From NCBI GenBank assembly GCA_036480375.1, contig JAZGGI010000050.1, forward strand, positions 1-64,000: DNA of 64,000 bases, read 5' to 3'. The stretch is from Candidatus Zixiibacteriota bacterium (GTDB lineage Bacteria > Zixibacteria > MSB-5A5 > GN15 > JAAZOE01). The translations under genes were made by a program, and so were the position numbers. Under the pieces are notes generated by a model that saw only the letters and a list, made by a program, of their open reading frames with translations, did no database searches and was not told the origin of the DNA. This document shows, in pieces, positions 1 through 64,000 of the stretch (position 1 is the stretch's first letter; every line of letters starts with the position of its first letter).

Positions 1-1787
1 CGTTCATTGAAGGCGAGGGATGTTTGGCCGAGCGTAATTTAGTCTATGGTAATAGTGTTCCTGATGCCGGTTCGTACATTCGTGGCGTGGTTTATGTCCA
101 TGTTGATAATGCGACCGTGATCAATAACACGATTGACAATAATTCCCGGGGAGTATTATTGTATCCCCACAGTAATTTAGTTTTTGAGAACAACATTGTG
201 AGCAACAATACTCTTGAGGGTGGAATTGATTTATATAGTAGTAGTTCTGGAGTAACGATAGATTATAATGATGTTTGGAACAACGGCGGGCAGGATTATA
301 TTCGTTCTGCTACTCCGGGAACACATGATATTTCAGTTGATCCGATATATTGTGATCGTGGTAATTTTGATTACACTGTGAGCGATCAATCACAGTGTTT
401 ACCTGCCAATAATAGTTGGGGAGTATTGATCGGAGCTTTCGAAGCAGGGTGTGAAGGAGAACCACAGGATCCTCAATCATTAATTATTAACGATTTTGAA
501 TCATGTATCCCAGCCAACGGAATACTTGAAATTCCTATTTATGTCACAGTTACGGGACCTTTGTGCGCGATGCAAATTCCGCTTGTTTGGGATGGGGAAT
601 ACACTGTCACGGGATTCAGTTATGATGGTACGCCACTTGAATATTGGGATTATCCTGTAGTAACAGTTAATAATGAAAATAGGACAATCCTTATAGGCGG
701 AGCTGCGGGATTGGGGGCTCCAATTCCGTCCGGGGAAAATATTTACATTGGATCAATTTCATTCGATGTTGGAGATTTGTGCACGCATGATAATAATGTC
801 AATATCACCTTAAATACGACTACAATTGGGCCCGCATCATTATTATTTGTTGATTGTACAGAACCGGTTGCAAATGAATTTATACCATCGGCGTTAATAG
901 AAGTAATAACAATTGATGGATACATGGCCGGGGATGCCAATGGCAATTGTTCGGTAAATGTGGCTGATGCTGTATTTTTAATCAATACTGTATTTAAGCA
1001 GGGGCCAATGCCGGTGCCGGAAGATGCCGGAGATGCCAATTGTGATGGTAAAGTAAATGTTGCGGATATAGTCTACTTGATCGGTTTTGTGTTCAGGGGC
1101 GGTGATCCACCTTCAAGTCAATGTCATTTAGCTTCAATATCTTTGGGAAGTGATGTTTATTTTGGTGAAAAGTCGGTTGCATTAACCCAGCAATATTATG
1201 GTGATAAATCAGTGATTCAAATTGAATCATCAATTGATGTTTACGGTCTTCAATTATCGGTGGAATGTGATCCAAATATCCAATTAGTAAATTTGACACG
1301 GAAAACTCAAATTTATTATGGGCGCACCCATGATATTTCACATATAGGTGTATTAGATATTAATGGAATTGGTAAAATACCTTCTGGTAAAATACAGTCT
1401 ATTCTTGAATTTAATGGAAGGGTGGAGGTTGTTACTGCCGAAGCATCAGACGAATATGGGAATAATTTGGTAGTAGAAATATCTAAATCCCTATCTAATC
1501 TACTGCCCACATCATATTCATTGGATCAAAATTACCCTAACCCATTTAACCCGGGAACCGATATAAGATTCTCCTTACCGGAGGCAGGACATGTTCAATT
1601 ATCCATTTTCAATATAGCCGGTCAAAAAATAAAAACGCTTATTAATGAATACCAGGAAAATGGAACACATACCGTTTATTGGAACGGTAAAGATCAATCC
1701 AACAATAATGTATCAAGCGGAATCTATTTATACAAAATACAGGTTAATGATTTTGCGGATACCAAAAAGATGATTTTGTTAAAATAA
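1..1787 (+). CDS. Large secreted beta-helix/dockerin protein with C-terminal sorting domain (5' truncated)
   Basis: The reading frame is open to the window edge, so the N-terminus and any signal peptide lie outside; a TTG at 24 is internal in my view. Visible order: Asn-rich parallel beta-helix repeats (nt 24-400), a cohesin-like or Ig-like beta-sandwich (about nt 465-900), two dockerin-type Ca-binding repeats with D-x-N/D-x-N motifs (about nt 916-1115, GDANGNCSVNVAD and GDANCDGKVNVAD), a second beta domain, and from nt 1530 a domain opening NYPNPFNPG and ending KKMILLK, as in type IX secretion or FlgD-like sorting domains. Inferred to be surface-exposed or secreted, possibly binding polysaccharide. 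No catalytic residues could be identified. A terminator follows. Confidence 0.8.
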   Translation, partial: FIEGEGCLAERNLVYGNSVPDAGSYIRGVVYVHVDNATVINNTIDNNSRGVLLYPHSNLVFENNIVSNNTLEGGIDLYSSSSGVTIDYNDVWNNGGQDYIRSATPGTHDISVDPIYCDRGNFDYTVSDQSQCLPANNSWGVLIGAFEAGCEGEPQDPQSLIINDFESCIPANGILEIPIYVTVTGPLCAMQIPLVWDGEYTVTGFSYDGTPLEYWDYPVVTVNNENRTILIGGAAGLGAPIPSGENIYIGSISFDVGDLCTHDNNVNITLNTTTIGPASLLFVDCTEPVANEFIPSALIEVITIDGYMAGDANGNCSVNVADAVFLINTVFKQGPMPVPEDAGDANCDGKVNVADIVYLIGFVFRGGDPPSSQCHLASISLGSDVYFGEKSVALTQQYYGDKSVIQIESSIDVYGLQLSVECDPNIQLVNLTRKTQIYYGRTHDISHIGVLDINGIGKIPSGKIQSILEFNGRVEVVTAEASDEYGNNLVVEISKSLSNLLPTSYSLDQNYPNPFNPGTDIRFSLPEAGHVQLSIFNIAGQKIKTLINEYQENGTHTVYWNGKDQSNNNVSSGIYLYKIQVNDFADTKKMILLK

Positions 1788-1804
1788 ATCCTTGTAATTC
1801 ACTC

Positions 1805-1842
1805 CGGGGATAGGGATTTTATCTTCTATTCCCGTTTTTTTT
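1805..1842 (+). terminator. Intrinsic terminator after the dockerin protein
   Basis: Imperfect inverted repeat CGGGGATAG / CTATTCCCG (one G-T pair) separated by 12 nt and followed by eight T residues, 18 nt after the stop codon. Confidence 0.7.
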
Positions 1843-1991
1843 ATATATTCATTTTACCACTTTCAACCGTTTGATTCGAATATTCGGACTTGCTTTATTT
1901 TCAAGTATATATATATTATCCAAGATTTTTGGCGAATGACGTTGGAAAGTCCTGAATTTATCTTGATCAATTAAAGGTCCAGAATATTAAA

Positions 1992-3098
1992 ATGCCTAAC
2001 CCGCCTGAAGTGACATTAGAAAAATATATCGATTCCCCGGAAAACCGAATTATTTTATTGGATTATTATACCCAAGTTTACTCTAAAATTCCTAAAATGG
2101 CCAATGAGAACCGTTTTGAATGGCAAACATTTCTAAATCCCCTTGAAGAAAACGAAGAAAGACCTCTTATTTGGCTTTTGCGTTCATGTTCTGGCAAATT
2201 GTGTGGTCATAATTCTCTATTAAAATTCGAGCTTCGAATTGATAATCGTAAATATTCAGGATATTGCAGCACAAATCTATTAGTAAATCCGGGAACCGAA
2301 GGTAAAGGGCTTGGGCATGTTCTAATTGAAAATAATGAAAAAATGGACGGTGTCGCCTTTGCTGTTGGCATAACAGAAATGGCCTCTCGAGCCTTCCAAA
2401 AAAGAGGCTGGGTTCTTATCAATGATTCTTCACAGCAATCTTTGGTTCTTAATCCTATGGCTGTATTCGGCTTTCTAAATAAATCAAAAATGTTGGCATA
2501 TATTGCCTCTCCATTTATTATCCTAATTAATGCCGCATTTAGAGTATATAAAAAAATCTTTATTCCAAGAAGTATTTCAGACATTTCATTCAGCCAAATA
2601 AACGAATTTCTTCCTGATTGGGATAACTATTGGAGAGAATATCTAAAAGATTATGCAATCCACTTTGATAGGAACTCATCATTTCTTAATTACAAATATT
2701 TCAAACGGGAAGATATTAAGCATACGGTATATCTTTTTGAGAATCAAAATCGCCCTATTGGTTATATTGTATTCCGAAAATCAGTGAACGTTGATAAAAA
2801 AATCGTACTTGGTCGCATCGTTGATTTTGTCTATGACCCAACTATCAGTAAAAAGCTGTTATCATATATGATTAAGATTGCGTCTGATGAATTACGTAAA
2901 TTGCAAGTAGATTGTATTGTAGGCATAGCTTCATCACCTGCAACTAAAACAGCGTTTTGGCAAAATGGTTTTATATTTAGTCGTATACAACCGGCAATAA
3001 TTAGGGAAACAGATTTTAAAATAAAGGATTTACGCCAACGTTACTCCCATATTTGGTATATATCACTTGGCGACTCAGATTTGGACAACTACTGGTGA
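1992..3098 (+). CDS. GNAT-family N-acetyltransferase-like protein
   Basis: 368 residues, ATG start. The first half has a GNAT-like fold pattern: the beta strand around CGHNSLLKFEL, then a segment resembling the acetyl-CoA loop (NPGTEGKGLGHVLI, about residues 98-111). A second alpha/beta region (about residues 230-340) with RIVDFVYDP suggests a duplicated GNAT module, as in FemAB-like or exopolysaccharide acyltransferases. No signal peptide, so probably cytoplasmic. The next gene, 23 nt downstream on the same strand, is a NodB-like deacetylase, so the pair may modify amino-sugar or cell-envelope glycans; that role is inference. Substrate unknown. Confidence 0.6.
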   Translation: MPNPPEVTLEKYIDSPENRIILLDYYTQVYSKIPKMANENRFEWQTFLNPLEENEERPLIWLLRSCSGKLCGHNSLLKFELRIDNRKYSGYCSTNLLVNPGTEGKGLGHVLIENNEKMDGVAFAVGITEMASRAFQKRGWVLINDSSQQSLVLNPMAVFGFLNKSKMLAYIASPFIILINAAFRVYKKIFIPRSISDISFSQINEFLPDWDNYWREYLKDYAIHFDRNSSFLNYKYFKREDIKHTVYLFENQNRPIGYIVFRKSVNVDKKIVLGRIVDFVYDPTISKKLLSYMIKIASDELRKLQVDCIVGIASSPATKTAFWQNGFIFSRIQPAIIRETDFKIKDLRQRYSHIWYISLGDSDLDNYW

Positions 3099-3121
3099 AA
3101 AAGCTTAAGGAGAACAATTAG

Positions 3122-4159
3122 ATGAAAACTGTGTATTTTATTATTGGATGTGATACTGACCCGGATCGAACATCTTTTATTTCGGGGGTCACTGACAAAC
3201 AGCTAAGCTGGATAGGAATGGATGAGGGGATTCATGCGGTTAAGGAGGCAACCAAAGACATACTTGACTCGGAAGGGAAAAGTCCAATTTTTTCCTGGTG
3301 CCTTCGCGTCGATGACCAAATAAGACATTATGATGATGATTATGCTTGGGTTTTAAAATCGCATAGAAAACTGTTTGAGGATTTGGAGAAATCGGGAGAT
3401 GAATTAAGCTGGCATCCTCATTTTTGGAGATATAATAATCAAAAATCCTTTTGGTATCAGGAAACTCAAGATATTGAATGGCAAACAGAAATGCTTCAGA
3501 TGTCTCATTCAGCCTATCAGGATGTTTTTCCTGATCGACCATTATCGGTAAGAATGGGATGGAATTTCCATAATACAAATTCGATGAAAACACTTTCGAA
3601 TCTTGGAATAAAGGTTGATTTTTCTGGAGTACCCGGTATGCGTGTTGATCCCTCACCCTTAAAAGTTGATAATATTTATAATTGGTTCGATGCGCCTCCA
3701 AATCCTTATTATCCTTCAAATAAGGATTTTCAAACTGCGGGGATTGATAATAATAAAATGGGAATTTTGGAAGTTCCAAATCTTGTAGCCAAATCTATCG
3801 CTTGGGGATATATTGCCGGAATAGTATTGGCCAAGAAAATGAAAAACATTAAACCCTTATTTGTTGCTTTGCGAAGGCCAAGATATTGGATTAATATTTC
3901 AGCAGAAAGACATTATTTTAAGCCTCTTTTGAATGAGTTCCATAAACATCTCAGAAGGAAAAAAACCACACTGTTGATTTTTAACAACTACTTCCACGCT
4001 GATGACATGGTAGAAAATAATTCGGCGATATATTCTTTGAGAGGATTTAAAAACAACTTGAATGATCTTGTAAACGCCGCAAAGGAATCAGGCGCACATA
4101 TAAAATTTATCAAGGCCTGTGATTCGGCGAATATATTCAATCAAAAGGCTGATAATTGA
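3122..4159 (+). CDS. Polysaccharide deacetylase (NodB-like)-type protein
   Basis: 345 residues, ATG preceded by AAGGAG at 8 nt. The N-terminus (YFIIGCDTDPD) gives the strand and acidic residues expected of the metal site in NodB-type carbohydrate esterases, and SWHPHFWRYNN (around residue 100) supplies a candidate His-x-His pair. RMGWNFHNTNSMKTLSNLG resembles the core of the (beta/alpha) barrel. It is a divergent member, so catalytic assignment is tentative. No signal peptide, suggesting action on a cytoplasmic precursor. It forms a two-gene unit with the upstream GNAT protein. Confidence 0.6.
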   Translation: MKTVYFIIGCDTDPDRTSFISGVTDKQLSWIGMDEGIHAVKEATKDILDSEGKSPIFSWCLRVDDQIRHYDDDYAWVLKSHRKLFEDLEKSGDELSWHPHFWRYNNQKSFWYQETQDIEWQTEMLQMSHSAYQDVFPDRPLSVRMGWNFHNTNSMKTLSNLGIKVDFSGVPGMRVDPSPLKVDNIYNWFDAPPNPYYPSNKDFQTAGIDNNKMGILEVPNLVAKSIAWGYIAGIVLAKKMKNIKPLFVALRRPRYWINISAERHYFKPLLNEFHKHLRRKKTTLLIFNNYFHADDMVENNSAIYSLRGFKNNLNDLVNAAKESGAHIKFIKACDSANIFNQKADN

Positions 4160-4295
4160 TACTGTTTTCGTAGCATGGGAATCTTGATAATCAGCTAAAT
4201 CTCCAAGCAAACCATTACCGATCCATTGTTTGATCAATTTGCGGGGATGTTAATTGCCTATTTATGGATAAGTCCCTTAGCACCTGTATTCTGCA

Positions 4296-4514
4296 TTAAG
4301 CAGCAGTTCTAAAATAGTCCACTATTGCCAGCCAAAAATCAGAACCTATCCCTCCGACTAACAAGTTGAAGGGTTTTTTGTATGTAGCACTTACACTTCG
4401 GCCATCTAGAATGCAGTTCGAATATAGCAAATCGGCTAATTCCCGTTTATCATGATTATTCCGGCTATCCCAAAGTATCGGAAAGTTATTGCCATTAGTC
4501 AAAGTGTCTCCCAA
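4296..4514 (-). pseudogene. C-terminal remnant of a serine site-specific recombinase
   Basis: The frame encodes about 72 residues with no ATG; it opens just after a stop, with TTG the only plausible start. The segment SNCILDGRSVSATYKKPFN followed by a W-x-x-x-x-D-Y-F end matches, from memory, the last residues of large serine recombinases (zinc-ribbon type). The resolvase catalytic domain and recombinase domain are missing. It lies in a 1.3 kb gene-poor stretch with a transposase fragment, consistent with a decayed mobile element. Confidence 0.45.
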
Positions 4515-4560
4515 TATTTAGAACCCACCAGTCCACTTTGTCTGTCGACGTACAATCCAA

Positions 4561-4845
4561 TCACCCATTTCTTATTTTGAATTCATTGAAATAGTCTTCG
4601 ATTTCCCCTGCAAAGGAACCAGGAAGCTGACTCGAAATGAACTTTCTGAAATTATTGTAGATATGATTGGAAAGGAGTGAGAAGGAGTGATTCGTTTTAG
4701 TGCCCTTACGGATTTGTCTAAATATCGCCCGTAATTCTCCCTTAAGCTCAGCCATTTTCAAAACTTCTTCTTTTTCTTTATCTTCATAATATGAAAAGAT
4801 TGCAGACTTTATGCCTGTCAAACTTTTGACAAAGTCAGTCGACAC
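4561..4845 (-). CDS. Hypothetical protein (94 aa), possibly a gene fragment
   Basis: Open frame from a possible GTG start, with no convincing ribosome-binding site. The sequence is rich in Lys, Glu and Phe and predicted helical (YYEDKEKEEVLKMAELKGEL). I do not recognise a family. It lies between the recombinase remnant and the IS1182-like remnant, so it may be a passenger gene or the 3' part of a broken gene. The frame continues upstream only to a stop at about 4876. Confidence 0.3.
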   Translation of the reverse strand: MSTDFVKSLTGIKSAIFSYYEDKEKEEVLKMAELKGELRAIFRQIRKGTKTNHSFSLLSNHIYNNFRKFISSQLPGSFAGEIEDYFNEFKIRNG

Positions 4846-4926
4846 CTTTTTTAGTTGTTCGATGTTGTTTTTCCTTCATTATTATAAACAGTCAATATTA
4901 TAATTCAGATAATTTAAGGAGTATAA

Positions 4927-5370
4927 TGTTTCAACGGCAGGAATCGTCTCGGAGCCGGCTCGAATGAGTATGTTTCCGATCCCAGGCTATGCGGTAGATG
5001 CCGGATGCTATCCGAATGCACCGAGTCACGGAATCATGTTCGAGTCATCACCGGTCATGTCTGGCAGAGATATCGGGAACAGGTACGGAAAACACCATTG
5101 GGTAAATATCTTCGTCAGAAGCGTCAGGAGACGGTGAAGCGATCATTTGCCGATGCTAAGGAGTTGCATGGTCTGCGGAATGCTCGTTATCGCGGGTTGA
5201 AGAATGTCACCGAGCAAAGTTTGATGACGGCGATTGCGATGAACATCGAGAAGATGGCTCGCCATCTTTCTTATTGTATCATTTATTGGTTGAAAAAGCG
5301 CTTCCTGTTGGCAAATAATCATCGAAAAAATTCGATTCTCGGCAATTTAAGAAAAAACTCACGAAGATAG
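4927..5370 (+). pseudogene. IS1182-family transposase, C-terminal fragment
   Basis: The frame opens just after a stop at 4924-4926, without a start codon. [12 protein letters not shown] (nt 4957 onward), then [20 protein letters not shown] and [20 protein letters not shown] match the Cys-rich insertion and final DDE-domain block of IS1182/IS4-like transposases; the Glu in the KELHGL block is the expected third acidic residue. About the first 300 residues of a normal transposase, including both catalytic Asp, are absent. No terminal inverted repeats were seen. A relic of an insertion sequence. Confidence 0.75.
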
Positions 5371-5390
5371 ATCAAAATTGTCATAAATAC

Positions 5391-5418
5391 AAAAGGCAGT
5401 TCAAAAAAACTGCCCTTT
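5391..5418 (-). terminator. Terminator for the reverse-strand DUF2723 gene
   Basis: Arms AAAGGCAGTT and AACTGCCCTTT around an A-rich loop. Read on the reverse strand the hairpin is followed by TTTTGTATTT. It lies about 40 nt beyond the stop codon of the DUF2723 gene. Confidence 0.6.
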
Positions 5419-5430
5419 GTCATTAGTCTG

Positions 5431-5450
5431 ACCCGCCTTTGAAGGCGGGT
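5431..5450. terminator. Strong hairpin, probable terminator
   Basis: Perfect 9-bp inverted repeat ACCCGCCTT / AAGGCGGGT with a 2-nt loop, followed by TTT on the + strand. It sits between the transposase remnant and the convergent DUF2723 gene and may act on either side. Confidence 0.5.
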
Positions 5451-5458
5451 TTTACAAA

Positions 5459-8392
5459 TCATGAATCACCGGGGTCAGGCGGTACGATTTGAACGGGCGG
5501 TGTATTTTGAGTCGCTGGTGGCGGGGGCGCCAGTCTTTGCTGATCCATAAAAGACTGGGCCCTTCGTAAAATATCATTCGCATAGGGATCATCATCATGA
5601 TATTGACTGTACTCCTGTGCCAATCTTACTAAATCTCCACCTCGCCCCTCAATCCCATAAAGCGATAAAAGCGCTCGGAAAGTATGGCTCTTATCACGAT
5701 TCAATTCCCAGGCGTTATTAAGATACTCTTCGGCTCTTCTATTATCACCAAGCGTTAAATACATTGTGCCCAAGTACTGATGGAAAAAAACATTGGTCGG
5801 ATTATTATTAAGAAACCCATGCAAATATTGTTTCATTTCAATCTCTATTTCCATGGCTCGGAGAGTATCTCCATTTTCGCGGGCCCGTTGAGCCTGAGTC
5901 AGGCGTGAACGCCAATAGGAAGGAATCGCTTCACAAATTTTTTCCAGAACTGTATCGGCTTTTTCAGTTTTGCCATTTTCCATAAGATATGAGTGATAAT
6001 CGAGCATTTTTTCGGGGAAAGCTAAAGAAATGCCCGCGATATTTTCACTCTGAGCAATCAGCGTATCGCTGAGATTATCGTACTTATACACTTCAAAAAA
6101 CAGGCTATCCGTTCTATCTTCACGATATGCCAACCTGGTTTCATCGGTGGATAAAGTCAAAATAATGCCGTCACGATATAATCTATCCATTAATTTCAGT
6201 GGTGTATTCCTAACTTCGCCTGCCGCGGAAGTAAAGTGAATCGGATACTTCCATCGATTCGTCAGGATAATATCTTCCAGCATAATCTGGGCAACTTTCA
6301 AAGTTTTCTCTTCATAATAGGTAGGCACTAAAAGAGCGGTCCGTTTACGGACACGATCATAAAATGGTTTCTGAGGCCGAGTTATTTCCTGACCGTTGGG
6401 AGCAATATCCACCTCCCAGAGGATCTGATCATCCTTCATTGATATCGGAACATCAGGAAGGATACCAACAGATACCGGTTCCACTTCCCGTCCTTCAAGC
6501 ATAATTTTCCCGTCTTTCCAGGGAATAGCAGCGGGATCGAATCCGGCGTTTATCGCCGAAAGTGAATCAAGGTGTTTCATCTGCCAGATATACCAGTCGG
6601 TATTCAAAAGCGAGAAATTTATGACCCTGACATCCTTACGAATGCCATAAATCTCCTGAATGCACCAGACCGGGAAAGTATCATTATCACCCGCCGTAAA
6701 CAATATGGAGTTTTTTTCGCATGAATTTAATATGTTCCAGGCATAATTATAAGCCATGCGATTTTTAGACCTGTCATTGTTGAAATAACTCGCCTGAGCC
6801 GGAATAATCGGAGTCAAAACCAAAATTAATGAAGTATAAACAGCCATCCTGTTTATATTCTTGCCCATTTTGACGGTTGCTTTTCGTATCAACTCCATAA
6901 TTCCGGCCATACCCAGTCCGATGGCCATACCGAACAGAACAAATGCCGGAGTAAAGAAATAATATCTATCTCGGACTTCCTGATAAGCGTCTCCCGTATA
7001 TTTATTAAAGTGTGTCCCGTCGGCAAAATTCATATACAAGACTAATCCCACCGATCCAACGAGCACAAGGGTGATAAATATATACCCCCAATCAGGATAT
7101 TTATAGGCCATCATTCCCAGGCCAAATATTCCAATCACAAGAAACACTGGAAATAATTTCTCACTGGAATACTGCTCTTTAAAAAACCGCAGAAAACCCA
7201 TCCGTGCATGGTCTCCAAATTGATTCGACAATTCCCCCCGACGTACGAACATCCTTTCAGTCATGGAAGTGGATCCGTATTGCTTACGGTCAAGGAAATT
7301 AACGAACGTCCGGAAATCACGGGAAGGGGTGTTTTCGTCTATAATCGGGTGCATGCTTGAACGAATCGGTATATAGACATGAACCGAATATCCGATAATC
7401 GCAAAGAGAATAATTAAAAATGACAACCGCCACAATTTATCTCTTTTCACAAACCATACAAAAAAGCTGATGACAAGCCAACCCAGAACCGAAAACATAA
7501 ATGGATAAAAACCAACCATAATCGGCGAAATGGCTCCAAAAGCCAGAAAAATCGGCCAATTGACTTTATTTCTCATATATATTGCCAAACCGACAAATTG
7601 AAGTCCCGCCAGGATCAGAAAGATTTTGTATCTCGCCTCCCCGATGTTAACGTCAGGAGTAGGTATTGAGGTGTCGGCCAAAATTAGAATCAATATCAGT
7701 TGGATGATAAAAAACCCGGAAATAAGAGCCCAGTCGATTTTTGTCGCTGTCCTCTTAAGGCCAAAAATTATCGTCACAATCGGAACAATCAGGAATACCG
7801 TCAGGTGAATCCCCAGAGAAATGGTTGCCAGGAAAGCAGTCAGAAGAATAATCCTTTGACCCGTATTGCTAAAACGATGGTTAAACCATTTGAGACTCAG
7901 CCATAACATAGCCAGCATAATAAGTATTGCCATGCTTCGTGGTTCGGTTTCAACGGAATTATTCCAGTTAGCCCGGCTAAAAGCGACAAATAAAGAACCA
8001 ATAAAACCAGAAGCGTAAGCGATTATACGGCCAATTTTATAATTTTCAGTGTTTACATACCAGCTCGAGACCAGACGAACCGTAATCAGGTAAGCAAATA
8101 GCGCCGAAAAAGTAGAGGATATGGCCGACATCATATTTATGCGGAAGGCTACATCGGAGGCGATGGGCAACAGGTCAAAAAAACGCCCGACCAGCATAAA
8201 CATGGGAGTGCCCGGGGGATGGGGATTGCCCAAAATATGCGAACTGGCGATAAATTCCCCGCAATCCCAATAACTCAATGTCTGAGCCACCGTTAGACGA
8301 TAGATTATAAAGGTAATGATTGTGACAATTGCCGCAATTACGGCGTTGATTCTATCGAATTTCTTTTCCTGACCAAACAACGATGGCTCCAC
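5459..8392 (-). CDS. DUF2723-family multispanning membrane protein with C-terminal TPRs
   Basis: 977 residues. GTG start 5 nt after a perfect AGGAGG. The N-terminal domain (residues 1-200) has the DUF2723 hallmark YWDCGEFIASS and NPHPPGTPMFMLVGR, similar to GT-C-fold mannosyltransferases (TMEM260 in animals). About ten hydrophobic segments fill residues 15-545. A soluble region follows, with TNRWKYPIHFTSA and LMDRLYRDG motifs typical of bacterial members. TPR-like helices occupy about residues 800-950, and the tail is Pro-rich. Likely function is glycosyl transfer to exported proteins at the inner membrane; the acceptor is unknown. It is the last gene before a terminator and stands apart from the reverse-strand block upstream. 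Confidence 0.85.
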   Translation of the reverse strand: MEPSLFGQEKKFDRINAVIAAIVTIITFIIYRLTVAQTLSYWDCGEFIASSHILGNPHPPGTPMFMLVGRFFDLLPIASDVAFRINMMSAISSTFSALFAYLITVRLVSSWYVNTENYKIGRIIAYASGFIGSLFVAFSRANWNNSVETEPRSMAILIMLAMLWLSLKWFNHRFSNTGQRIILLTAFLATISLGIHLTVFLIVPIVTIIFGLKRTATKIDWALISGFFIIQLILILILADTSIPTPDVNIGEARYKIFLILAGLQFVGLAIYMRNKVNWPIFLAFGAISPIMVGFYPFMFSVLGWLVISFFVWFVKRDKLWRLSFLIILFAIIGYSVHVYIPIRSSMHPIIDENTPSRDFRTFVNFLDRKQYGSTSMTERMFVRRGELSNQFGDHARMGFLRFFKEQYSSEKLFPVFLVIGIFGLGMMAYKYPDWGYIFITLVLVGSVGLVLYMNFADGTHFNKYTGDAYQEVRDRYYFFTPAFVLFGMAIGLGMAGIMELIRKATVKMGKNINRMAVYTSLILVLTPIIPAQASYFNNDRSKNRMAYNYAWNILNSCEKNSILFTAGDNDTFPVWCIQEIYGIRKDVRVINFSLLNTDWYIWQMKHLDSLSAINAGFDPAAIPWKDGKIMLEGREVEPVSVGILPDVPISMKDDQILWEVDIAPNGQEITRPQKPFYDRVRKRTALLVPTYYEEKTLKVAQIMLEDIILTNRWKYPIHFTSAAGEVRNTPLKLMDRLYRDGIILTLSTDETRLAYREDRTDSLFFEVYKYDNLSDTLIAQSENIAGISLAFPEKMLDYHSYLMENGKTEKADTVLEKICEAIPSYWRSRLTQAQRARENGDTLRAMEIEIEMKQYLHGFLNNNPTNVFFHQYLGTMYLTLGDNRRAEEYLNNAWELNRDKSHTFRALLSLYGIEGRGGDLVRLAQEYSQYHDDDPYANDILRRAQSFMDQQRLAPPPPATQNTPPVQIVPPDPGDS

Positions 8393-8555
8393 TCTGGCCT
8401 CCTAAAGATAATTTTCCTATCCGTCGATAACAATTATACAGATAAAGCCGGTGATTTCTCCACCCGCAAGACCATAATATACATTTTCGCCGGTTGGATA
8501 CAAGATATTTTAGGGTAGAAGCTATTTAAATAATTTCGTGATTTGGAGGATGCTC

Positions 8556-8804
8556 ATGTTACTATGGAGCGCGATTCTGTTTGTTTTAGGCATAACCGCC
8601 TTTCTGGACGCTCTTTTTAATTACGGTGAAATATTCCGTCAAATAAATTCGGTGCTGTTTCTCCTGGTTTCATTGGCCATTTTGGTTCGGACCACGACCA
8701 AAAAGAAAATGGCCAGGATGGAACATTACGCCCAAAAAGTAGAGGATCTTGAGCAAAGAATCATTAATTTGACACGCCCCAAAGACACATCCGTTTTAAA
8801 ATAA
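8556..8804 (+). CDS. Small membrane protein with C-terminal coiled coil
   Basis: 82 residues from the ATG at 8556, chosen because GGAGG lies 6-7 nt upstream; a GTG at 8538 and an ATG at 8550 in frame are less well placed. Two predicted hydrophobic helices (about residues 2-22 and 30-47), then a basic-to-heptad segment (TTKKKMARMEHYAQKVEDLE) that could form a short cytoplasmic coiled coil. No family recognised. It is transcribed divergently from the DUF2723 gene and convergently with the TPR gene. Confidence 0.6.
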   Translation: MLLWSAILFVLGITAFLDALFNYGEIFRQINSVLFLLVSLAILVRTTTKKKMARMEHYAQKVEDLEQRIINLTRPKDTSVLK

Positions 8805-8840
8805 TTATTTGCGGCAAGTTTATTCTTCAGAGATAAATTA

Positions 8841-10697
8841 TTAAATTCGGCCAACGTCTTCGGCATCACGCCGAAGGATTTCCCTGATCGGGGCGCTAAA
8901 CGGGTAATTGGAATAATCCCGCAGTAGGTTTTTATAAATTTCCAGGGATTCATCTCGACGCTCAGGATTTTCAAAATATATGTCTGCCTTTAGCTTTAAT
9001 CCATAAGGCAAAAAATAAGATTCCGGATATTGAGCTTCAAGACTATCAACCGCGGTCACGGCGTCGGCCGATAGCTTTTGCCCGACATATAAGTTGGCAA
9101 GTTTCAAATATGACACTGGTGATAAAGCCGGTATCCCAATGCGGCAAATCTTATTCAAATAAAATTCCAGGGAATCTTCCTGATTGATATAATCAAAATA
9201 CTCCGCGGCGCAATAAAGATCAATCTGTCCCGACGCGGAACCGATAGCTTCACTCAAAACAAGAGAGTAGTTAATCGCGTCATTGACATAAAACCCTCTG
9301 GGGTAGCGGCTCAGAATTTGCCTGAAAGAATCCCGGGTTGACATATACTCATTGGAAAACAATTGTATTAAGGCTTTTATGTAATCTGTTTTTTCTTTGA
9401 AACTATCATTCAATTCAAAGGTTAATAATAGAGTACAGCATGCCATCGCCGAATCGAGCTGGTTTTCTCTTATAAGAAGATTTATTAACTCGAAGCGAGC
9501 CTGTATATCATATCGCGATCTCGGCGCCGTTGAAATTACCTCATCAAGAAAATTCCTGGCCTGATCCAAATCGTCCAGATAATCTTTGTACATAACACCA
9601 ATTCTCAACCTCGCCTCAGCCTTATGAGACACCCAAACGAATTTTTCCTCAATCGAATGATAAATCTCAAGAGCCTTGTCGTATTCCCCTGTCGCCGTAT
9701 AGGATTCGGCCATTAAGAATTGCGCGTTGCCGATTATGGGCGAAATATCATAAAAAACGGTTAATACTTCACCGGCCAAAATAGTCTGTTTATATTCGCC
9801 GCTTTTGTTGCACCGTTTCATAAAATATAAAATATCATTCCCACCTTTATTGCGCAGACTGTCTATTTCGACATAAAACTCCCGAGCTTCATCGAATCGT
9901 CCCTGATCCATGAGAAGCTGTCCGTACGCGTTAACAAGTCTGAAATTCTCATAATGACTCTGAATCTGCCGGGATAAAATCGCCATGACGGTATCGGCCG
10001 ATTCCGGATAGCGGATCATCGAAACAAGTTTGGCCTCAGCCTCGGCCGCCGCCACCGAATCTTTTTCCATGTGCGTCAAATACTCGTAAGTGGCCAGATC
10101 AAAATCGCCATTGGCAGTCAGAGCATCACCCATAAAACTGGCCAGTAGAACGGAATTATTCTTAAGGATTCTTACCGAATCGATGAATTCAACGACATAA
10201 TCATAATAGCCCAAACGCTGATAATTCTGGGCAATCGATACGAGAACCGGCAGGCGATCCAATGCCATCGTAGCACTTTCAAAGAAATAATACCGTGCCG
10301 AATCAAGGTCTCCGATTAGCAAATGCGCGTCACCGGCGTTGTGCATCAGCATAAAATTAACAGGCTCCGATTGAATCCTCAGCCTCATCAACGCGACTAA
10401 TTTACCGTAATTTTTGCCTTTTTTATAGCATTGAGCCAGCAACGATTTTAGTATGAGATCATCGGAACTTCTATTCAATTCATTTTCGGCCAAAGCGCTC
10501 GCCATTTCATATTGACCCATCGCCATCAAACGCCTGACGCGGTCAACCGTGGCGCTATTCAAGTTATCCTTTTTTAACGGGGATTGATCATTATCCTGAC
10601 GAGGCGAAACGGCCTCATCCCTTTGAGCCATTACCGAAACCGCATTGAATGATAGCCAAACGATAAAAAATATTCCCAATAGCTTATTTGTTTTCAT
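8841..10697 (-). CDS. Periplasmic or outer-membrane TPR-repeat protein
   Basis: 618 residues with a Sec signal peptide (MKTNKLLGIFFIVWLSFNAV, cleavage near VMA-Q). The mature protein is made of tetratricopeptide-type helical pairs, for example YEMASALAENELNR, GEYDKALEIYHSIEEKF and ESLEIYKNLLRDYS. TPR proteins act as scaffolds. The gene starts inside the end of the DUF4175 gene (14-nt overlap), implying translational coupling and a shared role in the envelope. Confidence 0.75.
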   Translation of the reverse strand: MKTNKLLGIFFIVWLSFNAVSVMAQRDEAVSPRQDNDQSPLKKDNLNSATVDRVRRLMAMGQYEMASALAENELNRSSDDLILKSLLAQCYKKGKNYGKLVALMRLRIQSEPVNFMLMHNAGDAHLLIGDLDSARYYFFESATMALDRLPVLVSIAQNYQRLGYYDYVVEFIDSVRILKNNSVLLASFMGDALTANGDFDLATYEYLTHMEKDSVAAAEAEAKLVSMIRYPESADTVMAILSRQIQSHYENFRLVNAYGQLLMDQGRFDEAREFYVEIDSLRNKGGNDILYFMKRCNKSGEYKQTILAGEVLTVFYDISPIIGNAQFLMAESYTATGEYDKALEIYHSIEEKFVWVSHKAEARLRIGVMYKDYLDDLDQARNFLDEVISTAPRSRYDIQARFELINLLIRENQLDSAMACCTLLLTFELNDSFKEKTDYIKALIQLFSNEYMSTRDSFRQILSRYPRGFYVNDAINYSLVLSEAIGSASGQIDLYCAAEYFDYINQEDSLEFYLNKICRIGIPALSPVSYLKLANLYVGQKLSADAVTAVDSLEAQYPESYFLPYGLKLKADIYFENPERRDESLEIYKNLLRDYSNYPFSAPIREILRRDAEDVGRI

Positions 10698-13600
10698 CAG
10701 CCTGATGTCTCATACCGGAGAGAGCTTTGAAATATGCCTTAATTTGCTGTTCATATTGCCGCGGATATCCCTCTTTCAAATATTGATTGAGTCTATCCTG
10801 TAGAGTTTCCGGTCCTACCATATTGTCATCATCGAGCGCTCCCGGAGAGGCTCTTAGTATATCCTTCCCGATCACCGATTGTCTTTCTTTGGTAAAATCA
10901 CGCCGGTTTAATGATTTTTGTACATCGAGCATTCGCGAATAAACCCGCAATTGCCGATCAACTAATTCCTGCCCGGCCTGGCCTTCCTCGAGTAATCCTT
11001 CGATCTCTTTAATCTCATCAGAAAGAGCGTCAAGACGGCCCAATATATCCCGTCTATTTCCAAATTCTTTCTGGAGTTCTTCCAACGATTTGCGAACGGT
11101 TCCCTGTTCCCCCGCCAGCCGTTTCAAAGCCTGGCGAGTTGCGTTGGGATTTTTTCCGGGATTATTGCATTCCTGCTGTGTCTGTTGATTAATCTCGTTT
11201 TGTTTTTGACACATAGATTGCATTTTCTGATTATTCTTATTGCATGATCCGCCTTTATTGCAATCATTCTGTTCCTCAAGGCCGTCAAGCAACTTAACCG
11301 ACGCTCGATTGAGATTATACATCGCCTCCTGCTGGCTATCGTATGCGGCGGAGGTGCGCCGCTCACCAAGATTATCGCAGGAAGATTGCATATTCTGCCG
11401 GCTTTGCTCAAGAAATGACCGCGTCTCGGCCGCTAAAAACGGTGATTTTTTGCTTAGTTCATTAACTCTTTGTATTAAAGAATTCACCGATTCCCGCAGC
11501 GTCATCTGTTCCGCAGCCATTTTTCTCAGATAATCAGTTTGGGCTGAGCCGTTTTTTATAGCCTCATAAATATCTTCCTGCTTCTGTGACAAATAATTGG
11601 CGTCATTAATTGCGTTGAGCATTTCCTGGGCCAATTTACGGCCCTCTTCATCCGCGAAAGCGGCCATAGTCTCCTGTAGTTTGCCCACCAAACCGCTCAA
11701 TTTTCGAGACGCCTCTTCACCATGCGGTTTCGCCTGGTTCGCGTTTTTATTATTTAGTTCCTGCTCCATCTGATTCATATCCGAACCGGCCTGATTATCC
11801 TTAACCGCGTCGGCAAAACTATTTTGCAATTCCGCATTCTGCAGTTCCGATTTCTCAATTAAATCTTTTAATTTATCAGCCTCATTCTTGAGCGCCTCCA
11901 TTTGCTTCTGGAGCTTATCTTCTCTTCGGGACAGTCGCGGATATTCATCGTCCGATTTCAACTGCTGCGTTTCGACATTAACGCGATTCTGCTCCAAAAG
12001 CATTTCTTCGGCCATCTTAAGCATAGCCGCCATCTTCTGTTCAATCTGCATCCTCTTCAAAAGCTCCACCGAGCGTTCCAGTCTTTTGAGCATCTCTTCC
12101 TGAGAAACCTGAAATTCCTTCATCGCCTGTTCTATCTCTTCCGGACTCATATTCTTCAGGGCTTCGGCGAGTTTGCGCATCGCTTCTTTCATTTCGGGCG
12201 TGGCGATTTCATTAAACAATTTCTGCAGCTCCATCATTTTTTGCATAATTTGTTCAGACAGAAGATTGTTTTGCTCCATTTGTTTTATCGATTCTTCCAT
12301 ATGCTCGGCCATCTTCTCGATATTCTCCGCGGTGAGATTCTGCTGCTTGACCATGTTTTCCAATTCCCTGGATTTCTTCCAGTCAATCTTTTTGGCCGAT
12401 TTCATCTCACGCGCCAACTCTTTTAACTGGTCAGCCATCTTACGCTGTTCCTGCAGTATTTTTTCCGCCTTAAAAATACGGGTTTCCTGCTGGGCGTCAG
12501 TTTCCGCGATTATTTCGTCAATGGAGGGCAACCGAGCCGCGTAAACCCGAGTGCTGGTTGTCTTGGGTCCTGAAATGACATCGTTATCGGATATCTCGAA
12601 GTGATATAGAATTAAATCTGACGGCAGCAAATTGAAGCGGTCAACATCCCAGTTAAAGGTAACCTCGCCCTCGGTCGAAATATCATCCGAAAAATTAATC
12701 ACCGCGACATTTTCTTCCCCTTGCCGGCCGCCTGTAATTATTTGATATTTCATAACCAGCGAGCCGAAGCCGAAATCATCGGATATATAAAGGTCGAAGG
12801 GAATCATCATCCGATCGTCGAAATTTATATCATATGCGGGATAGTTGACTTTTATATAAGGATACTCATCCGGAATCGCCGTCACCATATATTCAATCGG
12901 ATCCGGATTAGTCTCGCCATTTTTGTCATAAAGGCGAAGATGGTAAGAAAAATCATTTTGAATGATGAAGTTTATTTTGCCGATAGATTTTTCAAAATCA
13001 ATCGGCAATTTGACCGAATCATCCCTGATAAGATACCCTGATTCAATATTGCGGTTTGCCTCGATTTCAAGATATGAGCGACTGCCTACTAAAGCCGCGA
13101 ACGAACCGTTATTCTCATCGGCGATTAAATCCGCCAGCCCGGTATAACGGGGTGAGCGTATTGTTAGCTTAAGGTTTGATACCCGGGGTTTTTCCACGAT
13201 ATTTATGGCGTACTTTTCCGAAGTGACTTCGCCAGCAACAATATAATAATCAAAAGACCTTCTGACCTGCTTTAACGTTATGCCGAAGGGGAGAGTATCA
13301 ACATGAAAATTACCGTTACCATTGACTGAAAAATTATAGGAATTGGCGACCGGAATTTTCTCAGATTGCCAGCGGCCTTCGGCGAATTTATAAAAAATCT
13401 CAAGTTCCTTCGGGAATCTGCCGCCAATGAGTTGCCCCCCGATTTCGATATCCGAATATTTTACTTTTTCTGCGTTTCCGGGCTGAACGGTAACCGAGAA
13501 TCCGGAGGGAGGAGCGACTCTGATCGTGGGATGTGAATAAACATCCAGCGCATTGGAAAATATCCCAGGCATAATAATTGCGACTAACGTTGCAACGACG

Positions 13601-14076
13601 GCAACAACTGTTCCGGATCTTAATTTTCTGAATAACGGGTAACCGGAAACGATTTCATTGAAATTAATTTCCCGAGTAAGTTCAAGAGCCTGTTTGCCAG
13701 TCATATCAATAAGAGTCGGGGAGAAGTTGGTTTTTTCGAGATTTAAATCGCGGAACTGCAGGGCGGCTACCAACCGATTCTTCAAATCCGGGTACTTTTT
13801 CTCAATCATCAAAGCCGCCGAAATCAAATCGCCGCCTTTTTTGACCGGTTTATACACATACCGATAAATCGCAAAAAACAATAACCCGCCTGCCGTAGCC
13901 ATTAAGAATAATTTTAGATAGACCGGCAAAATAATCACCACCGCGATCGCCGATAATAACAATCCCAAACCGATAATGGTAGAAATCGTCGCGACGACTC
14001 CGGCCCCGAATATAATTATCCTGTTTTTCAGGATAACCCCTTTTAATCGTTTTTCCAGTTGAAGCAATTGTACCAT
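10684..14076 (-). CDS. DUF4175-family membrane protein with long coiled coil
   Basis: 1130 residues. Two N-terminal membrane segments (about residues 19-65), a third near residue 155, then Ig-like beta domains (about residues 180-500), then a very long Gln/Glu/Lys/Met-rich coiled coil (about 510-1060) with repeated EQMKELQ-type heptads. This is the layout of DUF4175 proteins, which in other genomes often sit beside DUF4159, MoxR and BatA-type genes (known of the family). Function is not established; a structural or tension-bearing envelope role is inference. It is coupled to the downstream TPR gene and lies 55 nt after the DUF4159 gene. Confidence 0.8.
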   Translation of the reverse strand: MVQLLQLEKRLKGVILKNRIIIFGAGVVATISTIIGLGLLLSAIAVVIILPVYLKLFLMATAGGLLFFAIYRYVYKPVKKGGDLISAALMIEKKYPDLKNRLVAALQFRDLNLEKTNFSPTLIDMTGKQALELTREINFNEIVSGYPLFRKLRSGTVVAVVATLVAIIMPGIFSNALDVYSHPTIRVAPPSGFSVTVQPGNAEKVKYSDIEIGGQLIGGRFPKELEIFYKFAEGRWQSEKIPVANSYNFSVNGNGNFHVDTLPFGITLKQVRRSFDYYIVAGEVTSEKYAINIVEKPRVSNLKLTIRSPRYTGLADLIADENNGSFAALVGSRSYLEIEANRNIESGYLIRDDSVKLPIDFEKSIGKINFIIQNDFSYHLRLYDKNGETNPDPIEYMVTAIPDEYPYIKVNYPAYDINFDDRMMIPFDLYISDDFGFGSLVMKYQIITGGRQGEENVAVINFSDDISTEGEVTFNWDVDRFNLLPSDLILYHFEISDNDVISGPKTTSTRVYAARLPSIDEIIAETDAQQETRIFKAEKILQEQRKMADQLKELAREMKSAKKIDWKKSRELENMVKQQNLTAENIEKMAEHMEESIKQMEQNNLLSEQIMQKMMELQKLFNEIATPEMKEAMRKLAEALKNMSPEEIEQAMKEFQVSQEEMLKRLERSVELLKRMQIEQKMAAMLKMAEEMLLEQNRVNVETQQLKSDDEYPRLSRREDKLQKQMEALKNEADKLKDLIEKSELQNAELQNSFADAVKDNQAGSDMNQMEQELNNKNANQAKPHGEEASRKLSGLVGKLQETMAAFADEEGRKLAQEMLNAINDANYLSQKQEDIYEAIKNGSAQTDYLRKMAAEQMTLRESVNSLIQRVNELSKKSPFLAAETRSFLEQSRQNMQSSCDNLGERRTSAAYDSQQEAMYNLNRASVKLLDGLEEQNDCNKGGSCNKNNQKMQSMCQKQNEINQQTQQECNNPGKNPNATRQALKRLAGEQGTVRKSLEELQKEFGNRRDILGRLDALSDEIKEIEGLLEEGQAGQELVDRQLRVYSRMLDVQKSLNRRDFTKERQSVIGKDILRASPGALDDDNMVGPETLQDRLNQYLKEGYPRQYEQQIKAYFKALSGMRHQADENK

Positions 14077-14131
14077 GTCATTATCCCGATAAAGGCTCTA
14101 AATTTATTGACGGCAAACGGCGGGTATAAGT

Positions 14132-14857
14132 TTAGTATGCCATCGCGTAAGCTACTATATTTAAACCCATTTTCAGGGCTTCAAGTCTTTTTTCCGGCGG
14201 ATCGTTATGAACATGCTCATCTTCCCAGCCATCGACAATATCAGATTCAAACAGGTAAAAAAATACAATCCGCCCGTCAATTACAATACCCCGGCCGGAA
14301 GCTGGCTTATTATCATGTTCGTGAATTTTGGGCGGCCCGTTAGGAAAATCAAAAAACGAATGGTAAATGGGGTGGTCAAAAGGAATTTCCTGCAAAGGAT
14401 TGCCCGGAAATAAATCGGCGGCCGCCGTCCTGACCGATTTATCCATACCATAAGAATCGTTAATCAATAAAAATCCGCCGGTAAGGAGATATTGGCGTAA
14501 ACGAGTCATTTCATTTTCAGTAAATATTATCACGCCATGCCCGGTCGCGAACAAAAAAGGATATGAAAACAAATCATCATCTTCAATCCTGACCTGCTTT
14601 TCCTCCAAATCAACCGGCCATCCGGTTTGTTCTGCAATAAAAATCAGCAAATTGGGCGCCGCCGAATTGCCCTCGTACCAGTCGCCGCCGCCGCCGTAAT
14701 GAAGCCTCGTCAAGGTTATTGACGACGGATTCTGTGACTTTATAGTCGTCGCCCGCGCGAACGGATTAGTTCCGGGAATTTGATTCAATTGATCCTGCGC
14801 CGGAATGTTCGATACGGCTAATAGACAAATTAAGGCTGTCAAAATCTGATACTTCAT
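14132..14857 (-). CDS. DUF4159 domain protein, secreted
   Basis: 241 residues with a signal peptide (MKYQILTALICLLAVSNIPA, then QDQ). DUF4159 hallmarks are visible: FARATTIKSQNP, LHYGGGGDWYEGNSAAPNLL, YPFLFATGHG, LRQYLLTGGFLLINDSYG and FDHPIYHSFF. The fold is related to glutamine-amidotransferase-like domains without the catalytic triad (established for the family). First gene of the DUF4159-DUF4175-TPR unit on the reverse strand, so it probably works with them in the periplasm. Confidence 0.85.
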   Translation of the reverse strand: MKYQILTALICLLAVSNIPAQDQLNQIPGTNPFARATTIKSQNPSSITLTRLHYGGGGDWYEGNSAAPNLLIFIAEQTGWPVDLEEKQVRIEDDDLFSYPFLFATGHGVIIFTENEMTRLRQYLLTGGFLLINDSYGMDKSVRTAAADLFPGNPLQEIPFDHPIYHSFFDFPNGPPKIHEHDNKPASGRGIVIDGRIVFFYLFESDIVDGWEDEHVHNDPPEKRLEALKMGLNIVAYAMAY

Positions 14858-15085
14858 ACCAATAATATTATACTGCCAAATCCCAAAATTGATAGAAAAA
14901 AATGAGACGATTTGGGTTTTTATTTTGATTTTCCCCGTATCAGAGGCGTAGTTTCTCTTGCGTTTGAGTTTATCAAATAATTAATTTAGACCGTCGTCCA
15001 GGGGCGCCAATAAATAATCTTTATGAATTTGACTATCCTGGGCCAAACCTGTAAATAGTAAAAAACAAATACAGGGAGAGAAATT

Positions 15086-16009
15086 ATGCCGTTAGCTTCA
15101 CTTATTGATATGTATGCCAAGGCGAATAGGGAATATTACGCCATACCGCAATTTAACGTAAATAACCTGGAATTCATCCAGGCCGCTATGGAAGTTTCCG
15201 AAGAAATGAAAGCGCCGGTCATTCTGGCCGCCTCGACCTCAGCTATCAAATATGCAGGCATTGATTATATGATGGGGATGGTCAGAGCTGGCGCCGCCAA
15301 TGTTTCCATCCCGGTCGCCATGCATCTTGACCACGGCGCCACTCCGGCCGATGCCAAAATGTGCATTGACGCCGGATTCACTTCGGTTATGATCGACGCC
15401 TCTAAAGAGTCGCTGGAAAAAAATATCTCAATCACTCAGGAAGTAATGGCCATGGCCAAATCCAAAGGAATTTGTGTCGAGGCCGAACTTGGCCTCTTAG
15501 GCGGTATCGAAGACGACGTCGTGGTTGATGAAAAAGATGCCTTCTTGACTGACCCGGAAGAAGCTGAAAGATTTATCAAAGAATCTGGCTGCCATGCGTT
15601 AGCAATCGCTGTTGGGACAAGTCACGGGGCTTACAAATTCAAACATACACCCGAGTTGGCGATGGATCGTATCACCCAAATAAAAGAAAAAACCGGAGCC
15701 GCTCTCGTACTCCACGGCGCCAGCGGTGTGCCCAAAGATTTACTTGACCTGGCGTCAAGGTACGGCGCCGAACTCCCCGGAGCAATGGGTGTTCCCGATG
15801 AGGCATATGCCGAGGCGGTCAAACGAGGTATAAACAAAATCAATATCGATACCGACTTGAGGCTGGCTTTTATGAGTCATATTCGTGAATTCCTGGCCAA
15901 CAACCCCAGCCAGTTTGACCCGCGCAAAATATTAAAACCGGCCAAAGAAGCGATCAAAGTTCAAATGCGCAATAAAATCAAATTATTCGGCTGTGAGGGG
16001 AAAGGATAA
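15086..16009 (+). CDS. fba: Class II fructose-1,6-bisphosphate aldolase
   Basis: 307 residues, ATG with GGGAGAG upstream. Cleaves fructose 1,6-bisphosphate to glyceraldehyde 3-phosphate and dihydroxyacetone phosphate in glycolysis, or the reverse in gluconeogenesis. Zn-binding and active-site motifs are visible: AMHLDHGATP (catalytic Asp and metal His), VEAELGLLGG, AIAVGTSHGAYKF (metal His), LVLHGASGVP (third metal His) and KINIDTDLR (phosphate binding). The length fits the GatY/KbaY-like and class IIB group. It stands alone, convergent with the barrel gene behind a shared terminator. Confidence 0.93.
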   Translation: MPLASLIDMYAKANREYYAIPQFNVNNLEFIQAAMEVSEEMKAPVILAASTSAIKYAGIDYMMGMVRAGAANVSIPVAMHLDHGATPADAKMCIDAGFTSVMIDASKESLEKNISITQEVMAMAKSKGICVEAELGLLGGIEDDVVVDEKDAFLTDPEEAERFIKESGCHALAIAVGTSHGAYKFKHTPELAMDRITQIKEKTGAALVLHGASGVPKDLLDLASRYGAELPGAMGVPDEAYAEAVKRGINKINIDTDLRLAFMSHIREFLANNPSQFDPRKILKPAKEAIKVQMRNKIKLFGCEGKG

Positions 16010-16056
16010 TAGGGATCTGCAATCTGAAATTCCAATAAATAATAAATTTCGAAAAT

Positions 16057-16086
16057 AAAATGGCGGATTGAATCTCCGCCATTTTT
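16057..16086. terminator. Bidirectional terminator between aldolase and barrel genes
   Basis: Inverted repeat TGGCGGA / TCCGCCA with a 7-nt loop, flanked by AAAA on the left and TTTTT on the right, so it works for both convergent genes. Confidence 0.8.
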
Positions 16087-16091
16087 AATTT

Positions 16092-17108
16092 CTAAAACGT
16101 CCCGGTAATTGAAAACGTTATCGACTTCTGAGTACTTTTTAGATCATAATCAAGACCGCGATAGAAATCCCCTGTGTCATCATAATTGGGACTCGCTGGA
16201 TCATCACCATACCATTCCTGCCTTTGTTCGCCTGCAGTACTAATGCTCAAGTATCGATACCCAAGACTGAGTGATATACTTGACCCGTTTGCGGATTTTT
16301 TGAATGGCCATTCGATATCTCCCGATAATATTAATGTCGCCCCGCTGCATGTTCCTCTGCCTTCTTTATTTCGTAAAACATGATCATCAAAATCTCTGCC
16401 AAATGTTAATGGTGAAAAACCAATATTGGCATTTAAGCTCACAGGATTCAATGCCCGGATCTGACTTTTTAAAGCGATATATGGAATATGATAGGTATAT
16501 TGGTTTATCCCGACCAGAGTATCTTCATGGGATTGAAAATTCAGACTATCAAATTGATCATTTTCGTATATAAGAAACCAGCCATCCAAACCAATTGCCT
16601 CAAATTCGAATTTCTGATACATATATCCTAAAGCACCACTAATAGAGAATTTTGGCTTATTGGCAAAATCAAATTCAACATTAATATCAATATCTGTAGC
16701 TCTTAATGTAACATCTGATTCAGAATAAACGGTCATTTCATCGAAATCATATGTTAAAGATTTTTGCCAATCAGAATCCGTGGTTGGCGTGTCTGGATCC
16801 TGAAGATTAGTAAAATAACTTAGATTCAAAGACCAATTCAAATCACCTTTAAGTTTACCTATTAATGAAAGATTACCTCCCCCCATATATGTATCAAGCG
16901 GACATTCTATCTCACTATCGAATTGTGTTAAATCATTATAATAAAAATATGAAAATCTCTCAGTAAACGTAAGATGCAATAATGTTGATCCCGATGTTTT
17001 GCGGCTCTCCAGAGATGCTTTGACCTTCAAGTAATCACCCAAAATTCCTGAAGTAGCCGTTGAAGAAAGAATTAGCCCCAGAATCGCAAGAACAATTAAT
17101 CGTTTCAA
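16092..17108 (-). CDS. Outer-membrane beta-barrel protein
   Basis: 338 residues. The start is TTG, placed 5 nt after GGGAGG. Signal peptide MKRLIVLAILGLILSSTA, then alternating amphipathic strands rich in Tyr, Phe and Ser (GNLSLIGKLKGDLNWSLNLS, ISLSLGYRYLSIST), ending in SITFSITGTF with the terminal Phe expected for BAM-assembled barrels. About 12-14 strands are likely. No family recognised; transport or structural role unknown. The 5' leader has a small hairpin at 17125-17142. Confidence 0.65.
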   Translation of the reverse strand: MKRLIVLAILGLILSSTATSGILGDYLKVKASLESRKTSGSTLLHLTFTERFSYFYYNDLTQFDSEIECPLDTYMGGGNLSLIGKLKGDLNWSLNLSYFTNLQDPDTPTTDSDWQKSLTYDFDEMTVYSESDVTLRATDIDINVEFDFANKPKFSISGALGYMYQKFEFEAIGLDGWFLIYENDQFDSLNFQSHEDTLVGINQYTYHIPYIALKSQIRALNPVSLNANIGFSPLTFGRDFDDHVLRNKEGRGTCSGATLILSGDIEWPFKKSANGSSISLSLGYRYLSISTAGEQRQEWYGDDPASPNYDDTGDFYRGLDYDLKSTQKSITFSITGTF

Positions 17109-17124
17109 TATTACCTCCCGCTTT

Positions 17125-17142
17125 ACCTCTATAGATAGAGGT
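17125..17142. promoter_or_regulatory. Small inverted repeat in the leader of the barrel gene
   Basis: ACCTCTAT / ATAGAGGT with a 2-nt centre, just upstream of the ribosome-binding site of the TTG-started barrel gene. Another repeat, GAAAACAG / CTGTTTTC, lies at 17173-17196 without a T-run. Could be an operator or an mRNA hairpin. Confidence 0.3.
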
Positions 17143-17267
17143 CAATAAATTATTTACTGCCTCTCAGTCCCCGAAAACAGTCCCGTTTCTGTTTTCAAAG
17201 AAAAAAAATAATATATACCGGATTGTCAAGTACAGGATCGAGAATTCCAAAAAAAGCGGATTATATT

Positions 17268-18650
17268 TTAATTTTTGAACGGTTCTAAATGAAGGGTAAT
17301 CGATTTCAGTTCAGGCATCTCCTCATGCAATTTTTCCTGAACCCGAATGGAAACCGAATCGGTTCTCGCCAGAGTCATCTTCCCATCAAGACGCATATCG
17401 GCCGAGAGCGCCAGACCGTCTTTATGGGGTGTTAAAACAATATTGTGACAATCTTCGACATCGTGAAACGATTCCACAATGGATTTGACTCTTTCCGCAA
17501 CCCAGTCAATATCGGGAGGGGCACCTCCGGCCAAAGATGTTTCCGATTTATAAGGCTGAGTGTGTATAACGATTTTTTTCAAGCCCTTGACGGTTTCATG
17601 GAGCTTTTTAGTTATTTCGCCAGTCAAATTGTGAGCGTCATCAAGAGTCTTATCGCCGGGCATTTCGATATGCATCGATACAAAATGACCGCCGTCTTCT
17701 TCGCCTATAATGACATGATGCGTCGAAAGTCCAAATGATGATACCACAAACCGGATAGCCGATGTTATCTCTTCCGATTCAGGGGAGACCGGCCGAAATG
17801 AACAGGTGACGTCGACATCTTTCATGGCCAGCCGTACTTTTTCATTTAACCAGCTTTTCAATTCGCTGGCTCGAGCAAAACTCAAAGAGCGGTCAACATC
17901 CAGAATCAATTCAGCGAACGTCGTCCGGCCGTCGCTTCTCAATCGAATAGAATCAACCCCAATGACTTCCGGCTCAGATGTAACGATATCGATTATTATC
18001 CCTTCCGTATCCAGGGGGGCCCGATCCAGCAATACGTCTATGGATTGTTTTCCCAAACGATAAATAGCCGTTAAAATAAATATTGCTACGCCAATGGCTG
18101 CGACAGCGTCAGCCATTGGCCAACCCATTGATACAGCGGCCAATCCAAACAAAACCACCAGCGAAGAATAAATATCGGTCGAAAAATTCAAAGCGTCGGC
18201 TTCCAGGGCCTGGCTTTTGTACTTTTTTGCCGTCCGCCTTAAAGCCCGGACTCGAGTTATATCAATTATAATCGCCGCAACAATTACAATATAAGCCCAG
18301 GGAGTCATATCGATGACTGATTCACCCGAAGTCAATCGCCCGATCGCCTCATATATTATCCAGATGCAGGTCAGAAGCAATATAATTACCTGAGCCAGCG
18401 CAGCTAATGATTCCACTTTGCCGTGCCCAAAATGATGATGTTGATCGGCCGGCCGGTCAGAAATCCGCACCGCAAAATAGGTAATTATCGATGCCCCCAT
18501 ATCAAGAAGGGAATGCAACGCATCGGTTAGAATTGCCAACGAACCCGTCATTAGGCCAACCGTCGATTTGCCGACAATCATTACAACAGCGGCCAGAATT
18601 GAATATAACGCGACCGCTCTCTTCTCATTTTTTGGGTCAGGATTATTCAT
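17268..18650 (-). CDS. Cation diffusion facilitator (CDF) family metal exporter
   Basis: 460 residues from the ATG at 18650; an in-frame TTG at 18692 adds 14 residues but no better signal. Six membrane helices (about residues 15-200), then a cytoplasmic dimerisation domain with a second repeated domain, making it longer than the usual 300. TM2 has DALHSLLDMG (H-x3-D) and TM5 has DALNFSTDIYSS (N-x3-D), where Zn transporters normally have His. A His-rich loop, DQHHHFGHGK, lies between TM2 and TM3. Proton-coupled efflux of Zn, Mn, Fe or Co is expected; the TM5 substitution leaves the metal uncertain. No regulator adjacent. Confidence 0.87.
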   Translation of the reverse strand: MNNPDPKNEKRAVALYSILAAVVMIVGKSTVGLMTGSLAILTDALHSLLDMGASIITYFAVRISDRPADQHHHFGHGKVESLAALAQVIILLLTCIWIIYEAIGRLTSGESVIDMTPWAYIVIVAAIIIDITRVRALRRTAKKYKSQALEADALNFSTDIYSSLVVLFGLAAVSMGWPMADAVAAIGVAIFILTAIYRLGKQSIDVLLDRAPLDTEGIIIDIVTSEPEVIGVDSIRLRSDGRTTFAELILDVDRSLSFARASELKSWLNEKVRLAMKDVDVTCSFRPVSPESEEITSAIRFVVSSFGLSTHHVIIGEEDGGHFVSMHIEMPGDKTLDDAHNLTGEITKKLHETVKGLKKIVIHTQPYKSETSLAGGAPPDIDWVAERVKSIVESFHDVEDCHNIVLTPHKDGLALSADMRLDGKMTLARTDSVSIRVQEKLHEEMPELKSITLHLEPFKN

Positions 18651-18802
18651 AATAACCGACAAAAGTTTAATATCTTTTCGCCTGAGATGCAATTATAAAT
18701 TGAATGAAGTTTAATCACATTTTTATTAAAATCGAAAAATACCTTAACTGGCAATTAATATTATTGAATAATTTCCGACAATAATTTTAAGTGGGGGGCT
18801 TT

Positions 18803-19195
18803 ATGAATACAAAAAAAATCTTAGTTGTTGATGACGAACAAGTAATCAGATTAATGTTATCATCGCTTTTACGCAGATTAGGGTACAACGCCATTTTCTC
18901 CGAGAATGGTAAACAAGCAATTGAAATTTATAAGCAATATACTCTGGATATAGATATTGCTATAATCGATTTGCAGATGCCGGAAATGAACGGCTTTGAA
19001 ACTTTTGAACGGCTAAAGTCCATTGACCCGGATATTAAAGTCATTTTTTCCAGCGGTCGGATGGACGATCAATTGGATCGATTGGTTTGCGAGTCCGGCA
19101 GCGTTTGCCTGGCCAAACCTTATAAAATGGAACAATTGTCTCAAGCCCTGGAAGAATTGAGCGCATTTTCAAAATTCAGTATGAATGATGTGTAA
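18803..19195 (+). CDS. Single-domain response regulator (receiver only)
   Basis: 130 residues from the ATG at 18803, which follows a GTGGGGGG ribosome-binding tract; the in-frame GTG at 18791 lies within that tract. REC domain: acidic pair DD (10-11), phospho-acceptor Asp56 in AIIDLQMPEMNG, and Lys in LAKPYK. No output domain, so it probably works by protein contact or phosphotransfer. It is convergent with the hybrid kinase gene, with a 7-nt gap between stops, so it may belong to the same signalling locus. Confidence 0.85.
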   Translation: MNTKKILVVDDEQVIRLMLSSLLRRLGYNAIFSENGKQAIEIYKQYTLDIDIAIIDLQMPEMNGFETFERLKSIDPDIKVIFSSGRMDDQLDRLVCESGSVCLAKPYKMEQLSQALEELSAFSKFSMNDV

Positions 19196-19202
19196 TAATA
19201 AT

Positions 19203-20891
19203 TTATTTTGCGGTCGCAGTTTCTTTGTATGTAATTTCCCGATTGACAGGTAAAGATATTATAAAATTAGTACCCTGTCCCTGGATTGACTCCACCCTGA
19301 TTGAACCTTTATGCTTATCAATTATCCCCTTGCACACAACCAACCCGATTCCATGACCCGAATCCTTTGTCGTGAATTTTTCCTTAAATAATTTATCAAT
19401 CCGATCTTTGGGAATTCCGCAACCATGGTCCTTAATCGATATTTGGATTAAATCATCATTCGGTTGAGTCGCTGTAATATCAATCCTTTTTATCTCTGAT
19501 TCTGACGAAGCATCGGCCGCGTTATTAAGAAAATTATAAAGAACCTGTTCCAAAAGACTCGCATCTATTTCGGCTTCGAGGACATCAGAATCGGCGCTGA
19601 TTTCTATATCACATTCCCTGAATTTTTTCTGAGGGCGCAGGAAATCTACAATTCTATTCAATAAAGGGATGATATCAGTTACCTTAAAGACCGCCGATTT
19701 GCCGGAAGAATGATCCATGAGATTTTTGGTGAACTGACTGATTTTGTCAAGATGATCGTTTATTGACTCGGTAAATCTTTCCACTCCCTCAGTAATGCCC
19801 TTTTGGAGACGAACATCCATTAGTTGAAAATTGGCCATTACGACCCCGAGATAGTTATTCAGTTCATGACCGATCTCGGCAGACATTTGACCGCGGGTAG
19901 CCATTTTTTCCATTTGAATCGTCTGATCCTGCAAATATTCAAGATGCTTATAAGCTTCCCGGGACTCATCCAACAGCTGAAAATTCTCAAGCGATATGGC
20001 TAGCTGGCTGGCGATAAAATTGAGCAGCTGTGTGTCGGCGCCTTCGGTTTTCTCTCCCGTTCCGTGATTAAATAAAGTAAGATATCCCAGGATTTTCCCA
20101 CCGCGGTATAAGGGGACCAAAGTCGCTCCGCCGGTTGCAAAATATTTTTGAGGTAAGAAAATATCTTGATTGTTTTGGAATATTTTCGTGTCTCGTAAGG
20201 GATAATTCTCCGACGAATTGAGGTGAAGAGGCTCAGTAAATTGTTGAATAGTCTTGATATCTTCATCGGAACACTCGAAATCGACCGCTTCGGTGACGCC
20301 AACCTGATTGCCTTCCTGGGGCATAACCGTGATTTGGTTGCGTTTGCTATTAATATAGATTGCCATTCCGGCTATAGCTTTGCTTTGCACCATCGCGAAT
20401 GACAGTGATAGACCAAGCAATGATGCCAAATCACCGGAGGTGTACATTTGCCTGGATAAATCAGCGATCTTATTTAGCTCTTTGGATAATGCCGCCGAAG
20501 CGTCAGATTTCTTTTTCCCGACTGCCCGAGACATCGCCTGACGAATCTCAGATAATTCAAAAGGCTTCATTATATAATCATAGGCGCCTTCCTTAATAGC
20601 CTGCTTCGCGGTATCAAGATTCGCGTAACCAGTCATGAAAATGACGCCCACGGTAGGATTAATAAGTCGAATCTCACGAGCCAATTCAATTCCGTTCATT
20701 TCCGGCATACGGATATCGGTAAGCAAAAAGTCAAATTGCTGATTTTTCGTCAGCTTAATTGCTTCAGACGGCCTGAGAGTTGTCGTTATTTCGTAGCCTT
20801 CATCGGTCAAAGTATCCTCGACGAGACTGAGGACAATGTGTTCGTCGTCGACAACGAGTACGCTGGCGATTATATTGGCATAATCACTCAA
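19203..20891 (-). CDS. Hybrid receiver-GAF-histidine kinase
   Basis: 562 residues. TTG start with AAAGG 6 nt upstream and AGGAGG a little further; the gene overlaps the previous one by 8 nt. Receiver domain at residues 8-125 with Asp59 (LLTDIRMPEMNG) and KPFE. A GAF-like region follows (about 150-310), then a HisKA-type helix with the His in EIGHELNNYLGV, and a HATPase_c domain with NFLNNAADAS (N box), DHGCGIP (G1) and GHGIGLVVCKGI (G2). No membrane segments. The N-terminal receiver suggests it takes signal from the upstream kinase. Last gene of the five-gene locus. Confidence 0.88.
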   Translation of the reverse strand: MSDYANIIASVLVVDDEHIVLSLVEDTLTDEGYEITTTLRPSEAIKLTKNQQFDFLLTDIRMPEMNGIELAREIRLINPTVGVIFMTGYANLDTAKQAIKEGAYDYIMKPFELSEIRQAMSRAVGKKKSDASAALSKELNKIADLSRQMYTSGDLASLLGLSLSFAMVQSKAIAGMAIYINSKRNQITVMPQEGNQVGVTEAVDFECSDEDIKTIQQFTEPLHLNSSENYPLRDTKIFQNNQDIFLPQKYFATGGATLVPLYRGGKILGYLTLFNHGTGEKTEGADTQLLNFIASQLAISLENFQLLDESREAYKHLEYLQDQTIQMEKMATRGQMSAEIGHELNNYLGVVMANFQLMDVRLQKGITEGVERFTESINDHLDKISQFTKNLMDHSSGKSAVFKVTDIIPLLNRIVDFLRPQKKFRECDIEISADSDVLEAEIDASLLEQVLYNFLNNAADASSESEIKRIDITATQPNDDLIQISIKDHGCGIPKDRIDKLFKEKFTTKDSGHGIGLVVCKGIIDKHKGSIRVESIQGQGTNFIISLPVNREITYKETATAK

Positions 20892-21294
20892 TTGGAACCT
20901 TTCCTCCTGGGCAAATTTGGGAAATTACCTGCCTTAACTCATCCAGATCGAACGGCTTTTGCAGACAACACAAAGCTCCTTCCACGGTTGCGCTGGCGGC
21001 TAATTTATCGGGAAAACTGTCGGTCAGGACAACCTTTGAATGAGGCTTGATAACCATGAGTTCCCGAACCACTTCCAATCCATTTTTGCGAGGCATATGC
21101 ACGTCAGAAATAATTAGGTCGTAATCCTGATCGACGGCTTGATTCAAACCGATCTCTCCGTTTTCCGCTGTATCAACCCGGTATCCGTCATCGGATAAAA
21201 TATCTAAAAGAAGATTTCTCATTATCGGCGAATCATCGATAACAAGAATTCTCAAGTCGTTAGTACCCGATGAATTTTCTTTTTGCCGACCCAT
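20884..21294 (-). CDS. Single-domain response regulator
   Basis: 136 residues from the ATG at 21294, supported by GAAGG 6 nt upstream; a GTG at 21312 is less likely. Receiver domain with DD (20-21), Asp64 in LIISDVHMPRKNG, Thr in VVLTDSFP and Lys in LQKPFDL. No output domain. It begins 2 nt after the stop of the preceding receiver and overlaps the following hybrid kinase, so it is part of a tightly coupled operon. Confidence 0.86.
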   Translation of the reverse strand: MGRQKENSSGTNDLRILVIDDSPIMRNLLLDILSDDGYRVDTAENGEIGLNQAVDQDYDLIISDVHMPRKNGLEVVRELMVIKPHSKVVLTDSFPDKLAASATVEGALCCLQKPFDLDELRQVISQICPGGKVPIE

Positions 21295-21296
21295 AA

Positions 21297-21659
21297 TCAA
21301 CCTTCGAGACACCTTCTCACTTCGTCACGTAATTGGACGATAGTAAAGGGTTTTGACAAAAAGCCAATGGCCCCCAATCGAACACATTCATTGGCGATAT
21401 TCAATGATGTATATCCCGTTATTACTATTACCGGCAAATCTGTATTATACTCCTTCGCGAACCTTATGACTTCCTCACCACCCTTGTTGGGCATTTTGAT
21501 GTCGGTTATAATTAGATCAGGATTGATAGAAGGTATTTTATCAATTGCGTCCTGTCCATCGAAAGCCTGATCAATATTATAATCCTCAAGCACTTCAGCG
21601 ACAAAATCACGAATTATGGCTTCATCGTCTACGACAAGAATTCGAGCCGCATTATTCAT
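21297..21659 (-). CDS. Single-domain response regulator
   Basis: 120 residues, a complete receiver domain: DD (11-12), Asp53 in LIITDIKMPNKGG, Thr in VIVITGYTS and Lys in LSKPFTI. It starts 5 nt after the sensor kinase stop, so it is the likely direct partner of that kinase. The lack of an output domain means transcriptional output, if any, lies elsewhere. Confidence 0.87.
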   Translation of the reverse strand: MNNAARILVVDDEAIIRDFVAEVLEDYNIDQAFDGQDAIDKIPSINPDLIITDIKMPNKGGEEVIRFAKEYNTDLPVIVITGYTSLNIANECVRLGAIGFLSKPFTIVQLRDEVRRCLEG

Positions 21660-21664
21660 TGGAG

Positions 21665-23326
21665 TTAGCTTTCTTTAACGTCTTTTTTCAAGTCGCTATT
21701 ATTTTTATCGGGTATCGGCGGTTTTTTCTCAAGCGGTAGAATTATGGTGAATGTTGTCCCGCAATCTTCAATCGAATCAACTTTTATCTCTCCGCCGTGC
21801 TCGCGAATTATTCCATAACTTACCGATAAACCTAAGCCGGTTCCCTGTCCGATGGACTTTGTCGTGAAGAACGGCTCAAATATGTTTTTCTGTATTTCGG
21901 CCGGGATACCGACTCCATCATCGGCAAAACTTATTTCTACCGCTCCTGAAAACTCTCCCAGGCTGGGTGAGTGACGAGTAGTAATCAAAAGGTTACCTCC
22001 ATTTTCCATAGCATGGAGGGCGTTAATGATAATATTTGTAAATACCTGCTGAAGCATTCCGGTATTACCCATGACAGTAGGAATATTGTCAGGCAGGTCG
22101 GTTACCAGATTTATTTTATGCATCGAAAGTTGATGCTCAATAAGGGTGATAGTCTCTAACAAAGTATTATTAATATCAGCCTCGGATTTTTCGAATTTTG
22201 AGGCTGACCGTGAAAACTTCAGTAGATTCTGAACGATTGTTTTACAGCGCCTGGTCTGGGTTTCAATATCTCGTAAGTGTTTCTTATACGAATTAAAATC
22301 CTTTTCGGTAACCTCAGAAAAAGGCTTACGATTCATTTTTTCCAAAGTATATTGACTGTAACCCAGAATTCCCCCCAGAGGATTATTTAATTCGTGCGCC
22401 ACGCCGGCCGAAAGCTGACCAACGGCGGCCATTTTTTCGGTTTGGATGAGATGAGATTGAGCCTCTTCCAGTTCACGCGTTCTTTCTATTATTTTTTCTT
22501 CCAAAGTGCGGTTATATTCTTCAATTTCCTGTCGGGATTCTTTTAGCGACTCGACCATAACATCAAATGAGATCGCCAATTGACCGATCTCATCAAACCG
22601 CTTGATTTCCGTCCTGAGCGATAAATCACCCTGGGCGATTTTTTCCGCAGCCGCAGCTAACTGTTCGATCGGTTTAGTAATTAAATTAACAAACCCAAAC
22701 GTAAGAAGTATCGTCGCCGAAATTACCAGAAGAATAATTATGATTGCGCCGCGCACATGATTGTCCGCCTCGGCCATTGTATTAGAAACGGATACTCCCA
22801 GACGAACATTACCGATTACCTCGGTAATTACATGACCCCGGGATTTGCCAATAGTACCCAGGGTTTCGCGCGAAACAATGCTGCGAGTTGTTACTACCGG
22901 ATGACATAATTCGTAATAATAATCTTCACCGCTCTCATGAAATAATTTCCTGACCGCCATTGAATCTTCTTGAATTATAATGGGAAGATCGGCAGGTATC
23001 TCGATATCCATTTTTGATTTCTGGGCTAATATGTCGCCGTTTAGATTTTGCACGACAATATAGGTAATATCCTGTTCCTGGACGGTAGCGTCTATAAGCT
23101 CCATTAGAACCATTTCATTTTCAATAAATGTACCATATTCACAGTTAGCGGCCAGAACAGCAATAAGGGCTGAACCCTTATCGATCAATCCCTCTTCGGC
23201 CGATTGAATCTGAGTCGAAATTAAATAATAAGATACCGAAAATCCGCTGGCGATAATCAGAAGCGAAATAGTCAGGATAAATTTCAACCGCAGCGTGAGG
23301 TTTTTGAATTTGCCCAGGAGACTCAT
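21665..23326 (-). CDS. Membrane sensor histidine kinase with HAMP domain
   Basis: 553 residues, ATG after AAGGAGG. Membrane helix at about 16-36, periplasmic sensor domain 40-190 (dCache/sCache-like size), second helix 192-214, HAMP 215-265, coiled coil 265-295, HisKA with His311 in VAHELNNPLGG, and HATPase_c with NIIINALHAM (N box), DDGVGIP (G1), FEPFFTTK and GTGLGLSVSYGI (G2). The start overlaps the stop of the upstream binding-protein gene (ATGA), which points to that protein as its ligand-delivery partner. Not fused to a receiver. Confidence 0.92.
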   Translation of the reverse strand: MSLLGKFKNLTLRLKFILTISLLIIASGFSVSYYLISTQIQSAEEGLIDKGSALIAVLAANCEYGTFIENEMVLMELIDATVQEQDITYIVVQNLNGDILAQKSKMDIEIPADLPIIIQEDSMAVRKLFHESGEDYYYELCHPVVTTRSIVSRETLGTIGKSRGHVITEVIGNVRLGVSVSNTMAEADNHVRGAIIIILLVISATILLTFGFVNLITKPIEQLAAAAEKIAQGDLSLRTEIKRFDEIGQLAISFDVMVESLKESRQEIEEYNRTLEEKIIERTRELEEAQSHLIQTEKMAAVGQLSAGVAHELNNPLGGILGYSQYTLEKMNRKPFSEVTEKDFNSYKKHLRDIETQTRRCKTIVQNLLKFSRSASKFEKSEADINNTLLETITLIEHQLSMHKINLVTDLPDNIPTVMGNTGMLQQVFTNIIINALHAMENGGNLLITTRHSPSLGEFSGAVEISFADDGVGIPAEIQKNIFEPFFTTKSIGQGTGLGLSVSYGIIREHGGEIKVDSIEDCGTTFTIILPLEKKPPIPDKNNSDLKKDVKES

Positions 23327-24318
23327 TTTATGACCTCCTTGGCAATCGCCAGCAATTCTTCAGGAATCTGAAGACTGATTAACTTGGCGGTTTTTTCGTT
23401 ATACTTGAAATATATTACGCCTGCGCCCGGTGTTGAAACCGGAATTTTTGAAGGATGTTTTCCCTCCAATACCTTAACCGCTGTTTCACCCGTTTGACGC
23501 CCAATATCCTTAAAATCGAAATCTAATGTAAACAGACCACCCGCCTCAACCAGTGCCCGAGAAAATCCCATTAGCGGAATTCTATGACGCAACGTCTGGA
23601 GAATAATATGCTGTGTAGATTGTTGCGTAAATATTTTTTGATCGGCAACTGTCCAAAAGGCATCAACAACAGCGCACAATGAATCTAAAGTTCTGGGTAT
23701 CTCCCGCTCTGATTCTATTCTTAAAGCCACTAACTCAATCCCCAGTTGCTTGGCCGCAATCTGTGCCGGACGTATCAAGTTCTCGGTTTCATCCGAGTAA
23801 ATAACTCCCATCGTTTTAATCCGTCCGACAACTTTTTGGAAATACTTGAATTGTATATCGGGCGGAACATCCAGAGCGGCGCCGCTTATATTCCCTCCAG
23901 GGCGATTCATAGATGAGATGAATCCCGAGGCCGCGGGATTCATAACTGTTGCGAATATAATGGGCTTATTGGGAAAAAATCTCGATGTCATCAAAGTCGC
24001 GAATGATCCGATGGTAATTAATAGATCCGGATCAAACGAACTGATTTCATTCATTAATGTCGCATCTGCGGATTGTTCTCCAGTAAGAATAGCGTTTTTA
24101 TATAAGATTTCAAAGTCTGAACGGTCCAGAGGTTTTTTTAACCCTCTAATAGTTCTTTGAGTGGAAGGATCATCGTCAATGCAGATAATGGCGATTTTTT
24201 TTGCCTTGGATGCAGAGATCGAATCTGTGTAAATCCCCGGCAAAAAAAGAATCAATATTACAAAAAGAGCTGCCGGTCCAACGGTAAATTGCTTTATTCC
24301 CCGGACAATTAAATGCAT
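23323..24318 (-). CDS. ABC_sub_bind-family periplasmic binding protein
   Basis: 331 residues with an N-terminal hydrophobic signal or anchor (TVGPAALFVILILFLPG). The two-lobed fold of the ABC-substrate-binding family (PF04392 type) is indicated by KKIAIICIDDDPS, PDLLITIGSFATLMT, KPIIFATVMNPAASGF, PGGNISGAALDVPP, RIKTMGVIYSDE and FTLDFDFKDIGRQTGETAV. No ABC permease or ATPase gene is adjacent; the next gene is a sensor kinase with a 4-nt overlap. It is therefore likely a sensory binding protein rather than a transporter part. Ligand unknown; family members are often linked to aromatic or amino-acid compounds. Confidence 0.85.
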   Translation of the reverse strand: MHLIVRGIKQFTVGPAALFVILILFLPGIYTDSISASKAKKIAIICIDDDPSTQRTIRGLKKPLDRSDFEILYKNAILTGEQSADATLMNEISSFDPDLLITIGSFATLMTSRFFPNKPIIFATVMNPAASGFISSMNRPGGNISGAALDVPPDIQFKYFQKVVGRIKTMGVIYSDETENLIRPAQIAAKQLGIELVALRIESEREIPRTLDSLCAVVDAFWTVADQKIFTQQSTQHIILQTLRHRIPLMGFSRALVEAGGLFTLDFDFKDIGRQTGETAVKVLEGKHPSKIPVSTPGAGVIYFKYNEKTAKLISLQIPEELLAIAKEVIK

Positions 24319-24681
24319 ATCCGCCTATTATTTTTTTCGTCAAGATGCTAATCTATTGTGTTCCTGCCGGATGAATCTAATGGCATACAGATGTGATACC
24401 GGCTGCACCATACTATTTCCAGTATCGGACGCCTTCTAAAAATCTTAACCGGAGCAAGCCCGGATTAAATAATCCGATTATACGAATAAATATAATTAAA
24501 AATATATTTATAAAGAGGACCGATTAGATCGAAAATAAAAAAATGTCTAAGAGCTTTCTCTAAAGGAAAGAACAGGATTTCCGATACCTTATTAAGACAT
24601 ATATATCTAAAAGCGTACTGAAAAATGTCCAATTATGAATACTTCCTTTCGAAGTATTCATGCAAAACGAAGGAGTCGGGC
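24319..24681. other. Intergenic region upstream of the TonB receptor operon
   Basis: AT-rich divergent region between the binding-protein gene and the TonB receptor. No gene seen. It holds the leader hairpin at 24635-24661 and AT-rich tracts (24480-24520) that could house promoters. No convincing sigma-70 pair could be fixed by eye. Confidence 0.4.
24635..24661 (+). promoter_or_regulatory. Perfect leader hairpin just upstream of the TonB receptor ribosome-binding site
   Basis: Arms ATGAATACTTC and GAAGTATTCAT (11 bp, no mismatch) around a 5-nt loop. The AAGGAG ribosome-binding site lies at 24670-24675 and the TTG start at 24682. The position in the presumed leader suggests mRNA stabilisation or control of translation. 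Confidence 0.5.
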
Positions 24682-27345
24682 TTGTTGGCGTTAAACAAAG
24701 CGGCCAGGCTAATCATCCTGTTAAGTTTTCTTATCCTGCTATGCGTCTCTAACGCATTGGGGAGCACTACAGGGAAGATTGCCGGAATAGTTGCTAATGC
24801 AGAAACGGGGGAAGAATTAAAAGGGGCTACTATCCGAGTTCAGGGAACTCGGATAGCGACAATGACTGACCCGGATGGGGAGTTTTATATCATCAATCTG
24901 CCGGTTGGTGTTTATACGTTGGATATTTCGATACTCGGCTATGAATCCGCGATTGTCCAGCAAGTCAGAGTTCTAATGGATCTGACTACGCCGGTTGAAA
25001 TTAATCTGAATATCAGTCCGGTTGATTTAAATAAGTCAGTGACTGTTTATGCCAAACGTCCACTAATACAGCGCGATAAAACTTCATCCGGGGCGATTGT
25101 CACTCGCGATGATATCATGGTTCTGGCCGACGCCAGAAACGTCAGCAGTATCATCTCAAATATGAGTGGGGCGGTTGTCGGCGGCGACAACGCAATTCAT
25201 GTTCGAGGAGGACGCTGGGGAACCCTATCGTATTTCTTTGACGGATTCTCGATTCAGGATCCTTTTTACTCTACAATGGGAATGAGAATAGTCCCCGATG
25301 CCCTGGAAGAACTTTCCTTGACTTCAGGCGGCCTGGCCCCCGAATACGGGGAAGCCCTGGCGGGTGTGGTTAATGCCATTACTCGTGAAGGGACTGATGA
25401 ATTTCGAGGGCGCCTAAAAATCTTTGACGGAGCTTCACACCGATACGATGTTTATACGGGTGATTTCAGTGGTTTGGAACGAATAAACAATCACAGCATC
25501 TCCCTTGATTTATCAGGACCTATTGGCAACTTTGGCGGGCGCACCGCGACATTTTTTACAGCCCTGGAATATGAACGCGACGACGGATATCTGCCTCATA
25601 ATCGATACAAATCATATTCCGGCGTTGGCAAAATCGTCGCTTATCCAACCGACAAAACAAAATTGACTTTTAATGGCGCCTATTATACTTCAAATGAACA
25701 AAGGTACGATCACCGAGATAACAATCTCATGTCCTATGATTTCAATCTCGACGGTTCCGGTAAATACGAGGATAAATCATATCTGTTCGGGATTAAATTT
25801 GACTATAACAAATCAAGCAATACGGTGTACTCATTCAAAGCCAATAAATTCCGGACTGAACGCAAACTGGCTCCTGAACATCTCTTTGATCTATACTGGA
25901 AAGATTGGCCGGGATACCGCGAAGATGAAAACGGAGATTATAACGGCACTATTCAGGATTCAAACTACGTTCGTTCTCCGGAATACTATTACTGGGGTTA
26001 CACCACCGGCGACGATTTTTTCCCGGTTTACAAGGAACGCTGGTCAGCCTATTCGGGTGCCAGTTTCTCGTTGCTGTCGCAACTTGATAAATTCCATCAA
26101 TTGAAATTCGGCTGGGATTTGCGTCATTATGAACTCCATTGGGATAGTCGCCAGTTTTTCAATGCCATGCCTTACGGCGAAACATATACCGCATTTCCCT
26201 GGATCGGAGCCGCCTACCTTCAGGATAAAATCGAACTTAATGACTTGATTGTTAACATTGGCATGAGGTTTGATTATCTTAATTCCGATGCAAAATACTG
26301 GAACGACCCGATTGAACACGATTTCAAGAAGAACGCAAAAGCCAAATATCAAGTCTCACCACGACTGGGTATTTCACATCCGGTCAGCGAAAATTCGGTT
26401 CTCCATTTCAATTACGGCTACCTGTTCCAGCCTCCTCAGGGCGTGATAATGTACACCAACCTGAAAGGCGAACTGGATAGCGGATTTCCGCTTTTCGGTA
26501 ATCCCGATTTAAAGGCTGAAAAAAGTATTTATTACGAACTGGGCTTGGCTCAATTATTAAATGAAAACATCAGAATGCAGGTGACAACTTACTATAAAGA
26601 TATTAGCAATATGGTCGGCGCGCGGGAAGTCGTTGACGGCATAAATAATTATACCGTCTATACCAATTCCGATTACGGCTCAACTAAAGGGGTTGATCTA
26701 ATTTTGGAGACAACCAATCAGAAATTATTTAATTGGTCTCTAAATTACTCCTACATGATCGCCCGTGGTAACGCTTCCGATCCTAATGATTGGTATTACA
26801 ATTATTACACAATCCCCAATGTGGATGATAGACTCGAAATTCCAACTCGCGAATATCCGCTGGCGTATGATCAACGACACAGTCTGTCGGCTGTTATCGA
26901 TTTCCGAGTTCCCAGATTTGAAAAACTGCGAGTATTGGGTAAAGAATTGCCGTCCGCCTGGGGAATTAATCTGCTGGCGCGTTATGGGTCAGGATTGGCT
27001 TATACAAGAACCGATAAAAACGGGCGACCGGTTGGATCACTCAACGATGAAAGACTTTCCTCAACCATCAGATTTGATTCCCGTTTTAATAAAGATTTCT
27101 TTCTGACCGACAACAATGACAGCTATTTGACCCTGTATGTCGAAGTCGTCAATATGTTCAACAGAAAAAACGTTCGACGAGTTTATACTTCAACTGGAAA
27201 ACCGGATGACGATGGTTATGAAGTTCTGAATGTATTGAGTGCGACTTATGAGGAGGAAGTGCTTTATCATAGCCTTTTGGAAAGAGATCCCCAGAACTAC
27301 GAGCCGCCGAGACAATTACGGTTTGGCTTGGAGATTAATTTTTAA
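24682..27345 (+). CDS. TonB-dependent outer-membrane receptor with carboxypeptidase-like N-terminal domain
   Basis: 887 residues from a TTG at 24682 preceded by AAGGAG at 6 nt; an upstream ATG at 24625 lacks such a site and reads through the leader hairpin. Signal peptide (ARLIILLSFLILLCVSNALG), then a CarboxypepD_reg-like beta-sandwich (GKIAGIVANAETGEELKGAT, about residues 28-110), a plug domain (DDIMVLADARNVSSIISNMS, IHVRGGRWGTLSYFFDG), and a 22-strand-type barrel ending LRFGLEINF with terminal Phe. Imports or binds an unknown ligand in a TonB- or gliding-type system. First of three genes with the sorting-domain protein and the PorV-like protein. Confidence 0.9.
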   Translation: MLALNKAARLIILLSFLILLCVSNALGSTTGKIAGIVANAETGEELKGATIRVQGTRIATMTDPDGEFYIINLPVGVYTLDISILGYESAIVQQVRVLMDLTTPVEINLNISPVDLNKSVTVYAKRPLIQRDKTSSGAIVTRDDIMVLADARNVSSIISNMSGAVVGGDNAIHVRGGRWGTLSYFFDGFSIQDPFYSTMGMRIVPDALEELSLTSGGLAPEYGEALAGVVNAITREGTDEFRGRLKIFDGASHRYDVYTGDFSGLERINNHSISLDLSGPIGNFGGRTATFFTALEYERDDGYLPHNRYKSYSGVGKIVAYPTDKTKLTFNGAYYTSNEQRYDHRDNNLMSYDFNLDGSGKYEDKSYLFGIKFDYNKSSNTVYSFKANKFRTERKLAPEHLFDLYWKDWPGYREDENGDYNGTIQDSNYVRSPEYYYWGYTTGDDFFPVYKERWSAYSGASFSLLSQLDKFHQLKFGWDLRHYELHWDSRQFFNAMPYGETYTAFPWIGAAYLQDKIELNDLIVNIGMRFDYLNSDAKYWNDPIEHDFKKNAKAKYQVSPRLGISHPVSENSVLHFNYGYLFQPPQGVIMYTNLKGELDSGFPLFGNPDLKAEKSIYYELGLAQLLNENIRMQVTTYYKDISNMVGAREVVDGINNYTVYTNSDYGSTKGVDLILETTNQKLFNWSLNYSYMIARGNASDPNDWYYNYYTIPNVDDRLEIPTREYPLAYDQRHSLSAVIDFRVPRFEKLRVLGKELPSAWGINLLARYGSGLAYTRTDKNGRPVGSLNDERLSSTIRFDSRFNKDFFLTDNNDSYLTLYVEVVNMFNRKNVRRVYTSTGKPDDDGYEVLNVLSATYEEEVLYHSLLERDPQNYEPPRQLRFGLEINF

Positions 27346-27369
27346 TGGATGAAACTAACGAGGATAAAA

Positions 27370-30024
27370 ATGAGAATTGACGTTAAAATAATCGGCTTTT
27401 TTGCTTTGCTACTTATGAGCGTTTTCGCTGTTTCCGCTCATCCGGCTCAGCAATCCCCCCAATGGCCATTGCCCAGCGTCACGGATCAAATCATCCATAA
27501 TCAGGGGAATATCGGACTGGCTATTGTAAATTTCGGTTTTATGGGTGATTACTATTATTCCGGAGTGCCCTCGGGAAGATGGCCCGCTAACAGCACTCAC
27601 GATTATCTGGCTGAGATGGTGTTTTGGGTTGGCGGAATTAATGCCTCAGGTGACACGCTCCTGGCCAATACCAGCGATGATTTTAATCCGATTTTGAACA
27701 TCGCTTCGGGAAATAATGATTATCGAATAATGGTATCTAACGATACCACAACATATAACTATGATGGGAACGATACCACCGGAGCGGGAATAGGTTTTCC
27801 CGCCTATGGTTGGAGAATCTGGGATATTACTTCGCAGCAATGGGATTACAATCAGGTTTACAGCAGCCTCTCTTCAAGTTTCCAGCCCGGCGGTCCCGTC
27901 TCGGTCCAGGAATCAATTTGCCGTTACGGCGATGATGCTTCCTCCGGCACCCCCGTTATGGGTCTCGAAATAACACAAACGGTGAGGCAATGGAATTATA
28001 AGCATATCGGCGATATGATAATAATCACTTTGGAAATCACCAACGCCAGCACCGAAGATTATCATGATGTCGCTTTCGGACTTTATTGCGATTTCGATAT
28101 TGGCGGACCGGATCCCAATACGGGCGAAAACGGACGACTGGGCGATCTGGTCAATCACGATGCCAATCTGGATTTGGCGTGGACATACGATGAAGACGGC
28201 TATGATCCCGGATGGGGTCCCGGAGTCCGCACCGGATTTATGGGAACGACGTTTCTCTCTACTCCGGGCGATGTCGGAATGACTTCCTTTAGCACCGGAC
28301 AGTGGGAACTTTTACCGACGTCGGATAGAGCACGGTTCGAATTGATTGACGGCACTGATTTTGCGACATCTCTTCCGCCCACCGACCAATATTATGTACA
28401 GGCAATTCGAGGTATGGACTTGGCAGCTGGCGAAACTATTACAATTGATTTTGCTCTTGTGGTTGGTTCCAGTGAAGATAGATTAAAAACTATCGTCGAT
28501 GATGCCAAAACATTATATGCAAATAGTTATATAGCTACTCGGCCTCCGGATCCTTCAAATGTGAGTGGAATTAGCCTGGACAATAAAATTAATATCTCTT
28601 GGGATGATATTGCCGAAAATTCAATTGAACCTTCTACGGGCTCAACTGATTTTCGCGGTTATAAAGTTTTTCGCTCAAACGATTTTGGCGAAACCTGGGG
28701 ATTTATAGCTGGGTATGATGATGATATAACAAATCCCGATTATACTCCACTGGCAAGGTATGAGAGAGATGTTCTTGGCCGTATCTCACATACATATATA
28801 GATTCAAATTTAACAAATGGCATGGAATATTGGTACGCTGTTGTTCCATACGACAGTACGAATCTGGAAGTTGGCTACACATCTCAAAGACCAGAAACTG
28901 CGATACATGTCATTCGAGGAATTCCTCGTGATGATGCCCTGGGATATTTATCTCCCCAAACATCATTAGAACACAGCTTTAGTGGCGATTGGCGAAATGA
29001 TGAAGATGCAGTCTCACTCTTTGTTATTGATGAATCAGCTATAACAGGCGATGATTATCAAATTACTATCAATGAGGATTGCCTGGATATAACCTGGAAC
29101 TTAATCAATACATCTACCGGAGATACCGTCCTTGCTGACCAAACGCAAACATCAGGACTACCAAATACTTACTCTATAGTTGATGGTATGCAAATAGTCG
29201 TATCTGCACCCACTATAGATGAACACTATATCCCGGAAATAGCGGCACAAACGGAATTCTCATCTGCCGGAGTTGAAACCTTTTTACCGAACTTTGTAGA
29301 AAAAGTTTTTCCCGAAGATAATTGCTTCGAGCATTTCCGATATGATATTGAAATTCGATTCACCGCAAATGGCTCATTTGGTTATGATTATGGATCGCAT
29401 GCCTGGTATGGAATTGAAGTACAGGTTGCTTTGCCCTTTGAAGTCTGGGATATTACAAATGACGTTCAGCTTGATGTATGGATCTTTGATTTCATGGAAG
29501 ACGGAGAGTGGACTGTTGATTATGACTGGATGATTTTAACCGATTATCCTTACGATAATGGAACTCTTCAACTTGAAGCTCTGCCTGATTATTTCACATG
29601 GTTGATTGAATTAAATGAGAACAGTGTCCCTGCAAACGGCGATGTTTATTATATTCGTAGTGTGCCTGTTGTTTCTGCTGAGGATGAGTTCTCATTCTCA
29701 TCACTGAAGATCGAAACTGGTCAAGTCACCGCCAATCTCGATAAAATTCATACCGTGCCCAACCCTTATATCGGCTACGCCGAATGGGAAACCGGGCGCG
29801 GCACTCGAAAAATGCAATTTGTTAGTCTCCCTGATATCTGTACTATTCGAATATATACTCTATCCGGGGAATTGATTAACACTTTGGAGCACACCGACGG
29901 TTCCGGAGCCGAAGACTGGAATATGCTCAGCGAATCGGGACGGAGTATCGCCGCCGGAATTTATCTATATAATGTGGAAAGTCAATATGGCGATTTCAAT
30001 GGAAAATTCGCCGTTGTCAAATAA
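27370..30024 (+). CDS. Large secreted protein with FN3-like and C-terminal sorting domains
   Basis: 884 residues from the ATG at 27370, chosen because GAGG lies 6 nt upstream; an ATG at 27349 is only 3 nt after the previous stop. Signal peptide MRIDVKIIGFFALLLMSVFA. The N-terminal half has the module FWVGG...DTLLAN, then a beta-rich part with a DFDIGGPDPNTGENG loop, shared with the proteins at 60086 and 62957. An FN3-like domain follows (about residues 395-520, KINISWDDIAENS, GYKVFRSND). The last 90 residues (NPYIGYAEWE ... GIYLYNVESQYGDFNGKFAVVK) are a type IX/FlgD-like sorting domain. Likely a cell-surface protein handled with the PorV-like gene 19 nt downstream. Confidence 0.8.
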   Translation: MRIDVKIIGFFALLLMSVFAVSAHPAQQSPQWPLPSVTDQIIHNQGNIGLAIVNFGFMGDYYYSGVPSGRWPANSTHDYLAEMVFWVGGINASGDTLLANTSDDFNPILNIASGNNDYRIMVSNDTTTYNYDGNDTTGAGIGFPAYGWRIWDITSQQWDYNQVYSSLSSSFQPGGPVSVQESICRYGDDASSGTPVMGLEITQTVRQWNYKHIGDMIIITLEITNASTEDYHDVAFGLYCDFDIGGPDPNTGENGRLGDLVNHDANLDLAWTYDEDGYDPGWGPGVRTGFMGTTFLSTPGDVGMTSFSTGQWELLPTSDRARFELIDGTDFATSLPPTDQYYVQAIRGMDLAAGETITIDFALVVGSSEDRLKTIVDDAKTLYANSYIATRPPDPSNVSGISLDNKINISWDDIAENSIEPSTGSTDFRGYKVFRSNDFGETWGFIAGYDDDITNPDYTPLARYERDVLGRISHTYIDSNLTNGMEYWYAVVPYDSTNLEVGYTSQRPETAIHVIRGIPRDDALGYLSPQTSLEHSFSGDWRNDEDAVSLFVIDESAITGDDYQITINEDCLDITWNLINTSTGDTVLADQTQTSGLPNTYSIVDGMQIVVSAPTIDEHYIPEIAAQTEFSSAGVETFLPNFVEKVFPEDNCFEHFRYDIEIRFTANGSFGYDYGSHAWYGIEVQVALPFEVWDITNDVQLDVWIFDFMEDGEWTVDYDWMILTDYPYDNGTLQLEALPDYFTWLIELNENSVPANGDVYYIRSVPVVSAEDEFSFSSLKIETGQVTANLDKIHTVPNPYIGYAEWETGRGTRKMQFVSLPDICTIRIYTLSGELINTLEHTDGSGAEDWNMLSESGRSIAAGIYLYNVESQYGDFNGKFAVVK

Positions 30025-30042
30025 AACGCCTGGGAGAGAGAT

Positions 30043-31038
30043 ATGAAAAAGGTAGTCATACAAATCGCTGTCCTTTTAATTCTGCTGGGCGGCACGTGTC
30101 AGGCCGATGATTTTAGCAAAGTCGGATCGGTCGGCGCGCAATTTCTAAAAATTGGAGTCGGCTCCCGTTATCAGGGATTAGGTGAGGCATCCGTAGCAAT
30201 CGTTAATGATGCTTATAGCCTTTACTGGAATCCGGCGGGTCTGGCTTACATTGAGGGTAGCAGCCTGACCTTCACCAATGTCAACTGGGTGACCGATATT
30301 AATCTCAATTACATTGCTTTTGGAACTCGGATTGAAGACTTCGGAACTCTGGGTATATCAGCGGCATTACTGTCAATGGGAGATATGGATGTTACGACTA
30401 TTGATGAACCCGATGGCACAGGAGATATGTTCTCCGCTTCCAGCTTTGCTCTCACTATCGGTTATGCTCGATTTTTAACGACTCGCCTGACATTTGGAGC
30501 TTCATTCAAGTACATATATGAAAAAATTTATACCGAGACAGCCGGTGGAATTGCCTTTGACTTTGGTACTCAGCTTCATACTGGATATAAAACGTTGCGG
30601 ATTGGAATGAACATCTCCAATCTGGGACCCGATATGGAATTTTCCGGACCAAATCTGAAAGCTCCGATTGAAACTCAATCGCCTACTTCCAGAAACGGTG
30701 AAGTCGCGGTAGATTCATACGACATCCCGTTGACATTCAGATTGGGTTTGGCTTACGATTTAATTAACGATCCCGATAATATTCTCACCATGACCGTCGA
30801 AGCAAAACACCCCAACGATTTAGAACAACAGGCTTCGCTGGGAGGTGAATACAATTATCAGGATCAGTATTTCCTGCGGGCAGGTTACAAATTCAATTAC
30901 AGCGAGCAGGGTCTCACCCTGGGTGGCGGCCTCAATGCACCAATAGGCAAAAACAGTACGCTCGTTGCCGACTATGCCTGGTCTGATTTCGGCAGATTTG
31001 ATTCTGTACACCGCTTCTCAATTGGTTTCAAATTCTAA
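30043..31038 (+). CDS. PorV/PorQ-family (UPF0164-like) outer-membrane protein
   Basis: 331 residues with signal peptide (MKKVVIQIAVLLILLGGTCQ, then AD). Hallmarks of the PorV/PorQ FadL-like barrel family: GSVGAQFLKIGVGSRYQGLGEA, NDAYSLYWNPAGLAYIEG and the terminal HRFSIGFKF. In type IX systems PorV carries cargo with C-terminal domains to the attachment complex (known). Sited 18 nt after a sorting-domain cargo gene, it may serve that protein. A terminator follows. Confidence 0.85.
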   Translation: MKKVVIQIAVLLILLGGTCQADDFSKVGSVGAQFLKIGVGSRYQGLGEASVAIVNDAYSLYWNPAGLAYIEGSSLTFTNVNWVTDINLNYIAFGTRIEDFGTLGISAALLSMGDMDVTTIDEPDGTGDMFSASSFALTIGYARFLTTRLTFGASFKYIYEKIYTETAGGIAFDFGTQLHTGYKTLRIGMNISNLGPDMEFSGPNLKAPIETQSPTSRNGEVAVDSYDIPLTFRLGLAYDLINDPDNILTMTVEAKHPNDLEQQASLGGEYNYQDQYFLRAGYKFNYSEQGLTLGGGLNAPIGKNSTLVADYAWSDFGRFDSVHRFSIGFKF

Positions 31039-31070
31039 TAAAGTTTAAATACGCTTAGATATATCTAAAA

Positions 31071-31098
31071 AATCCTGTCTTCTCGGCAGGATTTTTTT
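31071..31098 (+). terminator. Terminator of the TonB/secreted/PorV-like operon
   Basis: AATCCTGTC / GGCAGGATT stem (one G-T pair) with loop TTCTC, followed by six to seven T residues. Confidence 0.85.
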
Positions 31099-31299
31099 AT
31101 GCTTTTTCCGCTCTTAAGGCAATAGGTCATAAATCATCTTCTATGGTGAAAATCCCACATTTTTCCCAATTTTCGACCTATATTTTACCTCATCACTATC
31201 AGACGACATCTTATATCTTATGAATTGGCAGTGCCTTATCAGTTTGCGATGGCCGCGGGCAGGGTATTTGCACTTTTATTGGCAACCAAAGGAGTCACT

Positions 31300-32064
31300 A
31301 TGACTATTAGAATTAACGATGACAGGATCGGTAGCGGACTGGCTATTAATATCGGAAAATCGTATGCTGGTTTGAACAAAACAATGGAGAAGTTGACTTC
31401 GGGTTTGCGCATCAATCGAGCTTCTGATGATCCGGCGGGACTTGTGATTTCCGAAAATTTGCGTTCCAAAATTGGGTCTTTAAATCAGGAAATCGAAAAC
31501 ACAACTCTGGCAATCAGGAAGTATGAAACGGCCGATGCCAATATCGGTGAATTGCGCAGTAATCTCAACGAATTAAGAGCTCAGGCGGTGGGAGCGGCTA
31601 ATTCAGGGTTTAACTCGCAAGCGATGGATGACGCCTATCAAGCGACAGCCGACAATATGACATCGACATATAATCATATTGTTGATACCGCCAGTTTCAA
31701 TGGCTCAAAAATCTTCGGAGCCGGAGAAAATTCAATGGCCGATGTTTCCAAATTGGAAAATATCGATTTTTCAACTCCGGAAAAAGTTCAGCAATCGATT
31801 GGCCAGATTGATAAGGCATTATCCGAGCTTGACGCGGCGCAAGGTCAAAACGGCGCGCATCAAAAATATGGATTGGAGGCTCACCGCTCGAATCTGGAAG
31901 TAACTGTACAGAACTTGCAGGCGTCGGAATCTATGATTCGTGACACCGATTATCTTGCCGAAATATCAAATCTGCTCCGGGACAAGATAACGCTAAAAGC
32001 CGGAATGGCGCTTTTGGCGCATTCCAATGTGATGAGCTCATCGGTCCTGAAATTGATGGAATAA
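31300..32064 (+). CDS. Flagellin-like protein, short type
   Basis: 254 residues from the ATG at 31300 (AAAGGAG at 5-6 nt); an upstream start at 31225 is unlikely. Classic flagellin N domain: NIGKSYAGLNKTMEKLTSGLRINRASDDPAGL, with interrupted later conserved blocks, and C domain: LEAHRSNLEVTVQNLQASES, IRDTDYLAEISNLLR and AHSNVMSSSVLKLME. The variable central region is nearly absent, so the filament would be smooth with no D2/D3 domain. No other flagellar gene occurs in the window. A bidirectional terminator follows. Confidence 0.88.
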   Translation: MTIRINDDRIGSGLAINIGKSYAGLNKTMEKLTSGLRINRASDDPAGLVISENLRSKIGSLNQEIENTTLAIRKYETADANIGELRSNLNELRAQAVGAANSGFNSQAMDDAYQATADNMTSTYNHIVDTASFNGSKIFGAGENSMADVSKLENIDFSTPEKVQQSIGQIDKALSELDAAQGQNGAHQKYGLEAHRSNLEVTVQNLQASESMIRDTDYLAEISNLLRDKITLKAGMALLAHSNVMSSSVLKLME

Positions 32065-32107
32065 TCGCACAGCCGTAAATAGGATTTACGTATTCATTCA
32101 TTAAGAA

Positions 32108-32139
32108 AACCGCCGTCTCACTAACGCGAGGCGGCGGTT
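32108..32139. terminator. Bidirectional terminator between flagellin and rpmB
   Basis: 12-bp arms AACCGCCGTCTC / GAGGCGGCGGTT with one G-T pair and an 8-nt loop. A-rich tract at the left, C-T-T-A-T-T at the right. It serves both convergent genes. Confidence 0.7.
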
Positions 32140-32164
32140 CTTATTGACAGGGGGGTTGGTGCTT

Positions 32165-32368
32165 TTATGATTTCTTCTTAACGTTCTTGGTTACTTTTCC
32201 CGCCTTGAGACAGGATGTACATACTTTCATTTTTTTCGGAACGCCGTCAACTTTGGCGCGCACGGTCTGGAGATTAGGGTTCCAGCGCCGTTTGGTACGA
32301 TTCTGAGCATGAGAGACCGAATTGCCGACTCCCGGCTTCTTTCCACATATTTCACAAACTTTCGACAT
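32165..32368 (-). CDS. rpmB: 50S ribosomal protein L28
   Basis: 67 residues. L28 features: [33 protein letters not shown] and CTSCLKAGK. The two CxxC pairs (CEIC, CTSC) make this a zinc-binding (C+) form. Lone gene with its own terminator, typical for rpmB. A structural protein of the large subunit. Confidence 0.95.
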
Positions 32369-32582
32369 CAGTTAACTACCTTTCTAAGCGTCGAGTGCCT
32401 TATTTTATACTTAAATCCAAAATTGTCAAGCGAATTTTATAAATTTATTACCTATATCTTTATCGGTCTCGCGGCCGTATCCCGCACAGTTTTTGTTACA
32501 ACAATTCATCTTCAAAATGTTCGTTCGTATTGACGGGGGGGCAGAATATCGCTATTTTAAGGCAGGAGGAGGAAACGTTGCC

Positions 32583-33584
32583 ATGCCGGCCAATCTGCCG
32601 CCGCAATATTACGAACTGGAACGGGTCTATAAAGCCGAACGCGATCCCCGGGAAAAATTGCGCCTGGCCCAGGAGCTTCTGGCTATGATGCCCAAACATA
32701 AGGGCACCGATAAGCTTCAGGCCGAATTGAAAACCAAAATTTCCAAGCTCAAAAAACAAATAATTTCCGGCGGAGTCAAAAGCGGCGCCGCCAAATCGGC
32801 GTCTCTTGATCATATTGACAAAGAGGGCGCGGGTCAGGTTGTCCTGATTGGTCCTCCGAACTCCGGTAAATCCTCGCTGGTGGACGCCCTGACCAATGCC
32901 AATCCGATGATCGCCGATTACCCCTATACAACCCGGGAACCGATGGCCGGGATGATGCTGTTTGAGACTATTCAGATTCAACTGGTCGATACGCCTCCGA
33001 TTTCCCCAGATATGTTTGAAGCCTGGATGCTTGGAATTATCCGTAACGCTGACTTGATTTGCCTCGTGGCCGGGGTTGGCGATGATGGCTTTGAAACGCG
33101 GATGCAATACGTGTTCGATAAGCTCAAAGAGCGACGGGTTATCCTGATTCATACCATTCCCAACCCGGAAGATATTGACGATCCCAGCCTGGCGTATAAA
33201 CGAACGATTATCGCGGCCCATAAGATATATGACGAAGGGGGAGAGAAGCGTTTCAGCAGGTTCTCTGAGCTCTATCCCGGGTTTACCGTCGTCGGGACCT
33301 CGATTCTCGATGATGAAACGCTGGAGAGATTCAAAAGGACGGTGTTTGAGAATCTGAATATTATGCGCATTTATACCAAAACGATAGGACATGAGCCTGA
33401 TTTCTCCGACCCCATTATCGTCCCTCTCGGTTCGACAGTCGAAAATGCGGCTTTGATGCTTCATAAAGATTTTGCCCACAAATTACAATTTGCCAAAATC
33501 TGGGGTTCCGGCAAATACGACGGCCAGCGTGTCCAGAAATCTTACGTCCTTCAGGACAAAGATATCATCGAGTTTCATATTTAG
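32583..33584 (+). CDS. OBG/DRG-type GTPase with TGS domain
   Basis: 333 residues from the ATG at 32583, with AGGAGGAGG about 9 nt upstream; earlier in-frame starts are not supported. Helical N-terminus ([30 protein letters not shown]), P-loop GPPNSGKS at 90-97, TT (G2, near residue 117), DTPP at 136-139 instead of DxxG, then a C-terminal TGS domain (about 255-333, [33 protein letters not shown]). The usual NKxD guanine-specificity motif is not visible: the position reads IHTIPNPED. Ribosome-associated roles are typical of the family. Confidence 0.85.
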
Positions 33585-33596
33585 CAAAGTTGTCCA

Positions 33597-33869
33597 CAGG
33601 CGGAAGCCTGTTTTTTGGCTGTCGGGGATATCATCCCTTTTCGGCTGTCGCGGTGGCAACGCCACTTTTTGGCTGTCGCGTAGATGACCTACTGTCGGTT
33701 CACCGCTTCGCTAAGGAACCGACGGAACAGTGAGCAAATTCCAAAATGGGTTTGTTTCCTCAGATTAACGTTTTGGGTCATATCAAATCGGTGGTGATTA
33801 CGACAGGCATAAGGGGATGTAATCCCTTTTTGGCTGTCGCGGTGGCAACGCCACTTTTTGGCTGTCGCG
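33597..33869. repeat. Array of short hairpins separated by TTTTGGCTGTCG-type spacers
   Basis: Short stems: CAGGC/GCCTG (33597), GGGAT/ATCCC, GTGGC/GCCAC, GTAG/CTAC, each followed by 4-6 T and GGCTGTCG. A 57-nt block occurs twice (33624-33680 and 33813-33869) with 54 of 57 positions identical by eye; the differences are in the small loop and one spacer base. Between them lies CGGTTC/GAACCG. Confidence 0.75.
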
Positions 33870-33928
33870 CGCCATATTCTAATTTTTCCTATGTAGCAGG
33901 CCATTTGTATTTCTCTTCCAAATTCTCA

Positions 33929-34058
33929 TTGTCATACCAGCGAAAGCTGGTATCCATGCAGCGTTTGAAGAAAATGCGAAATTTGTCAATAGATGATTTG
34001 TCTGTATAGATTCCCGATTCGCTTCGCCCATTAGGGGCTCCGCTCTCGAGAATGACAA
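33929..34058. mobile_element. MITE-like repeat element of about 130 bp
   Basis: Inverted ends TTGTCAT (33929-33935) and ATGACAA (34052-34058). Internal near-end hairpin ATACCAGC-gaaa-GCTGGTAT at 33934-33953. This matches the widespread CATTCCCGCGAAAGCGGG-type repeats whose translation gives WIPAFAGMT peptides (known pattern). Non-coding. Confidence 0.6.
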
Positions 34059-34421
34059 ATATAGAATTATTTTGTATGGGCCGGATTTCCCGACCCGAAA
34101 GATATTGCGCCAATGTAATCGCGGGCGCGGAAACCGCGCCACTACTTTCAATGTCTGTCTGTCATTCCAAATACGGGAATCTGGAAGAGTTATCCACATT
34201 TGCATTTTACAAAATTCCTTGTAATGATAAACAACAGTTAAGCTTGCAACGAATTGGGTTCGTTTTGTCCTTTTTAGTACTTCGTAAAAGACTATTTCCC
34301 CTTTTAATTATCGCTCTGCTGTAGAAATATTTCATCCTATAAACACGGATGTTTTCGGAAATAGCGGTGGGATTGTGGAGTAATTGTAAATGCTCCATGC
34401 GGGAATCCACCCGTTCCCGTT

Positions 34422-35699
34422 TCACGGGGACAATGGGCCACCAGTCTTAGTCTGCAAAATCTTCTTTATATATTCTTTCGACCAATTTCCAAACACAACG
34501 GGTCTCCACTCCTGTCCAATCTTCGATCCTATGTCTGTTAAGTATACAATTCCAGCGCCCGCAACAGATCCCAAAGCTGCGCCCCCTGGCCCGCCTACGC
34601 TATTACTAATTATTGCGCCTGCTATTGAGCCACCCAAAATGCCGAAAATGTTGAGGCTTTTTCTACCGAATTTCAGCAATCCCGATTCCTTCGACAACTC
34701 ATGATGATAGGCGATGATGGCATTTCTGTCTTTTTCACCTTCCATTTGTAGCCAATCACGAAATCTGACGGCCTTTTTACGTATTTTGAGTATTTCCTTA
34801 ATTCCTATCTGTTCATTATTGACCATAGACCTAATATCTGGGAATTCTACCTCGGCAATTAATTGATTTATTACATCCTTAGGTTTTAAGTACTTATAAT
34901 TTACCTCGTACAACTTGTTACCGACTAAAGAAGACATCGGCTTTCCAAGATATAGATCACAGTTTAATTCCGATGCAGACTGTATTAATCGATTGCAGAC
35001 ACCGAGTCCAGCCAATGGTATTCCATTATGGAAATTCAGATTATCTCCAAGCGCATCCGCTATCTTCGCAAAATTCACATTCCAAGTTATAATCTTTTTC
35101 CCAGACTTTTGCTTTACTGTGACTGAGACATCAAGGGGCTTTCCCCAACCCAGGATTGGGTATACTTCGTCCAAAAAAGTCTGAAGAAGATTAGCAAGTC
35201 TAAGTTCATCGTCAAAATCGGCTTTTGCATTTTCGACCGCATGACCATAATCTGACGCCTTTGCCTCAATGACTCCATTTTCCAGAGCATCATGGAGCCC
35301 CTGAATATCTGCCGGTGAATCGAAGCAAGCTCGAACATCCTCATGTTCCAAGAATCTTTGACCGAATGTGTTCGGTTCTTGCTGGAGTTCATCCTGGACA
35401 TTTACAAGAATATAGCTTCCAGAGTGATTAACCGGGGCAGTAGCAAAAGAATATTCATAGACGCTTATGATATTTTCTTTCATGAGTTGGAGTAATTCCT
35501 GATACATCCCTTGTTTAATAAACCACTTGAGAATCTCCGCAAATTGAGGCTGATTGGAAACATTTAAGTATATTCGATCATAGTATATTAGTGCTTCGGC
35601 CATTAAGCCAATATCAATTGAAATCCCCTTATATCTTACTTCTGGAGAAGAATAACACCACGATTCTATCGGTACAATAGCCTTTGAATGATCAGACAT
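34422..35699 (-). CDS. Uncharacterised protein with C-terminal glycine-rich hydrophobic segment
   Basis: 425 residues, ATG with AGGAGA about 10 nt upstream. No family recognised. It starts SDHSKAIVPIESWCYSSPEV, has no signal peptide and is mixed alpha/beta with acidic helices. Residues 350-390 form a small-residue hydrophobic stretch (GILGGSIAGAIISNS, GAALGSVAGAGIVYL), a glycine-zipper pattern seen in membrane-inserting proteins. Its G+C content is low compared with the flanking genes, and it is bordered by repeats on one side and an empty 470-nt gap on the other, suggesting acquired DNA. Possible roles (stress or defence effector) are inference only. Confidence 0.6.
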   Translation of the reverse strand: MSDHSKAIVPIESWCYSSPEVRYKGISIDIGLMAEALIYYDRIYLNVSNQPQFAEILKWFIKQGMYQELLQLMKENIISVYEYSFATAPVNHSGSYILVNVQDELQQEPNTFGQRFLEHEDVRACFDSPADIQGLHDALENGVIEAKASDYGHAVENAKADFDDELRLANLLQTFLDEVYPILGWGKPLDVSVTVKQKSGKKIITWNVNFAKIADALGDNLNFHNGIPLAGLGVCNRLIQSASELNCDLYLGKPMSSLVGNKLYEVNYKYLKPKDVINQLIAEVEFPDIRSMVNNEQIGIKEILKIRKKAVRFRDWLQMEGEKDRNAIIAYHHELSKESGLLKFGRKSLNIFGILGGSIAGAIISNSVGGPGGAALGSVAGAGIVYLTDIGSKIGQEWRPVVFGNWSKEYIKKILQTKTGGPLSP

Positions 35700-36170
35700 A
35701 ATAATTAAATCTCCTAATAATGTACTTTACATTCACCTACCCCTAAAACCGGGTGCCTCACAGCAGGGTCCCCCACATCTTCAGATGTGGAATAAGAATT
35801 ATCACTTCTCAAATCAGAATTATCTAAATGTTCTGCCTAATTGCCCTCGTTGTGAATTCGCACAATCGGGTTCATAATACCAAATTTATATGATAATGGC
35901 AATCAGTTTATTGATTTATGGATTAATGCGGCAGGAACCCTGCAGGCTCTTTCCCTACGGTTCTGGAATGAGAGCGAATTGCTGGAGCACGGGACGAACA
36001 CAAGCCACGAAGAGGTTTATTCGTAAGAATAAGCAGTTGTTTTAGAATCTAAATAGGATTGCGGGTCTGCATGCTCGATTCTAAAATTCAATGCCTCTTG
36101 TCAAAACAGCATATTTATTGTAGATTCTCTGATTGTCTGAAGCATCATAGAATTTTGAAAGGATTGAACT
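35700..36170. other. Intergenic region with one hairpin, no gene seen
   Basis: Between the divergent 425-residue gene and the saccharopine-dehydrogenase-like gene. It contains a perfect CCACATCT/AGATGTGG hairpin (35773-35790) without a T-run. No open frame with a ribosome-binding site was found. Confidence 0.4.
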
Positions 36171-37316
36171 ATGAAGATTGCTGTTGTCGGGGCGGGATTG
36201 ATGGGACGAGCGGCAGTTTATGACTTGGCGCGAAATAATGATGTCGTAAAAATCGGACTGTTTGATATTGATTTGAAAGTAGCCAAAGCCGTCGCGAAGA
36301 AATATGGCGGCAAAAAAACAATTGTTAAGAAACTCGATGCTGGTGATTTGAAAACTGCCTTCTGGCAGTTCAAAGAATATGACGCGGTGATATCGGCAGT
36401 GACATATAAATATAATCCCGGTTTGGCCAGTGCGGCGATTAGGGCTAAAGCTCATTTCTTCGATCTGGGCGGGAATAATACGATTGTAGATCAGGAATTC
36501 AAATTGCATGCTCAGGCTAAAAAAGCGGGAGTGGTCGTGATTCCCGATTGCGGGTTGGCACCGGGGATGGTGTCGGTGATCGCGGCGGGGGATTTGGCCA
36601 AATTTGACAAGCCGGAATCATTGCATATCAGAGTAGGGGGACTGCCTCAAAAGCCTCGTCCGCCTCTTGATTATCAAATGCTGTTTTCGGCTGAAGGATT
36701 GATTAACGAATATTATGAGCCGGTGGTAGCGATTCGAAGCGGGAAAAAAGTAAAACTTGCTCCGATGACCGAAATTGAACCGCTGTCGTTTCGGGGGATA
36801 GGCAAACTGGAAGCGTTTACGACTTCGGGAGGAACATCGACGCTTCCGAAGACGTACGGTAAACTTCTCAAAAATCTCGATTACAAAACTATCCGTTATC
36901 CGGGACATTGTGAAAAATTCAAAGCGATGATGGCTATCGGTCTGGATAGTTGGGATAAAATAGAGGTTGACGGCGTTAAAGTCGCGCCCCGTTCAGTATT
37001 CAAAGCGGTATTGGATAAAAATCTGAGTTTTGGAGAGCCTGACCTGACATTGGTGCGGGTGATGACCGAAGGGAAAATCAAAGGCAAGAAGCGCAAATAT
37101 ATCTCTGAGATAATAGATAAAGAGGATAAGAAGACCGGATTGACGGCGATGATGCGGTGTACGTCGTTTCCGGTGACGATTATCGCGTGGATGGCCTGCG
37201 CCGGGCATATTGCCAAACGAGGTGTGATACCTCAGGAATTGGCGGTTGATCCGGCGATATTCAGAAAAGAACTGGGCAAACGGGGAATAAAATTAACGAG
37301 CCGGTGGGGGAAGTAG
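36171..37316 (+). CDS. Saccharopine dehydrogenase-like oxidoreductase
   Basis: 381 residues, ATG with GAAAGGA upstream. Rossmann N-terminus KIAVVGAGLMGRAAVYDLA (GxGxxG), then FDIDLKVAKAVAKKYG. The middle and end resemble saccharopine dehydrogenase or lysine dehydrogenase: HFFDLGGNNTIVDQEF, VVVIPDCGLAPGMVSVIA and GGTSTLPKTYG. It could act on lysine, saccharopine or a carboxy-polyamine; the sequence does not decide. It is followed by the small cysteine-rich protein 5 nt later, so they are probably cotranscribed. Confidence 0.82.
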   Translation: MKIAVVGAGLMGRAAVYDLARNNDVVKIGLFDIDLKVAKAVAKKYGGKKTIVKKLDAGDLKTAFWQFKEYDAVISAVTYKYNPGLASAAIRAKAHFFDLGGNNTIVDQEFKLHAQAKKAGVVVIPDCGLAPGMVSVIAAGDLAKFDKPESLHIRVGGLPQKPRPPLDYQMLFSAEGLINEYYEPVVAIRSGKKVKLAPMTEIEPLSFRGIGKLEAFTTSGGTSTLPKTYGKLLKNLDYKTIRYPGHCEKFKAMMAIGLDSWDKIEVDGVKVAPRSVFKAVLDKNLSFGEPDLTLVRVMTEGKIKGKKRKYISEIIDKEDKKTGLTAMMRCTSFPVTIIAWMACAGHIAKRGVIPQELAVDPAIFRKELGKRGIKLTSRWGK

Positions 37317-37321
37317 GTGAT

Positions 37322-37831
37322 ATGAGTAATGATAATCAAGGCAATAAGGGGATGCCCCGTTCGGAAACGAGAATAAAATTCGCCGAGGAATGGGTCAAGC
37401 AGTTTTTTGATATTTTGGACAATTCACTGGATGAAGAAACTCGGAATAAGGTCATTATGGCCAAGGGTAAGGCCTGCTATCGGAACTGGATAAAGAAATC
37501 GGGCCAGAAGATCAAAAGAAAAACCCTGGAAGAATATAAAACCTGGGTCGAAGAGAACGTGACCAATGATTCGGTTCGAATAGAGGGGAATACGATTTAT
37601 TTTCAATATATGTCGGCGGCCGAGACGGGATTACCATCTGATGAAGGTCAATGTCTTTGTCCGTTTGTTGAGACATTGCCCGAAGGTTTATCGGATTCTT
37701 ATTGCTTGTGTTCGGTGGGTTATGTGAAGGAATGGCATGAATTATTATTGGGAAAAGAAGTCGAGGTTGAGCTTTTGGAGTCGGTTCTTCGCGGCGGTAA
37801 ACGATGTAAATTCAAGATTACGGTTTTATGA
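37322..37831 (+). CDS. Small cysteine-containing protein, DUF6144-like
   Basis: 169 residues from the ATG at 37322; a GTG at 37304 overlaps the preceding gene. The C-terminal half has QCLCPFVETLPEGLSDSYCL and CSVGYVKEWHELLLGK, then ESVLRGGKRCKFKI, a pattern like DUF6144 and V4R-type sensor or hydrolase domains; that match is from memory and weak. No signal peptide. Four to five Cys could bind metal or a cofactor. It sits between the dehydrogenase and radical SAM genes on the same strand. Confidence 0.5.
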   Translation: MSNDNQGNKGMPRSETRIKFAEEWVKQFFDILDNSLDEETRNKVIMAKGKACYRNWIKKSGQKIKRKTLEEYKTWVEENVTNDSVRIEGNTIYFQYMSAAETGLPSDEGQCLCPFVETLPEGLSDSYCLCSVGYVKEWHELLLGKEVEVELLESVLRGGKRCKFKITVL

Positions 37832-37967
37832 GCGGGTTGGAATCTCACAGCAAGCTGTTGAGCACCCGGGCATGGGGGAAAGTGTTTTGATTCTATAAAA
37901 GGGATGACGCGAATTGATTTGTGAATATATTTAACAGATACGCAAAGATAATATAGGAATACAATCA

Positions 37968-38867
37968 ATGCTTAAAGGAATTCACTTTCTCCTTACGTAC
38001 ACCTGTAATTATGAATGCGATCACTGTTTTTTATATTGTGGGCCACACGCCGAGGGAACTTTTACGTCCTGTCAGATAAACGAGGTGCTTGACGAAGCAA
38101 AGAATCTTGGCACGGTGGAGTGGATTTACTTCGAAGGCGGTGAGCCGTTTCTTTATTACCCTCTTTTAGTCGAAGGACTTCGATTGGCTGGTGAAGCTGG
38201 CTTTAAAAAAGGCGTCGTTACTAATTGTTACTGGGCAACAAATACCGATGATGCCGAGCTATGGCTAAAGCCACTTTTGGAAAACGGAATTGAGACTTTA
38301 AATTTGAGTGATGACGCTTTTCATTATGGAGAAGAAAAAGATAATTCCGCCAAAAAAGCCGCCGAAGCTGCTTCAAAATTAGGATTGCAACCCACTCCAA
38401 TTTGCATTGAAAAACCGTCCATAAAGCCGCCCGCTGAAGGCAAAGGAGAGCCGGTAATTGGAGGCGGTGCGCTTTTTAAGGGTCGTGCGGTTGAAAAACT
38501 GACCAATGGTTTACCGACCAAACCACCCGGCGAATTTCGGGAGTGTACTCGTGAAGAACTTATCGAGCCTAAACGCGTTCACGTGGATTCTTTTGGAAAT
38601 GTCCATGTATGTCAGGGATTGAGTATTGGTAATATGTGGGAGAAGCCTCTTTCGGCAATAATTAGAGAGTATGACGCCGCGGCGCATCCGATTTGTGGGC
38701 CATTGAGCAAGGGTGGCCCGGCGGAACTCGCCCAGGCCCACGGCATAACTATCGAAGGTGAATTTGTGGATGAGTGTCATTATTGTTACCTTGTTCGAAG
38801 AAAGCTAATCGATAAGTTCCCGGAATTCCTGGCCCCGCGTCAGGTTTACGGTTTCACTGAGGAATAA
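37968..38867 (+). CDS. Radical SAM protein with C-terminal cysteine motif
   Basis: 299 residues, ATG with TAGGAAT upstream. CNYECDHC (C13, C17, C20) binds the [4Fe-4S] cluster and SAM, and FEGGEP near residue 56 is the SAM-binding motif. The C-terminal part has several Cys (CQG, ICGP, ECHYCYL), suggesting a SPASM/Twitch-like auxiliary cluster. Substrate unknown; such proteins often modify peptides or tailor cofactors. No precursor peptide was found next to it. Confidence 0.88.
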   Translation: MLKGIHFLLTYTCNYECDHCFLYCGPHAEGTFTSCQINEVLDEAKNLGTVEWIYFEGGEPFLYYPLLVEGLRLAGEAGFKKGVVTNCYWATNTDDAELWLKPLLENGIETLNLSDDAFHYGEEKDNSAKKAAEAASKLGLQPTPICIEKPSIKPPAEGKGEPVIGGGALFKGRAVEKLTNGLPTKPPGEFRECTREELIEPKRVHVDSFGNVHVCQGLSIGNMWEKPLSAIIREYDAAAHPICGPLSKGGPAELAQAHGITIEGEFVDECHYCYLVRRKLIDKFPEFLAPRQVYGFTEE

Positions 38868-39128
38868 GATTTGTGCCTCACACATTGGAAGAGTACGGAT
38901 ATTGGCTGAAGCCCGTTGCAGGCTCCATCCCGAGACTCCCCATATTAAACGGAATACCAAACCCAAAAAAATATACGAAAGTTCAATAAGGGCATCAATT
39001 GGGATTTTATTGTCTGGGCCTTGCTTTGATACGATTATGCTTGACATTACATGACAGATTCTTCATTTTTTTTACCCATAATGGAAATAGCTAATAGGTA
39101 AATTGCATTTATTTTAAAGGAGGGACAT

Positions 39129-40409
39129 TTGATCAAACGAATAATAATTGATTTAGTTATATGTGCACAGGTTTTGATTTGCCTGATTAGTTGTACCGGA
39201 GAAAATCAGGATTTTGAGATTACTCCGATCAAAAATCAAGCTACTATTAGTTTCGTAGTAGAGACTGACAAGCCCTATTATAACGGTTACTCAGATTCTC
39301 TCGTAAAACAAGTATTACTTACTCTGCCGGGTTTGGGGAAATGTGTCTTCATAAGACGTTATTCAGATGTGAGGATTCAATTTATGTGGGACAGTACTCA
39401 GTCTCATCGTGGTTTTCAATTAACGCCAGAAGAGTTGCCCGGTCCGGATAAATATTCGATTGTTCTTACCTGGGATGCTGATGCCGGAATATCAAATGGA
39501 TATTTTCAGGGTATCGATTTCCGTACAGAGGATTCTCTCAATTACACCCCTTGGGAAATTCTGAATGAAGCGACCCGAGTGGAATTGGGCGAAGGGCCAT
39601 TGCGGGTGACCGATGTGACTGTAATACCAAGGTACTCGACAGCAGCCGAAGTCAGCAATTTATTGCAGAAAGATTTAATTGGTTCCGAGATAAATGTTTT
39701 GTGGCAGAAGGAGTTTTCCGCTCCCATGGAGGTTGAGTCTCGCAAAGGGAAATTAGTTTATACTTCGGAGAATGATAAAGGCGGAGGAATCGAGGCTTGG
39801 ATTGTAGAAGGTCCGGGAATTATAGATACAGAAGATGATGTCATTTATGTTCGCTCCAAAATACCTGATCCTCCCGATCCTTCGACTGGACATTTCAATT
39901 TCTGGTGCCGGGAAGATATGCCGCAGAGCTTCGTTGCCGAATGGGAATTTAAACCGGTATCAGAATATGGATTGGCCGGAGTTTTCTTTTCAGCAACAGG
40001 AGAAAATGGAGAAGATATTTTTGATCCGGCACTTCCGGTTCGAGACGGGCATTATCCCCAATACCACTCGGGAGCGATAGCGAGTTATTTTTTATTTTAT
40101 TATACTAATCGAAAGGTAAATCGAACAACCGACTATTCGACTTCATGGTTGCTCAAAGCGAATAATATCTCAAGTTTGGGCAAGGGGGAAATGGGTATCC
40201 ATCCGAGAAGAAATGAGTTTTCAAAAGTATGTCTCATAAAAGATAATAATCGCATCCAATTTTCGGTAAATGGTCGGGTTACATTGGACTTTACAGATCC
40301 CGGTAATGAACGATGGGGCCCTGTATTGAACGGGGGTAAAATAGGATTCAGGCAAATGGCTAGAACGGTAGCGGCATATCGCAAATTTAAGGTGTGGGAA
40401 TTAAAATAA
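39129..40409 (+). CDS. DUF1961-family lipoprotein
   Basis: 426 residues, TTG start with AAAGGAGGG upstream. Lipobox LISC with Cys22. The N-terminal domain (30-190) is beta-rich and unidentified. The C-terminal part, from about residue 190, has DUF1961 features: VEGPGIIDTED, HFNFWCREDMPQSFVAEWEF, YHSGAIASYFLFYYTN and GGKIGFRQMARTVAAYRKF, a concanavalin-like lectin fold. Probably a surface protein that binds or acts on carbohydrate. Terminator beyond. Confidence 0.78.
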   Translation: MIKRIIIDLVICAQVLICLISCTGENQDFEITPIKNQATISFVVETDKPYYNGYSDSLVKQVLLTLPGLGKCVFIRRYSDVRIQFMWDSTQSHRGFQLTPEELPGPDKYSIVLTWDADAGISNGYFQGIDFRTEDSLNYTPWEILNEATRVELGEGPLRVTDVTVIPRYSTAAEVSNLLQKDLIGSEINVLWQKEFSAPMEVESRKGKLVYTSENDKGGGIEAWIVEGPGIIDTEDDVIYVRSKIPDPPDPSTGHFNFWCREDMPQSFVAEWEFKPVSEYGLAGVFFSATGENGEDIFDPALPVRDGHYPQYHSGAIASYFLFYYTNRKVNRTTDYSTSWLLKANNISSLGKGEMGIHPRRNEFSKVCLIKDNNRIQFSVNGRVTLDFTDPGNERWGPVLNGGKIGFRQMARTVAAYRKFKVWELK

Positions 40410-40502
40410 ATATGACTATGGTAATCCTATTGGAAGGCGGAATATCCTCGCGAAACATTAACAATCGGGGGCAGATGTCGAGAGGCTGTCCCCCACATAT
40501 AC

Positions 40503-40534
40503 AAAAAGCCCCGTCTTGCGTAACGGGGCTTTTT
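40503..40534. terminator. Bidirectional terminator of DUF1961 gene and isc operon
   Basis: AAAAAGCCCCGT / ACGGGGCTTTTT, a perfect 12-bp inverted repeat with an 8-nt loop. It lies between the convergent DUF1961 gene and iscX. Confidence 0.92.
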
Positions 40535-40573
40535 GGGAGTGGGAGGTAAGAGTATAGCAACAGCAAACGGAAG

Positions 40574-40777
40574 CTACTTTCCGTCCTGGTATTCCTCGAG
40601 CCAGGCCATCTGAATAGCTTCCAGTTTTCTTTCATCGGACGCCCGCGGATTATCGTCAAATCCGGAAAGCTCAGTCACCATCTTATGTAAATCGGTGAAG
40701 CGCACATCCAGTGGATTCAAATCCGGAAACGTCTCGTATAATTCGTACCCTATATCTTCAGCATCTCTCCAGGTCAT
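40574..40777 (-). CDS. iscX: IscX
   Basis: 67 residues from the ATG at 40777 (AAGGGAAT upstream). MTWRDAEDIGYELYETFPDL and DPRFTDLHK-like NPLDVRFTDLHKMVTELSGF are the standard IscX motifs. A small acidic protein that binds IscS and modulates Fe-S assembly (known). Last gene of the isc operon. Confidence 0.93.
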   Translation of the reverse strand: MTWRDAEDIGYELYETFPDLNPLDVRFTDLHKMVTELSGFDDNPRASDERKLEAIQMAWLEEYQDGK

Positions 40778-40794
40778 TTTTATATTCCCTTTAT

Positions 40795-41091
40795 TTACAA
40801 TTGCGGTCGGGGCGGAATCGCGATTTTGACATTGCCCTGCACGCGTGACTGGCAGGCCAAACGTGATTCCAGTTTGAGACCTTCGGCAGTATCGAGCATG
40901 TCTTCCTCTTCTTCCGAGATTTCCGACAGGTTGTCCATGCCTTCGATGATATAGACGTGACAAGTGCTGCAGGCGCAATTCCCGCCGCAGTTGTGGTCCA
41001 GTTCGATATCGTTATCGAGAGCGATATCGAGGAGACTCTCGCCGGAGTCGGCTACGATCTCCTTGTTATCGATAATTACTTTTGGCATCAT
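40795..41091 (-). CDS. fdx: [2Fe-2S] ferredoxin of the ISC system
   Basis: 98 residues from ATG at 41091. Adrenodoxin-type ligands C35, C41, C44 and C80 in CGGNCACSTCHVYI and RLACQSR. Electron donor for cluster assembly. It lies between hscA and iscX; iscX starts 17 nt downstream. Confidence 0.92.
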   Translation of the reverse strand: MMPKVIIDNKEIVADSGESLLDIALDNDIELDHNCGGNCACSTCHVYIIEGMDNLSEISEEEEDMLDTAEGLKLESRLACQSRVQGNVKIAIPPRPQL

Positions 41092-41104
41092 GTATAATCT
41101 ACCT

Positions 41105-42949
41105 TTATGTTGCCAGTTTTTTGGCGTCACCTACGGTTTTATCTTTGAGTAGGCCTCCGATTGATTGATTCATTATTCGGGCGGCCAAATCCGAGGTGGC
41201 GTCGTTTAAATCATCGAGTTTTTCTCGCAGGATGGATGAATTTGTACCCTGCATAGCTTCTTTTAATTCGTCAATAGTATCGAGAATTTCTTCCCTTTCG
41301 TCAGTTGTAACGTCAGATACGATTGCCAGGGCTTTTTCGGCGGCTTTGATTACGGTTTGGGATTCCTGAGTCAGCTCTGTAAACAATCTTTTCTCGATAT
41401 CGTCCCGGGCATTTTCGAATGATGCTTTGACCATGCGATTAACTTCCTCACGGCTCAGGCCGTATGACGGTTCAACGGTAATTTCATGTTTTTCGCCGGT
41501 TTTTTTATTACTGGCCGCGACATGTAAAATTCCGTCGGCGTCGAGGGTAAACGAAACCAGTATGCGAGGGAATCCGGCCTTTTGCGGTTCGATGCCTTTG
41601 AGGTCAAATCTGCCCAGAGGCCTGTTGTCGGCGACCATTTCCCGCTCGCCCTGATAGACGTTAATCGCTACCGCGGTTTGACCATCGACGTAAGTTGTAA
41701 AGACCTCGGTCGCGACGGCGGGGACTTTGCCATTGCGGGGGATTAACACATTCATGACGCCCCCCATGGTCTCGATTCCAAGCGAGAGAGGCGTGACGTC
41801 GAGCAGGAGCAAGTCGTTGCGGCCGCCGGTTAAGATATCGGCCTGAATCGCCGCGCCGAGAGCAACGGCCGTATCCGGGCTGAGATCGCTGTGGGGAATT
41901 TTGTTGAAGAATTTTTCGATTTCATTCCTGATAAGCGGTATTCGGGTTGAACCGCCAACTAAAATAACTTCATCTATATCTGAGGTTGTCAATCCGGCGT
42001 CGGTTAAGGCCTGCCCACAGAGGCTTAATGTTTTATCCAGATATAGTTTTATTTTTTCCTCAAATTTGCGGCGCGATAGTGAAGTTTTGAATCGTTGATT
42101 TTCGAATAACAGCGCTATACGGAAATTTTCGGCATTAGATAATGCTTTCTTGGCGTTTTCAGCTTCTCTTTTTAATACGGCGCGGATATAAGGATCATCC
42201 ATATCCATATGATAGTTAACCGCCTCTGCGTCGGCTTTGATAAGTTCTATCAATACGTTATCAAAATCATCTCCGCCCAGGTTGGTATCTCCGGCAGTCG
42301 CCAAGACTTCGAAAATCCCATTTTCGACGTTGAGGATTGAGATATCAAAAGTTCCGCCTCCGAGGTCGTAAACGACCACTTGTCCTTTTTTTAGTTTATT
42401 CATGCCATAAGCGAGGGCGGCGGCGGTCGGTTCATTGATTATACGCATAACTTCGAGCCCGGCAATCTTTCCGGCGTCGCGTGTCGCCTGACGCTGGGCA
42501 TCATCGAAGTATGCCGGGACGGTGATGACCGCTTTGGTTACTTCATGACCGAGATTGTCCTCGGCTTGCTTTTTTAGCTCTCGCAATATTGAAGCGGATA
42601 ATTCAACCGGAGAGTAAACTCTACCTGCGACTTTAACCGAAGCCAATCCTCGCAGGTCGGCGCAGACTTCAAACGGCAGTTTATCCAGGTCATCTTCAAT
42701 ATCAGAGGCGGCCTTTCCCATTAATCGTTTAATGGAATAAACCGTTCGCTCGGGATTTTCGGCCAGAGCATCGTAAGCGGGTATGCCAATAATTAATATG
42801 TCGTTCTCAATGTTGATGACCGAGGGAACAATGTCTCCATGCTCTCCCGAAAGAATCTCGGGTTGACCGTCGCGAACGATTGAGACGAGTGAATTGGTCG
42901 TGCCCAGGTCAATTCCGATGGCGGCTGCTTGTTTTTCCTTTGATGTCAT
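41105..42949 (-). CDS. hscA: Fe-S assembly Hsp70 chaperone HscA
   Basis: 614 residues. [17 protein letters not shown] is the Hsp70 nucleotide-binding start; also [14 protein letters not shown], and [10 protein letters not shown], and a substrate-binding domain from about residue 390. HscA uses ATP to help release clusters from IscU, recognising LPPVK in IscU, which is present here. It overlaps hscB by 4 nt (ATGA). Confidence 0.94.
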
Positions 42950-43611
42950 TTGCGATTCTCCATATGATTCAATGCCGCTTCGATGCGCCCGATAATCGTT
43001 CTGAGATATTTGATATTGTTCAGCGAAGATTCAATTTGATCGGCGACTTTAGTTTCGTTTTGCAGGAGCCGGTCGAAAAGCGGATGAAGCGATTGAACGA
43101 GCTTATTTTTTAACTCCCGAAAGCGTTTCAATGTTTCCATCAATTGACTTCTTTGGTTTTCATTAAGGCTTTCACCCAGAAGAATCTCGCCAATCTCGAG
43201 AATCTCATCAAGTAATTCCCGTGGAGGAGTCGGGTTGCCGGGTGTGTTACCGACCATAATCGAAAGAAGGTAGTCGGCTCTTTTAATCGGATCCATTAGG
43301 ACTTTGAGAGCCGTATTCAGATAAGCGGTGTTATCGCGGGCAATGGACTTTTCCGCTTCAGACCGGATTGAATAAAAATCGGGATGGAATTGCCGGGAAA
43401 GATCGTAAAATCGTTTTTTCAAAAGCTCTTCATTGATAGAATACGATTTCTCAAGATTGAAAAGCCTGAAATAATCGCTAAGATCATCGACACACTGGAT
43501 TTTTACGCAATGTTTGCAAAACGGTCCCGGGCCGACTTCTTCTTTGCATGACCAGCAAAGATGATGCACATCATCAATCGGTATGGATGAAATGTTTTCA
43601 GGAGTTGACAT
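42946..43611 (-). CDS. hscB: Co-chaperone HscB with N-terminal zinc finger
   Basis: 221 residues from the ATG at 43611 (GGGGAG 7 nt upstream); it overlaps the DUF2480 gene by 14 nt. The N-terminus has C19-x2-C22 and C32-x2-C35, a zinc finger like that of mitochondrial HSCB (inference). J domain with HPD at 76-78 in SRQFHPDFY, then the C-terminal helical bundle that binds IscU. Delivers IscU to HscA. Confidence 0.9.
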
Positions 43612-43870
43612 GCCGAGTCTCCCCACGCCGCTGCCTAAAAACCGGGATTGATGAATGTTCATTGCCGTACTTGATGATTTTGGCTATTTCCGCAAGGCGG
43701 GACGCTACCGCCATAAACGCCCAAGGGGGAATGGCGGTCGTGCCGCAGCCTTTGACGAGAACTCGCTCATCGCGATACGATTCCCAGTCGAATTTTTCGA
43801 GCCGATCAAAGAAACCGCTTTCGGTTATGATGCCGCTATCTAAAAATTGCGTCATTTCCAGTATTTTCAT
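43598..43870 (-). CDS. DUF2480-like protein within the isc operon
   Basis: 90 residues from the ATG at 43870. Core FDRLEKFDWESYRDERVLVK and AIPPWAFMAVASRLAEIAK matches what I know of DUF2480, a family seen near Fe-S assembly genes in Bacteroidota-type genomes. It is shorter than many members (about 165 residues). It lies between iscA and hscB, starting 12 nt after iscA and overlapping hscB, so it is part of the operon. Function unknown. Confidence 0.65.
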   Translation of the reverse strand: MKILEMTQFLDSGIITESGFFDRLEKFDWESYRDERVLVKGCGTTAIPPWAFMAVASRLAEIAKIIKYGNEHSSIPVFRQRRGETRHVNS

Positions 43871-43881
43871 TTTCGCCCCCG

Positions 43882-44235
43882 TTAAACCGAAAAAGATGTT
43901 CCGCAACTACAACCCCGAAGGGATTTGGGATTTTCAAACTGGAAGCCGCCCGTCAAAAGTTCATTTGAAAAATCAATTGTCGTGCCGCCCATGTAAATTA
44001 ACGATTTTTGATCAATAACAATTTTGAGGCCATTGATTTCAATGACGCGGTCATACTGATTGATTTTATCATCAAACGACATGGCATAGCTCAGGCCGCT
44101 GCATCCTCCGCCCTGAACGCCGACGCGCAACATCAAGCTATCTTCTTTTTGTTTGGAGATAAGTCTTTTAACTTCGGCAATAGCCGCGGGAGTTATCTGA
44201 ATAGTATCCTGCATTTCGGTATTAATCTCTGACAT
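43882..44235 (-). CDS. iscA: A-type Fe-S carrier IscA
   Basis: 117 residues. A-type signature Cys residues in GGGCSGLSYAMSF and RGCSCGTSFSV. Carries or delivers clusters, and may bind iron. The start codon shares one base with the iscU stop. Confidence 0.92.
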   Translation of the reverse strand: MSEINTEMQDTIQITPAAIAEVKRLISKQKEDSLMLRVGVQGGGCSGLSYAMSFDDKINQYDRVIEINGLKIVIDQKSLIYMGGTTIDFSNELLTGGFQFENPKSLRGCSCGTSFSV

Positions 44236-44666
44236 TATGCCGCCCTTTCATCCTGCAAGCTCTTTTCCGTTTCTTCTTTATTCCCTTTCTCAGTTTTCTC
44301 CATATAGTCGGTTAAGGCCGCTTTAAGAGCGTCTTCGGCCAGAACCGAGCAATGGATTTTGACCGGGGGAAGAGATAGTTCGTTGACGATATCGGTGTTT
44401 TTTATTTTCATAGCTTCATTAACTGATTTTCCCTTGACCCATTCAGTCGCCAGGGATGATGAAGCGATTGCCGAACCGCAGCCAAAGGTTTTAAATTTGG
44501 CGTCTTCAATGATGTTATCTTCATTAATCTTTAACTGCAATTTCATGACGTCACCGCATTCGGGAGCACCGACGATGCCGGTTCCGACCCGGGAGTCGTT
44601 TTTATCAAGAGATCCCATATTGCGGGGATTCTTGAAGTGGTCGATTACTTTTTCAGAGTAAGCCAT
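44235..44666 (-). CDS. iscU: Fe-S scaffold protein IscU
   Basis: 143 residues, ATG after GGAGG. Cluster ligands C37, C63 and C106 with D39, and the HscA recognition motif LPPVK at 99-103. The last 20 residues form an extra charged tail. Sits between iscS and iscA. Confidence 0.95.
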   Translation of the reverse strand: MAYSEKVIDHFKNPRNMGSLDKNDSRVGTGIVGAPECGDVMKLQLKINEDNIIEDAKFKTFGCGSAIASSSLATEWVKGKSVNEAMKIKNTDIVNELSLPPVKIHCSVLAEDALKAALTDYMEKTEKGNKEETEKSLQDERAA

Positions 44667-44709
44667 TTTTATAACCTCCGGATTATATATCCAAAAATAT
44701 TTGTTTTTC

Positions 44710-45924
44710 TTAATGTTCCGTCCATGCGACCGATTTCAGATCGATACCTTCTTTGGCCATTTCATAAAGCGGAGACATCTCCCGCAGTCGCGTGACGGCC
44801 TGCACAATTTTTTGACCGACATATTCGACTTCTTCCTCAGTCGTGGAACGACCCAGGCCGAAACGGATGGAGCTATGGGCCAGTTCATCATCGACTCCGA
44901 GGGCCATTAATACATGGGACGGGTCAAGCGTCGCTGATGTACAGGCCGAACCGGATGACAAAGCGACGTCATTCATTTCCATGAGAAGCGATTCGCCTTC
45001 GACATAGGCGAAAGAAATATTCAAGTTGCCGGGGAGACGCTTTTCGGGGTGACCATTGAGATAGACTTCATCAAGCCGGTTCATGATGATATGCTTTAAT
45101 TTTTCTCTAAGGCCGGTCAGGCGTTTGGCTTCACGCTCCATTTCATCAACGGCCAATTCGACCGCTTTGCCAAAGCCGATAATTCCCGGAACGTTGAGAG
45201 TACCCGAACGCAAACCGCGTTCGTGGCCGCCGCCGTCAACCAGCGCGACACAGCGGACACGGGGATTTTTACGGCGAACGTAGAGAACGCCTATGCCTTT
45301 GGGACCATATATTTTGTGAGCCGAGACCGACATTAAATCAATCTTCATGACGTTGACGTCGAGGGGAATTTTCCCGAGGGCCTGGGTGGCGTCGGTATGG
45401 AAAAAGACATTATGCTCGCGGGCGATAGCGCCAATTTCCTCGACCGGCTGGATGACGCCGATCTCATTATTGACGGCCATAATTGAAATCAGTATTGTTT
45501 TTTCGGTTATGGCATTTCTCAAGTCGTCTAAGTTTATGATGCCGTCTTTGTCAACCGGCAAATAAGTGACTTTTATTCCCTGGCGTTCCAGGCGAGCGGC
45601 GGTATCAAGAATAGCCGGGTGCTCGGTTTTTGCCGTGATAATATGATTGCCCCGAGAGGCATACATTTCGGTAATTCCCTTGAGAACAATGTTGTTAGAT
45701 TCAGTAGCGCCGCTGGTGAAGATTATCTCACGAGCAGCGGCTCCAATCGCATCAGCGATAGTCGCTCGAGCGCCTTCGACAGCCTTCTCCGCTTCCCAGC
45801 CAAACGAATGATTTCGGCTGGCCGCGTTTCCGAATTTTTCGGAAAAATAAGGCAACATGGCATCTACGACACGTTTATCGGTAGGCGTCGTCGCCTGATA
45901 ATCCATATAGACAGGAGTTTTCAT
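44710..45924 (-). CDS. iscS: Cysteine desulfurase IscS
   Basis: 404 residues, GAGGAT then ATG. PLP lysine K204 in [10 protein letters not shown], His-rich region AKTEHPAIL, and the sulfur-carrying Cys328 in LSSGSACTS. Group I desulfurase, donating sulfur to IscU. Confidence 0.95.
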
Positions 45925-45948
45925 ATCCTCAATCCTCCGATAATATTT

Positions 45949-46365
45949 TCAAACTTCATGGTGCTCCATCGTAAAATCAGACAGAGTGGTTTTTCTTAGA
46001 ATACCTTCCATTTGGTCATTGACGCGTTCCATTGGGCGACGAATCCGGCAGATGGGGAACCTACCGCAAATTTCTTCATTTGGAACGCATTCAATCAGGG
46101 TCGGTTTTTTTTCAAGAGCATTTATAATGTCTGCCAGAGAAACATCGTCGGCGTTTCGAGCCAATCGAAAACCTCCCGATACTCCCGTGTAAGAGACCGC
46201 CAATCCGGCCTTTACCAATTCCGACAAGATTTTCGCAAGGAGCTCTTTGGGGAGGACCAGATTATTGGCCATTTCGGTGACGTTAGTAACCTGATCGTCA
46301 TCAAGCGTAGATAAGTAGGTCAGGGCGCTCAACCCGTATTCAGTCCTTTTTGATAGCGAAAACAT
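45949..46365 (-). CDS. iscR: Rrf2-family regulator IscR
   Basis: 138 residues from the ATG at 46365 (AAGGATC upstream). Winged helix TEYGLSALTYLS, GVSGGFRLAR, and C93, C100 and C106 arranged as the [2Fe-2S] ligands of IscR. First gene of the operon, with a type I operator 23 nt upstream of the start. Expected to repress the operon when holding a cluster. Confidence 0.92.
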   Translation of the reverse strand: MFSLSKRTEYGLSALTYLSTLDDDQVTNVTEMANNLVLPKELLAKILSELVKAGLAVSYTGVSGGFRLARNADDVSLADIINALEKKPTLIECVPNEEICGRFPICRIRRPMERVNDQMEGILRKTTLSDFTMEHHEV

Positions 46366-46701
46366 GATCCTTAATTCCGACCTATTGGATCTCCGACTAT
46401 TTTGGTCGGAGATGATTTCAAAAAAAGACCCATAATTACATGGGTGTATATAGTCCACAATAATCTATACGTTATATTGAGTAATGCTATTTGTGGTAAA
46501 GAGTTCCCATAAGATGTACTAAACTGGAAAAAAATTACCCAGAATACCAAAAAAAATATGGAAAACTTGGTCGAGTTTTACTATTATTGCGTATTATGGT
46601 TGGAGAGTTTACCAGGCACGTTTGCTTTCCCTGTGTTATTTGATTGCTTTTGCGCAAACGGGGTTAATGAAAAGCAAACAAAAAAAAGGATTTGGGATTT
46701 T
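46366..46701. other. Divergent regulatory region between iscR and second Rrf2 gene
   Basis: 336 nt with no gene. It contains the IscR operator (46389-46413), an AT-rich tract around 46530-46560, and the ribosome-binding region of the second Rrf2 gene. Upstream in-frame starts for both genes (46458 on the reverse, 46558 on the forward) are judged not used. Confidence 0.6.
46389..46413. promoter_or_regulatory. Type I IscR binding site
   Basis: 9-bp inverted arms ATCTCCGAC / GTCGGAGAT around 7 nt. It fits the E. coli type I consensus core YYGACTRWWWYAGTCRR (known) with one mismatch (G for the central A in the right arm). It starts 23 nt upstream of the iscR start codon. Supports autoregulation of the operon by cluster-loaded IscR. 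Confidence 0.85.
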
Positions 46702-47109
46702 ATGCAAATATCAAGAAAAGCGGATTATGCTTTGCGGGCGGTGGGATATTTATCGCAATTAAAAAAAGGTGATCTGGCATCGATTGGACGCATCGCCCAG
46801 GCGCGCAGAGTTCCCCGCGAATTTTTGGCCAAAATACTGAAAGAATTGACCCGATCCGGTATTCTTGTTTCATTTCAAGGCGTAACCGGCGGATACCGAC
46901 TTGCCCGTTCGTCCAAGGAAATTTCGTTTTTAGAGGTTATTGAGGCGATGGAGGGCCCAGTACGGGTAAATCTGTGCGTGGATGATCGTCACCCCGAATG
47001 CACTAATGAAAAGGGCTGTGAAATTCGCCCGTTTTTTCTAAAGCAACAGGAACTGATTACTCGGGCTTTAAAGCGGCAAAATTTTGGCCATTTTGTGCCA
47101 AAGGCATAA
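46702..47109 (+). CDS. Second Rrf2-family regulator
   Basis: 135 residues from the ATG at 46702. Winged helix RKADYALRAVGYLSQL, VTGGYRLARS, and C92, C100 and C106, so it could also hold a cluster. Divergent from iscR and sharing its upstream region. It might regulate the operon, itself or the downstream pdxS region. Which one is unknown. Confidence 0.82.
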   Translation: MQISRKADYALRAVGYLSQLKKGDLASIGRIAQARRVPREFLAKILKELTRSGILVSFQGVTGGYRLARSSKEISFLEVIEAMEGPVRVNLCVDDRHPECTNEKGCEIRPFFLKQQELITRALKRQNFGHFVPKA

Positions 47110-47356
47110 ATATGTGAATTTTATACTCTCAGAATTTTCAATTTCTTATTAGGGTTTGCCGTCTAAATGCTCATCTCAGTGCCTTAGTTTAATTTGAAAA
47201 TTATTGCCAGGCGATTGATTAGATGCCCTTAACAGGGTTGCGTTTCGGTAATGCATTATATATCTTAATTGGCCTTCTTAAGGCGAAGTAAACGGCATAA
47301 ATGCGAGATTATAAGGGGAGAGGATTTCATACAACTATTAATTTTTGGAGAGAGTT

Positions 47357-48238
47357 ATGGATGAAAATAAAGATTTGATGACGGTTAAAGTCGGTCTGGC
47401 CGAAATGTTGCGTAACGGCGTTATCATGGACGTTACCAATGCTGAACAGGCCAGGATTGCCGAAGACAGCGGTGCCGTGGCGGTGATGGCTCTCGAACGG
47501 GTGCCTTCCGATATAAGGACTGAAGGCGGCGTAGCTCGCATGGCGGACCCTGAGATTATTGAAAAAATCAAATCGACGGTTAGCATACCCGTGATGGCCA
47601 AATGCCGAATTGGGCATTTTGCGGAAGCGCAGATTCTCGAGGCGCTGGAAGTTGATTTTATTGATGAGTCAGAAGTATTGACACCAGCTGATTATGAAAA
47701 TCATATCGATAAGTTTCAGTTTCGTATTCCATTTGTTTGCGGTTGCCGAAATTTGTCCGAGGCCCTGCGGCGTTTCGCTGAAGGCGCGGCGATGATTCGC
47801 ACTAAAGGCGAAGCCGGGACCGGAGATGTTTCCGAGGCAGTAAAACATTTGAGGCTGATTAATCGTCAGATCAAGGGATTAACGGTTGCGCGCGCCGACG
47901 CTCTGCCGACAATGGCCAAAGAGCTTGTGGCTCCATTGGATTTGGTAAAGTATGTGGCTGAGAACGGCCGTTTGCCAGTGCCCAATTTCGCGGCCGGAGG
48001 AATGGCTACTCCCGCCGACGCCTCGTTGTGTATGCAGCTCGGAGCAGAATCAGTTTTTGTCGGTTCGGGCATTTTTAAATCTGAAAATCCGGCGTTGATG
48101 GCCAAGGCAATCGTGATGGCTGTGGCGCATTTTGATAATCCCAAGGAACTGGCCAATATATCGCGCGGTTTGGGCAAGGGCATGAAAGGCCGAAGTGTTG
48201 CCTCCATCGATGAATCGGAACTGTTGCATACGCGATGA
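47357..48238 (+). CDS. pdxS: Pyridoxal 5'-phosphate synthase subunit PdxS
   Basis: 293 residues from the ATG at 47357 (GGAGAGAG upstream). Motifs [29 protein letters not shown] and KPAELV-type [24 protein letters not shown]. With PdxT it makes pyridoxal phosphate from ribose 5-phosphate, glyceraldehyde 3-phosphate and ammonia. Overlaps pdxT by 4 nt (ATGA). Confidence 0.95.
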
Positions 48239-48825
48239 CATCTAAACGTCCCGCAGTCGGTTTGCTGGCTCTCCAGGGCGATTATCAGAAGCACGAAGAA
48301 GTTCTGCGGCGTTTGGATGTATCTACAATTGAAGTCCATCGCGCCGAAGATTTTTCCAAAATTGACAGATTGATAATTCCCGGGGGCGAATCCACAACAA
48401 TGCTCAACCTTCTCGTACGTTTTGATTTGGAGGATATTTTTATATCTTTTGCCAGAGAAAAGCCTGTCTGGGGTACCTGTGCCGGGATGATTCTTTTGGC
48501 GAAAAAAATCAACAACAGCGATCAAAAGGCTTTTGGCCTGATAGATATTGATATTGACCGCAACGGCTACGGTCGGCAATATTTTTCAACCGTAGCCGAT
48601 TCTCAAATTTCACTTAACGGTCATTCCGAAGAACTCAATCTGGTTTTTATTCGTGCTCCCCGGGTGACTCATGTGGGAGATAAGACTCAAGTACTTATGG
48701 AGTGGAAGGGCGACCCGGTTTTACTATGTCAAAATAATATTCTGGTGTCATCGTTTCATCCCGAGTTGACCGGTTCGGTATTTTTGCATGATTATTTTAT
48801 ATCAAAATTCTGGCCCGATGCGTAA
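48235..48825 (+). CDS. pdxT: Pyridoxal 5'-phosphate synthase glutaminase subunit PdxT
   Basis: 196 residues. Class I glutaminase: [26 protein letters not shown], catalytic Cys in [10 protein letters not shown], and His/Glu in [10 protein letters not shown]. Supplies ammonia to PdxS. Translationally coupled to it. Confidence 0.94.
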
Positions 48826-48855
48826 AAAGGTATTAAACAATCGAAAAGCGAGCAT

Positions 48856-49800
48856 ATGAAGAAAAACATCAAAAAGATAATACTGGCATCGCATTACGGC
48901 TTCTGCATGGGCGTAAAAAGGGCAATAAAGATCGCCGAGGAGACGGGAAATTCAAAATCGGGACCGGTCAATGTATTAAATGAGATTGTACATAATGACG
49001 CCGTCGTGGAAAAATTATCTCAAGAAGGCGTCGGGTTGGTGAGTTCGATTCAAAAAGCCTTGAAGGGCACGATAATAATATCCGCTCACGGACAGCCTCG
49101 CTCGACTTTTGAGGAAGCCGAAAAGCTCGGATTGAAAGTAGTTGACGCAACCTGTCCTCTCGTAATTCGGATTCATGATATCATTCAGGATTTAATAAAA
49201 AAAGACTATGATATTATCCATTTCGGCGATTTGAAGCATGATGAAACAAAAGGGGTTGTCGGTTATGCTCCTGAAGGAAGAGTCAGGGTCATGGGCGAAG
49301 TCGAGGATTTGCGGAATATTGATCTATCCCGAACCAAAGTCGCGTTGACTTCCCAGACAACGGCTCGAGTGGAGGATTTTGAGCAAATTGGCGCCGAAGT
49401 AAAAAAAATAATTCCTCAAATAGAAGTTTTTAACACGATCTGTAACGCGACGACTCAAAGGCAGGCGGCCGTTGTGGCGTTGGCCGGCAAGGTTGATGTT
49501 ATTTTAGTAGTGGGTTCTTCTAGTTCGGCGAATTCGAAAAGACTTCGTTCCATATCGGAGGAGATTTGCGGTCGGGCCTATCTTATCAATTCGGCGCGAT
49601 CATTAGAGCCCGAATGGTTGGATGGCGTTACCGATGTCGGATTAACCGCCGGAGCCTCAACGCCCGAATATCTTGTCGATGAAGTTATCTCATATCTGCA
49701 GGATTTATCGGGCGGAAAAGCGCAGGTAATCCGCACCCCCAAAAAGCGAAAGCGTCGGCGTCCGGATGAGCGGAAACGAATCTCTGAGGACAGAATATAA
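48856..49800 (+). CDS. ispH: 4-hydroxy-3-methylbut-2-enyl diphosphate reductase
   Basis: 314 residues. Cluster Cys17 in YGFCMGVKRAI, then EIVHNDAVV, AHGQPRS, DATCPL, KHDETKG (catalytic Glu), TSQTT, TICNAT and GSSSSANSKRL, so the three Cys and the substrate-binding His and Ser are present. Last step of the MEP isoprenoid pathway, producing IPP and DMAPP. A basic tail (KKRKRRRPDERKR) is unusual. It follows pdxT by 30 nt. Confidence 0.94.
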   Translation: MKKNIKKIILASHYGFCMGVKRAIKIAEETGNSKSGPVNVLNEIVHNDAVVEKLSQEGVGLVSSIQKALKGTIIISAHGQPRSTFEEAEKLGLKVVDATCPLVIRIHDIIQDLIKKDYDIIHFGDLKHDETKGVVGYAPEGRVRVMGEVEDLRNIDLSRTKVALTSQTTARVEDFEQIGAEVKKIIPQIEVFNTICNATTQRQAAVVALAGKVDVILVVGSSSSANSKRLRSISEEICGRAYLINSARSLEPEWLDGVTDVGLTAGASTPEYLVDEVISYLQDLSGGKAQVIRTPKKRKRRRPDERKRISEDRI

Positions 49801-49829
49801 TTGTCAATAAATCCGATAGCGAATAATTC

Positions 49830-50135
49830 ATGAGTAAGTCGATCGAGTTGGGCCCCGCCGCGGAGATTTCCGTTAATGATTCAAAGATATATAATCTTGA
49901 GGCTATAGATGTGGCGGTTTATAATATTGACGGGAGATATTATGCTATTGGCGTTAATTGTCCTCATGCCGGAGTGGTAATAACAAAAGGATTCGTTGAC
50001 GGAAGTATAATAATCTGTCCCGGTCACGGATATAAGTTTGATATTATAACCGGAAAATGTATGGATAATCCGGAACTCAGACTGGCAAAATTCAATTTGA
50101 AAGTTTCAGATGGAATTTTATTCGTAACGTTTTAA
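49830..50135 (+). CDS. Rieske-type [2Fe-2S] protein
   Basis: 101 residues. Ligands C44-x-H46 (CPH) and C63-x2-H66 (CPGH) with the flanking GYKFD. Short soluble form like NirD or dioxygenase ferredoxins. Electron partner unknown. It lies 29 nt after ispH. Confidence 0.88.
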   Translation: MSKSIELGPAAEISVNDSKIYNLEAIDVAVYNIDGRYYAIGVNCPHAGVVITKGFVDGSIIICPGHGYKFDIITGKCMDNPELRLAKFNLKVSDGILFVTF

Positions 50136-50252
50136 ATTGTTGATTAAAAGTGATTATTAGACTATCGTAAGGCGATTCCGTTTAATTATTTTATCGGAAT
50201 GCTTTAATTTTTTGCGCTACTGGGTACTATAGGAAATAAACAGGAGATAGAT

Positions 50253-50876
50253 ATGAAATTTGAGGCTATAGATTCGTATTTGCATAAAATCACTCCCCAG
50301 AGCGAGGAAATCCTGAAGGAGATGGAAGATTTCGCCGCGGAAAAGGGATTTCCGATTATTGGTCCTCTGGTGGGCAGATTTTTATGTCAAATGGCGATGG
50401 TGACGAAGGCAAAAAAAATACTTGAGTTGGGCTCAGGATTCGGATATTCGGCTTATTGGTTTTCGCTGGGTATGGGCGGGCGAGGCCATATTGTAATGAC
50501 CGACGCCGATTCTTCCAATAAAGAGCGGGCTTTTCAATATTTCATACGCGGCGGACTTAGAACCTCAATAAGATTCCTGCCGGGAGATGCACTGGAATTA
50601 GTTGCTCCGTTGAGGGTAGGTTATGATATTGTACTTAATGATATCGACAAGGTAGAATATCCAGAGACTATTGATGTCGCTCACCGCCTATTACGTCCGG
50701 GGGGGTTATTTATCACCGATAATTTGCTATGGTCGGGCAAGGTTATGGATATGAGGGTGAAAGACCCGGACACCAGAGGAATTCGCAAATTTACGAAAAT
50801 GCTGTATTCGGATGACCGATTTCTAACCTCTCTGCTCCCCGTAAGAGACGGTATTTCTGTAGCAGTCAAGCGATAA
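50253..50876 (+). CDS. SAM-dependent O-methyltransferase
   Basis: 207 residues, ATG after AGGAGAT. Class I fold: ILELGSGFGYSAYWFS (SAM motif I), IVMTDADSSN, YDIVLNDIDKVEYPE, LLRPGGLFITDNLLWSGKV. Similar to the catechol/caffeoyl-CoA O-methyltransferase group (AdoMet_MTase, methyltransf_3). Substrate unknown. Confidence 0.88.
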   Translation: MKFEAIDSYLHKITPQSEEILKEMEDFAAEKGFPIIGPLVGRFLCQMAMVTKAKKILELGSGFGYSAYWFSLGMGGRGHIVMTDADSSNKERAFQYFIRGGLRTSIRFLPGDALELVAPLRVGYDIVLNDIDKVEYPETIDVAHRLLRPGGLFITDNLLWSGKVMDMRVKDPDTRGIRKFTKMLYSDDRFLTSLLPVRDGISVAVKR

Positions 50877-51142
50877 TATTCTGGTTTTAGTTGAAACAAA
50901 TTTGGTAAAAATCACGTTTTTAGGATTAAACAATATCGGCGTTACTTACGTCTTTAGATATTCAAATTCAAACTGCTTTTGGTGGAGTAAAGTTTTTATA
51001 CAAAATGGTCGATGTTTTTTATATAGAGGGGTGTTTGATCATAAAAAAAACTTGCTCATAGCATTAAAAACAATATATTGTTGAGCTTAATTAGGTCTTT
51101 TACTGGAAATTTCAAAAAAATCACCTGCTTACCGGAGGAATA

Positions 51143-51553
51143 ATGTTAAAACGAGCGCAAATGTATTGTAAAAAATCCAATTCTTCGTGTGAGGAGGCAA
51201 TTTCATTTCTTGAGGAAAATGGTGTTATTGTATCAGTCCGGGACATGGATAAGAATCCTTTGACTCGGAGAGAATTGCACAGGATATTGGGATATCAAAA
51301 CCCCAAGTATTACCTTGATATGACATCACCGATTTACAGCAAGAAAAAACTGGATATCAAATTGCCGCCTCGCGAAGAATTATTGGAAATGATTGTTGAA
51401 CATCCTGAACTTTTGCGTCAGCCAATAATTCAGTCGGGACGATTGATGACGATAGGCGTCGGAAAAAAACAATTGGCAGAAATGTTTCAAATATCCACGT
51501 CAGATAACGGTTCCGGGAAAAATAAGAAGACACATGGAGTAAGAAATAAATAG
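51143..51553 (+). CDS. ArsC/Spx-family thioredoxin-fold protein
   Basis: 136 residues, ATG after CGGAGGAATA. The family end HPELLRQPIIQSGRLMTIGVG is clear. The N-terminus has C9 and C16 (CKKSNSSCEEA); aligned with Spx or ArsC only the second of the usual CxxC pair is kept, and the position of the ArsC catalytic Cys is Asn. An arsenate reductase role is therefore doubtful. Could be an Spx-like regulator or redox protein. Confidence 0.75.
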   Translation: MLKRAQMYCKKSNSSCEEAISFLEENGVIVSVRDMDKNPLTRRELHRILGYQNPKYYLDMTSPIYSKKKLDIKLPPREELLEMIVEHPELLRQPIIQSGRLMTIGVGKKQLAEMFQISTSDNGSGKNKKTHGVRNK

Positions 51554-51664
51554 GTATCTTTCGGCCGATTTTTGTCCGCTTTCAGAATACCAATCAACAA
51601 TTCGTTAATTCTTTACATTAATCTGGGATTGCGCTATATTCCGTCCGAAATAAGGGAGAAGGAT

Positions 51665-53326
51665 ATGGATATAGAGCGCGATATTCTTGAAGTTGATGTG
51701 TTAATTGTCGGCGCCGGTCCGGCCGGTCTGGCCTGCGCTTATCATTTGATGAAAAATCTCGAAGGGAAAGACGGCGAACCTCCTACCATACTGGTTGTAG
51801 AAAAAGGCAGCCATCCGGGAGCGCACAGCCTCTCGGGTGCGGTAATGGATTCGTCCGGTATTTCCGCATTGATTCCTGATTTTTTGGAAAAAGAAATGCC
51901 GTATGAGGGGAAGGTTGAGAAAGATTCGCTGTTATATCTGAATAAGACCTCTCATTTCAAATTTCCCCTTACTCCTCCGGGAATGGGCAACGAAGGCAAG
52001 TATATCATTTCCTTAAATAAATTTGTCGGTTGGCTTGCCGAACAGACCGAGGCCCTGGGAGTTGAAATATATTCCGAAACAGCTGCTTATGATCTGATTG
52101 TGGAAAACGGCCAGACGGTTGGAATCCAGACCGTGGATATGGGATTGGATAAGGGGGGTCATAAGCGCTCCAATTTTGAACCGGGGACGATTATTAAGGC
52201 TAATATAACGGTATTGGCCGAAGGGACACACGGTTCGCTAACCAAACAAACCAGCGAAAAGCTGGCGATATTCAATGAGAGTATTAATCAATCTTATCTA
52301 ACAGGGATCAAGGAAGTTTGGGAGATACCGGGCGGCCGACTTGACGATGGCGAAATTATTCATACGTTCGGTGAGCCTCTCGAGAATTATGAGTACGGCG
52401 GCGGATTCATTTATAAAATGTCCGATAAGCTGGCAACGATTGGTTTCGCGGTTGGACTGAATTCTCCCGACCCAACTAATGACCCCCATCGGATATTTCA
52501 TGAGTTCAAGCTACACCCCTCGATTAAAAGAATTGTTGAAGGCGGTGTCATGCTCCATTACGGGGCCAAAACGATCCCCGAGGGGGGATATTACGCCATG
52601 CCCCGCCTGTACGACAATAATCTTTTAATAATCGGCGACAGCGCCGGATTTTTGAATTCGCAGCGTTTGAAAGGGATACACCTGGCGATTCAATCAGGCA
52701 TAATGGCGGCCGATACAATCGCCGAGGCAATTGAGAAAAATGATTTTTCCTCGGCGACCCTGAAGAATATGCAGATCCGTTTTGAAAAAAGCTCGGCTCG
52801 CGATGAGCTTTATAAAGTACGCAACTATCACCAGGGTTTTGAGGGCGGTCTGTATAGCGGAATGATAAATTTCGGTTTTCAATTTCTAACCGGTGGGCGG
52901 GGTTTATTCGATCGGCGGGAGACCAAACCGGATCATACTCACATGATGAAATTTGAGAGATTTTTCCGTGGCGGACGGAAACCGAAAGAGCCGATGAAAT
53001 TTGATAATCAATATATATATGATAAATTGACCGATGTTTATAAAAGCGGAACCAAGCATGAAGAGGAGCAGCCTTCGCATCTGGTCATCGCTGATTTTGA
53101 TATCTGCAATAATCAATGTGTTGAGGAATTCGGGAACCCCTGCCAGTATTTCTGCCCGGCCCAGGTTTATGAGATGGTTGATAACGACGATGGTTCCGGT
53201 AAACATCTTCAGTTGACGCCTTCAAACTGCGTTCACTGCAAAACCTGCGACATCGCTGATCCTTATCAGATTATTACCTGGGTTGTACCCGAAGGCGGGG
53301 GCGGCCCCAATTACGAAAATTGCTAA
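51665..53326 (+). CDS. Electron-transfer flavoprotein-ubiquinone oxidoreductase
   Basis: 553 residues from the ATG at 51665 (GGGAGAAGG upstream). FAD-binding DVLIVGAGPAGLACAY, SLSGAVMDSSG, and a C-terminal ferredoxin-like [4Fe-4S] domain with CPAQVYEM, NCVHCKTCDIADPYQ and WVVPEGGGGPNYEN, characteristic of ETF-QO. Passes electrons from ETF to quinone. etfA and etfB are not in the window. A terminator follows. Confidence 0.93.
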   Translation: MDIERDILEVDVLIVGAGPAGLACAYHLMKNLEGKDGEPPTILVVEKGSHPGAHSLSGAVMDSSGISALIPDFLEKEMPYEGKVEKDSLLYLNKTSHFKFPLTPPGMGNEGKYIISLNKFVGWLAEQTEALGVEIYSETAAYDLIVENGQTVGIQTVDMGLDKGGHKRSNFEPGTIIKANITVLAEGTHGSLTKQTSEKLAIFNESINQSYLTGIKEVWEIPGGRLDDGEIIHTFGEPLENYEYGGGFIYKMSDKLATIGFAVGLNSPDPTNDPHRIFHEFKLHPSIKRIVEGGVMLHYGAKTIPEGGYYAMPRLYDNNLLIIGDSAGFLNSQRLKGIHLAIQSGIMAADTIAEAIEKNDFSSATLKNMQIRFEKSSARDELYKVRNYHQGFEGGLYSGMINFGFQFLTGGRGLFDRRETKPDHTHMMKFERFFRGGRKPKEPMKFDNQYIYDKLTDVYKSGTKHEEEQPSHLVIADFDICNNQCVEEFGNPCQYFCPAQVYEMVDNDDGSGKHLQLTPSNCVHCKTCDIADPYQIITWVVPEGGGGPNYENC

Positions 53327-53340
53327 AATTGCCTCAATAA

Positions 53341-53368
53341 AAAAGCCCGGTTCGCCCGGGCTTTTTTT
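53341..53368. terminator. Bidirectional terminator between ETF-QO and speE
   Basis: AAAAGCCCGG / CCGGGCTTTT around TTCGC, followed by T residues; A-rich before it. Shared by the convergent ETF-QO and speE genes. Confidence 0.88.
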
Positions 53369-53386
53369 ATGCTTGGTCGAATCTTT

Positions 53387-54280
53387 TTATTCAATCAATT
53401 TTTTTACATATTTCGGTAACGCAAACGATCCGAAATGGACGTCTTTGTTATAATAGTCGCATTCGGACAAATCTGTCTCTTTATAGCGTTTTTCGTCGAA
53501 ATCACCAAGGGGATGATATTTTTTGGAGCAGAAAGCGAATGACCAGAAAGTTGATGGATAAATCGGCATATAGCAAGTGTACATGCGGACTATGGGAAAT
53601 ATTTCCTTAAGGTTGGCATACATTGCCGATACCGTGCGAGGATTATAAAGCGGCGATTCCGATTGAGCGACCATAATACCATCATCGTTGAGTCTGTCAT
53701 AAACCGCCGAGTGAAATTCCTTTCGGAACAAGTCCGCTGCCGGGCCGACCGGATCGGACAGGTCGAGAATTATTAAATCGAATTTTTCATCGGTAGTTTC
53801 AATAAATTTTTTGCCGTCTTCAATTAGAATGCGGCAACGAGGGTCGGAAAAGCCATTGGCCAGTTTTGGAAAATATTTTTTGGAGATTTCAATAACTTTT
53901 TCGTCGATTTCACAAATTGTACTGCGTTTTACTTCATCGTGCAACAGAACATTGGTCGTGCTTCCGCCGTCGCCTCCGCCGATTATCAGAACTTCTTTTG
54001 GAGATGGATGCGCAAACAGGGGGACATGGGCGATCATTTCATTGTAAGCGCCGGTGTCGCCGTCGGCAACCATGAGCGAACCGTAGAGAACGAGCGCCCT
54101 TCCGAATTCGGCGGTGTCGAGAACATCAATGCGCTGGAAGTCGGATTCCAATGATTCCAAAACTCGGTCAACTTTGATAGTGATTCCGGATTTATTCTGA
54201 TGCAATTCAGTGTACCAAACGTTCCAGAGTTCGTCCATAGATTCTTCATGTATATATTCTTTATCGGGCTCCACTGACAT
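53387..54280 (-). CDS. speE: Spermidine synthase
   Basis: 297 residues. SpeE motifs: LIIGGGDGGSTTNVL, CEIDEKVIEISKKYFP, DLIILDLSDPVGPA and LYNPRTVSA-type AQSESPL. Transfers aminopropyl from decarboxylated SAM to putrescine. Last gene of the polyamine operon; starts 17 nt after the decarboxylase. Confidence 0.93.
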   Translation of the reverse strand: MSVEPDKEYIHEESMDELWNVWYTELHQNKSGITIKVDRVLESLESDFQRIDVLDTAEFGRALVLYGSLMVADGDTGAYNEMIAHVPLFAHPSPKEVLIIGGGDGGSTTNVLLHDEVKRSTICEIDEKVIEISKKYFPKLANGFSDPRCRILIEDGKKFIETTDEKFDLIILDLSDPVGPAADLFRKEFHSAVYDRLNDDGIMVAQSESPLYNPRTVSAMYANLKEIFPIVRMYTCYMPIYPSTFWSFAFCSKKYHPLGDFDEKRYKETDLSECDYYNKDVHFGSFALPKYVKKLIE

Positions 54281-54297
54281 AATACTCCATTTTTAAA

Positions 54298-55455
54298 TTA
54301 CCAATCTACCGTGACGATGCGAGCGTGCTTAAGGCCGTTGAAATCTGTCGCCGAAACACTGCAATACGCTCCCATGGCCGGAAACATCAAAATATCTCCG
54401 AGTTCAAGAGGAGGTAAGAGGCAATTTTCGTATACAACATCAAATGAATCGCAGGTGGGTCCGGCCAGAACCGCTTTTTCCCATTTGGTATTCCGATTGG
54501 TTACGATTTGATAAGAACAATGGTCATATAATCTGCCGGAAAATGAACCGTACAGACCATCATCTATATAATACCATTTTTTGCCGTCTCGAACAGTCTT
54601 ACCAATCACTGAAGTGAAAAGAGTCACGGAGTCACCGCAGATAAATCGGCCAGGTTCGCAAATAACTTTTATATAAGGATCGATGTATTCCTTCAGAGCC
54701 GCGATTATGGCTCGACCCATATCCTCAATTGAGGGAATATTGGCGGTATATTCAATCGGGAAACCGCCGCCGATATCGAGGATTTCGGAGTCGAATCCTT
54801 TGGCTCTCGCCATCCCAATTAATTTTCCGGCGGTTTTAATTGACTTTATATAAAGATCGGTTTCGGTGCATTGGGAGCCGACATGGAAACAAAATCCTCT
54901 GAAGGTTAATCCCAAATCTTTTATACGGTCGAGTATATCTGGTATATCTGATAATTCGGCGCCAAATTTATAAGACAGGTTGACGGCCGAAGCGCCCGTA
55001 TCGGTTTTGAATCGGATCAGCACCCCGGCCCTGTCGCCATACTTTGAAAATTTTTCCAGTTCCAGGATGTTGTCGGCAGCAAAAGTTCTGACGCCGGTGT
55101 TTACGGCGGCGTCGAATTCAGGGATCATCTTTATTGGATTGGTGTGGATGGCGGAGTTTACCTGTCCACCGTTTTCGACGATTTTATCGAGTTCGCGGAC
55201 GGATGAGATATCAAAATTACATTTTTCATCAATCAGGGTTCTCAGGATAGAATCATGATCGTTAGCCTTAACGGCATAATAAATTTCGATGTCAGGCAGG
55301 GAGTCGCGCAGGCGGTTAATATTATGGCGAATCCGACCGGTTCTAAGAACCATAAAGGGGGTATCTACCGACTTAAAAATCGGTCGAACACGGCGCAGGT
55401 CGATTCCGCGCAGATGCCTCGTTCCCGGTTTATTTCGAAGACTGATTGCTTTCAT
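54298..55455 (-). CDS. Ornithine/lysine decarboxylase, alanine-racemase fold
   Basis: 385 residues. PLP lysine K63 in YYAVKAND; FHVGSQC, DIGGGFPI, CEPGRFICGD and substrate-side GPTCDSFDVV (Cys from the partner subunit) match eukaryote-type ornithine decarboxylase. Ornithine to putrescine is most likely given speD and speE beside it, although lysine or carboxynorspermidine cannot be excluded. Coupled to speD 18 nt upstream. Confidence 0.9.
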   Translation of the reverse strand: MKAISLRNKPGTRHLRGIDLRRVRPIFKSVDTPFMVLRTGRIRHNINRLRDSLPDIEIYYAVKANDHDSILRTLIDEKCNFDISSVRELDKIVENGGQVNSAIHTNPIKMIPEFDAAVNTGVRTFAADNILELEKFSKYGDRAGVLIRFKTDTGASAVNLSYKFGAELSDIPDILDRIKDLGLTFRGFCFHVGSQCTETDLYIKSIKTAGKLIGMARAKGFDSEILDIGGGFPIEYTANIPSIEDMGRAIIAALKEYIDPYIKVICEPGRFICGDSVTLFTSVIGKTVRDGKKWYYIDDGLYGSFSGRLYDHCSYQIVTNRNTKWEKAVLAGPTCDSFDVVYENCLLPPLELGDILMFPAMGAYCSVSATDFNGLKHARIVTVDW

Positions 55456-55473
55456 GGTAACGCCCCGGTCTTT

Positions 55474-55884
55474 TTAAGCCACTTCCCTGCCAGAGGAGGA
55501 TTCTTCCGGCTTAAACGGAATTATTTCATCCTTGTTGCTGGGAATTCCGCGGCTAATCTCCCGGGTAAACATGGCTCCGCAGTTGAGATTTTCCTTTAGA
55601 TAATAGCAGCCTTTCCGGGGGTCAACGCGGTCGCCGCAAGTGAAAAAGTCGGCGGCGATATATCCGTATTCCGGCCAGGTATGGATCGCTATATGCGACT
55701 CGGCGATAACTATTACGCCCGAAAACCCGTGCGGGTTATAATCATGAAATACTGTTTGAACTATCGTTGCCCCCGATTCACGAGCCGCGTCGGTGAGAAT
55801 TTTTTGCAATAATTCGTGATCGGTCAGAATTCGTGAGTCGCAATCGGTAAATTCCGCAAGAAGATGCCGTCCCAGTTTTTTCAT
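55474..55884 (-). CDS. speD: S-adenosylmethionine decarboxylase proenzyme (class 1B)
   Basis: 136 residues from the ATG at 55884 (GGAGG upstream). Self-cleavage at E62-S63 in AESHIAIHTWPEYGY, with S63 becoming the pyruvoyl; H68 and C83 (FFTCGD) are the processing and catalytic residues, at the same numbers as in known class 1B enzymes. Supplies decarboxylated SAM. Confidence 0.95.
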   Translation of the reverse strand: MKKLGRHLLAEFTDCDSRILTDHELLQKILTDAARESGATIVQTVFHDYNPHGFSGVIVIAESHIAIHTWPEYGYIAADFFTCGDRVDPRKGCYYLKENLNCGAMFTREISRGIPSNKDEIIPFKPEESSSGREVA

Positions 55885-55915
55885 TTTTATATCCTCCAAG
55901 CCTTGTCAGGCAAGA

Positions 55916-56461
55916 TTACATCTGAGGCGGCGTCATAACCCATATAAATGTAGAGGACACCTTGCCTTTGTTCATAATTTGGTGTTTTTTGTGGGCCGGA
56001 AAATAAAAACACCCACCTTTTTTGACACGATATGTTCTTTTGCCGTATTTTATAGTAAGCTGTCCGGTCAGAACATAACCGAATTCCTCGCCGTAATGCG
56101 GTTCCTCCAATGCCAGAGATTGACCCAGGCTCAATGTAACCCGAATGGGATCCATGAGCATATTGGTTGAACCGGGAACCAGTGTTTCAAACGAATCTCC
56201 GCCTCGGCCAGAAATGGAAACGCGATCATCACGGCTGAAGGTTATCCGGTCGGCTTCGTTTTCTTGGGCGAAAAACTCGCCAATGGACATACCCAGGGCA
56301 TCAAGAATATCAATCATCGAGTCGAGAGAGATCGAAGTCTGATTATTTTCGATTTGCGAAATGAAACCCTTGGTTAGCTGAGCCCGGTCGGCGAGTTCCG
56401 CCTGAGTCAGCTCGGCGGCCAGGCGCAGGTCTTTTATCTTCTGTCCAATTTCTATCTTCAT
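55916..56461 (-). CDS. XRE-cupin transcriptional regulator (PuuR-like)
   Basis: 181 residues from the ATG at 56461. HTH KIKDLRLAAELTQAELADRA, GFISQIENNQTSISLDSM; C-terminal cupin PHYGEEFGYVLTGQLTIKYG, FYFPAHKKHQIMN. Typical repressor layout of polyamine-type genes such as PuuR. First gene of the speD-decarboxylase-speE operon, so it likely senses a polyamine or related ligand. Confidence 0.88.
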   Translation of the reverse strand: MKIEIGQKIKDLRLAAELTQAELADRAQLTKGFISQIENNQTSISLDSMIDILDALGMSIGEFFAQENEADRITFSRDDRVSISGRGGDSFETLVPGSTNMLMDPIRVTLSLGQSLALEEPHYGEEFGYVLTGQLTIKYGKRTYRVKKGGCFYFPAHKKHQIMNKGKVSSTFIWVMTPPQM

Positions 56462-56847
56462 CAGTTTAAGATATAACTTCAAAAAGTTTAGTAAAGCGTA
56501 TCTATATAATACCGGGATATCTCAAAGTCAAGGTGTGAGGCAAAAATAAATCAATATTTTTTGGGAATTCACCAATTCCCCGGAGATTGTATGTCCTGTA
56601 ACTCTATATTAGATTACAGATAAGGGAAGGTGTGCCTAAAATTCCATGTTCGATAAATGATTAAAATGGGTAACAGTTTATCAAACAAAAAATTGGGGAT
56701 ATTCTCCTGAGTCATGTATTCTATTCAAAAATACTCAATTATTTAGCCACAATTTCGGTGATTCAAAACAATTACACCTCCTGGGGTTGACCGGCCGGAG
56801 CGATATGATTATAATATCCAAAAGAAAAGAATTCTGTGGAGGTATGA
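56462..56847. other. Intergenic region, no gene seen
   Basis: AT-rich divergent region between the XRE-cupin regulator and the small barrel gene. No operator or promoter fixed by eye. Confidence 0.4.
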
Positions 56848-57399
56848 ATGAAGCATATTGGCGCTATGGCAGCGATTGTTTTGGTATTATTCGCAACGCC
56901 AATTTTGGCCGATGAATTCGGAGCCGGGATATCGGTGGGGCCGCTGTTGCCGGTATTGCAGCAGGATCAGGAATCCGGATATGCTATCGGTTTGAAAATT
57001 CGCAGTAAGCTGGTCGGGCAGGTATTTTTTGAACCTAATTTAAGATTCGGGAAATTCGGTGATATATCGATAGCGGGAGTTGGCGGACGCGAAGGCTCGA
57101 AAATAACTTTCTATGGAATGGATATAACTCTCGGCGGCGGAAAAGGCGGCGTCGGGCCAAAACCGTATTTATTTATCGGCGGCGGCGTTTATAACGTCAA
57201 ACGGGAAGGCGATGATACCAGCAATAATTCGGGTTGGTCAACCGGAGTCGGTGTTGCCGTCGGCCTTATGAAATATTTTGATATTGATTTGAGGGGACGA
57301 TTTAATATCGTCGGCGCAGAAGGCTCATCATCCCGAAAATCGGCCGCGATAACAATTGGAGCGGTTTACTTCTTCGGTCAGCAATATGGAGGTGAATAG
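56848..57399 (+). CDS. Small outer-membrane beta-barrel protein
   Basis: 183 residues, ATG after GTGGAGG. Signal peptide MKHIGAMAAIVLVLFATPIL; beta strands rich in Gly and aromatic residues (KPYLFIGGGVYNV, ITIGAVYFFGQQYGG). About eight strands, OmpX/OmpA-like. The lipoprotein gene follows after 1 nt. Confidence 0.65.
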   Translation: MKHIGAMAAIVLVLFATPILADEFGAGISVGPLLPVLQQDQESGYAIGLKIRSKLVGQVFFEPNLRFGKFGDISIAGVGGREGSKITFYGMDITLGGGKGGVGPKPYLFIGGGVYNVKREGDDTSNNSGWSTGVGVAVGLMKYFDIDLRGRFNIVGAEGSSSRKSAAITIGAVYFFGQQYGGE

Positions 57400-57400
57400 C

Positions 57401-57979
57401 ATGAGAAAGAAAATTGATTTGATGCTGGCGGTGTCGGCCATCGCCGCTCTTGTCATCTCCGGATGTATTCTGACCGCGACCGGAGTTGTGACGGTAAAAC
57501 TGGTTCCGGATGAATACGGGCAATCCTTGACTATTCGAAACGTTGGTTACACCGAGAATGGTAGAATCGTTGTCAATCTCTCCGAAGATGAGGATTTTGA
57601 GGAATTAAGAGAGCATATCAGCAATATCGATAATCTCGGTTTTTATTTATCGGTAACAAATAAGGATTATCCTCCGGTAACGTTTCAGATTTTGATCGAT
57701 AGTGATACGCTGGCCGATTATTCCGATATTGATATGATTGTCGATTCATCCGACTTGATTTTCACAGGACTGGAAATTCCAGCCGGGTCACCGTTTAATA
57801 CTGAAAAAACAATTATTAATTGGTCGGAGTCGATGGAATATATTACCGGTTTGAGTGATGTGAAATCGATTCTGGAAACGGGCGTATTCAGCATTTATCC
57901 ACTGGCGATTCCTCGGGATAATTTTAACCTGACAATAGATTCATTGGTGATTATAGTGACCCTGACCGGTAAAAAATAG
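57401..57979 (+). CDS. Lipoprotein, hypothetical
   Basis: 192 residues from the ATG at 57401 (GGAGG upstream). Lipobox ISGC with Cys22. Beta-rich mature part (GRIVVNLSEDEDFEELREH) with no family recognised. Cotranscribed with the barrel gene, so perhaps a partner of it. Confidence 0.6.
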   Translation: MRKKIDLMLAVSAIAALVISGCILTATGVVTVKLVPDEYGQSLTIRNVGYTENGRIVVNLSEDEDFEELREHISNIDNLGFYLSVTNKDYPPVTFQILIDSDTLADYSDIDMIVDSSDLIFTGLEIPAGSPFNTEKTIINWSESMEYITGLSDVKSILETGVFSIYPLAIPRDNFNLTIDSLVIIVTLTGKK

Positions 57980-58009
57980 AATCTACTCGCGTCAAATAAA
58001 AATTGTAGA

Positions 58010-58037
58010 AAAGCCCGGTTTTTAAGCCGGGTTTTTT
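58010..58037 (+). terminator. Terminator after the lipoprotein gene
   Basis: AAGCCCGG / CCGGGTTTT hairpin followed by T residues. Confidence 0.75.
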
Positions 58038-58137
58038 AATTATACGGGATCTTGGCTTCGTTCAAAATATACTTGAGAATCTTGGGGAACTGACGTACAT
58101 TATCAAAAGTATTTCTGATAAATCGCAAGGAGAAGCC

Positions 58138-59529
58138 ATGTACGATATAGCCATTATCGGCTCCGGACCGGGGGGATATACCGCGGGAATCAGAGCCGCT
58201 CTCAAAGGTGCTAATGTCGCCGTTATCGAGGAAGATAAACTGGGCGGAGTTTGTCTTAACCGGGGATGTATTCCATCCAAGTCGCTAATCGCCGGAGCGA
58301 ATCTGTTTCAAAAAATGAAACATGCGCAATCTTTCGGTATCACACTGGATTCACCGCCACGGCCGGATTGGACGGCGATGCTGGCAAGAAAAGATAAAAT
58401 CGTATCCGGCTTAGTAGGCGGAATCGGGACGTTATTTAAAAGTTACGGCGTCGAACATTACAATGGCTTTGGGCGGTTGGTATCAAAAAACAAAATTCAT
58501 GTTGACTTGGCCAATGAAACCGAAACCGAAATCGAGGCGAAAAATATAATTATCGCCACCGGCTCGCGGCCGGCGATTATTCCGGCTTTTCCGATTGACG
58601 GCGAGAATGTGTTATCTTCCGACCACCTATTGGAAATGGTATCATTACCGGAATCTATGCTGATAATCGGAGCGGGGGTGATTGGCTGCGAATGGGCTTT
58701 TATGCTGGCTCAGCTCGAGGTGAAAGTTGAGATGGTGGAGATGATGCCACATGCTTTGCCTCTGGAAGATGAGATGGTATCGAAGACGATTGAACGGGAA
58801 TTGAAGAAACTAAAGATTAAGCTGCATACCAATGTCAAAGTCGAGCGTCTCGAAGTATCGGACAATAAATTAATCAGCGCCGTCTTAACGAACGGTAAAA
58901 AACTGGAATCGGAAAAGGTACTGGTTTCAATCGGGCGGGCGTTTAACACTCAGGATATCGGTCTCGAAGAAGTTGGCATCAAACTAAATGATAATGGCTC
59001 GGTCAAAGTCAACGCGATGATGCAGACGAACCGGAAAAACATATATTCCGTTGGGGATGTGGCCGGAAAGGTACTTTTGGCATATACGGCTGTTGCCGAA
59101 GGAGCAGTGGCGGTTGATAATTTCCTGGGGGGATCGGTCAAGGCCGATTATAACGCTTTCCCCTCGGTAATATTCACGCAGCCCGAAGCGGCCTCGGTGG
59201 GTATGACAGAACAACAGGCGGCTAAAAAGCATAAGATTGCCATCGGTTCATTTCCAATACGAGCTCTGGGTAAGGCTCATGCCGAGGGTGAAATCGCGGG
59301 AGAAGTAAAGGTAATCGGGGATAAGAAAACGGATAAAATTCTCGGGATTCATATTGTCGGGCCGCATGCCACCGAAGTGATACATACGGCGATGCTGGCG
59401 ATAAAGCAAAAATTAACAGTTTCAGATCTTGGTTCTATGATATTTGCGCATCCGGTAATTTCAGAATCTGTAATGGAAGCCTGCCACAATCTGCATAAAA
59501 TGTCGGTTCATTTACCTGGTCAAAAATAA
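58138..59529 (+). CDS. lpd: Dihydrolipoyl dehydrogenase
   Basis: 463 residues, ATG after AAGGAGAAGCC. Redox disulfide C39-x4-C44 in GGVCLNRGCIPSKSL, FAD motif IIGSGPGGYTAGIRAALKG, NAD motif IIGAGVIGCEWA, and a His/Glu pair near the end (FAHPVISESVMEA). E3 of a 2-oxoacid dehydrogenase or glycine cleavage complex; the partner genes are not here. Confidence 0.94.
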   Translation: MYDIAIIGSGPGGYTAGIRAALKGANVAVIEEDKLGGVCLNRGCIPSKSLIAGANLFQKMKHAQSFGITLDSPPRPDWTAMLARKDKIVSGLVGGIGTLFKSYGVEHYNGFGRLVSKNKIHVDLANETETEIEAKNIIIATGSRPAIIPAFPIDGENVLSSDHLLEMVSLPESMLIIGAGVIGCEWAFMLAQLEVKVEMVEMMPHALPLEDEMVSKTIERELKKLKIKLHTNVKVERLEVSDNKLISAVLTNGKKLESEKVLVSIGRAFNTQDIGLEEVGIKLNDNGSVKVNAMMQTNRKNIYSVGDVAGKVLLAYTAVAEGAVAVDNFLGGSVKADYNAFPSVIFTQPEAASVGMTEQQAAKKHKIAIGSFPIRALGKAHAEGEIAGEVKVIGDKKTDKILGIHIVGPHATEVIHTAMLAIKQKLTVSDLGSMIFAHPVISESVMEACHNLHKMSVHLPGQK

Positions 59530-59685
59530 AAAGCCACGCCGAATGCTGCAAAACTTTTTACACTTCGCATAATCTGCGTGAAAACCAACGAATGCGAAAA
59601 AAAACGCCAAAATCTGCTAATTTTTCGTAAGCTGTTGACTGTTAATTAATATGGAGTTCGTCACAAATATACATACCTTTTATTG

Positions 59686-59700
59686 TCGCATAATATGCGA
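59686..59700. repeat. Palindrome TCGCATA-A-TATGCGA
   Basis: Perfect inverted repeat of 7 bp with a 1-nt centre. A near copy, TCGCATAATCTGCG, is at 59565-59578. Possible operator. Confidence 0.5.
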
Positions 59701-59875
59701 TAATTATTGCCGTTTGTAATTCGGGATTATTTTTATTTTAATTTTATCTTGTTGTTCTCCTTAGCATTAAGTAGTCGGTGTCCAGTTTAATTATATGTCG
59801 GCATGAATGTTGTTACTGTAATATGTGAAGTTAGTTACTCTGTATGGCGGTGAAGGGTACTAATGAGGTGGGGAT

Positions 59876-59906
59876 GAGGAGTTTCTTTGTGAGGGAGAAA
59901 CTCCTC
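59876..59906. promoter_or_regulatory. Tandem hairpin 1 upstream of the secreted-protein gene
   Basis: GAGGAGTTTCT / AGAAACTCCTC, 11 bp, loop 9 nt. Preceded by ACTAATGAGGTGGGG. Confidence 0.6.
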
Positions 59907-59954
59907 GTTGTTTGAAAATAGTTATCAGTGTTTATAAATGTACTGAGGTGGGAG

Positions 59955-59982
59955 AAGAGGAGTTCTTTTTTGAACTCCTCTT
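59955..59982. promoter_or_regulatory. Tandem hairpin 2 upstream of the secreted-protein gene
   Basis: AAGAGGAGTTC / GAACTCCTCTT, 11 bp, loop TTTTTT. Preceded by ACTGAGGTGGG, similar to the sequence before hairpin 1, about 80 nt upstream. Confidence 0.6.
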
Positions 59983-60085
59983 TCTGTATGCGGTCGGGAA
60001 CAAAAATTTTAACAATAAGACTATTTGTACGTTATATTAATAGGGATTGAGCGAATATCATAATCGCCGGGTGATAATTATTGGC

Positions 60086-62941
60086 ATGAAAAAGAGTATC
60101 ATATATATTTTGATTTTTATAGTCGCCTTATGCGGGCATAATTCACGTGCCAAAACCGTATTTCCAAAGAGTCTGAATCAGAAAATTACGCTAAATGATA
60201 ATTACTGTTTTCAAAAAATGACCGATACTCTTGGCAATTTATGGCTTCCGTTATCCAATCGCATGGGCATCGGTGATCCTTTCGGCGATAGTGATATGTT
60301 TCCCCAGGATGAGGAATTGACCGGTAATTTGGCCGAAGATTTTAACGCTGTCATTAACAAGCGGACGCAAGTTGATTATCTTCATTCGGCCGGATTATGG
60401 GTGGGGGGCATAAAAGGCAATGATACCCTGGTGTCGCATTCGTTTGATTATACCGCTCCCATCCCGGAATTAAATCCATTGCCTTGTCCAAATGGTCAAA
60501 TTATCACAGCTAATGAGTGGGCCGATTTAGAAATTCTGGCGACAGCCTACGATACCATAATAATCGGCGATACAACCGCCCGATGTTATCTGGGCGATTG
60601 CCGCGATTGGTATCCCTTAGGGATCAAAGTAACGTCACACAGCTATAAGTGGGTTACTCCTCCCTATGATAAAATTGAGTTGGTTGAATATACGATCACC
60701 AATATCGATACTTTGCCTTTGGAAGAGGGGTGGGTTGGTATATACGCTGACTGCGATATCGGTTATCGAGCGCCCGGGTATGAGAACGATGATATTTCAG
60801 GATTTATAAACGGCGCGATAGACGGCCAGGGGAAATGGGCAGATTTAATCGTCGCTTATTCAATGGATATGGACGGCGATCCCAAAGATTATAAATTCAA
60901 TGACAAATCTCCCCGGGGCGCTTTTGCGATTCAGGTACTGGGATTATCGGTTTCGGATTATCGCGTAAACTACAATTGGTGGGTTGACAATCACGATACC
61001 TGGTTGGAGTGGGCGCCGCGTCAACGTGAATATGAATTGCGCAATCTGGGTAATTCGATGGCGATTGCCTATGGTGATAGCAATAAATATTATCTGATGT
61101 CCCATACGGAAATTGATTATAATCAGATTGAGGCGGCCCTCAGTCATCCCCAATGGAATGATCCGGATATAATCGGGAGGGATATCGCTCAAGGTAATGA
61201 TACTCGGTTCTTGATTTCCGCCGGACCGTTTAATCTGCAGCCGATGGAAGAGGTTACTTTTACAGTGGCTTATATGGCCGCCGATTCAATTCTTAATAAT
61301 CCATTTATTGATATCTGGTTCAATCCTTCAAATCCGTTATCGGTTTCGGACTGGTATGAGGTTTCTGATTTTAGCGGGTTGATATCGACGGCTTTCACGG
61401 CCCTGGATATTTTTAATAATGGGTTGGATTATCCTCCTCCCGGGCCTCCCGAGAAGCTGGTCCTGGTGGATTTCAATAATACTTCGGTTACTCTGACTTG
61501 GTCTGAGAAGTCTGCTGTCGATTTTGCAGGTTATTACGTTTACTCAAGAACCGGAAATGATGAATGGTCGCAGGTATCTGACATTTCATGGATTAACGAT
61601 ACAATAGCAACAATTAATAATCTTGATTTTGAAATAGAATATAAGTTTGCCGTGGCGGCGGTTGATTTGAACGCGACCGTCGGCAAATTGTCTGCGGAAG
61701 TGGTTGTGGTGGTCGGAGGTCCTCATCCTCCATCAGCATTAATTGGATCGGGTAATCAGGCGTATCCCAATCTAAGTTGGTCGCATTCAAGCAGTCTGGA
61801 TGTGATTTCCTATAATATTTATCGATGCGATGAACAATTCACAACGCATGAAGTGATTGCCAATGTTAGTGATACGACTTTTATTGACCTGTCCGCCCGG
61901 TCCGGAAATCGATATGAGTATTTTGTAACGGCGGTTAATTCCCGCGGATTTGAATCTCCGCCATCGATAAAGATAAGAATATCCCCAATGGCATTGACGT
62001 CTGGTATACTGGTTATTGATCAAAACTCGGGATCGCTGTTTGATAATCTGGTGTTTGATAGGTTGTTTTTGGATTCTCTATTGTATCGGGGATTAGAAGG
62101 TTTGGATTACTTCTATTTGTCATTTGATGAAAACAATCCTCCAACTCTCGGTCAATTGTCCGATTATTCGCTGTTGATAATCAGCGCCGAAAACAGAGGG
62201 GGGGCCTTATCCGCCCAGCTCGAATATACGCTTGAAACTTATTTGTCTAACGGAGGTAAAGCGATTATCCTCCTCAGGCATTGCGGAATTGAAATTGAGT
62301 CGGAAACCGATCCCAGGATTATAAGATTCCGCCCGGAATCAATTTTCACCAGATATCTAAGAGTTGATTCGAGCTATATTGGGCCGACGAAAGTAACGAA
62401 TGGCTATAATCTTGAGGGTGATTTAATCGGAGCCTCGCCTGTTTTGCCGTCCTATCCGCAATTAACATGGGATAGTGTGCGGATAAATCAATTCGGATAT
62501 GGAGTGAACACGGGCTTACCTTATTGTGGAGCATTTTGGCCATCTGCGGAGGTCGAGGCTATTTATCGATATCAATCTTCCTCGGATGGCAGTTTTCCTG
62601 ATGATGAGGTAAATGGTATTAGATATTTGGGTGAGAGTTATAGTTTTTATCTTTTGAACTTCCCTCTGTCATTAATGGAGTTGGACGAGGCTTCGGTTTT
62701 GTTGAGGACCATGGTGGAAGAGCTAAATGAGCAGAATATCTGCGGGGATATCAACGCCGATAATAGGCTCAATATCGGTGATATTGTTTCCTACGTTCGG
62801 TATCTTTTCCATGACGAAGAGCCGTCGAAAATATATCTGAACGGTGATGTTGACTGCGACGGCGGATATGGGATGAGTGATTTGCTAATGCTGATAAATT
62901 TTTATATGCGGCAAGGGTTAGCTCCCAATTGCTGTGAATAA
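60086..62941 (+). CDS. Large secreted protein with FN3-like domains and C-terminal dockerin repeats
   Basis: 951 residues from the ATG at 60086 (an upstream TTG at 60047 is less likely). Signal peptide MKKSIIYILIFIVALCG. The N-terminal module (GLWVGGIKGNDTLVSH ... NWWVDN) is shared with the proteins at 27370 and 62957. Two FN3-like domains follow (about 465-640), then a ThuA/glutaminase-like region (QNSGSLFDNLVFDRLF), and a dockerin pair at the end (CGDINADNRLNIGDIV, NGDVDCDGGYGMSDLL). It has no NPFNP sorting domain. Likely cell surface. Confidence 0.8.
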   Translation: MKKSIIYILIFIVALCGHNSRAKTVFPKSLNQKITLNDNYCFQKMTDTLGNLWLPLSNRMGIGDPFGDSDMFPQDEELTGNLAEDFNAVINKRTQVDYLHSAGLWVGGIKGNDTLVSHSFDYTAPIPELNPLPCPNGQIITANEWADLEILATAYDTIIIGDTTARCYLGDCRDWYPLGIKVTSHSYKWVTPPYDKIELVEYTITNIDTLPLEEGWVGIYADCDIGYRAPGYENDDISGFINGAIDGQGKWADLIVAYSMDMDGDPKDYKFNDKSPRGAFAIQVLGLSVSDYRVNYNWWVDNHDTWLEWAPRQREYELRNLGNSMAIAYGDSNKYYLMSHTEIDYNQIEAALSHPQWNDPDIIGRDIAQGNDTRFLISAGPFNLQPMEEVTFTVAYMAADSILNNPFIDIWFNPSNPLSVSDWYEVSDFSGLISTAFTALDIFNNGLDYPPPGPPEKLVLVDFNNTSVTLTWSEKSAVDFAGYYVYSRTGNDEWSQVSDISWINDTIATINNLDFEIEYKFAVAAVDLNATVGKLSAEVVVVVGGPHPPSALIGSGNQAYPNLSWSHSSSLDVISYNIYRCDEQFTTHEVIANVSDTTFIDLSARSGNRYEYFVTAVNSRGFESPPSIKIRISPMALTSGILVIDQNSGSLFDNLVFDRLFLDSLLYRGLEGLDYFYLSFDENNPPTLGQLSDYSLLIISAENRGGALSAQLEYTLETYLSNGGKAIILLRHCGIEIESETDPRIIRFRPESIFTRYLRVDSSYIGPTKVTNGYNLEGDLIGASPVLPSYPQLTWDSVRINQFGYGVNTGLPYCGAFWPSAEVEAIYRYQSSSDGSFPDDEVNGIRYLGESYSFYLLNFPLSLMELDEASVLLRTMVEELNEQNICGDINADNRLNIGDIVSYVRYLFHDEEPSKIYLNGDVDCDGGYGMSDLLMLINFYMRQGLAPNCCE

Positions 62942-62956
62942 ATAGAGTGATACGGG

Positions 62957-64000
62957 ATGAAAAATTTAAACACAAAATATACGGCTGAGCGGTCATCATC
63001 AAAGACAGGTATGTTATTGCGAACTATCCCCGTATTCGTTGTTCTTGTGTTTGTAGCGCTATTTGCATCAATTGCATTCGGATCGGAAAAATGGATGAAA
63101 ACCAATCCCCGGATTAATATGGAGCTTTCATCGTTTATCACCGCCCAGTCCGATACTTTATTGAATATCCTGATACCAGCTTCGGAACTAAGACACCTCG
63201 GAGTTCACAATTCCGGCAAATGGTACTTTCCATTGGGTAACGGCCGCGTCCCAAGTTTTGGTGGATCAGTTGATCCTGAAACGGGTGAGGTAACTACCAA
63301 CGTGTTTTTCCCAAAGGGATCCGGCAATTCATACGTTTATACAATTCTCCTTTGGATCGGGGGTGTCGTTGGTATTGATACTCTGGTATCTACAGCCGCG
63401 GACCAGGTTAGTTTGACCGGTGGTTTTGAACTATTGTCGGCCGCTCCCCTAATCGGCGGTCTTAAGCGGACAGGCAATTTTGCTGATGACGAATTTGTGG
63501 CCATCTATAGCGATACAATAAGCGATCCCGGTTACAATGGAGTTCCCAATATGTATGATGATCAAACGCATGTCCCATTGGGAGTCGAAATACGTCAAGA
63601 GAGCTATAGCTGGGCCGATATCCTTTATGATGATTTTGTCTTAATAAAGTTTACAGTAAAGAACATCCTCGATAAAAATATCAAGAATGGTTGGATCGGA
63701 TTTTATATTGATCCGGATATTTATAATTTTCCCAATGCGCCAATCGGTTGGGTGGATGATATCAGCGGAGTGATTGATACCCTTATTGATGAAGGCGATC
63801 CGACCAGCCGATTATTCATTCCCTATAGTTTTGATAACAACGGTGATCCTCAAGGCAATACTCGTTGGGATTCCGCATCCGTGAGAGGCGCTGTTTCGCT
63901 CCGGCTGGTGGCTTCGAGTTTTGAAAATCCAATTCAAAATTTCAATTGGTGGGTTCCTAATGGAAATCCTGATATTGATTTTGGGCCCCGTCTGATAGGA
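62957..64000 (+). CDS. Large secreted protein, paralogue of the upstream gene (3' truncated)
   Basis: Starts at ATG 62957, 15 nt after the previous stop; the frame is open for all 348 codons to the window edge. Hydrophobic signal segment (LLRTIPVFVVLVFVALFASI), then LLWIGGVVGIDTLVSTAAD, and FYIDPDIYNFPNAPIGW with FNWWVPNGNPDIDF. It lines up with the 60086 protein (LWVGGIKGNDTLVSH, NWWVDN). Its end lies outside the window. Confidence 0.8.
   Translation, partial: MKNLNTKYTAERSSSKTGMLLRTIPVFVVLVFVALFASIAFGSEKWMKTNPRINMELSSFITAQSDTLLNILIPASELRHLGVHNSGKWYFPLGNGRVPSFGGSVDPETGEVTTNVFFPKGSGNSYVYTILLWIGGVVGIDTLVSTAADQVSLTGGFELLSAAPLIGGLKRTGNFADDEFVAIYSDTISDPGYNGVPNMYDDQTHVPLGVEIRQESYSWADILYDDFVLIKFTVKNILDKNIKNGWIGFYIDPDIYNFPNAPIGWVDDISGVIDTLIDEGDPTSRLFIPYSFDNNGDPQGNTRWDSASVRGAVSLRLVASSFENPIQNFNWWVPNGNPDIDFGPRLIG

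Follow-up and report, generated by a model that had tools for sequence, protein, structure and literature searches.

In Flavobacterium johnsoniae, one shuttle, PorV, is reported to recognise every type A C-terminal domain (CTD) of the type IX secretion system (T9SS). Cargo proteins with a type B CTD need a cognate SprF-like shuttle that is encoded next door (PMC12618676), and PG1035-PorP of P. gingivalis is likewise a pair of cargo and PorP (PMC9143113). Here we describe a three-gene operon of Candidatus Zixiibacteriota, for which type B cargo with its cognate SprF-like shuttle is the closest precedent. As in these type B cargo-PorP/SprF pairs, the cargo gene lies directly before the gene of a barrel that is thought to take and anchor the cargo. 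In contrast to them, this operon encodes a type A-like CTD, its barrel belongs to the PorV family and not to PorP/SprF, and its first gene is that of a TonB-dependent receptor (TBDR). Three further systems bear comparison. The T9SS shuttle PorV (6h3i/8gl6; PMC10994853) is the closest relative of the third gene in both sequence and predicted structure; the barrel of the trio differs from it as a paralogue in a separate clade, in a genome that has its own core PorV elsewhere, beside PorU. SusC-SusD and RagA-RagB resemble the trio in that the TBDR carries an N-terminal CarboxypepD_reg-like domain and its gene precedes that of a surface partner, but the partner in the trio is not SusD-like by any profile, is not a lipoprotein and carries a T9SS CTD, and a PorV-family barrel is added. 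Oar-PopC of Myxococcus (PMC6434023) resembles the trio in linking a TBDR with a secreted protein. All parts of the trio are of known families, and there appears to be no earlier account of them combined in one conserved, regulated unit: in the open-access literature, exclusive of preprints, we found neither the trio nor a mention of Zixibacteria with type IX secretion.

The window, that is, the whole stretch of 64,000 nucleotides analysed here, is part of a genome of 3.59 Mb (97% complete) from Candidatus Zixiibacteriota, a phylum with few, if any, cultured members as far as we know. The trio and the genes divergent from it are laid out as follows (window positions):

19203-20891, minus strand, hybrid of receiver and histidine kinase
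20884-21312, minus strand, second single receiver domain (CheY-like)
21297-21659, minus strand, single receiver domain (CheY-like)
21665-23326, minus strand, membrane histidine kinase (sCache-like sensor, HAMP, HisKA, HATPase), with a 4-bp overlap with the binding-protein gene
23323-24318, minus strand, periplasmic substrate-binding protein of PF04392 (E=6.5e-41), divergent from the trio
24682-27345, plus strand, TonB-dependent receptor of 887 aa with CarboxypepD_reg-like domain, plug and barrel; the reading frame opens at ATG 24625
27370-30024, plus strand, secreted 'cargo' of 884 aa with Sec signal peptide, N-terminal domain, Fn3/Ig-like middle and type A-like T9SS CTD
29770-30021, plus strand, residues 801-884 of the cargo, a sorting-domain-like CTD with GKFAVVK as its last residues
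30043-31038, plus strand, PorV/PorQ-family outer-membrane barrel of 331 aa and 14 strands (NF033709, PF19572, structure model and profile)
31067-31097, plus strand, intrinsic terminator of 13 pairs, 3' of the trio

The receptor, cargo and PorV genes form a real operon. Their plus-strand reading frames end at 27345, 30024 and 31038, the gaps are 24 nt between receptor and cargo and 18 nt between cargo and PorV, and one terminator is shared, all in agreement with the spacing and the single terminator given in a preliminary description of the sequence. That description had also called the first gene a TonB receptor, which is upheld by the matches to PF00593 (E=2.8e-24), PF13715 (E=3.9e-15) and Plug (E=3.3e-5), and had placed its start at 24635, where the ATG lies in another frame. 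The likely receptor start is instead TTG 24682, because AGGAG followed by CTTGTTGGC is conserved at this site in an alignment across family genomes. Against TIGR04056, the model of SusC/RagA-family TBDRs, the receptor reached 74 of 368 bits, below the cut-off, and a PDB sequence search with it gave no match. The start of the cargo, ATG 27370, is preceded by the Shine-Dalgarno sequence AACGAGG and gives the 884 aa and the 24-nt gap. When the divergent promoter region was aligned, conservation was limited to the ribosome-binding site and the start. An Rfam scan of the window and four related loci found no riboswitch and no other RNA.

Other genes of the window deserve a brief mention. A flagellin gene (31225-32064) directly follows the terminator of the trio; its place beside the trio is limited to a subset of the genomes of this family. 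The minus strand encodes an Omptin-family outer-membrane protease at 16092-17108 (PF01278, 51 bits); to our knowledge, such proteases are unusual outside Proteobacteria. Type I dockerin domains occur in two secreted proteins, encoded at 24-1787 and 60047-62941, and one of these also combines a NosD-like beta helix with a T9SS tail.

The cargo is most conserved in its N-terminal half, which contains acidic motifs such as DFDIGG, NGRLGD and DEDGYDPGW. A Pfam scan of the window protein gave no family matches, the SusD family being found neither there nor in profile searches of the orthologues, and a PDB sequence search gave no match either. A lipobox is absent from the window cargo and from 36/37 orthologues. 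The structure model, built from nine sequences, was poor (mean pLDDT 51) and suggests a beta-rich, Ig-like protein; its matches were only Fn3/Ig chains, PorU, PorZ and assorted enzymes, and an identification of the fold from this model was set aside. By homology, the C-terminal region is a type A-like T9SS sorting domain. The window tail alone reached 16.4 of 23 bits with TIGR04183, under the cut-off, though 8/9 orthologues matched the model at E<=1 (best E=1.5e-5), and a profile of 37 cargo tails matched the type A tails of the same genome with 97.2% probability (hhalign), which bears out the type IX-like domain that had been noted on the middle protein. The glycine and lysine positions of the beta3-beta4 region and of the last strand, respectively, are reported to be functional (PMC11285876). 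Among the cargo tails, the beta3-beta4 glycine motif occurs in 36/37, and near the end there is a Lys in 18/37 and an Arg in 19/37, hence Lys or Arg in 37/37.

The third protein had been described as PorV-like, and it clearly passes the cut-off of the PorV/PorQ family model NF033709 (234 bits vs 90) and matches PF19572 (E=1.6e-15). With the T9SS PorV equivalog NF033710 it reached 104 of 250 bits, below the cut-off. This cut-off may be too strict for the phylum, because the core PorV of the same genome also fell short of it with 178 of 250 bits. In a profile search of PDB sequences, the trio barrel matched only PorV of F. johnsoniae (6h3i, E=4.4e-26), and its model, with 14 strands and a mean pLDDT of 61, best matched PorV 8gl6_F from the RemA-CTD-bound translocon (E=1.5e-13), followed by FadL (E=1.5e-10). 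The receptor-linked PorVs branched as their own clade (100/95), apart from core PorV; other paralogues sit on long branches, and their mutual order in this tree is unsure. As the genome has a separate core PorV, the PorV of the trio is a paralogue and not the core protein itself.

We then compared the locus across relatives. The order TBDR-cargo-PorV was kept in every one of the 38 distinct genomes read (38/38), which represent nine families (f1-f5, f9, f10, f13 and f14), and because of this recurrence the arrangement is far beyond chance. The gaps, measured in 37 of these loci, are short in the relatives as well, and the proteins diverge down to about 40% identity. The trio had been proposed for a search in related genomes, and its order was thus found conserved, class-wide, in every relative read. 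A relative of the cargo at E<=1e-60 was present in 97/133 genomes of the phylum, nearly always as one full copy; five of these hits (G100, G102, G105, G106 and G124) look like paralogues of the other trio lineages, and about 92 are left without them. Members of the order that have no trio are few and mostly fragmented metagenome-assembled genomes (MAGs). The survey covered genomes of the phylum Candidatus Zixiibacteriota, and the unit may be wider than that.

The five-gene sensor module on the minus strand adjoins the trio in nearly all loci, usually divergently; in family f13 it lies on the same strand, directly upstream of the trio. Among the 133 genomes, 88 have both the trio and an orthologue of the binding protein, 4 only the trio, 5 only the binding protein and 36 neither, in a tally that excludes the weak hits to the binding protein in f15/f19 as well as the five cargo hits that resemble paralogues. 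The corresponding Fisher P overstates the case, since the genomes are related and not independent. A domain scan found no DNA-binding output domain in the relay proteins. Beyond this eight-gene unit no neighbour is common to all families, and the neighbours give no clue to a substrate.

A second trio of the same design was found on contig 42 of the same genome, with a receptor of 997 aa, a cargo of 1073 aa and a PorV of 331 aa; its order is kept in 10/10 relatives from the order and in one genome of another family (f18). Further trio lineages occur in f12 and f13. The TBDR, cargo and PorV trees are nearly alike and recover the same four trio lineages, and partner swapping was not seen. The PorV tree places the contig-42 type within the first group; its branch is long, and this placement may be an artefact. 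These phylogenies show that receptor, cargo and PorV are co-inherited.

A search of the genome for the T9SS core, which the preliminary description had recommended, recovered SprA (622 bits) and PorU (634 bits), with the core PorV on contig 10 beside PorU. SprA occurs in 127/133 genomes of the phylum; the trio of the window is confined to some families. The core PorV (40001-42787 of contig 10; 6002-8788 of locus L102) has 928 aa; about 590 residues are inserted after the start of the barrel and before its remainder, and this insertion has repeats of a propeller-like look, an unusual architecture for a PorV. The genome has 48 TIGR04183 tails and ten full PorV-family matches, and PorV-family genes adjoin CTD proteins at about 5 of the 10 loci (contigs 50, 42, 10, 3 and one on 24), with P of about 2e-5 under a rough expectation of 4%. 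Contig 3 (L106:6793-13034) encodes a protein of 1475 aa whose tail is type A-like, followed by a 605-aa PorV-family barrel fused to TPR-like repeats. On contig 24 (L103:4007-10610), the place of a CTD cargo after a receptor-PorV pair is taken by a lipoprotein-like protein of 710 aa that has no Pfam match. About ten paralogues of 840-862 aa elsewhere in the genome (loci L112, L113, L114 and L115, on contigs 3, 11, 31 and 27) have both the N-terminal motif TNFGTFG and the CTD subtype of the cargo, with no PorV or receptor adjoining, and these orphans are possibly clients of the trio PorVs.

In the reading that we prefer, and that we consider to be evenly balanced between right and wrong, the trio is a surface-uptake module: a substrate-binding protein displayed by the T9SS, shuttled or anchored by a PorV paralogue of its own and partnered with the receptor, beside a sensor module. 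The cargo would be secreted by Sec and then by the T9SS through the SprA translocon, from which the adjoining PorV paralogue would bind and take it, instead of or besides core PorV. The paralogue may hold the cargo at the surface beside the TBDR, in a putative complex with the receptor. There, the conserved N-terminal domain of the cargo would capture a ligand, as SusD does for SusC, and transport would run inward, with the TBDR importing the captured ligand with TonB energy. In the periplasm, the PF04392 protein would sense the imported ligand and signal via the membrane kinase and the receiver relay towards a presumed output. Several points speak against such a module, namely a CTD under the TIGR04183 cut-off, half of the orthologues with Arg for the conserved Lys, no ligand clue, no riboswitch and a relay without a DNA-binding output domain. 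The preliminary description had gone as far as a dedicated cargo-carrier-importer unit. This is reasonable, given a T9SS core in the genome and a gene order that relatives keep. Two findings count against an exclusive tie of the trio PorV to the cargo: the approximately ten orphan proteins share the CTD subtype, and the receptor-PorV pair on contig 24 has a lipoprotein-like partner.

The barrel might serve the receptor instead. The TBDR-PorV pair on contig 24 lacks a CTD cargo, and for that reason the PorV may belong to the receptor and not to the cargo; it could be a receptor partner or side channel in the manner of a FadL-like barrel, with the cargo exported by way of core PorV and merely co-regulated. 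The fold of PorV is also that of FadL barrels, FadL/TodX rank second among the structural matches of the trio barrel, and the FadL-like BamG of Bacteroidota is a structural partner and not a shuttle (PMC12578637). However, the closest relative of the trio barrel in sequence and structure is PorV itself, and the association of PorV-family genes with CTD proteins at about half of the loci argues in the same direction, so that we regard a side channel as rather unlikely.

The receptor could also act on the cargo directly, by exporting or releasing it. Myxococcus provides a precedent, since PopC secretion there depends on the TBDR Oar (PMC6434023), and the cargo gene is located immediately 3' of the receptor gene. 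The cargo, however, has a T9SS-like CTD and SprA is almost universal in the phylum, and we judge such a role of the receptor to be very improbable. Oar-PopC reportedly has no T9SS CTD and no PorV, and PopC export is said to be described without a T9SS-like CTD. Finally, the trio may form a structural surface layer or adhesin without nutrient import, with the sensor module serving motility or chemotaxis. An Fn3/Ig-rich cargo, as in the low-confidence model, would suit this idea, as would the CheY-like single receivers and the flagellin gene located 3' of the trio in part of the family. Yet conservation of the flagellin ends with the family, the TBDR with its plug is invariant and a substrate-binding protein belongs to the conserved set, which makes an adhesin improbable.

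The surface-uptake reading has a more far-reaching form, which we advance only tentatively. PorV paralogues may have diversified into dedicated carrier-anchors of type A-like cargo, with an operon tying each to a TonB receptor of its own, and the resulting stable outer-membrane uptake complex of three proteins under a binding-protein/kinase relay would be a T9SS-built counterpart of SusC-SusD. If true, this would be a second route to specificity between cargo and shuttle, dedicated shuttles being known so far only for type B cargo, and it would link the T9SS directly to nutrient import. The trio offers a conserved, testable unit for a little-studied phylum.
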